Below the pieces are notes generated by a model. The model was not told the DNA's origin. It saw nothing but the letters and a program-made list of their open reading frames with translations, and searched no databases. DNA of 36,461 nt, taken from NCBI GenBank assembly GCA_020072765.1, contig JAIQGD010000017.1, forward strand, positions 1-36,461, read 5' to 3'. The stretch is from Terriglobia bacterium (GTDB lineage Bacteria; Acidobacteriota; Terriglobia; Acidiferrales; UBA7541). The translations under genes were made by a program, and so were the position numbers. Every line of letters begins with the position of its first letter. Within the stretch, counting starts at the first letter, position 1. Below, one piece after another: positions 1 through 36,461 of this stretch.

Positions 1-3
1 TCG

Positions 4-609
4 ATGACAGCTACTGGGAAGCGTGCGGTGCTGGCAGGAATGCTTGTGGCGGCGGTGGCGCTGACTTCGTTTCGGGGGACGCTGAAGCGGCTGCATGCGG
101 CGGAGCGTGCCGCGCGGGTGGCAGCCTCGGACTCCAATTCGTCGGGGCGTCCTTCCGGGCGTCCGACCGATCCTCCGGCTCAGCCGGCGGCTAATCCTCC
201 AGCGGATTCTCCGTCTGACCCGTGGACCAGCGCGCAGACGGTGCAGCCCGAAGAGTTCGTCAAGGAGTTGGGCGAGACGAAGGCTCCCGCCGCGGAGCGG
301 CCGGTGGTGGCGTGCGTGGGATTTCATGTGCTATACGAGGGCGGGCACATTCCCGGGGCGTCGTTTCACGGGCCGGGATCGAAGGAGGAAGGCCTCGCCG
401 ATCTGAAAAAATGGGCGCAGGGGCTGCCGCGCTCGGCCAATGTGGTGCTCTATTGCGGCTGCTGCCCGATTGCGCGCTGCCCGAATCTGCGGCCCGCGTT
501 CACGGCGCTGCACGACATGGGTTTCACGCGCTTGCGAGTTTTGCTGCTGCCGCAGAATTTCGCCACCGACTGGGCGGGCAAGGGTTACCCCGTCGAAAAG
601 GGAAAGTGA
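4..609 (+). CDS. Membrane-anchored or secreted rhodanese-like protein with a Cys-rich active loop
   Basis: 201 aa from the ATG at 4. The frame is still open through the first three bases of the window, so the true start could lie upstream. Residues 8-22 form a hydrophobic N-terminal segment (signal peptide or anchor), followed by a Ser/Pro/Ala-rich linker (about 40-75) and a single rhodanese-like domain (about 78-198). The domain keeps the typical HIPGA turn (115-119) and a Cys at the end of the central strand (LYC, C151). The loop after it reads CGCCPIARCPN (151-161), with four cysteines, and is about five residues longer than a canonical rhodanese loop such as that of GlpE. Rhodaneses move sulfane sulfur through a persulfide on this Cys. 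An extracytoplasmic sulfur or redox role is inference. No partner gene is adjacent. The fold call is good; substrate and function are unknown. Confidence 0.8.
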   Translation: MTATGKRAVLAGMLVAAVALTSFRGTLKRLHAAERAARVAASDSNSSGRPSGRPTDPPAQPAANPPADSPSDPWTSAQTVQPEEFVKELGETKAPAAERPVVACVGFHVLYEGGHIPGASFHGPGSKEEGLADLKKWAQGLPRSANVVLYCGCCPIARCPNLRPAFTALHDMGFTRLRVLLLPQNFATDWAGKGYPVEKGK

Positions 610-663
610 TCTAGGCCGCCGCTGGGGGCGACGGATACGCATTTTGCAAGGTCCGAGAAAGAC

Positions 664-715
664 AGCAGATCCCTCACCCCCATCCGCACAAAACGCTGCT
701 GGGTTCGGGATGACA
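664..715 (+). repeat. Dispersed intergenic repeat, copy A (single arm)
   Basis: It begins agcagatccctcac and ends ttcgggatgaca. Read on the minus strand it aligns almost base for base with the copy at 21923-21976 (tgtcatcccgaaccc, then a G/T-rich centre, then gagggatctgct). It lies 55 bases after the rhodanese stop codon, in a 285-base gap that holds no other gene. Related two-arm copies lie at 11470-11554 and 25233-25333. Confidence 0.75.
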
Positions 716-860
716 GCGCAAAAGTGAAGCATGCCCGGTCCGATGAGCTCCGCGCGGGCGCTACAAGGCCTGGGTGAGCCGGGATGGCCGCTTTCGCCAT
801 TCCCTTCACCTAATTGAAGACATAATCCTCCTTTTCTACGGATGATCCCGCCGGGCGCGG

Positions 861-869
861 TGATATGAT
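861..869 (+). promoter_or_regulatory. Candidate extended -10 promoter for the URO-D family gene
   Basis: tgatatgat matches the extended -10 form TGnTATAAT with one mismatch in the hexamer. No convincing -35 box sits 16-18 bases upstream. The expected transcription start is about 20 bases before the ATG at 895. Read by eye only. Confidence 0.35.
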
Positions 870-894
870 TTCGCTCGCCACACGGAGAGGAATC

Positions 895-2145
895 ATGTCC
901 AAGACACCGGAGGAGCTGCTTGCCGAGCGCAGCAAGCGCCTAGAGGACGCCTATGCGCTGCGGAAGCCGGACCGCACGCCCATCAGCCTGAACCTGGGAT
1001 ACATGCTGGCGAAGATGGGCGGGATCACCTGCCAGGAACTGGATGCTGACCCGGAGAAGGCGCAGCAGCTGCTGGAGCAGGCGGCGCTGTACTTCCAGCC
1101 GGACCAGGCCGTGGGGCTGGGGGCTTTTGTTTCCGCGCCCAGCGTGATGCTGGGCGACCGGCTGTCGAAGTGGCCGGGCTATGGGCTGCCGCCCGACAAG
1201 CCCATGCAATTCATCGAGGGCGAATACATGAAGGCCGAGGAGTACGACGAGTTCCTCGACGATCCGAGCAACTACACGTTGCGGAAGCTGCTGCCGCGCA
1301 TGTATGAAAAACTCGATGGCCTGGCGCTGCTGCCGCGCATCCCCATGCTGGCGACCGGCTATCCGGCGTTCGCGAGCCTGGCGGCGCTGAACGATCCGCG
1401 CGTGGTGGCCTCGATCGAGGCGCTGGCGAAAGTGGCGCGATTCCACCTCGAGAGAATCCCGGTGGCGAAGAAACATGCGCAGCGCATGGCCGCGCTGGGG
1501 TTCCCGACCGGGATTGGCCGCTGGGGTGCGTTTGCGCTGGCGCCGTTTGACTTCATGAGCGACACGCTGCGGGGCATGCGGGGCGTGTTTCTGGACATGC
1601 GCCGGTGTCCGGACAAGCTGCTGGCGGCGGAAGAGAAGGCGCGGAAGATTTGCGCGGAAGAGGCGATCGCGGCGTGCCGCGCGTCGGGGAGTAAATTCGT
1701 CTTCATCCCGTTGCATCGCGGTTCCGATGGGTTCATGTCGCTGGAGCAGTTTGAAAGGTTCTACTGGCCGCAATTGAAGGCCCTGGTGGCGGATCTGGTG
1801 GCGGGGGATGTCGTGCCGGCATTGTTCTACGAGGGTGTGTGGGACAAGCGCCTCCAGTATCTGCGCGAATTGCCGGTGGGGAAGACGACCGGGCGCTTTC
1901 AGAGCACCGATATTTCCAAGCTGAAGGAAACCGTCGGGGACGTGCTGTCGATCTCCGGTTGTTTTCCGGCGTCGCTGTTGCAGGTGGGCACGCCGCAAGA
2001 GGTTCGCGAGCTGACCAAGAAGATGTGCGGGATTCTGGGCAAGGGCGGGGGGTTCGTCATGGGCGCGAATTCGTCGATGGACGAATGCAATCCGGACCTC
2101 GTGAAAGTGTGGTGCGACGCCACGCGGGAATACGGCGCCTGCTAG
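895..2145 (+). CDS. Uroporphyrinogen decarboxylase (URO-D) family protein
   Basis: 416 aa from the ATG at 895. The in-frame ATG at 865 was rejected because ggagagg (884-890) is a Shine-Dalgarno site four bases before 895, and because a -10-like box overlaps 865. The protein has the URO-D/methyltransferase barrel pattern: an N-terminal region resembling LNLGYMLAKMGG, a central FIPLHRGSDGFMS segment, and a C-terminal ISGCFPASLL...GTPQEVRELTKKM region followed by a gGGFVMGANSSMDECNP segment. These last two correspond to the glycine-rich strand and terminal motif of URO-D-like corrinoid methyltransferases. It differs too much from HemE to be called heme biosynthetic, and no heme genes are nearby. 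Related proteins act in methyl transfer or demethylation (MtaA/MtbA-type). No corrinoid protein is encoded within view. The substrate is unknown. Confidence 0.8.
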   Translation: MSKTPEELLAERSKRLEDAYALRKPDRTPISLNLGYMLAKMGGITCQELDADPEKAQQLLEQAALYFQPDQAVGLGAFVSAPSVMLGDRLSKWPGYGLPPDKPMQFIEGEYMKAEEYDEFLDDPSNYTLRKLLPRMYEKLDGLALLPRIPMLATGYPAFASLAALNDPRVVASIEALAKVARFHLERIPVAKKHAQRMAALGFPTGIGRWGAFALAPFDFMSDTLRGMRGVFLDMRRCPDKLLAAEEKARKICAEEAIAACRASGSKFVFIPLHRGSDGFMSLEQFERFYWPQLKALVADLVAGDVVPALFYEGVWDKRLQYLRELPVGKTTGRFQSTDISKLKETVGDVLSISGCFPASLLQVGTPQEVRELTKKMCGILGKGGGFVMGANSSMDECNPDLVKVWCDATREYGAC

Positions 2146-2206
2146 CGATCCGGGGCGGTGCAGCGCGGGCGGAGTGGCAATAACGGCAACGCGGCGGGGC
2201 GCAAAG

Positions 2207-2234
2207 TTTGCGGAAGTGTGCGGGATGTTATAAT
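2207..2234 (+). promoter_or_regulatory. Strong sigma70-like extended -10 promoter for degP-like gene
   Basis: tgttataat at 2226-2234 is a perfect extended -10 (TGnTATAAT). A weak -35 (ttgcgg, 2208-2213) lies 15 bases upstream. The predicted start of transcription is near 2241, about 33 bases before the ATG at 2274. The same gatgttataat string recurs on the minus strand at 14440-14450. Confidence 0.65.
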
Positions 2235-2273
2235 CGCGCTTAAGGCATGTGGCGGGGAAGAAGGAGCACGGGG

Positions 2274-3836
2274 ATGGGGATCGAATTCCAGGAACTATGG
2301 AGCTGGGCCAGACGGCGGAAGGTGTTCGCATCGCTGGTCGTCGCGGTCACGCTGGGGCTGGGCATTATCATCGGGAGTCTGGTTTCGGGCCGGGCGCTGG
2401 CCACGCGCGGGCAGACGCGCAATGGCGTCGCGCTGCTGGCGGTGCCGGACCCGGTGAACTTGTCGGGCGCTTTTTCCAATATCGCGAAGAGTCTGGGTCC
2501 CGCCGTCGTCAACATCTCGACCACCCAAATCATCGAAAAGCGCAAGAGTGCCAAGCCTCCCCGCAATCGAAACAACAACGATGATCCGTTTCAGGATTTC
2601 TTCGACCGCTTTTTCGATTCGCCGCGCGACGCTCCCGACGCGGAGCGCAGCCTGGGTTCCGGAGTCCTGGTGGACAAGAAGGGGCTGATCCTGACCAACG
2701 ATCACGTCATCGATCAGGCCACGAAGATTCAGGTGACGCTGGACGGCGATTCCAACCATTACAACGCACACGTGATCGGCACGGACAAGGATACCGATCT
2801 GGCGGTGATCAAGATCGACGCCGATCATGAGTTGCCGGTCGCGCGCTTTGGCAATTCCGACGGCGTGCAGGTGGGCGACTGGGTGTTGGCGTTTGGCAGC
2901 CCGTTTGGATTGAACTCCACGGTGACAGCGGGAATCATCAGCGCCAAGGACCGCTCGAACGTCGGCCACCAGTTTCAGCGCTTCATTCAGACCGACGCGG
3001 CGATCAATCCGGGCAATTCGGGCGGGCCGCTGGTCAACCTGGCGGGCGAGGTGATCGGGATCAATACGGCGATCTTCACGGGGAGCCGGGGGTTTGAAGG
3101 CGTGGGCTTTGCGCTGCCTTCGAGCACGGCGATCAGCGTGTACAACCAGCTGGTCACCGCCGGAAAAGTGACGCGCGGGTCGATCGGCGTGACGTTCCAG
3201 GAAGAGAACAGCAACAATCCGGTGCTGATGCGGGCGCTGGGAGCGCCGTACGGGATCGTGGTGGAGGCGGTGGAACCGGGCAGCCCGGCGGACAAAGCGG
3301 GGTTGCAGGCCGGGGACGTCATCAGCAACGTGAACGGGCAGGCGGTGCATACCGGCGCGGATCTGGTCAACCCGATCGCGCAGACGCCCATCGGGCAGCC
3401 CATTGAGCTGCATTACGTCCGCAACATGCAGGCGAAGGACGTAACGCTGACGGTGGCGGACCGGTCGAAACTTTTCCCGGCCTCCGCCGAGGACAGCAGC
3501 GCGCAGCCGGGTCGCAGCGAGGAACCGGTGCAGTTTGGCTTGCATGTCGAGGAGTTGACGCCGGATCTGGCGCGCAAGCTGGGCATGGGCAAGCTGGCGG
3601 GAGTGGTGGTCACCGAAGTCGAGCCGGCGAGCTTTGCCGAGGATGTCACCTTCCTCCGGGGCGACGTGGTCACCGAGATCAACCGCGTGGCCATCAATTC
3701 GATGGGGGACTACCGCACGCAGATGGGGAAGCTGAAGCCCGGACAGGACGTATTGTTCCGGGTCGCGCGGCGCGATAACGACCGCGTGCTGATGCTGTAT
3801 CTGGCGGGCGCGGTTCCTCCGCTGCCGGCGCGGTAG
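2274..3836 (+). CDS. DegP/HtrA-type periplasmic serine protease, two PDZ domains
   Basis: 520 aa from the ATG at 2274. aaggag (2261-2266) lies seven bases upstream, so the ATG at 2247 was rejected. Residues 17-39 form an N-terminal membrane anchor or signal segment after a basic start (WARRRK). The trypsin-like domain carries the full triad: H144 in LTNDHVID, D175 in DTDLAVIKI and S249 in NPGNSGGPLV. Two PDZ domains follow (about 285-385 and 412-515). These proteases and chaperones degrade or hold misfolded envelope proteins and are usually envelope-stress induced. The asparagine/proline-rich linker at about 93-105 lies where the regulatory LA loop or N-terminal segment varies between members. 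A peptidoglycan-binding-domain protein follows 96 bases downstream. Family certain; choice between degP, degQ and degS uncertain. Confidence 0.95.
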   Translation: MGIEFQELWSWARRRKVFASLVVAVTLGLGIIIGSLVSGRALATRGQTRNGVALLAVPDPVNLSGAFSNIAKSLGPAVVNISTTQIIEKRKSAKPPRNRNNNDDPFQDFFDRFFDSPRDAPDAERSLGSGVLVDKKGLILTNDHVIDQATKIQVTLDGDSNHYNAHVIGTDKDTDLAVIKIDADHELPVARFGNSDGVQVGDWVLAFGSPFGLNSTVTAGIISAKDRSNVGHQFQRFIQTDAAINPGNSGGPLVNLAGEVIGINTAIFTGSRGFEGVGFALPSSTAISVYNQLVTAGKVTRGSIGVTFQEENSNNPVLMRALGAPYGIVVEAVEPGSPADKAGLQAGDVISNVNGQAVHTGADLVNPIAQTPIGQPIELHYVRNMQAKDVTLTVADRSKLFPASAEDSSAQPGRSEEPVQFGLHVEELTPDLARKLGMGKLAGVVVTEVEPASFAEDVTFLRGDVVTEINRVAINSMGDYRTQMGKLKPGQDVLFRVARRDNDRVLMLYLAGAVPPLPAR

Positions 3837-3932
3837 ATTCCGAGGCAGGCCGGAATGGGATCGCGAGACCAGGGGAGTTCCTTGGGTAACGAAAACATGA
3901 AGATGGGCGTCGGCAGGAGAATGAAAACAACC

Positions 3933-4445
3933 ATGAGATGGCTGGCCATCTTCGCGGCGCTGACGTGTGTGCCGGTGTGGGTGGCGGCTGCTCCGGCAGG
4001 GTCTCCGCGGCCCGCAAAGTCATCTTCGGCAGCGAAGGCCTCCACCCAGGGGAAGAAGAAGCGCCGCGCAAAGCGCGTGCCGGTGCAAAAGGCGCCCACG
4101 GCCGACCGCATCGTCGAAATCCAGTCCGCACTGGCACGGGCGGGGTACTATCAGGGCGCCCCGAACGGAAAGTGGGACGCCAACACGATTGGGGCAATGC
4201 AGAAGTTCCAGTCGTCGAATGGACTCGATGGGACCGGAAAACTCGACGCCCTGAGCCTGCAGAAGCTGGGACTCGGGTCGAGCATCGCCGGTGTTTCGGC
4301 GCCGAAGCCCGTGATGCCTGGCGGCAGCGCGACGCCACCGCCGCAGCAGGCGCCGGCATCGCCGGCTGCTGCACCCAGTGGCGCGGCCATGACGGGCTCG
4401 ATCCTGAACGGCGTTTCGGCCTCGAACGCGAAGCCTTCCCAGTAG
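3933..4445 (+). CDS. Secreted peptidoglycan-binding (PG_binding_1) domain protein
   Basis: 170 aa with the ATG at 3933 (aggaga at 3915-3920, spacing 12). The ATG at 3921 would add four residues; starts at 3855, 3897 and 3903 lack a usable ribosome site and put charged residues before the signal peptide. Residues 1-20 are a signal peptide (RWLAIFAALTCVPVWVAAA). A Lys/Arg-rich segment (41-53) follows. A single PG_binding_1 three-helix domain (about 57-115) has the typical IVEIQSALARAGYY start and an AMQKFQ helix. The tail is Ala/Pro-rich and disordered. There is no catalytic domain, so it probably only anchors to murein. It follows the DegP-like gene and may share its transcript. The basic stretch could interact with anionic wall polymers (inference). 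Confidence 0.8.
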   Translation: MRWLAIFAALTCVPVWVAAAPAGSPRPAKSSSAAKASTQGKKKRRAKRVPVQKAPTADRIVEIQSALARAGYYQGAPNGKWDANTIGAMQKFQSSNGLDGTGKLDALSLQKLGLGSSIAGVSAPKPVMPGGSATPPPQQAPASPAAAPSGAAMTGSILNGVSASNAKPSQ

Positions 4446-4546
4446 CGGGCGGCCGGCGTCGGCGGCACGCCACGCGGTTGCATTGCTGATACGCAACGCT
4501 CCAGCCCGATCCACCCATCGCGAACGACACGACCGGAGGACGCGCC

Positions 4547-6049
4547 ATGGCCACCTCGCAGGCACCGAAATCCTTCAGGAATTTCATCGACGGCGAATGG
4601 GTGGAGCCCCGCGGCGGCCAGACCATCGAAAATCGCAATCCCGCCAACACCAGTGATCTCATCGCACTGTTTCCGGCTTCGGCCGCCCAGGATGTGGCCG
4701 TGGCGGTGGACGCCGCGAAAGCCGCGTACGGCAAGTGGCGGCTCACTCCGGCGCCGCGCCGCGCGGAAATCCTGTTTCGCGCCGCGGAGATTCTCACAGC
4801 GCGCAAGGAAGAGTACGCGCGGGAAATGACGCGCGAGATGGGCAAGGTCCTGGCGGAGACGCGCGGCGACGTCCAGGAAGCGATCGACATGACCTACCTG
4901 ATGGCCGGCGAAGGCCGCCGACAGTTTGGCCAGACGACCCCCTCCGAGCTGCCGAACAAATTTGCGATGTCCGTGCGCGCGCCGGTGGGCGTGGCGGGGC
5001 TGATCACGCCGTGGAATTTTCCCATGGCCATTCCGTCCTGGAAAGTGATGCCCGCGCTGGTGTGCGGCGACACCATGGTGCTCAAGCCCGCCGAAGACAC
5101 GCCGCTTTCCACCTACCATCTCACGCAGGTGCTCGCCGAAGCGGGCCTGCCGCCCGGTGTATTGAACGTGGTGTTCGGCGACGGTCCGGGAGCGGGCGCG
5201 CCGATTCTGAGTCATCCGGACATCAATCTCGTCAGCTTCACCGGCTCAACGGAAGTGGGCCGCATCGTCAGCCAAGCGTGCGCCCCGGCGTTCAAGAAAT
5301 GCCATCTGGAGATGGGCGGGAAGAACATCATCCTGGTGATGGACGATGCGAACCTCGATCTTGCGGTGGACGGCGCGGTCTGGGGCGGCTTTGGAACCAC
5401 GGGGCAGCGCTGCACGGCGGCGAGCCGCGTGGCCGTGCACAAGAAAGTCTATCGCGAGTTCGTCGAGAAATTTGTGGCGCGCGCGAAGGCGCTCAAGGTC
5501 GGCGACGGCCTGGACCCGGCGGTGCAGATGGGGCCGTGCATCAACGAGCAGCAGCTCCAAACCGTGATGCGCTACGCGGAACTCGGGCGCCAGGAAGGCG
5601 CGAAGGTCGTCACGGGCGGGCATCGCCTCGAAGGCGGCGCGCATGCGCGGGGATGGTTCCACGAACCGACGGTGTTTGTGGATTGCGACCCGCAGATGCG
5701 CGTTTGCCAGGAGGAGATTTTTGGCCCCATCGTTTGCGTGATTCCGTTTGAGTCGTTCGACGAGGCACTGGCGATTGCCAACGGCGTGAGTTACGGCCTG
5801 TCCGCGGCGATCTATACGCGCAACGTCAATCACGCCTTCCGCGCGCAGCGCGATCTGGAGACGGGCATTGTCTACGTGAACGCGCCCACCATAGGCGCGG
5901 AGGTGCACCTGCCGTTTGGCGGCACCAAGAACACGGGCAACGGCCATCGCGAGTCGGGCCTGGCGGCGCTGGAGTTCTACTCCGAATGGAAGACCATCTA
6001 CGTCGATTACTCCGACCGGCTGCAGCGCGCCCAGATCGATACGGCCTAG
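4547..6049 (+). CDS. NAD(P)+-dependent aldehyde dehydrogenase
   Basis: 500 aa; ggagga at 4535-4540 sits six bases before the ATG. It is a complete aldehyde dehydrogenase: cofactor-site PWNFPMA with catalytic N157, the LKPAEDTP stretch, the FTGSTEVGR nucleotide motif, general base E255 in LEMGGKN, nucleophile C289 in TTGQRCT, and the C-terminal EEIFGPIV and [15 protein letters not shown] segments. These enzymes oxidise an aldehyde to the acid through a thiohemiacetal on the Cys. The sequence reads most like the semialdehyde-oxidising branch (alpha-ketoglutaric, succinic or aminoadipic semialdehyde), but specificity cannot be set from sequence alone. There are no pathway partners nearby, so it may be a housekeeping or detoxification enzyme. 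No signal peptide, hence cytoplasmic. Confidence 0.93.
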
Positions 6050-6074
6050 CCCGGCATGGCCGCGTCCGCTTCGG

Positions 6075-6103
6075 TTGACACGCGTGGCGCGCCCACGCAG
6101 AAT
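6075..6103 (+). promoter_or_regulatory. Candidate promoter for the M13 peptidase gene
   Basis: A perfect -35 (ttgaca, 6075-6080) lies 17 bases from cagaat (6098-6103, four of six matches to the -10 consensus). The spacer holds a short inverted repeat (cgtgg/ccacg, 6083-6097). It would give a leader of about 110 bases before the ATG at 6222. Confidence 0.5.
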
Positions 6104-6221
6104 GTCGTCTGCCAGGCCTTGCGAGCGGTAATTCCCGGCAAGAGAAGGTTCCCCCATATCGCGCCTCACTTCGGCAGGGAAGGCTTGTGCTTTCGAGACA
6201 GTTCGAGAAAGGAAGGTCACG

Positions 6222-8375
6222 ATGATCCGGCGCTCTGAGGTGGCTCTGCTTGCGATTCTGATTCTGCTCTTCCCGGCGATTCTGGCGGCGCAATCGGCTG
6301 ATACGAAGAGCGCGGCGGCGCCCGCGGTGAATGATGCCGGCGGATGCTCGGGCTTCGGCGTGGGCGCGTCCGGCGACGGCGGAAGCGCCTCCTCCGCGGG
6401 CCGCGGGAGCGCGGCCGCCCACGGATTCGACCTGGCGAATCTGGACCGCTCCGTTTCGCCGTGCGAGGACTTCTACCGATTCGCGATTGGCGGCTGGCTG
6501 AAAAGCCACCCGATCCCAGCCGACCATAGCGCGTTTGGGTCCTTCGATAGGCTGCAGGACCAGAACCAGAGCGTCTTGCGCCAGATCCTCGAGGACGCGG
6601 CGAAAGAGAAGACCGTTGTTCCCGGTTCACCCCACCAAAAGATCGCCGACTTTTACGCGAGTTGCATGGACGAAAGCCAGATTGAATCCGCCGGCGTCAA
6701 GCCCCTCGAGCCGGAATTCCAGCGCATCGCGGAGATCCACGACGCGGCGGGCCTGCAGGCGGAAGTTGCGCGGCTGCAGCGCATGGGCGTCAACGCCGTC
6801 TTCGTCTTCTCCTCGGAGCAGGACTTGAAGGACAGCACGCAGGTGATCGGCGGAGCCGGGCAGGGCGGCCTGGGCCTGCCGGACCGCCAGTATTACCTCG
6901 ATGAGGATGATCGCTCGAAGCAGATGCGCGCCGCCTACGTCCAGCACGTCACCAACATGTTCAAGCTGCTGGGCGACGACGCCGCAGCCGCCGCGGCCGA
7001 GGCCAACGGCGTGCTGAATTTCGAAACCGCGCTGGCGAAGGCTTCCACCAAACGGGAAGACCTGCGCGACCCGGAGAGGAATTACCATCCGCTGCAGCTC
7101 GCGCAGCTCGCCGAACTGACGCCGCACCTTTCCTGGAAGGATTATTTGAAGGAACTGGGGGCGCCCGGCCTGGCCTCCGTTGACATCGGCCAACTCGACT
7201 TCTTCAAGCAGGTGGACGCGGCCATGGCCTCGGCTCCGCTGGCGGACTGGAAGATCTATCTCCGCTGGCATTTGCTGCATAGCGTGGCCACGGCCTTGCC
7301 GGCGAAATTCGTGGACGAGAATTTTTCTTTCTACGGCCGCGCGCTGGGTGGCGCCAAGCAGCTGCGTCCACGCTGGCAGCGCTGCGTGCGCAGCACGGAC
7401 GGGGAGCTGGGCGAAGCCCTGGGGCAGGACTACGTGAAGCACCATTTCACGCCCGAGACAAAGGCCAAGGCGGTGGCGATGGTGAAGAACCTGATCGCCG
7501 CGCTGCGAGACGATCTGTCGACGCTGGACTGGATGAGCCCCGCCACGCGCGCCCAGGCCATCAAGAAACTCGACGCCATCCAACTCAAGATCGGCTATCC
7601 GGACAAGTGGCGCGACTATTCCGCGTACCGCGTGGACCGCGGCTCCTACGTGGAGAACGTCCTGCGGGGCAACTCGTTTGAAAGCGCCCGCGATCTGGCG
7701 AAGATCGGCAAGCCCGTGGACCGCACGCAGTGGGATATGACGCCGCCGACCGTCAACGCGTATTACAGTCCTCCGATGAACGAGATTGTCTTCCCGGCGG
7801 GAATCCTGCAGCCGCCGTTCTACGATCCGAAGGCCGACGACGCGATCAACTACGGCGGCATCGGCGCCGTGATTGGCCACGAATTGACGCACGGCTTCGA
7901 CGACGAGGGCGCGAAATTCGACGGGCAGGGCAATCTGCGCAACTGGTGGACGCCCGAAGACCTGAAGAATTTCGAGACGCGCGGAGAATGCATCGCCAAG
8001 CAGTTCGATGCCTTCGAGGTCGAGCCGGGCCTGCATCAGAACGGCAAACTGGTCGAGGGGGAGAGCATCGCCGATCTCGGGGGCATGACGATCGCGCGCG
8101 CCGCTCTCGCCAAGGCTCTTGCCGGCAAGCCCGCTCCGGCGCCCATCGGCGGCTTCACGGTCGAGCAGCGCTTTTTCCTCGGCTGGGCGCAGATTTGGGC
8201 CGAGAACATGCGCCCCGAATACGCCCGGCTCATCGCCAAGACCAACGAGCATCCCCTGGATCAGTTTCGGGCCAACGGGCCGCTGGCGAACACGCCCGCT
8301 TTCGCCCAGGCATGGAGTTGCGGCGCGAAGTCGGCGATGGTGCGTTCGGAAGCGGCGCGCTGCCGCATCTGGTGA
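6222..8375 (+). CDS. Secreted M13 (neprilysin/PepO-like) zinc metallopeptidase
   Basis: 717 aa; ggaagg (6211-6216) is five bases from the ATG. A signal peptide (1-23, ending ILAAQS) is followed by a low-complexity Gly/Ala/Ser region and then a full M13 peptidase. The N-terminal helical domain starts at DRSVSPCEDFYRFA. The catalytic domain holds NAYYSPPMNEIVFPAGILQ, zinc motif HELTH (H553, E554, H557) and third ligand E614 in GESIADLGG (with D618). The C terminus ends in the family's conserved Cys-Arg-x-Trp. Length is normal for the family. M13 enzymes cleave oligopeptides. Being exported, it probably works on extracellular or periplasmic peptides. Acidobacteria often carry several M13 paralogues (general knowledge). 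No operon partner. Confidence 0.95.
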   Translation: MIRRSEVALLAILILLFPAILAAQSADTKSAAAPAVNDAGGCSGFGVGASGDGGSASSAGRGSAAAHGFDLANLDRSVSPCEDFYRFAIGGWLKSHPIPADHSAFGSFDRLQDQNQSVLRQILEDAAKEKTVVPGSPHQKIADFYASCMDESQIESAGVKPLEPEFQRIAEIHDAAGLQAEVARLQRMGVNAVFVFSSEQDLKDSTQVIGGAGQGGLGLPDRQYYLDEDDRSKQMRAAYVQHVTNMFKLLGDDAAAAAAEANGVLNFETALAKASTKREDLRDPERNYHPLQLAQLAELTPHLSWKDYLKELGAPGLASVDIGQLDFFKQVDAAMASAPLADWKIYLRWHLLHSVATALPAKFVDENFSFYGRALGGAKQLRPRWQRCVRSTDGELGEALGQDYVKHHFTPETKAKAVAMVKNLIAALRDDLSTLDWMSPATRAQAIKKLDAIQLKIGYPDKWRDYSAYRVDRGSYVENVLRGNSFESARDLAKIGKPVDRTQWDMTPPTVNAYYSPPMNEIVFPAGILQPPFYDPKADDAINYGGIGAVIGHELTHGFDDEGAKFDGQGNLRNWWTPEDLKNFETRGECIAKQFDAFEVEPGLHQNGKLVEGESIADLGGMTIARAALAKALAGKPAPAPIGGFTVEQRFFLGWAQIWAENMRPEYARLIAKTNEHPLDQFRANGPLANTPAFAQAWSCGAKSAMVRSEAARCRIW

Positions 8376-8605
8376 CGCACCGCGGGGGTGAAGTCCACGT
8401 CCCTCAGCGACTAAAGCCGCTTTGATCTAGCGCCGTTTGCGGCACGGTCCCGACGGCTATCCGGGACGCAGACGGCGCGCTAAAGCCGTGCCCTGGCGCA
8501 AGACCGGGATGGTCAGACGGCCTCTATAGCTGCTCTCACCGTGCGGACGTTTTGTCGCGGCGGAAGCCGCGACACCCAAGGCGTTCCGCCGTCTTGAGCA
8601 TCCGG
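8376..8605. repeat. Intergenic mosaic of small palindromes between convergent genes
   Basis: This gap between the M13 gene (+) and the dinB-like gene (-) holds several short repeat units. 8397-8423 carries acgtccctcagcg followed by actaaagccgc; a near-identical inverted copy lies at 19700-19724. 8474-8495 carries a related ggcgcgctaaagccgtgccc. 8554-8573 is a perfect hairpin, gtcgcggc and gccgcgac around a GGAA tetraloop. No open frame with a ribosome site is convincing here. The region probably contains the 3' ends of both transcripts, but no T-tract terminator was seen. Confidence 0.6.
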
Positions 8606-9109
8606 TTAGGCCGCGAGGATCTTCTCGATCTGCTTCATGTGGTTGATGTCGTGGCCCGCGATCATGTGGACGATCGTTTCGATGGTCTCTTCGCCGCGCT
8701 CGGCGTGCAGGCCGTGATGCTTCCATTGCTCGGGCGCCAGGGCCTTCAGCAGCGCCAGATTCGCTTCGCGGAAGGCGCGAAACTGCGCGCACGATTGCCG
8801 CAGGTCGCGCTTTTCGTAGTGTAGGGCCTTCACCCACTCGTCCTGATCGAAGGCCTGGATGGGGACGCCCGGCTCGCCCAGAATCATGCGCAGCCGGAAC
8901 CCGACCACTAACTCGGTGTCCGCCAGGTGCGCGACAATCTCGTTAATCGACCACTTGGTCGGCGCCGGCCGTTTTCGCGCCTGCGACGCGCGCAGGCCCT
9001 TCAGCAGGCGTTCGAGCTTTTGCGGCGCCGCGGCTTGCATCTTGAGCGGATCGCGTCCCTCCACGTGACTGAGCACCCGCTGCCGGTATTCCTCGTGCGT
9101 CTCTTGCAT
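8606..9109 (-). CDS. DinB-superfamily protein (DinB_2-type four-helix bundle)
   Basis: 167 aa; aggagg (9116-9121) is six bases before the ATG on this strand. The protein has the DinB/YfiT-like four-helix bundle pattern and all three metal-site histidines: H61 in EIVAHLADTE, and H153 and H157 in AGHDINHMKQ. Members bind a divalent metal. Some are thiol-dependent S-transferases (bacillithiol or mycothiol transferases), but most are uncharacterised, and the name reflects a DNA-damage-inducible founder rather than a shared role. The gene stands alone, convergent with the M13 peptidase gene. Function not assigned. Confidence 0.88.
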   Translation of the reverse strand: MQETHEEYRQRVLSHVEGRDPLKMQAAAPQKLERLLKGLRASQARKRPAPTKWSINEIVAHLADTELVVGFRLRMILGEPGVPIQAFDQDEWVKALHYEKRDLRQSCAQFRAFREANLALLKALAPEQWKHHGLHAERGEETIETIVHMIAGHDINHMKQIEKILAA

Positions 9110-9145
9110 GGATGTCCTCCTGGGCGGAATGGTGGACCGGCTTTG

Positions 9146-9174
9146 ATTGTAAGGGAGCAGCGCTCAGGCCCCAA
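9146..9174 (-). promoter_or_regulatory. Candidate promoter for the dinB-like gene
   Basis: On the minus strand, TTGGGG (9174-9169) and TACAAT (9151-9146) are separated by 17 bases. The predicted leader is about 30 bases before the ATG at 9109. Confidence 0.45.
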
Positions 9175-9411
9175 GAAAAACCGCCCAGCCGGCCGGCCGC
9201 GCGCAGGTCCAAATTGGCACAGTGCGGGCATGCTTCGGGCGAGGCAAGGTCAGCAAAGGGCCTGTTTTTGATTCTGGAAACCACATCTACCAAAGGTCCC
9301 GGGAGGCGTGTGCCGGAGTCGTACAATGAAGGGCAGTTCGGGGCACGGCGGCCACTTGGGACGTAATCGGCAGCCGGGCCGCGCCACAGGCACTCTCAGA
9401 GGCTGAGCATC
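9175..9411. other. Intergenic region upstream of the J-domain gene
   Basis: No gene recognised. The only regulatory-looking signal on the plus strand is tacaat at 9322-9327, a possible -10 for the J-domain gene, without a matching -35. The upstream half is AT-poorer at its start and then unusually mixed (tgtttttgattctgg near 9263). No repeat or RNA gene was seen. Confidence 0.4.
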
Positions 9412-10236
9412 ATGGCACTGAAATCGGTGGACGTTCGTCCGGAGCCCGCCGCCGCTCCCGCGGCCGGCAAACCGCTCCTGAAACCCGAAGACCGGGAATT
9501 GGCGCGTAAGCTGGAAGAACAGGCGGCATTGGAGGCCGAAGTCGCCGAGCGCGAGCTGCGCGCCGCCAGCCTCCGCGCCGAGCTTTCCGCATTCGAACGG
9601 CGCTACCTGCACTTTGTCGGCTCCCGCTATGCGGAGTTGGACGAGTGCAAGGCGCAGATCGCCGAACAGTTGGTGCGCGAGCAGCCGGGCAACGAGCGCG
9701 TTCGGGAAATGGCTCGCGAGGCCCGCGCGCGCGCCAGCGACACCAAGTCCGCCGCCGGAGAGAAGTCTCCTCAGGAACCCCGGGCGTTCCAGCCTTCGCC
9801 GGAGCTCAAGCGGCTGTATCGCGAAGTGGCCAAACGCGTCCATCCCGACTTTACTTCCGACCGCGAGGACCGCGTCCAGCGGCAGCAGTTGATGGCGGAA
9901 GCGAACCAGGCCTACGAGCGCGGCGATGAAGCGCGCCTGGCCATAATCCTCACCGACTACGAGTGCAGCCCGGAATCGGTGCGCGGCGAAGGGCCGGGCG
10001 CCGAGCTGATCCGCGTCATCCGGCGACTCAGCCAGGTGCGGGGCCGCGGAGCCGAGATCGAGGCGGAGATGCAGGATCTCATGAGCTCCGAGCTCTACCA
10101 GCTGAAGGCGCGGGTGGAGGAAGCCGAGCGCAACGGCCACGATGTGCTGAAGGAAATGGTGAAACAGATCGAGACGCAAATTGCCGTGGCGAAGCAGCGC
10201 CTCGCAAATCCTCAGATGCCGCTCAAGCCCTCATGA
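9412..10236 (+). CDS. J-domain-containing coiled-coil protein
   Basis: 274 aa, no signal peptide. Order: Pro/Ala-rich N terminus (1-22), strongly charged coiled coil (about 25-110, rich in Glu/Ala/Arg), Ser/Pro linker, J-like core (about 130-185), second coiled coil (about 195-265). The J-like core has helix II LKRLYREVAKRV, the diagnostic HPD at 144-146, and helix III QQLMAEANQAYERGD. HPD is the motif by which J-proteins stimulate the ATPase of DnaK/Hsp70. There is no Gly/Phe region, zinc finger or C-terminal substrate domain, so it is not DnaJ itself but a J-protein with its own adaptor regions. The stop overlaps the start of the beta-propeller gene by four bases (ATGA), so the two are translationally coupled and probably work together. 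Weak ribosome site (gagg near 9399). Confidence 0.8.
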   Translation: MALKSVDVRPEPAAAPAAGKPLLKPEDRELARKLEEQAALEAEVAERELRAASLRAELSAFERRYLHFVGSRYAELDECKAQIAEQLVREQPGNERVREMAREARARASDTKSAAGEKSPQEPRAFQPSPELKRLYREVAKRVHPDFTSDREDRVQRQQLMAEANQAYERGDEARLAIILTDYECSPESVRGEGPGAELIRVIRRLSQVRGRGAEIEAEMQDLMSSELYQLKARVEEAERNGHDVLKEMVKQIETQIAVAKQRLANPQMPLKPS

Positions 10237-11444
10237 AAAAGACGCGCGAAAAATCCTTCGCGAAAGAGATCGTGCGCGCGCCTTCGCAGGGGTTGGCGGT
10301 GCGGTCGGCGGCGATAGTTACGCGCGGGTTGCGCGACCTGGCCCGCGATTCGAATTGGCGCGTCAAGCGAGCGTTCGCGGGCGACTCCGCGCGGCTGGCG
10401 ATTTCCCCGGCCGGGCAGGTGTGCGCCGTATCGCACTTTGCGGTGCAGGGCACCGAGCGGCTGGCGGTCTACGACATCGAGAGCGGCGCGCTAAGTCTGG
10501 CGCTGAGCGTGGCGGGCGAGAAGGCTGCGTGTCCTGAGGAGACGCCGGCGGCGCTGGCCTGGTCCCCGGCGGGACGTCACCTGGTGGCGGCGTGGGGCGG
10601 GTGGCGGCGTGAACTACACGCCTTTGATCTTCACGAAAGAAGGTTCCAGGGTGTGTGCGGCGGATTCTCCGAGTTTCCGACCTGGCTCGCCTGGTCGGAA
10701 ACCGGCAAATATTTTGCGGCGGCCTCGGCGGGCGGCCCGCAGGCCGGGCTGCGGCTGTGGACGTCCGCGCCGGACGTGGCGGGGCAGATGCCGGTGGCGG
10801 GAAACCCGGCGAGCGAACTGAACGCCGCGGCGTGGGATCGCTCCTCCAAGCCGGCTCCATTGCCGGAGAAGACGGCTGCGGAGGCGCCGGACGACCCAGC
10901 CGATGCGCCGGCAGCGCCCCTGCCGCCCGGCGGGGAAACCGACGAGGAGTCGTTCCGGGGCTTTGGCCGCCTGGCGTTCCGTCCCGACGAGCAGCAGCTC
11001 GCCGCCGTCGCCGAAATCGAAGGGGATTGGGCGGACGATTCCGTCGTGCTGCTGGAGATGCCCTCGTTGCGCAAGCAGAATGTGTTCAACGCGGCGGGGC
11101 ATATCACCGACGTCGCGTGGACCTGCGATAGCCGTCAGTTGATCGTCTGCTCCGCCGGGCAGGCTTTTCGCGTCGCGCCGGATCGCGGGGAGCCCGAGCC
11201 GCTGCCGTTCGGCGCCGAGCTGTGCGCCTGCCACCCGCATCTGCCTCTGGGTCTTTGCTTCAGCTCGTGGCTCAAGAATTCCGCCAAGGGCCGCCTCTTC
11301 CTGGTCGATTTGGGACGCATGGAGGTGTTCGACGAGCGCCCCGCCGAAGGCGTCGCCGGGCTGCGCTGGAGCGCCGACGGCTCCACGGCCTACGCCGTCA
11401 CCCGCGAAGGCCTCGCCTACATCTACGAACCCCCGCTGCTCTAA
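10233..11444 (+). CDS. Cytoplasmic WD40-like beta-propeller protein
   Basis: 403 aa starting at the ATG at 10233, inside the upstream stop codon region (ATGA overlap). A longer frame from 9963 only reads through the J-domain gene out of frame and was trimmed. The body is built of repeated blade signatures: ARLAISPAGQVCAVSHFA, PAALAWSPAGRHLVAAW, PTWLAWSETGKYFAAASA, GRLAFRPDEQQLAAVAE, TDVAWTCDSRQLIVCSA and AGLRWSADGSTAYAVT. These are spaced as in WD40/TolB-type propellers (about six visible blades). A Pro/Ala/Glu-rich insert lies near 220-255. There is no signal peptide or catalytic motif. Propellers usually act as protein-binding platforms. The coupling to a J-domain protein suggests a recruitment pair (inference). 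No precise family recognised. Confidence 0.75.
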   Translation: MKKTREKSFAKEIVRAPSQGLAVRSAAIVTRGLRDLARDSNWRVKRAFAGDSARLAISPAGQVCAVSHFAVQGTERLAVYDIESGALSLALSVAGEKAACPEETPAALAWSPAGRHLVAAWGGWRRELHAFDLHERRFQGVCGGFSEFPTWLAWSETGKYFAAASAGGPQAGLRLWTSAPDVAGQMPVAGNPASELNAAAWDRSSKPAPLPEKTAAEAPDDPADAPAAPLPPGGETDEESFRGFGRLAFRPDEQQLAAVAEIEGDWADDSVVLLEMPSLRKQNVFNAAGHITDVAWTCDSRQLIVCSAGQAFRVAPDRGEPEPLPFGAELCACHPHLPLGLCFSSWLKNSAKGRLFLVDLGRMEVFDERPAEGVAGLRWSADGSTAYAVTREGLAYIYEPPLL

Positions 11445-11469
11445 GAGATTGCTGCAAACCCCACGAGGC

Positions 11470-11554
11470 TGTCATTCCGAGGAGCGGAGCGACGAGGAAT
11501 CCCTCTTTCTCTGGCCTTTGATGAAGAGAGATTCCTCGCTTCGCTCGGAATGAC
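11470..11554. repeat. Dispersed intergenic palindrome, copy B (two arms)
   Basis: The left arm starts tgtcattccgag and runs into gacgaggaatccctctt. The right arm (11526-11554) is its imperfect reverse complement, agagattcctcg...cggaatgac. The arms are separated by about 25 bases. It lies between the convergent beta-propeller and tsaD genes, where its transcript would fold into a long hairpin from either direction. Same family as 664-715, 21923-21976 and 25233-25333. Confidence 0.8.
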
Positions 11555-11649
11555 GGCGGAACGATGTGTTTCTCAACAAGCTGCTAAGCCTTCGTCTCCG
11601 GAGTGGTTCTGGGAAGGGTGTGTCTCAGCGTCGTTGCTACATGGTGATC

Positions 11650-12771
11650 TTACGCGAGGGGGAGATTGGCTTCGGCGTTGAGGGAGGCGTCGGCGCGCTC
11701 GCCGGCGAGCAAGCGCGCATGGCCGGCGGCGGCGATCATGGCGGCGTTGTCGGTGGAGAGGGCGCGGCTGGGGAGGTAGACCTCCATCCCCAGGGGCGCG
11801 GCTTCGGCCTCGAACAGGCGCCGGAGTTCGCTATTGGCGGCCACGCCGCCGGAGACAAACACGGTGCGCGCCCCGTAATGCGCGGCCGCCTCGAGCGTCC
11901 GCCCGACGAGATTTTCCACCGCGGCGCGCTGAAAGCTGGCGATCAGGTCGAGCGTCGCGGGAGTCGATAGCGCGCGCAAGGCGTCCGCGCCGCGTTCGCC
12001 GCGCTCGATCGCTTGCTGTCGCGCTTCGATTTCCGGCTGAAGCTGCGGGTTGCGCTTCACGTGATACAGCACCGCCGTCTTGAGTCCGCTGAAGCTGAAA
12101 TCGTAGGGATTGCCCTTGATCTTGGGCTGGCCAAAGCGAATCGCGCGCGGGTTGCCGTGCTCCGCGAGCCGGTCAATCACCGGCCCGCCGGGATAGCCCA
12201 GCGCCAGCATGCGCGCGACTTTGTCGTAGGCTTCTCCGGCGGCGTCGTCGCGCGTGCCGCCGATGCGCGCGTAGGAGAAGGCTTCGGCGCCGTTCACCGC
12301 CTCGGTGGTCACGCGATAGATCACTGTGTGGCCGCCCGAAACAATCAAGCACATGGCGGGCAGCGCGGGGCGGCGTCCTGCCGCGTGCGCTTCCAACAGC
12401 ACGGCGTGGACGTGGCCTTCGAGATGGTTTACGCCGATCAGCGGCTTGCCGAGCGCCAGCGCCAGCACTTTGCCGTAGGTCATGCCGACCAGCAGCGCCC
12501 CGATCAGCCCCGGCCCGCGCGTCACGGCGATGGCGTCCAGGTCGCGCAGCGACACGCCCGCCTGCTCGCACGCTTCGCGCACCACGGGCACGATCTGCCG
12601 CAGGTGTTCGCGCGAGGCCAGTTCCGGCACCACGCCGCCGTATTTGCGGTGAATCTCCACCTGCGACGCGACGACGCTCGAAAGGATGCGCTTGCCCCCG
12701 GCCACGATAGCCGCCGCCGTCTCGTCGCACGAGGATTCGATCCCCAGGATCAGGTGTTCTTGAGTAGTCAC
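11650..12771 (-). CDS. tsaD: tRNA N6-threonylcarbamoyladenosine transferase TsaD
   Basis: 373 aa with a GTG start at 12771. No ATG lies near the expected N terminus (GIESSCDET begins at residue 10), and the ribosome site is weak (gacagg). Kae1/TsaD hallmarks are present: GIESSCDETAAA, metal ligands H116 and H120 in NHLEGH, SGGHT, GEAYDKVARML, FSFSGLKTA, GGVAANSELR and STDNAAMIA. With TsaB, TsaE and TsaC-made threonylcarbamoyl-AMP it forms t6A37 in ANN-decoding tRNAs, an essential cytoplasmic step. TsaB and TsaE are not in this window. Its start region faces galU across a short gap that contains a symmetric -10-like palindrome. Its 3' end faces the dispersed palindrome at 11470-11554. Confidence 0.97.
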   Translation of the reverse strand: MTTQEHLILGIESSCDETAAAIVAGGKRILSSVVASQVEIHRKYGGVVPELASREHLRQIVPVVREACEQAGVSLRDLDAIAVTRGPGLIGALLVGMTYGKVLALALGKPLIGVNHLEGHVHAVLLEAHAAGRRPALPAMCLIVSGGHTVIYRVTTEAVNGAEAFSYARIGGTRDDAAGEAYDKVARMLALGYPGGPVIDRLAEHGNPRAIRFGQPKIKGNPYDFSFSGLKTAVLYHVKRNPQLQPEIEARQQAIERGERGADALRALSTPATLDLIASFQRAAVENLVGRTLEAAAHYGARTVFVSGGVAANSELRRLFEAEAAPLGMEVYLPSRALSTDNAAMIAAAGHARLLAGERADASLNAEANLPLA

Positions 12772-12786
12772 AGCCCTGTCTCAATC

Positions 12787-12821
12787 TTGCCAATCGGCCA
12801 AAAACGCTATGCTAGCATAGC
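12787..12821. promoter_or_regulatory. Possible bidirectional promoter: perfect 16-bp palindrome between tsaD and galU
   Basis: gctatgctagcatagc (12806-12821) is a perfect palindrome. Because it is symmetric, both strands read TGCTAGCAT, an extended -10 form identical to the one before rpsO (28988-28996). On the plus strand TTGCCA (12787-12792), five of six to the -35 consensus, lies 20 bases from TAGCAT or 15 from the alternative -10 TATGCT. No good -35 was seen for tsaD. It may instead be an operator. Confidence 0.45.
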
Positions 12822-12899
12822 CGAGGGGAGCTTCCGGCGCAGCAGGCGATCCGGCCTGTGCGTCCGAGCGAGGCAGACAGGCGCCTGCCGCACAACATC

Positions 12900-13799
12900 A
12901 TGACCGAAAAGATCAGAAAAGTACGCAAGGCCGTGCTTCCCGTGGCGGGGCTGGGGACGCGTTTCCTGCCCGCAACCAAGGCGATGCCCAAGGAAATGCT
13001 GCCGGTGGTCGATAAGCCGCTGATTCAATACGCGGTCGAGGAGTGCGCCGCCTCGGGGATCGAACACATCATTTTCGTGACCGGCCGCCGCAAGAGCGCC
13101 ATCGAAGACCATTTCGACCGCGCGCCGGAACTCGAAAGTTTTCTCGATGAGCGGGGCAAGCCGGAGCAAGCACGCATGGTCCGGGAGATCAGCAACGGAC
13201 TGCGCTTCAGTTACACGCGGCAGAGTGAGGCGCTGGGGCTGGGCCACGCCGTGCTGTGCGCCGCCGAACTGGTGGGCGACGAACCGTTTGCGGTGCTGCT
13301 GGGTGACGTCATCATGGAAGGCGCGATTCCCGCCACGCGCGAACTGGTGGAAATCTACGAGGCGACCGGCGCGGGAGCCATCCACGTCGAGCGCGTGCCG
13401 CGCGAGCGCGTCCACTTGTACGGCATCGTCGATGTTGCTCCCGATCAACCCCGCCACCCGCGCTGGGGCGACCGGTTGCTGGCCGTGCGAAATCTGGTCG
13501 AAAAGCCTGCTGCCGATAAGGCTCCGTCGAATCTCGGTGTCACCGGCCGGTACGTCCTGCCGCCGGAAATCTTCGGTTATCTCGCGGAAACCAAGCCGGG
13601 CACGGGCGGCGAAATCCAGCTGACCGATGCGCTCTGCCGGCTGGCCAAGGAGAACAAACTCTTCGCCTGCATCTACGAAGGAAAGACGTACGACGCGGGC
13701 GACAAGCTTGGTTTTTTGGAGGCGACGGTCGAAATCGCGCTCAAGGACCCGAAACTCGGAGCCGGCTTTCGCGCCTATCTGCGCGGGCTCAAATTGTAG
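12900..13799 (+). CDS. galU: UTP-glucose-1-phosphate uridylyltransferase
   Basis: 299 aa from the ATG at 12900. The longer GTG-started frame at 12858 was rejected because family members start a few residues before KAVLPVAGLGTR. Signature elements are present: nucleotide-binding GLGTRFLPATKAMPKEML, GHAVLCA, LLGDVIM, VEKP, GRYVLPP and GGEIQLTDA, with catalytic-region YDAGDKLGF. The enzyme makes UDP-glucose from UTP and glucose-1-phosphate for polysaccharide, glycolipid and trehalose synthesis. It is divergent from tsaD and convergent with the FmdB-like gene, with no operon partner. The family also contains dTDP- and GDP-sugar relatives, but the GalU-specific stretches make this call secure. It could supply the donor sugar to the GT2 enzyme at 22665 (speculative). 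Confidence 0.95.
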   Translation: MTEKIRKVRKAVLPVAGLGTRFLPATKAMPKEMLPVVDKPLIQYAVEECAASGIEHIIFVTGRRKSAIEDHFDRAPELESFLDERGKPEQARMVREISNGLRFSYTRQSEALGLGHAVLCAAELVGDEPFAVLLGDVIMEGAIPATRELVEIYEATGAGAIHVERVPRERVHLYGIVDVAPDQPRHPRWGDRLLAVRNLVEKPAADKAPSNLGVTGRYVLPPEIFGYLAETKPGTGGEIQLTDALCRLAKENKLFACIYEGKTYDAGDKLGFLEATVEIALKDPKLGAGFRAYLRGLKL

Positions 13800-13862
13800 C
13801 CGTGCGATGGCGAGGGAAGGGGAACCGCTGGCCGGGCGCTCAACGCCGGGCGATTCCCGAGG

Positions 13863-14168
13863 TCACTTCTTTTTCTTCGCGGATGACTTCTCGGATTTCT
13901 CGGACGATTCGGGCTTCGATTCAGTTGTTTTTGCGGGCCCCGCTGCCGCGCCGTCGCCGGATTTCTCGCTGGACGACGTTCCCGAACTCTTGCCCCCATA
14001 ATCGGTCACATACCAGCCCGATCCCTTGAATTGGATGGCCGGGGCCGCGAACTGGCGCACCGCCCGGGCTCCGCACTTGGGACACTTCTTGATGTTGGCG
14101 GCGGACATGCTTTCGATCTTCTCGAAGCGATGTGCGCACTTCCGGCACTTGTACTCATACAAGGGCAA
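13863..14168 (-). CDS. FmdB-type zinc ribbon protein
   Basis: 101 aa with a TTG start at 14168. aggaga (14175-14180) lies six bases upstream, and the resulting N terminus MPLYEYKC is exactly that of the FmdB family, so the upstream start at 14219 was rejected. Two CxxC pairs (C8/C11 and C29/C32) form the zinc ribbon. GSGWYVTDYG (49-58) is the second conserved family block. The C-terminal 40 residues are Ser/Glu/Lys-rich and end in a lysine run. FmdB is described as a putative regulatory protein of formamidase/amidase operons, but its molecular role is unproven. The gene follows the small HMA-like gene by 37 bases, so the two are probably cotranscribed. Confidence 0.88.
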   Translation of the reverse strand: MPLYEYKCRKCAHRFEKIESMSAANIKKCPKCGARAVRQFAAPAIQFKGSGWYVTDYGGKSSGTSSSEKSGDGAAAGPAKTTESKPESSEKSEKSSAKKKK

Positions 14169-14205
14169 CGTGAATCTCCTCTCGGATGGCCGATGGCCGT
14201 GAACG

Positions 14206-14433
14206 TCAGGCCTCGGCAACGCGGCGCAGCACAGGAATTTTCGCCGCGCGCAGCACGTGCTCCACGACTGTCTCCCGCAGGCGGGAAGCGTCGTAGTCGA
14301 ACTGCAGGCGATTGGTCTTCTCGTCGAAGCGGAATCTCTGCAGCCCGTACGTATTGGCGAACTGCCCCAGGGCGCGAAATTGCTCCGTTTCGAGCCGGCC
14401 TTGCAACTCGTAGGTAACCGTCATGAATGTCAT
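14206..14433 (-). CDS. Small protein with HMA-like (ferredoxin-fold) pattern but no CxxC
   Basis: 75 aa from the ATG at 14433; the ATG at 14424 is an alternative. The frame's first ATG (14460) lies upstream of a strong -10 box and was rejected. Predicted strand/helix order is beta (TVTYELQG), alpha (ETEQFRALGQFANTYG), beta (LQRFRFDEK), beta (RLQFDYDA), alpha (RLRETVVEHVLRAA), beta (IPVLRRV). This is the HMA metallochaperone topology, but the first loop has no Cys-x-x-Cys, and the protein has no Cys at all. It lies between a copper-ATPase gene and an FmdB gene on the same strand. A copper-related or protein-binding role is inference; no family was recognised with certainty. Confidence 0.6.
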   Translation of the reverse strand: MTFMTVTYELQGRLETEQFRALGQFANTYGLQRFRFDEKTNRLQFDYDASRLRETVVEHVLRAAKIPVLRRVAEA

Positions 14434-14439
14434 GCAGGC

Positions 14440-14448
14440 ATTATAACA
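14440..14448 (-). promoter_or_regulatory. Perfect extended -10 promoter directly before the HMA-like gene
   Basis: On the minus strand TGTTATAAT runs from 14448 to 14440. Transcription would begin six to eight bases downstream, at about 14433, which is the A of the chosen ATG. No -35 box is evident. The mRNA would be leaderless or have a leader of about nine bases (if ATG 14424 is used). Confidence 0.55.
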
Positions 14449-14475
14449 TCGGCAGTGCATCGCGCACGTCGCAGC

Positions 14476-16950
14476 TTACAGATCGACGTGGCGGAGCCGC
14501 AGCGCGTTGGTGATCACGGAAACCGAGCTGAACGTCATCGCCGCGCTGGCCAGGACCGGGCTGAGCAGCAGCCCGAAGACCGGGTAAAGCGCCCCGGCCG
14601 CAATCGGAACGCCCGCCACGTTGTACACAAACGCAAAGAAGAGATTCTGGCGGATATTGCGCATGGTGGCTCGGCTGAGCGTGCGCGCGCGGGCGATCCC
14701 GCGCAAATCTCCGGCCAGCAGCGTGATGCCCGCGCTCTGCATGGCCACATCCGTCCCGGTGCCCATGGCGATGCCGACGTCGGCCTGCGCCAGGGCCGGG
14801 GCGTCGTTGACGCCGTCGCCAGCCATGGCGACTACGCGGCCTTCGGCCTGGAGTTGCTTCACCGCCGCGCCCTTCTGGTCCGGCAGCACGCCCGCATGCA
14901 CCTGGTCGATGCCGAGTCGGCGCGCAACGGCTTCCGCCGTGGCCCGGCTGTCTCCCGTGAGCATCACGATGCGAATTTTTTCGCGGTGCAGCCGGGCAAT
15001 GGCCTCCGGCGCGGACGCCTTCACCGGATCGGCCACGCCGATCAGACCGGCGGTCTTTCCGTCCGCCGCGACGAACACGACCGTCTCTCCTTGCGTTTCC
15101 ATCGCCTGGGCGCGCTCGTCCAGATCGCCCAGCGCAATGCCCAGTTCGGCAAACAGCGCGCGGTTGCCCAGCGCGGCCTTCCGGCCATCCGCGAAGGCGG
15201 TCACGCCCTTGCCGGTGCGAGCGTGAAAGTCGATTACGTCGCCGGGCGCGATGCTGCGCTCCTGCGCGGCGGCCAGAACCGCGGCGGCCAGCGGATGTTC
15301 GCTCGCGCGCTCCAGCGTGGCGGCCACGCGCAGCACCTGCGTTTCGTCATAGCCCGGCGCAGCAACCACCGAGGTGACGCGCGGGCGGCCTTCCGTCAGC
15401 GTTCCCGTCTTGTCCACCACGAGCGTGTCCACTTTCTCCAGCATCTCCAGAGCCTGGGCGTTTTTCACCAGCACTCCGGCGAGCGCCCCGCGTCCCGTGC
15501 CCACCATAATGGCCATCGGCGTGGCCAGGCCCAGGGCGCAGGGGCAGGCGATGATGAGCACGGCCACGGCGTTGAGCAGCGCATGCGCCATTTTCGGCGC
15601 CGGTCCAAGCGTGGCCCACACCGCGAACGTCACCACGGCCGCCAGCACGACGGCCGGCACGAAGTAGGACGACACGCGGTCGGCCAACTTCTGCACCGGC
15701 GCGCGGCTGCGCTGCGCCTCGCTCACCATGCGCACGATCTGCGCCAGCAACGTCTCGCTGCCGACGCGCTCGGCGCGCATGACAAAAGTTCCCATGCCAT
15801 TGACCGTGCCGCCGGTGACGCGGCTGCCCACGGCCTTCTCGACTGGAATCGGTTCGCCGGTGACCAGCGATTCGTCCACTGAACTCGATCCGTCGGTCAC
15901 CGCGCCATCCACGGGCACTTTCTCCCCCGGGCGCACGCGCAGGAGGTCGCCCACGCCAATGTGCTCGACGGGCACGTCAATTTCCGTTCCGTCGGCGCGG
16001 ACCAGGCGCGCGGTCCGCGGCGAAAGCTTCAGCAGCGAGCGAATCGCCGCGCCGGTGCGGCTCCGCGCCCGCAATTCGAGCACCTGCCCCAGCAAAACCA
16101 GAGCCGTAATCACGGCGGCGGGTTCGAAGTACACGGGGACTTCCCCTGTACCACTGCGAAACGAGGCGGGGAAGGCTCCTGGCCAAAGCACGGCGGCCAC
16201 GCTGTAGCTGTACGCCGTCCCCACGCCCAGGGCGATCAGCGTGAACATGTTGAGGCTGCGGTTCACAAGCGAGGCCCAGCCGCGCTCGAAAAACGGCCAG
16301 CCGCACCAGACGACCGCGGGAGTCGCGAGCAGCAATTCCATCCATCCCAGCGTGCGCATGGACAACCAGCGCTCGACCGGCCGGCCGGGAATCAGATCGG
16401 ACATCCCGGCGGCGAGCAGGGGAATCGCCAGCGCCACGCCGATCCAAAAGCGCCGCGTCATCGAGACGAGTTCGGGATTTTCTTCTTCTTCGGCTACCAC
16501 GGTGCGCGGCTCGAGCGCCATGCCGCACTTGGGACAAGAGCCCGGCGCGGGCCGCACGATTTCCGGATGCATCGGGCAGGTGTATTCGATCCGCGTCACG
16601 GGCGCGGCAGGGACGGCGGGTTCCAGCGCCATGCCGCACTTGGGACACGCTCCCGGGCGGTCTTGCCGCACCTCCGGGTCCATCGGGCAGGTGTAGGTGG
16701 CTGCCTTCGAGGCCGCCGGCATCGCCGGAAGTGCCGCAGCGGCGGCGGGCTTGATCGCGCTGAGTTGCACCATCTGGCTGGGAGGGCCGTGTCCGGCAGG
16801 TGCGCGTGCCGCGAGGTATTTTTCAGGCTCCGCGCGGAATTTTTCAGCGCAGCCCCTGCAACAGAAATAGTAGGTTTTGCCGGCGTGCTCGGCCTTCGCC
16901 GCTGCGCGCTCGGGCTCGACCATCATCCCGCAGACAGGATCTCGCTCCAT
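14476..16950 (-). CDS. copA: Copper-transporting P1B-type ATPase with YHS and two HMBD domains
   Basis: 824 aa from the ATG at 16950. A frame extending to 17409 was rejected because it overlaps the divergent adaptor gene and only reaches family homology at [10 protein letters not shown]. Domains: YHS (4-46, CGMM and YYFCCRGC), two heavy-metal-binding HMBD motifs (85-112 and 122-148, each YTCPMxPE...[13 protein letters not shown]), then the P1B core. The core has the TGEP actuator motif, C469-P-C in transmembrane helix 6, D513-KTGT as phosphorylation site, SEHPLA nucleotide-site motif, GDGVND (D712, D716), and YN plus MxxSS in the last helices, as in Cu(I) exporters. It lacks a classical GMTCxxC HMA domain. 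It should pump Cu(I) out of the cytoplasm. The small HMA-like gene follows 42 bases downstream. No CueR/CsoR-type regulator gene is adjacent. Confidence 0.92.
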
Positions 16951-17131
16951 GGCCCTGCCATTATCACCCCGAGCCCAACACGCGTACAGCCCGGAGTGCA
17001 GCCTGACGGCAGCGGGAGCCGTAACTGGGGAAGCGGACTCTCCATGTGCGACGCGATAGATGATGGAACATTCCGACGCGCGCTTACGTATCTCAGGGCA
17101 GAACGTCATACGGCGTAGGCGGGAGTGCAAC

Positions 17132-18352
17132 ATGAGCGCACAGGGCGGGAACGGAAACGGCCGTCGGAGTCGCCGGCGGCGGTGGATCGTGTTGGGGAGC
17201 GCCGCGGGAGTGCTGGCGCTGGTGATCATCGCCGTGGCGGCATTTCGTCCCAGCCACACGATTGATCCGGAGAAGCTGGCCGCGGTCGAGCGCGGCGATA
17301 TCGCCCGGTCCGTCGTGGCCACGGGCAAAATCGAGCCGCTGTCCAAGGTCGAGGTCAAATCCAAAGCGAGCGGCATCGTGGAAAAAATCCGCGTGGACGT
17401 GGGCGCCAAGGTGAAGGCGGGCCAGGTGCTGGCCGAGTTGGATAAAGAGCAGCTCCAGGCCGCCGTGGCCGAGGCCCGGGCCAGCCTGGAGGCGGCGGAC
17501 GCCGCGCGCCAGGCCGCCGAGGCCTCCTATGAACGCAACCTCGTGGACGCCGAAGGCCCCGACGTGCCCTTTCTAAAGAACGACATGAATCGCGCGCACG
17601 ACCTGTACAAGCAAGGTCTGATCGCGCTCAACGTGATGCAGGATGCGGAGAAGAATTATCAGCTCGCGCTGAACAAGCAGACGTCCGCACAGCGCACCGC
17701 GCTGGTCAGCAAGGCGCAGGTAGCGCAGGCGAAGGCCCAGGTGGCCCAGGCGCGCGCCGCGCTCGCGAATGCCGACGAAAATCTGCGTTATTCGATCATC
17801 ACCAGCCCCATCGACGGAGTGGTGCTGTCGCGGAACGTGGAAGTGGGCGATGCCGTCAGCTCGATTCTCGTGCTGGGATCGCAGGCCACGCTGGTAATGA
17901 CGCTGGGCGACACCAGCGAAGTCTACGTCCGCGGCAAGGTGGACGAAGCCGACATCGGCAAGATGCGTCTCGGCCAGCCCGCGCGCATCGTCGCCGAGTC
18001 GTTCAAGGACAAGAGCTTTGCCGGCAAGGTCACGCGGATCTCGCCGCTGGGCGACGAGAAGGACAACGTCACCACCTTCGAGGTGCGCGTCTCGATCGAC
18101 AACGCCTCCGGCGAACTCCGCGCCAACATGAGCGCCAACGCCGAAATTATTCTCGAGGAAAAGAAAGGCGTCCTGCTGATTCCCGAAGGCGCTTTGCTGT
18201 TCGACAAGGACAAAAACACTTCGGTCGAAGTTCCTGACCCCAAAGCCGCCGGCGGGAAAAGAAAACTCGCCGTGAAGCTGGGCGTCTCGAACGGCGTCAA
18301 GGCGGAAACGATTTCCGGCCTGCAAGAGGGCCAAAAAGTGATTCTGCAATAG
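17132..18352 (+). CDS. MacA/HlyD-type periplasmic adaptor (membrane fusion protein)
   Basis: 406 aa from the ATG at 17132, preceded by ggcgggag six bases upstream; the frame from 17060 was trimmed. Basic N terminus (RRSRRRR) and one transmembrane helix (18-37). Then barrel and lipoyl half-motifs ([24 protein letters not shown] and [15 protein letters not shown]), a helical hairpin coiled coil (about 110-230, with Ala/Gln-rich heptads), the second lipoyl half ([22 protein letters not shown]), a beta-barrel ([21 protein letters not shown]) and a membrane-proximal domain. Adaptors of this kind link an inner-membrane pump to an outer-membrane channel. Two MacB-like permease genes follow. No TolC-like or ATPase gene accompanies them. 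Confidence 0.9.
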
Positions 18353-18383
18353 CCATGTCCAGCGGAACGATGGTGCAGCGGTC

Positions 18384-19640
18384 ATGAATTTCCACGACCT
18401 TCTCCGCGACACGCTCCAGACGCTCTGGGCGCACAAGCTGCGCACCTTTTTGACGATGTTCGGGATCACCTGGGGAATCATTTCCATCACCGTGATGGTG
18501 GCGGCCACCGAGGGCCTGCGCGTCGGCTTGCGGCGCAATAACGAGACGTTCGGCAAGGACATCATCATCTTCTTCGGCGGACGCACCAGCCTGCAGGCCG
18601 GAGGCGCGCGCGCGGGACGCGAAGTCGTCTGGAACGAGGACGACTACCTTCCCGCCCTCGATCAGTCTCCTGCGTGCCGCTACGTGCTGCCGGAAATGGG
18701 GAACCAGGTACCGGTGCGCAGCCGCTCCAATAGCGGCGACCTGCTGGTCGTGGGCTCGCTGCCGCCATTCGCTTCGGTGCGCAGCATCGATGTGGGCGAG
18801 GGGCGTTTCTACAACGCGCAGGACCAGTCCAGCGTGAGCCGCGTCGCGTTTCTGGGCAGCGACGCGAAAAAGCAGCTCTTCGGCAACCGCTCCGCGATCG
18901 GCGAGACGCTGTGGATGGGCGACATCCCCTACACGGTCATCGGCGTGATGCGCCCCAAGAACCAGAATTCGTACTACGACGGCCAGGATGTCCGCAAGGT
19001 CTTCATTCCCTACAGCGTGATGGTGCGCGATTTTCCGGCGCGCCCGCCCGCGCTTCCGCATACGATCGAGCACATGCTGATCGTGCCGCGGTCGCTCGAC
19101 CTGCACGAAGCCTGCGAACACGAGGCGCGCGCGGCCCTGGGCCGCATCCACCACTTCGATCCCTCGGACAAGGAAGCCATCGGGCTGTGGGACACCATCA
19201 AGAACGCGCAAGCGAACGCCCTGATCATGGACGGCATGGAGTATTTCCTGGGGGCCGTCGGAATCATCACGCTGTCGCTCGGCGGCCTGGGCGTGATGAA
19301 CGTAATGCTTGTGGCGGTGCGCGAACGCACGCGCGAAATCGGCGTGCGCAAGGCCCTGGGCGCCACGCGGCGCGCCATCGTGACCCAGTTCTTTGTCGAG
19401 ACGCTGATCATCGCCTTTCTGAGCGGCGGCGTGGGAATGACCCTGGCCTACGGCTTCTGCGCGCTGGTGGATTTGCTACCGATGCCGGACGTCTTCGCCG
19501 GGCTGCTGCCGACGTGGCAATCGGGAACGCTGTCCTTCCTCCTGCTGGCCCTGATCGCCGTGCTTTCGGCGCTCTATCCGGCCCGCCGGGCCGCTGCCGT
19601 GGACCCGATCGAAGCGCTGCGCTACGAAGCCGGTGGGTAG
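18384..19640 (+). CDS. MacB/FtsX-type ABC transporter permease, copy 1
   Basis: 418 aa; ATG 31 bases after the adaptor stop, with a poor ribosome site (possibly coupled). Topology: one N-terminal helix (about 20-42, RTFLTMFGITWGIISITVMVAATEG), a large periplasmic MacB_PCD domain (about 45-275), then three helices in the FtsX domain. The FtsX domain includes GLGVMNVMLVAVRERTREIGVRKALGATR, the conserved coupling segment that contacts an ATPase subunit. The C terminus reads YPARRAAAVDPIEALRYE, another family hallmark. It has no nucleotide-binding domain. It is a clear tandem paralogue of the next gene; both share an FGxxxII...GxTSxQAGGxRAGxxV stretch. It probably forms a mechanotransmission pump with the adaptor. 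Confidence 0.9.
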   Translation: MNFHDLLRDTLQTLWAHKLRTFLTMFGITWGIISITVMVAATEGLRVGLRRNNETFGKDIIIFFGGRTSLQAGGARAGREVVWNEDDYLPALDQSPACRYVLPEMGNQVPVRSRSNSGDLLVVGSLPPFASVRSIDVGEGRFYNAQDQSSVSRVAFLGSDAKKQLFGNRSAIGETLWMGDIPYTVIGVMRPKNQNSYYDGQDVRKVFIPYSVMVRDFPARPPALPHTIEHMLIVPRSLDLHEACEHEARAALGRIHHFDPSDKEAIGLWDTIKNAQANALIMDGMEYFLGAVGIITLSLGGLGVMNVMLVAVRERTREIGVRKALGATRRAIVTQFFVETLIIAFLSGGVGMTLAYGFCALVDLLPMPDVFAGLLPTWQSGTLSFLLLALIAVLSALYPARRAAAVDPIEALRYEAGG

Positions 19641-19699
19641 CGCGTAACGCCGGCTCCGCTGCCGGTTCATCTCAGTTTCAGTCTTGCCGGAATTGCTGA

Positions 19700-19724
19700 G
19701 CGCGGCTTTAGCCGCTGAGGGACG
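19700..19724. repeat. Short dispersed repeat between the two permease genes
   Basis: gcggctttagccgctgaggg plus acgt. It is the reverse complement, with one change, of 8397-8420. Its first half is itself palindromic (gcggcttta/gccgc). Its gaggga stretch is the only Shine-Dalgarno-like sequence before the ATG at 19735, about 12 bases away. Confidence 0.6.
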
Positions 19725-19734
19725 TAAATTCCAG

Positions 19735-20988
19735 ATGCTCGAAGAAATTCTCAGACAGGCGTGGACCTCGCTGCGGCGCCAGCCGGTGCGGAGCTGCCTC
19801 ACCATGGCGGGGATTGTCTGGGGAATCGTCGCTGTCACGATGCTGATGGCTTACGGCTCGGGCTTTCGCCGCGTCCTGATGTACACGTTCGAGTCGTTCG
19901 GCCAGAACGTGATTATCTGCTGGCCCGGCACCACCAGCGAACAAGCCGGCGGCGAGCGCGCCGGCCAGCAAGTGAAATTCGAGCCGGCCGATATTGACGA
20001 GATGCGCGCCCGCGCGGGGCTGGTGAAACAGGTCTGCCCCGAAACGGTCCGCTTCCTCGGCATCTCCCACAACGAGCGCACCGCCAGCACTGCCATTCGC
20101 GGCGTCTGCGCGGACTACGGCCAGATCCGCCACGAGATTCCCACGAGCGGGCGCTGGCTATCCGCTGAAGACGCCCTCTACCGTCGGCGGGTCGTTTTCC
20201 TCGGCGCGATGGTGAGAAAGAAGCTCTTCGCGGGCAGGCCGGCCGTCGGCGAAACCGTGCGCATCAAGGGCATGAGCTTCACCGTGATCGGCACGATGGA
20301 CCGGAAATTCCAGGACATGAGCTATTTCACCAGCGACGACGAATCGGCCTGGATTCCGTACTCGACCGCGGGGGATTTGTGGGACACGAAGTCGGCCAGC
20401 GTGCTCCTGGCCACGCCCATCTCGGCCGAGTTCGACCGCAAGGCGCAGAGCCAGATCCTGGCCGTTCTGGCCGAGCGCCAGCATTTTTCGCCCACGGACA
20501 AACGCGCCGTGGTGATGAACAGCACCACGGAGTTCAAGCCGATCTACGACATGATCTGCTACGGACTGGAAGTTCTCGTGCTTCTGGTGGGCCTCCTGAC
20601 GCTGGGGATCGGCGGCATCGGCGTGATGAACATCACGCTGGTCACCGTGAACGAGCGCGTGCGCGAGATCGGTCTGCGCCGCGCGCTGGGTGCGCGCCGC
20701 TGGCATATTCGGATGCAGTTTCTTTCGGAGGCTCTGGCGCTGACGCTGGCGGGCGGCGCGGCCGGCATTGCGCTGTCGTTCGGCATCGGCGCGTTGATCG
20801 GCACGCTGCCGTTCCTGGGCCCGGCGTACGAGGACACCTCCGGCGTCGTGGACATTCACCTCCACATTTCGTGGGAGATTCTGGCGGTATCGGTGGCCGT
20901 GCTCGTCCTGGTAGGCGTGCTCAGCGGGATCATCCCCGCCATGCGCGCCGCGCGTCTCGACCCGGTCGAGGCCCTGCGCAACGAATAG
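19735..20988 (+). CDS. MacB/FtsX-type ABC transporter permease, copy 2
   Basis: 417 aa from the ATG at 19735; the TTG-started frame from 19684 would read through a dispersed repeat and was rejected. Same plan as the preceding gene: N-terminal helix (CLTMAGIVWGIVAVTMLMAYG), periplasmic MacB_PCD domain, three C-terminal helices with GIGGIGVMNITLVTVNERVREIGLRRALGARR, and a terminal IPAMRAARLDPVEALRNE. No ATP-binding domain. The two permeases could form a heterodimer served by an ATPase encoded elsewhere. Related acidobacterial permeases (the duplicated orphan permease family) are also ATPase-less, but those are single long proteins. Two hairpins follow the stop codon. Confidence 0.9.
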   Translation: MLEEILRQAWTSLRRQPVRSCLTMAGIVWGIVAVTMLMAYGSGFRRVLMYTFESFGQNVIICWPGTTSEQAGGERAGQQVKFEPADIDEMRARAGLVKQVCPETVRFLGISHNERTASTAIRGVCADYGQIRHEIPTSGRWLSAEDALYRRRVVFLGAMVRKKLFAGRPAVGETVRIKGMSFTVIGTMDRKFQDMSYFTSDDESAWIPYSTAGDLWDTKSASVLLATPISAEFDRKAQSQILAVLAERQHFSPTDKRAVVMNSTTEFKPIYDMICYGLEVLVLLVGLLTLGIGGIGVMNITLVTVNERVREIGLRRALGARRWHIRMQFLSEALALTLAGGAAGIALSFGIGALIGTLPFLGPAYEDTSGVVDIHLHISWEILAVSVAVLVLVGVLSGIIPAMRAARLDPVEALRNE

Positions 20989-20994
20989 CAGGAG

Positions 20995-21054
20995 GGCGGG
21001 GTTTTAACCCCGCCGTAACCCCTGCGTCTGCTTCAGGGGTTTCAACCCCTGAAG
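20995..21054. repeat. Two adjacent perfect hairpins between convergent genes
   Basis: Hairpin 1 has arms ggcggggtt (20995-21003) and aaccccgcc (21006-21014). Hairpin 2 has arms cttcaggggtt (21031-21041) and aacccctgaag (21044-21054). Both have two-base centres and share a GGGGTT-AACCCC core, so they look like two units of one repeat type. They start seven bases after the permease stop. No T-tract follows, but they may still end or protect the transcripts of the permease and isochorismatase genes. Confidence 0.7.
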
Positions 21055-21118
21055 TCTTGTGCTGATTCCTCGGGACGCTTGCGGAATGAAGAATCCGCAC
21101 GTAATGCTCACTTGGCGA

Positions 21119-21748
21119 TCACAACGCCGCGGCGCGCGCGGCCCCCTCGATCTTGCGGATCATTTCGTTGACGGTCAGCACCTGCGCGAACAGGAAGCCC
21201 AGCGTGGCGCAGGTGGCCTTTTGCAGCTCGGCGGCGGAAGCATCTCCCATCGCCGCGGTCGCGGTTCCGTCGCTGAGGAAGAACACGCGGAAATCGCGCA
21301 CGGCGGCCTCGCGCGCGCTCGTCTCGCAGCAGACATTCGTGGCCACGCCGCTGATGATGAGCGTGTCGATTCCGCGCTTGCGCAGGATCAGCTCGAGATC
21401 GGTGCCGTGGAACGCGCCGAAGCGCGGCTTGTCGAGCAGAATGTCGCGGGGATCGATGTCGAGCCGCCGGTGCAGCGCCGCCGATTCCGACCCCTTGTCG
21501 AGAATACCGTCCTGCACCGCCGGGCTGAATTCCGCCAGGATGCCCAAGTTCGAGCGGTCCGGCCGGACCACAATGCTCGCGTGGATCACCAGAATGCCGG
21601 CCGTGCGGCACGCCGCGGCCAGGCGGTTCACGCGCTCAAGGATGGCGAGCCCGTCGGGCGCCGCGATGGGCGAACCTTCGACGAAGCAGTTCTGCATGTC
21701 CACGTTCAGCAGTGCCGTGCGCTGCGGAACCACCGCGAAATCCACCAT
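21119..21748 (-). CDS. Isochorismatase-family cysteine hydrolase
   Basis: 209 aa; ggagg (21755-21759) lies six bases before the ATG. Catalytic triad of the family: D17 in LLNVDMQNCF, K107 in LLDKPRFGAF, and nucleophile C140 in SGVATNVCCETSAREA, with the cis-peptide region before it. Members hydrolyse amides or ethers (nicotinamidase, N-carbamoylsarcosine amidase, isochorismatase, ureidoacrylate hydrolase). The substrate cannot be read from the sequence, and no pathway neighbour helps. Cytoplasmic. It lies downstream of the tlpA-like gene on the same strand, but a 306-base gap with a repeat separates them. A weak TATAGA box at 21788-21793 could be its own -10. Confidence 0.88.
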   Translation of the reverse strand: MVDFAVVPQRTALLNVDMQNCFVEGSPIAAPDGLAILERVNRLAAACRTAGILVIHASIVVRPDRSNLGILAEFSPAVQDGILDKGSESAALHRRLDIDPRDILLDKPRFGAFHGTDLELILRKRGIDTLIISGVATNVCCETSAREAAVRDFRVFFLSDGTATAAMGDASAAELQKATCATLGFLFAQVLTVNEMIRKIEGAARAAAL

Positions 21749-21922
21749 GAGCCACCTCCATGCCTGGGATGAATCTGCGAGGGGGATTCTATACCCGATC
21801 CGCGCGGTGTTCGAGGGCTAGAGGCGGTTGAGGAGGCAAAGGAGGTGGAGGATGCACAGGATCTCGTGTGGCGTACCGCAAGCAACTGCCGATCGTTCGC
21901 GGATCGCACAACGCACCTGATC
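21749..21922. other. Intergenic region upstream of the isochorismatase-family gene
   Basis: No gene seen. On the minus strand TATAGA (21793-21788) is a possible -10 about 40 bases before the ATG at 21748, without a clear -35. A purine-rich stretch (gaggcaaaggaggtggaggatg, about 21833-21854, plus strand) resembles a ribosome site but is followed by no convincing frame. Confidence 0.35.
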
Positions 21923-21976
21923 TGTCATCCCGAACCCGGCCGCGCCGTTTGCGGACGGTGTGAGGGATCTGCTTTT
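21923..21976 (-). repeat. Dispersed intergenic repeat, copy C (single arm)
   Basis: The plus strand reads tgtcatcccgaaccc, a G/C/T-rich centre, then gtgagggatctgctttt. This is the reverse complement of copy A (664-715). It lies about 80 bases after the tlpA-like stop codon. Relative to the upstream gene it has the same orientation that copy A has relative to the rhodanese gene. Confidence 0.75.
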
Positions 21977-22054
21977 GCTTCCTCAGCGCGGCCAGCGACC
22001 ATCCGTCTCCTCGTCGCGGGAAGGCCGGTTCCCGTTGAGGGTTGGCGGCTTGCC

Positions 22055-22576
22055 TCAGCGCGCCTTCAACACGGAGTCCAGGTAGGCCAGCATCTCGGGG
22101 CTCGTCCAATCCTGCGGGCCGACGATCTTGCGGTCGAAGCGGCCGCGGCGGTCGATCACGTAGGTTTCCGGAAACATCGTGGTGCCGTAAGTCAGCGTGA
22201 TCTGCTTGGAGGGATCGCGATAGGTGGGGAAGGAAATGTTGTGAGCCTTCAAAAAATCGTCGTAGGCCGCGGCGTCGTCATCCACGCTGACGCCGAGCAC
22301 CGTTCCGCCCAGCGGCGCGATATGCTGCTGCAACTGGTTGAGCGACTCCGCCTCGTCTACGCAGGGAGGACACCACGTGGCCCAGAAGTTCACCAGGACG
22401 ACTTTGCCGCGTAGGTCGGAAAGCCGCGCCGGCTTGCCCTCCAGCGTCAGAGCGAAGTCCTTCGCCGGGCGTCCGCGCAGGCTCGCCTCGCCCTGGCGGT
22501 ACATCGGGGAGACGAAACCAATGATCAGCGCGGCGATAAATGCGAGAACGAGCGCGGTGATGAGTTTCCGTTTCAA
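22055..22576 (-). CDS. Membrane-anchored TlpA/ResA-like thioredoxin
   Basis: 173 aa with a TTG start at 22576, giving MKRKL plus a hydrophobic helix (5-23), a typical anchor. A longer reading from an ATG at 22666 would add a second hydrophobic segment but overlaps the divergent glycosyltransferase start and its promoter, so it is less likely though not excluded. The thioredoxin-like domain carries the redox motif W68-CPPC (C69, C72) in LVNFWATWCPPC, the FPETYVID strand with the cis-Pro, and the TlpA-type central insert (VSVDDDAAAYDDFLKAHNISFPTYRD). Such proteins reduce disulfides outside the membrane, often for cytochrome c or copper-site assembly. No such genes are adjacent. Confidence 0.85.
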   Translation of the reverse strand: MKRKLITALVLAFIAALIIGFVSPMYRQGEASLRGRPAKDFALTLEGKPARLSDLRGKVVLVNFWATWCPPCVDEAESLNQLQQHIAPLGGTVLGVSVDDDAAAYDDFLKAHNISFPTYRDPSKQITLTYGTTMFPETYVIDRRGRFDRKIVGPQDWTSPEMLAYLDSVLKAR

Positions 22577-22601
22577 TCCGTCATCCAGCCAAACTATAAT
22601 A
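22572..22601. promoter_or_regulatory. AT-rich divergent promoter between the tlpA-like and GT2/pterin genes
   Basis: On the plus strand TATAAT (22595-22600) has TTCAAT 17 bases upstream (22572-22577), giving a leader of about 58 bases for the glycosyltransferase gene. On the minus strand the overlapping TATTAT (22601-22596) could serve the tlpA-like gene. This actataatataaag block is a strong local AT island in an otherwise GC-rich region. Confidence 0.55.
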
Positions 22602-22664
22602 TAAAGAACCGGCCAGCCGAACGCGAGTAGTATTACAGCACCACTTGGAGGATGCGAAAGGCCC

Positions 22665-23690
22665 ATGGTTTCCGCGATTATTCCCGCCCGCAACGAGGAA
22701 GCCTCCATTGCGCGCGCCGTCGAATCCGTCGCGGCGCAGCCCGAGGTGGGCGAAGTCATCGTTGTCAACGACCAGTCGAGCGACCAGACCGGCGCGATTC
22801 TCGGCGAACTCGCGGCGCGCATCCCCAAGCTCAAGGTCCTGGAAGTCGCCACGCTGCCCGCCGGCTGGGTCGGAAAGAATTATGCCGCGTCGCTGGGAGC
22901 CGCGGTGGCCACGGGCGACTGGCTGCTTTTCACCGATGCGGATACCTATCATCTCTCCGGCGCCATGCGGCGCGCCCTCGCCGACGCCGCCGGTCATGAC
23001 GCAGTGCTCGTCTCCTATTCGCCCGAGCAGGAGATGGAGACGTTCTGGGAGCGCGCGCTGATTCCGTTCGTCTACGGGCGTCTGGCGGCGCGCTTTTCCT
23101 TCGCGCGCGTCAACGATCCCCGGCGGCCCGATGCCGCGGCCAACGGCCAGTTCCTGCTGCTGCTGCGGGATGTCTATCAAGCCGTCGGAGGACACGCGGC
23201 CGTGGCCGGAACCATCCTCGAGGATGTGGCGCTGGCCCGCCGGGTCAAGCAGCAAGGCTGGGGAATCTACTTCACGGCACCGATTGGGGTCGTGCGCACG
23301 CGGATGTACCGGAGCTTCGGCGCAATGTGGCAAGGCTGGACAAAAAATCTCTACCCGCTGGTCGGCGGAGATGTGAAATCCCTCTCCCTGGAGTACGTGG
23401 AGGTCTTTCCGTTTCTGGAAGCGGGCGTGTCGCTGGGCGCGCTGTCCTTCTTCGGCGGGCTGAAGGGCTCGCTGCTGCTGCCAATGTTGGGTTTGCTGGC
23501 GGGCTTGTTCCTCTACATGCATCTGCGCTATGCCGTGACCCTGTACCGGAATCTCTATCCCCTTTCGCACATCCAATACTATCTTCCCGGCGCGTGTCTG
23601 TACGGCGCGGCGCTGATCGCCTCGTGGTGGAAAAACACACGCGGCGTGGTCGCCTGGAAGGGCAGGACGTACGCCGTAAGGACGCCATGA
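22665..23690 (+). CDS. Membrane-associated family 2 glycosyltransferase (CrtQ/HpnB-like)
   Basis: 341 aa; the ATG follows ggagga (22647-22652) and gaaagg (22656-22661). GT-A fold: VSAIIPARNEEASIARAVESV at the start, VVNDQSSDQT nucleotide-binding loop, the metal-binding DAD in FTDADT (about 90-94), acceptor-side ILEDVALARRVKQQGWG with the ED general base, and QGWTKNLYPL in place of the QxxRW motif. The phrase LPAGWVGKNYA is typical of the group containing carotenoid-acid and hopanoid-locus glycosyltransferases. Three or four C-terminal membrane helices (about 240-330) follow. Its stop overlaps the start of the first PTPS gene (ATGA), and three more genes are coupled the same way. The acceptor is unknown: a lipid, a carotenoid-like molecule or, given the operon, a pterin. 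Confidence 0.85.
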   Translation: MVSAIIPARNEEASIARAVESVAAQPEVGEVIVVNDQSSDQTGAILGELAARIPKLKVLEVATLPAGWVGKNYAASLGAAVATGDWLLFTDADTYHLSGAMRRALADAAGHDAVLVSYSPEQEMETFWERALIPFVYGRLAARFSFARVNDPRRPDAAANGQFLLLLRDVYQAVGGHAAVAGTILEDVALARRVKQQGWGIYFTAPIGVVRTRMYRSFGAMWQGWTKNLYPLVGGDVKSLSLEYVEVFPFLEAGVSLGALSFFGGLKGSLLLPMLGLLAGLFLYMHLRYAVTLYRNLYPLSHIQYYLPGACLYGAALIASWWKNTRGVVAWKGRTYAVRTP

Positions 23691-24136
23691 TTCGCGTGAC
23701 GCGCAAAGTCGAGTTTTCCGCGGCGCACTTCTACCACAATCCGGATTTTTCGCCGGAGGAGAATCGCCGCGTCTTCGGGAAATGCAACAACCCGCATGGC
23801 CACGGCCACAACTACGTGGTCGAAGTGACCGTGGCCGGCGAGCCTGACCCGGCCACCGGCATGGTGCTCGACCTGATGGAGCTGAAGGAGATCCTGCAGC
23901 GCGAGGTGGTGGACCGCATGGATCACCGCCATCTGAATTACGAAGTGCCGGAGCTGGCGGGCAAAGTGCCCACGTGCGAAAACATCGCCGCCCTGATCTG
24001 GGATCTGCTGGAGCCCCGCATCCGGCAGGGCCGGCTCGATCGCGTGCGGCTGTATGAGTCGCCCGACCTGTTTGCCGATTGCACGGCCGATGCGAAGGCG
24101 GATGCGGCTCCGCGCGCGCCGGGAGGCCGTGCATGA
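23687..24136 (+). CDS. 6-pyruvoyl-tetrahydropterin synthase family protein, paralogue 1
   Basis: 149 aa; the ATG at 23687 overlaps the GT2 stop by four bases. All catalytic and metal residues of 6-pyruvoyl-tetrahydropterin synthase (PTPS) are present: zinc ligands H14, H39 and H41; Cys33 in [13 protein letters not shown]; the Asp-His pair D79/H80 in DHRHLN; E98 in TCEN; and substrate-binding E124. The FSPEENRRVFGKCNNP stretch matches the eukaryotic BH4-pathway enzyme more closely than short bacterial QueD. The family converts 7,8-dihydroneopterin triphosphate to 6-pyruvoyl-tetrahydropterin, or (QueD) to 6-carboxy-tetrahydropterin. A direct paralogue follows in the same operon, with folE after it to supply the substrate. 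Which product each makes is unresolved. Confidence 0.88.
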   Translation: MIRVTRKVEFSAAHFYHNPDFSPEENRRVFGKCNNPHGHGHNYVVEVTVAGEPDPATGMVLDLMELKEILQREVVDRMDHRHLNYEVPELAGKVPTCENIAALIWDLLEPRIRQGRLDRVRLYESPDLFADCTADAKADAAPRAPGGRA

Positions 24137-24579
24137 GCGGCGCGCGCAAGCTTTCGCTGACCCGCCGCTATCACTTTGCGGCGTCCCACCGGCTGCACAG
24201 CGCGCGCTTCAGCGAGGAAGAAAACCTCCGCCTCTACGGCAAGTGCGCCAACCCGCACGGCCACGGCCACAACTACGCGGTCGAAGTGACCCTGGCCGGC
24301 CCGGTCGATCCGGCCACGGGCATGATTGCCAACCTGGGCGACCTCGACCCGTTTGTGGACCGGGAAGTCGTCCAGGCCTTCGATCACAAGAACCTGAATG
24401 AGGAGATCGCCGAATTCCGCGACTGCGTGCCCACCACCGAAAATCTCTGCCGGGTGATCTACCGGCGGCTGCGCGGCTTTCCAGCCGCGCGTCTGGAGCG
24501 GGTGCGCGTCGAAGAGACCAGCAAGAACAGCTTTGAATTCGCCGGAGAATCCGGCGAAGCACGTCAGGACACTCCATGA
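24133..24579 (+). CDS. 6-pyruvoyl-tetrahydropterin synthase family protein, paralogue 2
   Basis: 148 aa; ATGA overlap with paralogue 1 and again with folE. Zinc ligands H19, H44 and H46, Cys38 in [14 protein letters not shown]84/H85 in DHKNLN, E103 in TTEN and E128 in EET are all intact, so this is not a decayed copy. The [24 protein letters not shown] stretch is strikingly similar to the animal enzyme's FSASHRLHS...EEN...GKC. The two paralogues differ in the zinc-site strand (AAHFYH versus ASHRLH), in the helix after the Asp-His pair, and in their C-terminal tails. These differences could mark different substrates or a heteromeric assembly. The paralogue likely acts in the cytoplasm next to FolE. 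Confidence 0.88.
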
Positions 24580-25208
24580 GCAAAACACCGAGGAGCAAGG
24601 CCGCCGCCCGCGCAGCTACCCAGATGGTTGTCTCCGAAGCGGCGGGGCAGGGAAAGATCGCCGAGCTGGTGCGCCAGATGCTCGTGCATCTGGGCGAAGA
24701 CCCCGGCCGCGAAGGGCTGCGGCGCACGCCGGAGCGCTTCGAGAAGGCGCTTCGCTTTTTGACCAGCGGCTACCGGCAGGACCCGGACACCATTCTGAAC
24801 GGCGCCACGTTCAGCGTTTCCTACGACGAGATGGTGGTGGTGAAGGACATCGAGGTGTACAGCGTGTGCGAGCACCACATGCTGCCGTTCTTCGGCAAAT
24901 GCCACGTGGCTTACATCCCGAACAAAAGGGTGATCGGGCTGAGCAAGATCGCGCGCCTGGTCAACATGTACGCCCGGCGGCTGCAGATTCAGGAGCGGCT
25001 GACCAGCCAGATCGCACACACTCTCGAGGAAAAACTCAGCCCACAGGGCGTGGGCGTCATCATCGAGGCGCGCCACCTCTGCATGGTGATGCGCGGCGTG
25101 GAAAAGCAGAACTCCGCCGCGATGACCAGCGCCATGCTCGGCGCCTTCCGCACCAGCAAGCAGACGCGCGACGAATTCCTCTCGCTCATCCGCGGCACCC
25201 AGCCGTAA
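24576..25208 (+). CDS. folE: GTP cyclohydrolase I (type IA)
   Basis: 210 aa; starts in the four-base overlap with the preceding gene. A disordered, basic N terminus (1-22) precedes a full FolE fold: [11 protein letters not shown], zinc ligands C98 and H101 in [10 protein letters not shown] and C169 in RHLCMVMRG, the substrate loop [15 protein letters not shown], and [23 protein letters not shown]. It converts GTP to 7,8-dihydroneopterin triphosphate, the common precursor of folate, tetrahydropterins and deazaguanines. Here it is the last gene of a run with two PTPS paralogues and a glycosyltransferase, which points to a tetrahydropterin rather than only folate. No folB, folK or folP, and no queC or queE, is within view. 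Confidence 0.97.
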
Positions 25209-25232
25209 CAGCCTGCGAAAAAAACACCATCA

Positions 25233-25333
25233 TGTCATTCCGAACTCCGGTCGTAGTTTGACCGGGGTGAGGAATCTGCTTTTTTCTTGAGGTTGGTGCC
25301 AAAAGCAGATCCCTCGCTCCGCTCGGGATGACA
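25233..25333. repeat. Dispersed intergenic palindrome, copy D (two arms)
   Basis: The left arm reads tgtcattccgaactcc... to gtgaggaatctgctttttt. The right arm reads aaaagcagatccctcgc...cgggatgaca, its imperfect reverse complement. It fills the gap between folE and the convergent capA-like gene. The T-run after the left arm's end (25278-25285) could add terminator character for the folE transcript. Confidence 0.8.
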
Positions 25334-25421
25334 CGAAAACGACTGTCTTAGCAAGGCACCAAGGGTCATGGCGGCGCCGCACGTGCGGCTTCCGCGGAAG
25401 TGCCGTCAGGACAGACATCGG

Positions 25422-26765
25422 TCAAGGCGCCGGGGGAGGCACGACGTACTCGTCGCCGGTGCGGCCCAGCAGCAGTTCCCGGCGATGCTTCAGCAGATCG
25501 AGCTGATTCGACAGCTCGATGAATTCCTGCTTCTGCTCGCCGGTGAGTTGCGCGCCCAATTGCGTCAGTTGATCCAGCCGCGCCTGGACGCGCGGGATCT
25601 CCCGGTCGAGGAAGACCGGATGGATGACCGGGGCCTTGGCCTCCCGGCTGCGCACCTGCAAGCGGTTGTTTTCCTCCCACAACGGCAGAATCCCCACGCC
25701 GCCCAATTCGACCTGGATCCCCGCGGGACCGTAATCCTTCTTCACGGCGGCAAATTGAATGAGCACGGAATCGCGCGGCTCGCCGGTTTTGTCCGGCATC
25801 AGGCCCTGAACATAGGTGGCCGACTGGTTCGATAGAAAATTTCCCAGCGAATAAAATATGACGGTCTTGCGATGGTCCGCTGTCAGATAGGTTTCAATGG
25901 GCTGCAGCACGTGCGGATGATGCCCAATCACGGCGCTGGCCCCGGCTTCGAGCATCTTGTGAGCCATGTCGATGTCCTCGGGCCGCGGCTCCGGAGCGTA
26001 TTCGATGCCCCAGTGAATCGAGACGAGCAGCAGATCGCATTGCGAGCGCGCCGCGCGGATCGCCTCCAGCACCGCGGCTTCGTCGCGCCCCGGCGCTCCG
26101 TTGGATTGCCCCGGATAGGGGAAGAAGGCCACGTGAGGCTCGGCGTCTTTCTTCGGATTGCTGTTGCCGTTGAGCCAGCGGGTCATGCCGAGCCACCCGA
26201 TGCGGATGCCGTTTTTCTCGAGAAGAATCGGTTTCCACGCCGCGTCGGCCGTGGCCCCGGCGCCCACGAATAGCAGCCCCTGCTCGCGCAGATGGACGAG
26301 CGTCTCGTCGAATCCGCGAAAGCTTTGGTCGAACACGTGGTTGTTCGCGAAGGACACGATTTTCACGCCGTTCGCTGGCAGGGATTGCAGCAGGGCCACG
26401 GGCGCGTCAAACTGAAACGGCTTCGAGCCGCGCGAGTGCGCCGGAGCAACGGGCGTCTCCAGGTTAACGAAACCAAAGTCCGCCCGCCGGAAAACGGGGC
26501 TGACCTCCGCGAACAGTGCGTCCCAGCCGTTCGGATCACCCGTGGATGCTGCGGCGGTCGCGGCCTGCTGGACCGCCTGGTGCGGGATGACGTCGCCGGC
26601 GGCGGCAAATGTCACCCGGCTGATCTCGCGGGGGTAGGCCGGGGGCGCGGGAGTCTTCCGCGGCCGGGCCACTCGCCAGACGATCAGCGAGACGGCCGCG
26701 AGGGCCAGCAAAGCCACAGCCGCAGCTCGAAAAACCGCCCTTTTTCTGGTGGGATCCTGGATCAT
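25422..26765 (-). CDS. Membrane-anchored CapA-family (PGA_cap) metallophosphatase-like protein
   Basis: 447 aa from the ATG at 26765; a frame reaching 27053 overlaps the divergent gene and was trimmed. N-terminal basic stretch and one transmembrane helix (about 12-32), so the body is extracytoplasmic. The PGA_cap domain has TFAAAGDVIPH with D58, FGFVNLETPVA, SFANNHVFD, SIHWGIEY, GASAVIGHHPHVLQ and FYSLGNFLSNQ. These form the metal-site motifs of this metallophosphoesterase-like family. A C-terminal coiled tail (about 395-435) is rich in Gln/Leu/Glu. CapA takes part in poly-gamma-glutamate capsule synthesis in Bacillus, but no capB/capC genes are present, so the role is probably another envelope polymer or phosphatase function. 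A 23-base inverted repeat lies 13 bases before its ATG. Confidence 0.88.
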   Translation of the reverse strand: MIQDPTRKRAVFRAAAVALLALAAVSLIVWRVARPRKTPAPPAYPREISRVTFAAAGDVIPHQAVQQAATAAASTGDPNGWDALFAEVSPVFRRADFGFVNLETPVAPAHSRGSKPFQFDAPVALLQSLPANGVKIVSFANNHVFDQSFRGFDETLVHLREQGLLFVGAGATADAAWKPILLEKNGIRIGWLGMTRWLNGNSNPKKDAEPHVAFFPYPGQSNGAPGRDEAAVLEAIRAARSQCDLLLVSIHWGIEYAPEPRPEDIDMAHKMLEAGASAVIGHHPHVLQPIETYLTADHRKTVIFYSLGNFLSNQSATYVQGLMPDKTGEPRDSVLIQFAAVKKDYGPAGIQVELGGVGILPLWEENNRLQVRSREAKAPVIHPVFLDREIPRVQARLDQLTQLGAQLTGEQKQEFIELSNQLDLLKHRRELLLGRTGDEYVVPPPAP

Positions 26766-26777
26766 GCGTCCGATCGC

Positions 26778-26800
26778 GCGCAAAATGTGCCATTTTGCGC
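26778..26800. promoter_or_regulatory. 23-base perfect inverted repeat, operator-like
   Basis: Arms gcgcaaaatg (26778-26787) and cattttgcgc (26791-26800) around a three-base centre. A partial extra half-site (acaatgtgcc) follows. It sits in the predicted capA leader between a minus-strand TATACT (-10 at 26826-26821) and the ATG at 26765, so it could be a repressor site or an RNA hairpin controlling ribosome access. Confidence 0.55.
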
Positions 26801-26911
26801 CACAATGTGCCCCCGTAACGAGTATATACGGAACACGATTGGCACCATCTGCCGGATCGCGCCGGCGTTCCCTGGCGAGCACGGAGCGCGCCCTATTCAG
26901 CAGCGTGTTGC

Positions 26912-26940
26912 TTGGTGGTGCTGCGGGCGCGGGATACAAT
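26912..26940 (+). promoter_or_regulatory. Candidate promoter for the DUF885 gene
   Basis: TTGGTG (26912-26917), a 17-base spacer and TACAAT (26935-26940). It would give a leader of about 36 bases before the ATG at 26983, which has gaggtg just upstream. Confidence 0.45.
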
Positions 26941-26982
26941 GGCGCACACGTTAGCGCAGCATCATCTGACAGCGAGGTGAAC

Positions 26983-28761
26983 ATGCGTGCAGTGATCCGA
27001 GTACTCGTCGGTGTGGCCCTGGCCGGTAGCGTCGCGCTCGGCGCGGCGGGCATTGCGCGCGCGGGTGCGGTGGCGGCGCAGGATCCCCACGCGGCATGGC
27101 AGGCGCTGGCCGACGCCTATTTCGACGAGGTCTATTTCAAGTTCAGCCCGACGCAGGGAACTAGCGTCGGCTTCCACCAATATGACCGCCTGTTGGAGGA
27201 CTATTCGCGCGCGGGCGTCGATCGCCAGGTCGCCGCGTTGCACGCGTTCGAAAAGCGCGTCGAGAGCTTTGATCCCGCGGGCCTGAGTGAAACGGAGGCC
27301 GCCGACCGGCAAATGGTGTTATCGAACATTCGCGGCACGCTGCTGGAACTCGAGACCATTCGCCCCTGGGAAAAGGATCCGGACACCTATTCAAGCGGCG
27401 TCACGGTTTCCGCCTATGCCATCATGAGTCGCGAGTTCGCCCCCGCCGCCGACCGGCTGCGTTCGGTGATTGCCCGCGAGCAGCGGATGCCCGCCGTGTT
27501 TGCCGCGGCGCGCGCGAACCTGAAGAATTCTCCGCGCATTTACACCGAGATCGCCATCGAGCAGCTTCCCGGCGATATCGATTTCTTCCGGAACAGTCTG
27601 CCGCAGGCGTTTGCCGGCGTGAAAGACGCGGCCATCCAGGCGGAGTTTCAGAAGTCCAATGCCGCCGTGATTGCGGCGCTGGTAAGTTATGGGGAATGGC
27701 TGAAGTCCGACTTGTTGCCGCGCTCGCACGGCGATTTTCGGATCGGCGCGGAGACATTCTCAAAAAAGCTGCTCTACGACGAAATGGTGGATATTCCGCT
27801 CGACCGCCTGCTGGAAATCGCCCGCGCCGACATGCGCAAGAACCAGGGCGATTATGCGCGGATTGCCCGGGAAATCGAGCCGGGGAAGGAGCCACGGCAA
27901 GTGCTGGCTGAAATCGCGGCGGATCATCCCGCCCCCGAGCGCCTGCTGCAGACCTTCCGCGATACGCTGGACGGGCTGGTCTCGTTCATCCGCGAACACC
28001 ACATCGTGACCATCCCCTCCGATGTCCGGCCCATCGTGCAGGACACGCCGCCGTTCGAGCGCGCCACGACGTTCGCGTCGATGAATTCGCCCGGGCCGTT
28101 CGAGCAGGTCGCCAAGGAAGCCTACTTCAATGCGACCGTGCCCGATGCGAAGGATTCGCCGCAAAAGTCCGAAGGCCTGATGGCCCAGTTCAATTATCAG
28201 ACCATCATCGCTACCGCGGTCCACGAAACCTACCCCGGCCACTATCTCCAGTTCTTGTGGCTTCCCGCCGCGCCGTCCAAGGTCCGCAAGCTTCTGGGCG
28301 CGTACACGAGCGTGGAGGGCTGGGCGCACTACTGCGAGCAGATGATGCTGGATGAGGGCTACGGCCAGCCGGGAGCGGGTTCGACGGACGTGCGCCGTGC
28401 CAAGCTGCTGCGGCTCGGGCAACTTCAGGAGGCCCTGCTGCGCGACGCGCGATTCATCGTGGGCATCGAAATGCATCGCGGGCGCATGACCTTTGATCAG
28501 GCCGTGGCGTTCTTCGCTCGGGAGGGTTACCAGACCCGCGAAATCGGGCTGGTGGAGACCAAGCGGGGAACATCCGACCCGACCTATCTCTACTACACGC
28601 TGGGGAAACTGGAGATTCTGAAGCTTCGCGCCGATGCGCAAAAGAAGGAAGGCGCAGGCTTCTCGCTGCAGAAATTCCACGATGATCTGCTGCGCCAAGG
28701 ATCTCCGCCGCTCAAGATCGCGCGCAAGGCCCTGCTGGGGGACGATTCGCCGGTGCTGTAG
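26983..28761 (+). CDS. Secreted DUF885-family metallopeptidase-like protein
   Basis: 592 aa from the ATG at 26983 (gaggtg upstream); the frame from 26749 overlaps the capA-like gene and was trimmed. Signal peptide 1-33 (RVLVGVALAGSVALGAAGIARA). The helical body carries the family's HExxxGH motif, H414-ETYPGH420, in the stretch VHETYPGHYLQFL. A second conserved block, EGWAHYCEQMMLDEGY, resembles the downstream glutamate ligand of M32/M3-like gluzincins, and IVGIEMHRGRMTFDQAVAFF follows. It is therefore probably a zinc-dependent exopeptidase acting outside the cytoplasm, although the family has few characterised members. It is divergent from the capA-like gene and has no operon partner. Confidence 0.9.
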   Translation: MRAVIRVLVGVALAGSVALGAAGIARAGAVAAQDPHAAWQALADAYFDEVYFKFSPTQGTSVGFHQYDRLLEDYSRAGVDRQVAALHAFEKRVESFDPAGLSETEAADRQMVLSNIRGTLLELETIRPWEKDPDTYSSGVTVSAYAIMSREFAPAADRLRSVIAREQRMPAVFAAARANLKNSPRIYTEIAIEQLPGDIDFFRNSLPQAFAGVKDAAIQAEFQKSNAAVIAALVSYGEWLKSDLLPRSHGDFRIGAETFSKKLLYDEMVDIPLDRLLEIARADMRKNQGDYARIAREIEPGKEPRQVLAEIAADHPAPERLLQTFRDTLDGLVSFIREHHIVTIPSDVRPIVQDTPPFERATTFASMNSPGPFEQVAKEAYFNATVPDAKDSPQKSEGLMAQFNYQTIIATAVHETYPGHYLQFLWLPAAPSKVRKLLGAYTSVEGWAHYCEQMMLDEGYGQPGAGSTDVRRAKLLRLGQLQEALLRDARFIVGIEMHRGRMTFDQAVAFFAREGYQTREIGLVETKRGTSDPTYLYYTLGKLEILKLRADAQKKEGAGFSLQKFHDDLLRQGSPPLKIARKALLGDDSPVL

Positions 28762-28966
28762 AGTCAACCCATGTTCCTCACGACAATCGTGAACCGGCTG
28801 ATGCATGATGGAGGCAGCGGCCAAGAATCGCAGGAGATGCGTCGCCACAGCGGAGCGGGCACGGCGTGCCGTGCCCCTACGGGTCGAGGAGAAGGCGGCA
28901 GGGTATGGCTGAACGTTGGCCGGCAGGGGAGTCTCGGGCGGGGCCGCGTGGCGGCGAAAATACTTT
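28762..28966. repeat. Intergenic region with a perfect hairpin
   Basis: No convincing gene. ggcacggc (28858-28865) and gccgtgcc (28868-28875) form a perfect hairpin with a two-base centre, preceded by a GC-rich block. It resembles the short palindromes in the other gaps of this window. The rpsO promoter begins just after. Confidence 0.55.
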
Positions 28967-28967
28967 T

Positions 28968-28996
28968 TTGCACCTACCGGACGTGTGTGCTAGCAT
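28968..28996 (+). promoter_or_regulatory. Promoter of rpsO-pnp
   Basis: TTGCAC (28968-28973, four of six to the -35 consensus and preceded by a T-run), a 17-base spacer and TAGCAT (28991-28996) with the extended TGc in front. Transcription would start near 29003, leaving a leader of about 60 bases. Among the clearest promoters in the window. Confidence 0.65.
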
Positions 28997-29064
28997 TTTA
29001 GAGTCGAAGAAGAGGGTTAACAAGCTAAGCAGGGCCACGACGTTTCAGAGGAAGGGGTGAGTTG

Positions 29065-29322
29065 ATGGAAGCGAAGGCCGGTGTAATCGAGCAGTTCCGA
29101 ACGCACCTGAAGGACACGGGGTCGCCGGAAGTGCAGATTGCGTTGTTGAGCGAGCGCATCAACTATCTGACCTCCCACCTCCAGTCGCACGTCAAGGATC
29201 ATGCCTCGCGGCGCGGATTGATCATGATGGTCAACAAGCGCCGGCGGCTGCTGGATTATCTGAATCGCCGCGAGCCGGATCGGTATCGCGAGATTGTGCA
29301 ACGACTCAATTTGCGCAAGTAG
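29065..29322 (+). CDS. rpsO: 30S ribosomal protein S15
   Basis: 85 aa; the ATG at 29065 is preceded by gaggaagggg. The in-frame TTG directly before it (29062) would add one residue and is less likely. The four-helix S15 fold is complete: [41 protein letters not shown] and [31 protein letters not shown]15 binds the three-way junction of 16S rRNA helices 20-22 early in small-subunit assembly. In several bacteria it represses its own translation by binding its mRNA leader, so the leader of about 60 bases here is a candidate site. The gene pair with pnp downstream is the standard bacterial arrangement. Confidence 0.98.
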
Positions 29323-29336
29323 CGCGGATTTCCTGG

Positions 29337-29358
29337 GCGGCCGCTCCGGCCGCGTTTT
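29337..29358 (+). terminator. Intrinsic terminator-like hairpin after rpsO
   Basis: A seven-pair GC stem (gcggccg/cggccgc, three-base loop) followed by gtttt. It begins 15 bases after the rpsO stop. The T-run is short, so it probably attenuates rather than fully stops transcription into pnp. Confidence 0.6.
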
Positions 29359-29378
29359 CCTCCACCGCACAAACGGGA

Positions 29379-29394
29379 GCTGCCCGCGGGCAGC
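29379..29394. repeat. Perfect 16-base palindrome in the rpsO-pnp gap
   Basis: gctgcccgcgggcagc is fully self-complementary. It lies between the rpsO terminator-like hairpin and the pnp leader hairpins. Confidence 0.5.
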
Positions 29395-29483
29395 CAGGTC
29401 ATCACGGCTGGTCTGCGCGAGTGTGTCCGCGCGCTAATTTCCTGCCTCCTCTGCCGCTCTTCCTTCCTCTTCGATGGAACTTC

Positions 29484-29529
29484 CGAGAGAACTCTCTCGC
29501 ATTTGACGGTTGTTCCCGGTGAACCGGGA
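29484..29529 (+). promoter_or_regulatory. Two stem-loops just upstream of the pnp ribosome site
   Basis: Stem 1 is cgagaga (29484-29490) with tctctcg (29493-29499). Stem 2 is tcccggt (29514-29520) with accggga (29523-29529), ending one base before the Shine-Dalgarno agaagga (29531-29537). In E. coli the pnp leader is a structured RNA cut by RNase III and used by PNPase for autoregulation. These hairpins are placed for a similar role (inference). Confidence 0.45.
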
Positions 29530-29546
29530 CAGAAGGATGTGACAGG

Positions 29547-31670
29547 ATGTTTGAACAAGTGAGTTTGGAAGTAGGCGGACGCAAGCTGACACTGGAAACC
29601 GGGAAGATGGCGCGCCAGGCGCACGGCGCCGTGGTGGCGCGTTACGGCGACACCCTGGTGCTGGCCACGGCCTGCATGGATAGCAAGGCTACCGACAAAG
29701 ACTTTCTCCCCCTCACGGTGGATTACCGCGAGTACACCTATTCGGCCGGAAAGATTCCCGGCGGGTTCTTCAAGCGCGAAGGGCGTCCCTCGGAGCGCGA
29801 GATTCTGACTTCGCGCCTGATCGACCGGCCGCTGCGCCCGCTGTTCCCGGAGGGCTGGTCCACGGAAACGCAGATTGTGGCCATGGTGCTTTCGGCGGAC
29901 AGCGAAAACGATCCCGACGTGATCGGGCTGACGGCGTCGTCGGCCGCGCTGTACATCTCCAAGATTCCCTTCGCCGATCCGATCGCCTGCGTGCGCGTCG
30001 GGCTGCTGGACGGGAAGCTGGTCGTGAATCCAACCGTCGCCGAGCAGAAGACGAGCCTGCTGAACATCATCGTGGCGGGTTCCGAGGAAGCCATCGTGAT
30101 GGTGGAATCCGGCGCGCAGGAGGTTTCCGAGGACACCGTGGCTGATGCGCTGGAATTCGGCCACGCCGAAGTCCGCAAGATCGTCGCCTCGATTCGCGAG
30201 CTGGGCCGCCGCGTCAACCAGCCGAAGCTGGCGGCCACGCCCCCCGCGTTCGATGAAGCTCTGTACCAGCAGATCAGCCAGCAGTTCGGCGAGCGGCTGC
30301 GCGACGCGCTCGACACGGCCAAGCACCCCAAGAGCGAAAGCTACGGCCTGGTGGACGTCGTCAAGAAGGAAATCCTCGCCACCATCCCCGAGGAGGACGA
30401 AGAGAAGCGCAAGCTGGCCTACCGCGCCTTCGAGCGCCTGCGCGAGCGCATCTTCCGCGACGACATGCTGATCCGCCGCCGGCGTCCCGATGCCCGCGCC
30501 TTCGATCAGATTCGCCAGATCACCTGCGAGGTGAGCATGCTGCCGCGCGTCCACGGCTCGGCCCTGTTCACGCGCGGCGAGACGCAGGCCCTGGCCAGCG
30601 CCACGCTGGGCACCAAGGAAGACATGCAGCGCCTCGACCTGCTGTTCGAGCAGGACACGTTCAAGCGCTTCATGCTGCACTACAATTTCCCGCCCTTCTC
30701 GGTCGGCGAAGTGAAATTCCTGCGCGGCCCGGGGCGCCGCGAGATCGGCCACGGAGCGCTGGCCGAGCGGGCGCTCGCCAATCTCCTCCCCTCGAAAGAC
30801 GACTTCCCGTACGCCGTGCGCGTGGTTTCCGACATTCTGGAATCCAACGGCTCTTCGTCCATGGCCACGGTGTGCGGCGGCTCGCTGGCGCTGATGGATG
30901 CGGGCGTGCCGCTGAAATCGCCGTGCGCGGGCATCGCCATGGGGCTGGTCGTCGAAGGCGATAAGTACGCCATCCTCACCGACATCGCCGGCGCCGAAGA
31001 CCACTACGGCGACATGGACTTCAAGGTGGCCGGCACGCGCCAGGGCATCACGGCGCTGCAGATGGACATCAAGGTGAGCGGCGTTAGCATCGCCATGATG
31101 CGCGAGGCTCTGGCGCAGGCCCGCAAGGCCCGCCTGCAGATTCTCGACAACATGGATCAGACGCTGGCGGCCCACCGTTCCGAGATGTCCGTCTATGCGC
31201 CGCGGCTGCACATGCTCACGATTCCCACGGACAAGATCCGCGACCTGATCGGTCCGGGCGGAAAGAAGATCCGGGGCATCATCGAGGCCACCGGCGTGAA
31301 GATCGACGTGATGGACGACGGCAAGGTGCACGTCTTCGCCGGCGACGGCAAGTCCGCCGAAGCCGCGCTGAAGATGATCCGCGACGTCACCGCCACGGCC
31401 GAGATCGGCAAGACCTATCTCGGCACGGTGGTGCGCATCGCGGAGTTCGGCGCGTTCGTCGAGATTTTCCCCGGAACGGACGGCCTGCTGCACATCAGCG
31501 AAATCGCCGAGCAGCGCATCCGCGCGGTTCGCGACGAGCTCAAGGAAGGCGATCAGGTCCTCGTGAAGGTGCTGGCCATCGAGGGCAATAAGGTTCGCCT
31601 CAGCCGCAAGGCCGTGCTGCGCGATCAGCGCGGGGCGCAACCCAAGAGCGAAGCCGAAGCCGCCGGATAA
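29547..31670 (+). CDS. pnp: Polyribonucleotide nucleotidyltransferase (PNPase)
   Basis: 707 aa; agaagga (29531-29537) is nine bases from the ATG. Domain order is complete: first RNase PH domain (about 10-140, YREYTYSAGKIPGGFFKREGRPSERE), helical linker, second RNase PH domain (about 310-540) with the ESNGSSSMATVCGGSLALMDAG active-site and phosphate segment near 432-455, KH domain (about 555-613, with IRDLIGPGGKKIRGI), and S1 domain (about 620-690, GTVVRIAEFGAFVEIFPGTDGLLHIS). The trimer degrades RNA from the 3' end using phosphate and can add tails in reverse. Length is normal. It follows rpsO, as in most bacteria. A strong intrinsic terminator follows its stop codon. Confidence 0.98.
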   Translation: MFEQVSLEVGGRKLTLETGKMARQAHGAVVARYGDTLVLATACMDSKATDKDFLPLTVDYREYTYSAGKIPGGFFKREGRPSEREILTSRLIDRPLRPLFPEGWSTETQIVAMVLSADSENDPDVIGLTASSAALYISKIPFADPIACVRVGLLDGKLVVNPTVAEQKTSLLNIIVAGSEEAIVMVESGAQEVSEDTVADALEFGHAEVRKIVASIRELGRRVNQPKLAATPPAFDEALYQQISQQFGERLRDALDTAKHPKSESYGLVDVVKKEILATIPEEDEEKRKLAYRAFERLRERIFRDDMLIRRRRPDARAFDQIRQITCEVSMLPRVHGSALFTRGETQALASATLGTKEDMQRLDLLFEQDTFKRFMLHYNFPPFSVGEVKFLRGPGRREIGHGALAERALANLLPSKDDFPYAVRVVSDILESNGSSSMATVCGGSLALMDAGVPLKSPCAGIAMGLVVEGDKYAILTDIAGAEDHYGDMDFKVAGTRQGITALQMDIKVSGVSIAMMREALAQARKARLQILDNMDQTLAAHRSEMSVYAPRLHMLTIPTDKIRDLIGPGGKKIRGIIEATGVKIDVMDDGKVHVFAGDGKSAEAALKMIRDVTATAEIGKTYLGTVVRIAEFGAFVEIFPGTDGLLHISEIAEQRIRAVRDELKEGDQVLVKVLAIEGNKVRLSRKAVLRDQRGAQPKSEAEAAG

Positions 31671-31744
31671 ACCGGCAGCGTCACCAGCCGAGGCCGGGGC
31701 GCAACTAGCGCTCTCGTCCGGGTGGCGCCATTCCAAACTGGGTG

Positions 31745-31780
31745 ACGGGAGGCACGCAAGTGCCTCCCGTTTTCTTTTTT
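31745..31780 (+). terminator. Strong intrinsic terminator of the rpsO-pnp operon
   Basis: An 11-base-pair perfect stem (acgggaggcac/gtgcctcccgt, 31745-31755 and 31760-31770) closed by a GCAA tetraloop and followed by tttctttttt. Confidence 0.95.
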
Positions 31781-31818
31781 CAGCCTGAAATGCGGAGTGG
31801 ATGCGGTGCGGCAGCGGT

Positions 31819-31841
31819 AAAAAGCGGCGGCAAGCCGCCGC
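31819..31841 (-). terminator. Intrinsic terminator of the murQ-murA operon
   Basis: Read on the minus strand, gcggcgg and ccgccgc pair around cttg, followed at once by a run of five Ts (31823-31819). It lies 30 bases after the murA stop codon and faces the pnp terminator. The gcggcggc/gccgccgc hairpin also resembles the other intergenic palindromes. Confidence 0.75.
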
Positions 31842-31870
31842 ACTCCAAAGGGCTGTCGTTCGCGGCGAGG

Positions 31871-33142
<1,272 letters not shown>

Positions 33143-33156
33143 TTCGCGTTCCCCTC

Positions 33157-34080
33157 TTACCTGGGCCCCTGCGTCCCGGCTTTCCGAATCCGCGCGCTGT
33201 GAAGCGCGTTCCTCACATTGCCGCCGCTTTCGGCGAGCCGGCGTCGCGCCTCCGCGGCGCTGGCGCCCGTCTTGAGCATCACGAGCGCCGCGGGTAGGTC
33301 GTGACCCGCCTGCCGCAGGGCGCGCTCGGCTTCGCGCAGACTTACGCCCGCGGCCTCCTCGAGAATGCGCGCGCCGCGCCGCCGCAGCTTCTGGTTGGTC
33401 AGCGCCACATGGACCATCCAGTTTTCGTAAACCCTTCCGGCGCGCACCATGGCGGCGGTGGACAGCATATTCAAAACCATTTTCTGGGCCGTTCCGGCCT
33501 TCAGCCGCGTCGAGCCGGCGATGGCCTCGGCGCCGGTGTCGGGCGCAATGCCGATGGAGGCGCGGCGGGCCAGCGGCGAGCGCGGATTCGAGGTGATGCC
33601 GACGGTCACGGCGCCGGTGCGCCGCGCGGCATCGAGCGCGCCGAGGACGTACGGCGTGGTCCCGCTCGCCGACAGCCCCACCACCACGTCGCTGCGTTTC
33701 ACGCGCGCGCGCCGGATGTCGCGCGCTCCGCCCGGGGCGGAATCTTCCGCGCCCTCGACGGCGTGTTGCAGCGCGCGCGCGCCTCCCGCGATAATCGCCT
33801 GGACCATGTGAGGCGGTGTGCCAAATGTGGGCGGGCATTCCGCGGCGTCAAGCACGGCGAGGCGCCCGCTGGTTCCCGCGCCGACATAGAAAAGCGCTCC
33901 GCCGTGGCGAAAGGCGTTGGCCACCGCATCCACCGCGCGCGCAATCTTCGGCAATTCGCGGCGCACGGCGCGCGCCACTTGCGCGTCCTCGTGGTTGAGC
34001 GCGCGCACGATGGCCAGCGTGGATTTCTGGTCCAGGCCGCGCGAACGCGGATTCCGCTGCTCTGTCTTGGGTGGTTTCAA
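33157..34080 (-). CDS. murQ: N-acetylmuramic acid 6-phosphate etherase
   Basis: 307 aa with a TTG start at 34080; no ATG is available before the conserved TEQRNPRS (6-13), and the ribosome site is weak. SIS-domain enzyme with the family's GAGTSGRLAVLDAAECPPTFG (catalytic E81) and EGAEDS (E112), GLSASGTTPYV sugar-phosphate loop, GSTRLKAGTAQKMVLNMLST, and a C-terminal helical UBA-like tail. It cleaves the lactyl ether of MurNAc-6-phosphate to give GlcNAc-6-phosphate and lactate, feeding wall sugars back to metabolism. Its stop is 14 bases from murA. The upstream gene is a wall-active hexosaminidase fusion, so its role in muropeptide recycling is well supported by context. Confidence 0.96.
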   Translation of the reverse strand: MKPPKTEQRNPRSRGLDQKSTLAIVRALNHEDAQVARAVRRELPKIARAVDAVANAFRHGGALFYVGAGTSGRLAVLDAAECPPTFGTPPHMVQAIIAGGARALQHAVEGAEDSAPGGARDIRRARVKRSDVVVGLSASGTTPYVLGALDAARRTGAVTVGITSNPRSPLARRASIGIAPDTGAEAIAGSTRLKAGTAQKMVLNMLSTAAMVRAGRVYENWMVHVALTNQKLRRRGARILEEAAGVSLREAERALRQAGHDLPAALVMLKTGASAAEARRRLAESGGNVRNALHSARIRKAGTQGPR

Positions 34081-34170
34081 TGCCCCGTACGCCCGCCTTT
34101 GATTATAGCGGCAGGCGTACCCCGGAGGATGCCCGGCAAGCGATTCTGGGGGTGGGGTGTGCCGAGGGAG

Positions 34171-36461
34171 TTATCGGGCGGCCGCCTGGCCGCCGGCCAG
34201 GCCCAGCGCCTGCACCACGGCGTCATGCAGCGCGGGCCGCACCTGGCGGATCTTTTCGTTGGCCCGGGTGAGATTCACGCGATTGGTGAGCAGGATGACG
34301 AACAAGTTGTGCTCCGGGTCGATCCACAGGGACGTGCCCGTGAACCCCGTATGGCCGAAACTCGCCGCCGGGAAGTAGCGCCCCGCGGACGATGGCTCGG
34401 TGGGGACATCCCAGCCGAGTGCGCGGGCGGAGTCGCCCAGGGCGCGGCGGGTCGTAAACTCGTTGATGGTGGTGCGCGCCAGCAGGCGGTGGTGCGCGTA
34501 GATGCCGCCGTTGAGCAGCATTTGGGCGAACACGGCGATATCCCCCGCCGTCGAAAACAGCCCCGCGTGTCCCGCGACCCCGCCCATGGCCCAGGCGTTC
34601 TCGTCGTCCACTTCGCCTCGCAGGAGGCGCTTGCGGTATGCGGTGTCGTGTTCGGTGGGGGCGATGCGCTGCCGCAGGGCTCGCGGCGGGTTGAAGAGGG
34701 AAGTGGTCATTCCGAGCGGCCTGAAAATATTCTGCTGGGCGAATTCGTCGAGCGGCTGTCCCGTCAGCCGCTCCACAATGCTGCCCAGGAGAATGAAGCC
34801 GAGATCGGAATACTCGATTTGCGTGCCCGGTTCGTGCACCAGCGGCTCGGCCATCGCGCGGGACAGAATGGCGCGGGAGCCCTTCGCGGCTTGGTAAAAA
34901 TCGCGGTGCCACGGGAGCCCGGAATCGTGCGACAGCAGCATGCGCAGCGTCACATGCTTGCGCCAGGCGGGGTCCGGGTCGGCCTTCGCCGCCGCCGCGA
35001 ACTCCGGCAGATAGCGCTCCACCGGGGCATCCAGCTCGATGCGCCTTTGCTGGGCGAGCAGCATCACGGCGGTGGTGGTGACGATGGGTTTGGTCAGCGA
35101 GGCCACGTCGTAGATTGTGTCCGCCTTGACGCGGGGAGACTTCTTGTCGGATGCGAGCCGGCCGAATGCGTGCATCGCAACTTGATTATTCCATCCCACG
35201 GCAAGGACGCCGCCCGGAAAAGCGCCGTCGGCGACCGCGCGGTCGAGTAAATCGTACGCGGGCTTCAGGCGGTCCGCCATCGCCGCGGCTGCTGGCACAA
35301 GGGTCATAGCAGCGGCCGGCACGCGCAGGCCGTCGCCGCGGCGGGCGGTGCCCGGAACGGTCACCGGTATCTTTCCATTCACCGCCACCTGCCCGAACAG
35401 TGCGCGGGCGGCGGCGCGTTGCGATACGTCGTTGGCGGAAAATTCCGCCAGCCACGTCTGGGCGTTGGGGAAGCGTTCGATCAAATAGGGGCTTCCAAAC
35501 GACACGACGGCGGCGGGTTTCCCCGCGGCGAGCAATTGGTTGACGAACGCGCGCTGATCTTCCGGAAAACCGACGTTGCCCTTGCGGTCCACGGTGCGGA
35601 CAAAAAGCGCGGCGATGGCCACGTCGTAGGTTTCCGGCGGCGGCAAATGCAGGTTGCGGACGGGGAAAAACAACGTGTCGGCGCGCAGCACCGCCAGCGA
35701 ATCAACGCGCGGCCGGATCTCCGGCTCGATGGTTTCGCCGGGGTGGCTGTCGGGGTCGGCCGAAAGCGCGACCAGCAGGACGCGCAGCGGACGCGCCGCA
35801 TCAAGCGGCAGCAGGTGCGAAGCATCGCGCAGCAGCGTGACGCCGCGGTCGGCGATATCTTGCGCCTGGGCCTCGAACTCCGGGCGGCCGAACTTCTCGT
35901 TCAGGCGCGCTACATCCACGAGGCGGTTTTTGGGCAGCCCCAGCCGGGCTTTGGCTTCCAGAATCCGCCGCACCGAGGCGTCAATGCGGGCAACGGAAAG
36001 GCGTCCGGATTGGACCGCTTCTTCCAGGGCCGCAATGGCGGCGTCGGGAACCGGCGGCATCAGCAGAACGTCCGCGCCGGCTTCGACGGACCGCACCGCA
36101 GCCTCTCCCGGCGGATAGAGCGTGGCGATGCCGCCCATTTCGAGCGCGTCGGTGATGATCAGGCCGCGGAATTTCATTTCGCCGCGGAGGAGATCGGTCA
36201 GGATTTTCGGCGAGGTGGTGGCCGGAGAATTGGGGGCCGGGTCGAGCGCCGGCACGGCCAAATGTCCTGGCATGATGGAGCTGACGCCCGCGCTAATGGC
36301 GGCGCGAAACGGCACGAGCTCAACGGTATCGAGTTCCCGCCGGTCGCCCGGAACCACGGCCAGCGCCAGGTGCGAGTCCACGCTGACGTTGCCGTGGCCT
36401 GGGAAATGCTTGGCCGTGGCCAGCGCGCCGTTTTCCTCGACGCCGCGGACGAATTGCGCGA
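34171..36461 (-). CDS. GH3 N-acetylhexosaminidase fused to class C beta-lactamase-like serine hydrolase (5' partial)
   Basis: The frame is open to the window edge; the visible part is about 762 residues. Its first visible segment contains the GH3 motif KHFPGHGNVSVDSH, carrying the Asp-His pair used by NagZ-type enzymes (codons near 36370-36378). The nucleophile Asp is in LIITDALEMGG (36148-36150), followed by a GH3 C-terminal-like domain. The last about 350 residues are a serine hydrolase of the class C beta-lactamase/D-alanyl-esterase fold, with SLTK (nucleophile Ser near 35098), YSD, and HTGFTG in place of KTG. GH3-NagZ enzymes release GlcNAc from muropeptides. The hydrolase half may act on the peptide or on esters. 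murQ follows 90 bases downstream. The signal peptide, if any, is outside the window. Confidence 0.9.
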   Translation of the reverse strand, partial: AQFVRGVEENGALATAKHFPGHGNVSVDSHLALAVVPGDRRELDTVELVPFRAAISAGVSSIMPGHLAVPALDPAPNSPATTSPKILTDLLRGEMKFRGLIITDALEMGGIATLYPPGEAAVRSVEAGADVLLMPPVPDAAIAALEEAVQSGRLSVARIDASVRRILEAKARLGLPKNRLVDVARLNEKFGRPEFEAQAQDIADRGVTLLRDASHLLPLDAARPLRVLLVALSADPDSHPGETIEPEIRPRVDSLAVLRADTLFFPVRNLHLPPPETYDVAIAALFVRTVDRKGNVGFPEDQRAFVNQLLAAGKPAAVVSFGSPYLIERFPNAQTWLAEFSANDVSQRAAARALFGQVAVNGKIPVTVPGTARRGDGLRVPAAAMTLVPAAAAMADRLKPAYDLLDRAVADGAFPGGVLAVGWNNQVAMHAFGRLASDKKSPRVKADTIYDVASLTKPIVTTTAVMLLAQQRRIELDAPVERYLPEFAAAAKADPDPAWRKHVTLRMLLSHDSGLPWHRDFYQAAKGSRAILSRAMAEPLVHEPGTQIEYSDLGFILLGSIVERLTGQPLDEFAQQNIFRPLGMTTSLFNPPRALRQRIAPTEHDTAYRKRLLRGEVDDENAWAMGGVAGHAGLFSTAGDIAVFAQMLLNGGIYAHHRLLARTTINEFTTRRALGDSARALGWDVPTEPSSAGRYFPAASFGHTGFTGTSLWIDPEHNLFVILLTNRVNLTRANEKIRQVRPALHDAVVQALGLAGGQAAAR

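Follow-up and report, generated by a model that had tools for sequence, protein, structure and literature searches.

Sequence comparisons point to a short N-terminal tag as the conserved link between a J-like coiled-coil protein and the product of the gene that follows it, with the payload behind the tag exchanged between lineages. The modular tagged pairing itself we hold to be very likely; the sequences support the pairing, the shared tag, the exchange of payloads, natural fusions and a near-universal HPD motif. We give an even chance to the full mechanism that we propose, in which the tag would dock payloads on the J-like protein and the latter would bring DnaK to the payload-bound target. 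A wider reading, which we advance tentatively, is that of an Hsp70 substrate-adaptor family in at least six bacterial groups, in which one type of J scaffold and one tag would be combined with swapped payloads to re-aim DnaK. The pair described here lies in the window, i.e. the whole stretch of 36,461 nucleotides that was analysed (Terriglobia bacterium, assembly GCA_020072765.1, contig JAIQGD010000017.1, positions 1 to 36,461 of the forward strand).

Results

A J-like gene and a propeller gene overlap and are conserved together

The upstream gene of the pair (9412..10236, forward strand) encodes a J-like coiled-coil protein of 274 aa, identified from its ORF, Pfam, profile comparison and a predicted model; the downstream gene (10233..11444, forward strand) encodes a tagged WD40 propeller partner of 403 aa, identified from its ORF, Pfam and profile comparison. 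The propeller ORF starts with the ATG at 10233 and its 4-nt overlap with the J stop reads ATGA, confirming the four-base overlap described in an earlier note on this DNA.

Of 61 related genomes, 24 have a J homologue and 22 a propeller homologue, and the two genes are adjacent in all 21 genomes that carry both. The J gene lies directly upstream of the propeller gene in 21 of the 22, the exception (G012) being a locus cut by a contig end. This neighbourhood exceeds chance; the conservation of the pair that the earlier note had proposed to check is thus borne out, and the separate inheritance that would have spoken against it was not found. Three genomes (G030, G046 and G055) have a J gene and no WD40 propeller. 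The same note had suggested an unnamed, client-specific Hsp70-recruiting unit made of a J-protein and a propeller: the recruiting unit fits the evidence and its genes are co-conserved, but proteins of other kinds can take the place of the propeller.

The J profile has matches in 111 of the 399 genomes searched from the class and in 63 of the 396 from the phylum; for the contigs of relatives' genomes, the best 80 of 104 relatives were kept, and partners in other classes of the phylum were read at 20 hand-chosen loci. A tagged partner was assigned to 93 of 164 distinct HPD-bearing J proteins, by score in 82 cases and by eye in 11. The partner start overlaps the J stop in 66 of the 93, by exactly 4 nt in 32, and lies within 20 nt of it in 87, start codons having been picked by a rule that favours starts close to the J stop. 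By the rules used, the remaining 71 J proteins, fusions included, have no separate tagged partner, and the J-protein can therefore act without one. Single J genes with no tagged neighbour occur in other classes of Acidobacteriota (L160-L165 and similar loci), and at three loci (L112, L116 and L118) the J gene is followed by a gene that we take, from its sequence, to be cinA-like. Outside the main groups, a plasmid of Paraburkholderia phymatum carries a J homologue with no recognised tagged partner (L060, 5881-6627), and a plasmid of Enterobacter hormaechei carries a distant J-core protein of 390 aa, annotated as DnaJ (L059, 5248-6417), with an Hcp gene upstream of it and a polymorphic-toxin gene nearby.

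The partner is a propeller in the window and carries a short N-terminal tag

The window partner passes the Pfam WD40 cut-off (28.9 vs 27 bits), and the profile of its family matches many solved WD40 propellers, the best being PkwA (5yzv, E 2.8e-12), in line with the propeller assignment made earlier. The propeller payload covers about residues 49-403 (10377..11441, forward strand; Pfam, alignment and profile). An insert at about residues 205-243 (10845..10961, forward strand) varies in length among the aligned homologues and is longest in the window copy; the insert mentioned in the earlier note thus exists, and its disorder, also claimed there, is probable.

Ahead of the payload, residues 9-42 (10257..10358, forward strand) form an N-terminal tag, ...LAVRSAAIVTRGLRDLARDSNW, that is common to partners of other folds. 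It is ~34 residues long and centred on the motif S-x-L-V-x-R-G-L-x-D-L, the RG pair falling near residue 30 of the partner. In a hold-out test on 12,912 ORFs from 129 loci, the best non-WD40 matches of a tag HMM built from WD40 partners only are five J-locus ORFs (E 1.4e-4 to 0.013), with noise starting at 0.14; the fifth of them is the second tagged gene of locus L104. In the other direction, a tag HMM built from partners that are neither WD40 nor Sel1 recovers the WD40 tags with a best E of 2.5e-10. Against 580 shuffled sequences, 26 of 29 WD40 N-termini score above every shuffle, and 17 of 40 Sel1-class partners score above the shuffles' 99th percentile. Profile-profile comparison gives probabilities of 97.1 for the WD40 against the other tags, 67 for the Sel1 against the other tags and 25 for WD40 against Sel1. 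By these scores, the Sel1-class tag ties weakly to the other tags and is the weakest link of the series.

The tag also carries across phyla. When models trained on Acidobacteriota were run on 2,554 ORFs of 28 loci from outside that phylum, the eight top-scoring ORFs (E 1.4e-5 to 0.035) all lay 16-32 nt after a J stop. In 200 genomes of the class, 37 of the 38 matches of tag profile A3 at E <= 1e-3 lie directly behind a J gene, positions having been compared by eye; some A3 rows come from these same genomes, and the figure therefore shows specificity, not independent discovery.

Two other accounts of the tag were considered and rejected. The first, a free-standing tag worn by many clients elsewhere, finds in the window's own genome the propeller itself at 2.2e-12 and the next match at 0.024, and in the 200 genomes just one of the 38 matches (G024, E 2.6e-4) away from a J gene. 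The second, a tag copied from a part of the J protein, received probabilities of 0.1-0.3 in a profile comparison (A6).

Payloads behind the tag are exchanged and at times fused to the J protein

The gene after the J gene differs between families and yet occupies the same overlapping place. Groups with varied partners are Acidobacteriota, Cyanobacteria, Chloroflexota, Planctomycetota, Nitrospirota and Desulfuromonadales. Repeat payloads recognised by Pfam comprise Sel1 (L105 and L249), LRR (L102, L159, L255, L258 and L273), TPR (L130 and L259), ankyrin (L157), ankyrin plus Sel1 (L265) and, away from the window, WD40 (L272 from Microseira, and L308). Non-repeat payloads are a receiver (L094), GAF plus GGDEF (L129) and a PEGA domain in the second tagged gene of L104; three partners (the first gene of L104, L158 and L256) have no Pfam family. 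With labels outside the Pfam-scanned set assigned by similarity to scanned representatives, the payloads of the 93 tagged partners are 40 Sel1-like, 29 WD40, 8 TPR, 5 LRR and 7 unknown, with ankyrin, ankyrin plus Sel1, receiver and GGDEF occurring once each.

A tree of 159 J proteins computed with FastTree has several long branches and omits 5 of the 164 rows as too partial; on it, the payload changed at least 13 times, the 7 unknown payloads standing outside this count. Even if only the well-supported branches are considered, several label changes are required for WD40, Sel1, TPR and LRR, and payload exchange has therefore been repeated.

In L104, two tagged genes (6234-6896 and 6991-7731) follow one J gene. 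At L095 (6788-7747), the OB, zinc-finger and HhH parts of an NAD-dependent DNA ligase come directly after the tag, with the catalytic half of the enzyme missing; this piece may be a real payload or a contig chimera.

In some lineages, the J protein and its payload are a single polypeptide. In one acidobacterial family (ten copies aligned), the J part, a tag-like stretch and an LRR form one protein, which by eye is a homologue of the tagged LRR partner that L102 encodes as a separate gene. The predicted model of the fusion (529 aa; pLDDT 93.1, pTM 0.89) places the tag-like stretch in a helix at 218-229, and structure-search matches of this model cover mainly the LRR part. J-LRR fusions in Geobacter and other Desulfuromonadales (L295, L301, L302, L306 and others) apparently carry no tag, as read by eye, which is what one would expect of a tag needed for attachment only. 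In an Acidobacteriaceae MAG, locus L285 encodes a J protein with HPD followed by the tag and DNA polymerase III beta-clamp domains (3923-6736), adjoining another J fusion (1222-3672) that has HQG in place of HPD and carries WG repeats. These fusions are the strongest hint from sequence that J and payload act as one unit.

The permanence of such fusions bears on another reading of the pair, in which the J protein would be a dedicated folding helper: it would bind the tag so that DnaK folds or assembles the partner, which then works alone, and the tag would be a chaperone-binding leader rather than an adaptor part. The strict one-to-one neighbourhood with its gene overlap, the rarity of tags away from J (one of the 38 matches at E <= 1e-3 in the 200 genomes) and the majority of solenoids and propellers among the payloads all agree with it. 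However, receiver, GAF-GGDEF and PEGA payloads also occur, and the usual domains of these kinds need no dedicated folding helper; the J-LRR and J-tag-clamp fusions, in turn, suggest a lasting complex. Both the permanent fusions and the payloads other than repeats speak against a role limited to folding, and we consider this reading rather unlikely.

The surroundings of the pair are those of housekeeping genes

The six window neighbours scanned (4547-14219) encode an aldehyde dehydrogenase, an M13 peptidase, a DinB-like protein, TsaD, a nucleotidyltransferase and a zinc ribbon. A promoter scan of 9100-11700 found none, and the terminator-like sites in this interval fall inside or near genes. 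The propeller gene is closely followed by a 30-base repeat, TCATTCCGAGGAGCGNAGCGNNGAGGAATC, at 11472-11501, which has 18 copies (<= 2 mismatches) in the window's own genome against 0 for a backward control. It may be a hairpin repeat, since it is followed in the window by a copy that resembles its reverse complement.

These surroundings are relevant to the idea of a conflict or signalling device, in which the tagged payload would be a sensor or decoy, with the J protein and DnaK setting a threshold or assembling the response, much as has been proposed for other systems in which a chaperone gates variable modules. Pieces of replication proteins as payloads (the beta clamp of L285; the ligase OB, zinc and HhH parts of L095) favour it, as does a likeness between the repeats and signalling domains found here and the module sets of Kaur et al (2020; PMC7159879), at least as laid out in the portion of that paper considered here. 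The same portion offers a further likeness, a chaperone component beside highly variable modules with many repeat domains. It describes systems with cores of MoxR-vWA, of a GTPase (some with Hsp70) or of a peptidase, and it mentions DnaJ once, for GAP1-N2 systems, as a domain joined to a protein with FNIII repeats (PMC7159879). Neither MoxR AAA+ nor vWA genes are present among the six neighbours scanned at 4547-14219. At E <= 0.001, neither the J protein nor the propeller of the window matches a PADLOC model, and the matches of payloads from other loci are to repeat or AAA models; a PHROGs search returned nothing informative and no relative was found in viral contigs. With housekeeping neighbours in the window, and a ligase piece in L095 that may be a contig chimera, we regard a conflict device as distinctly unlikely.

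The J core keeps its HPD motif and appears to keep most of its helix II surface

The Pfam DnaJ model matches residues 131-169 of the window J protein at its positions 16-51 of 63, with E 0.0013 and 19.2 bits, below the cut-off of 27.8 bits; model positions 1-15, on the helix I side, are unmatched. A 68-row J profile compared with solved J-domains finds Thermus DnaJ (4j7z) at E 3e-4 and CbpA (2kqx) at 1.3e-3. In the predicted model (mean pLDDT 93.5), the N-terminal half contains a long helix of 66 residues (25-90; 9484..9681, forward strand), a helix at 95-116 and helix II at 130-143, directly followed by HPD (residues 144-146; 9841..9849, forward strand; sequence and conservation). Beyond lie helix III at 151-169 and helices at 173-184, 195-225, 227-240 and 245-265. 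The core proper, i.e. helix II, the HPD loop and helix III, thus spans residues 130-169 (9799..9918, forward strand; Pfam DnaJ and model). This predicted order of helices makes the earlier description of a central J-like core between long helices the right one. The stretch directly before helix II is a loop in the model, and no helix I was detected by Pfam or in the model, although another helix may pack in its place. A structure search with the whole J model gave no J-domain among the 50 matches listed, and no match of any kind at E <= 0.001.

Of 210 J ORFs detected (not deduplicated), 203 contain HPD and seven do not. Six of these seven are fragments, truncated or broken; the last is intact, has HQG and is fused to WG repeats. 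Note that HPD was the filter for the 164-row J table, so that its invariance there is by construction. For helix II, we read the positions by DnaJ residue numbers and their part in DnaK contact, as we take these to be. Among 159 aligned J proteins, preselected for HPD, position 133 is basic in 159, position 137 in 141 and position 141 in 155, and the position equivalent to DnaJ R27 is basic in just one. The basic helix II surface that the earlier note considered needed for DnaK therefore stands at 133, 137 and 141, which are largely basic, but not at R27; in this alignment, it appears to be kept mostly, not fully.

Residues 185-216 (9964..10059, forward strand) are conserved more in J proteins with a tagged partner than in those without, the two groups having similar effective sizes. 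The block includes S186, P187, V190, G192, G194, E198, L199, I203, R204, Q208 and I216, and this differential conservation makes it a candidate docking site for the tag.

Because the Pfam score lies below threshold and stimulation of Hsp70 is purely putative, we class the J protein by its proposed way of working, that of a J-protein adaptor, and not as a proven class C member. That the J core no longer serves Hsp70 and the coiled-coil protein is a scaffold that gathers tagged proteins would agree with the unmatched positions 1-15, the low Pfam score, the non-basic R27 position and the single HQG copy, but the near-universal HPD, with six of seven exceptions broken or truncated, and the largely basic positions 133 and 137 argue against a bare scaffold, which we consider very unlikely.

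Discussion

Proposed mechanism

We favour a mechanism in which tagged payloads direct DnaK through the J protein. Translational coupling would lead to the J protein and its partner being made together, and the tag would then dock on the J protein, most likely on the conserved 185-216 region. The payload would bind a putative client or sense a signal, the HPD core would trigger ATP hydrolysis by the general DnaK, and DnaK would then grip the bound client, or the payload itself. The window's own genome encodes one full-length DnaK, next to a canonical DnaJ on a contig other than that of the window, and one further DnaJ-like protein. Sequence alone only partly separates this mechanism from the readings set out above.

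Relation to described systems

F-box substrate adaptors of SCF ligases combine an N-terminal docking motif with alternative recognition domains. The partners described here are alike in having a short N-terminal motif, proposed to dock, followed by WD40 or LRR, an analogy for which we claim no homology; they differ in that a bacterial J-protein with Hsp70 would take the place of the ligase, and that each J protein has its own adjacent partner instead of being a hub for many adaptors.

The closest described logic, by analogy, appears to be that of AtcJ in the AtcJ-AtcC-AtcB system of Shewanella oneidensis, where, in the part of the report drawn on here, a 21-residue C-terminal extension of AtcJ docks on AtcC (PMC6715715). 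As described there, AtcJ is a dedicated J-domain protein of an operon that works via docking on an operon partner and brings the DnaK system to one task (PMC6715715). On the same partial account, the docking segment of AtcJ sits on the J protein and its partner set is fixed, whereas here the conserved segment sits on the partner and the partner folds are unrelated; the window-type J protein, furthermore, has long helical parts flanking the core on both sides. The WD40, Sel1, LRR, TPR, Ank, receiver and GGDEF proteins found here were set against AtcC and AtcB by description alone. Class C J-domain proteins, as far as the section of the review used here covers them, likewise have only the J core in common with DnaJ and recruit via other domains (PMC8215388); in our case, by contrast, the specificity domain would reside on a separate, tagged and exchangeable protein, and the J match covers helix II-III only.

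In the open-licence literature, with subscription journals mostly outside its scope, we found no description of the pairing of J with tagged partners or of the tag, and the two-part module of a J protein and a tagged partner is apparently undescribed in bacteria.

Significance

The pairing bears on the open question of what guides a single Hsp70 to particular clients. If the proposed mechanism is true, the tag and its exchangeable recognition domains would be a natural specificity code shared by several bacterial groups, and a testable one; the system occurs in cultured strains, e.g. Granulicella tundricola, where its genes are ACIX9_RS20565 and RS20570. It would give a function to many genes whose present annotation is hypothetical or simply that of a repeat protein, and might offer a ready-made way of aiming Hsp70 at chosen proteins.
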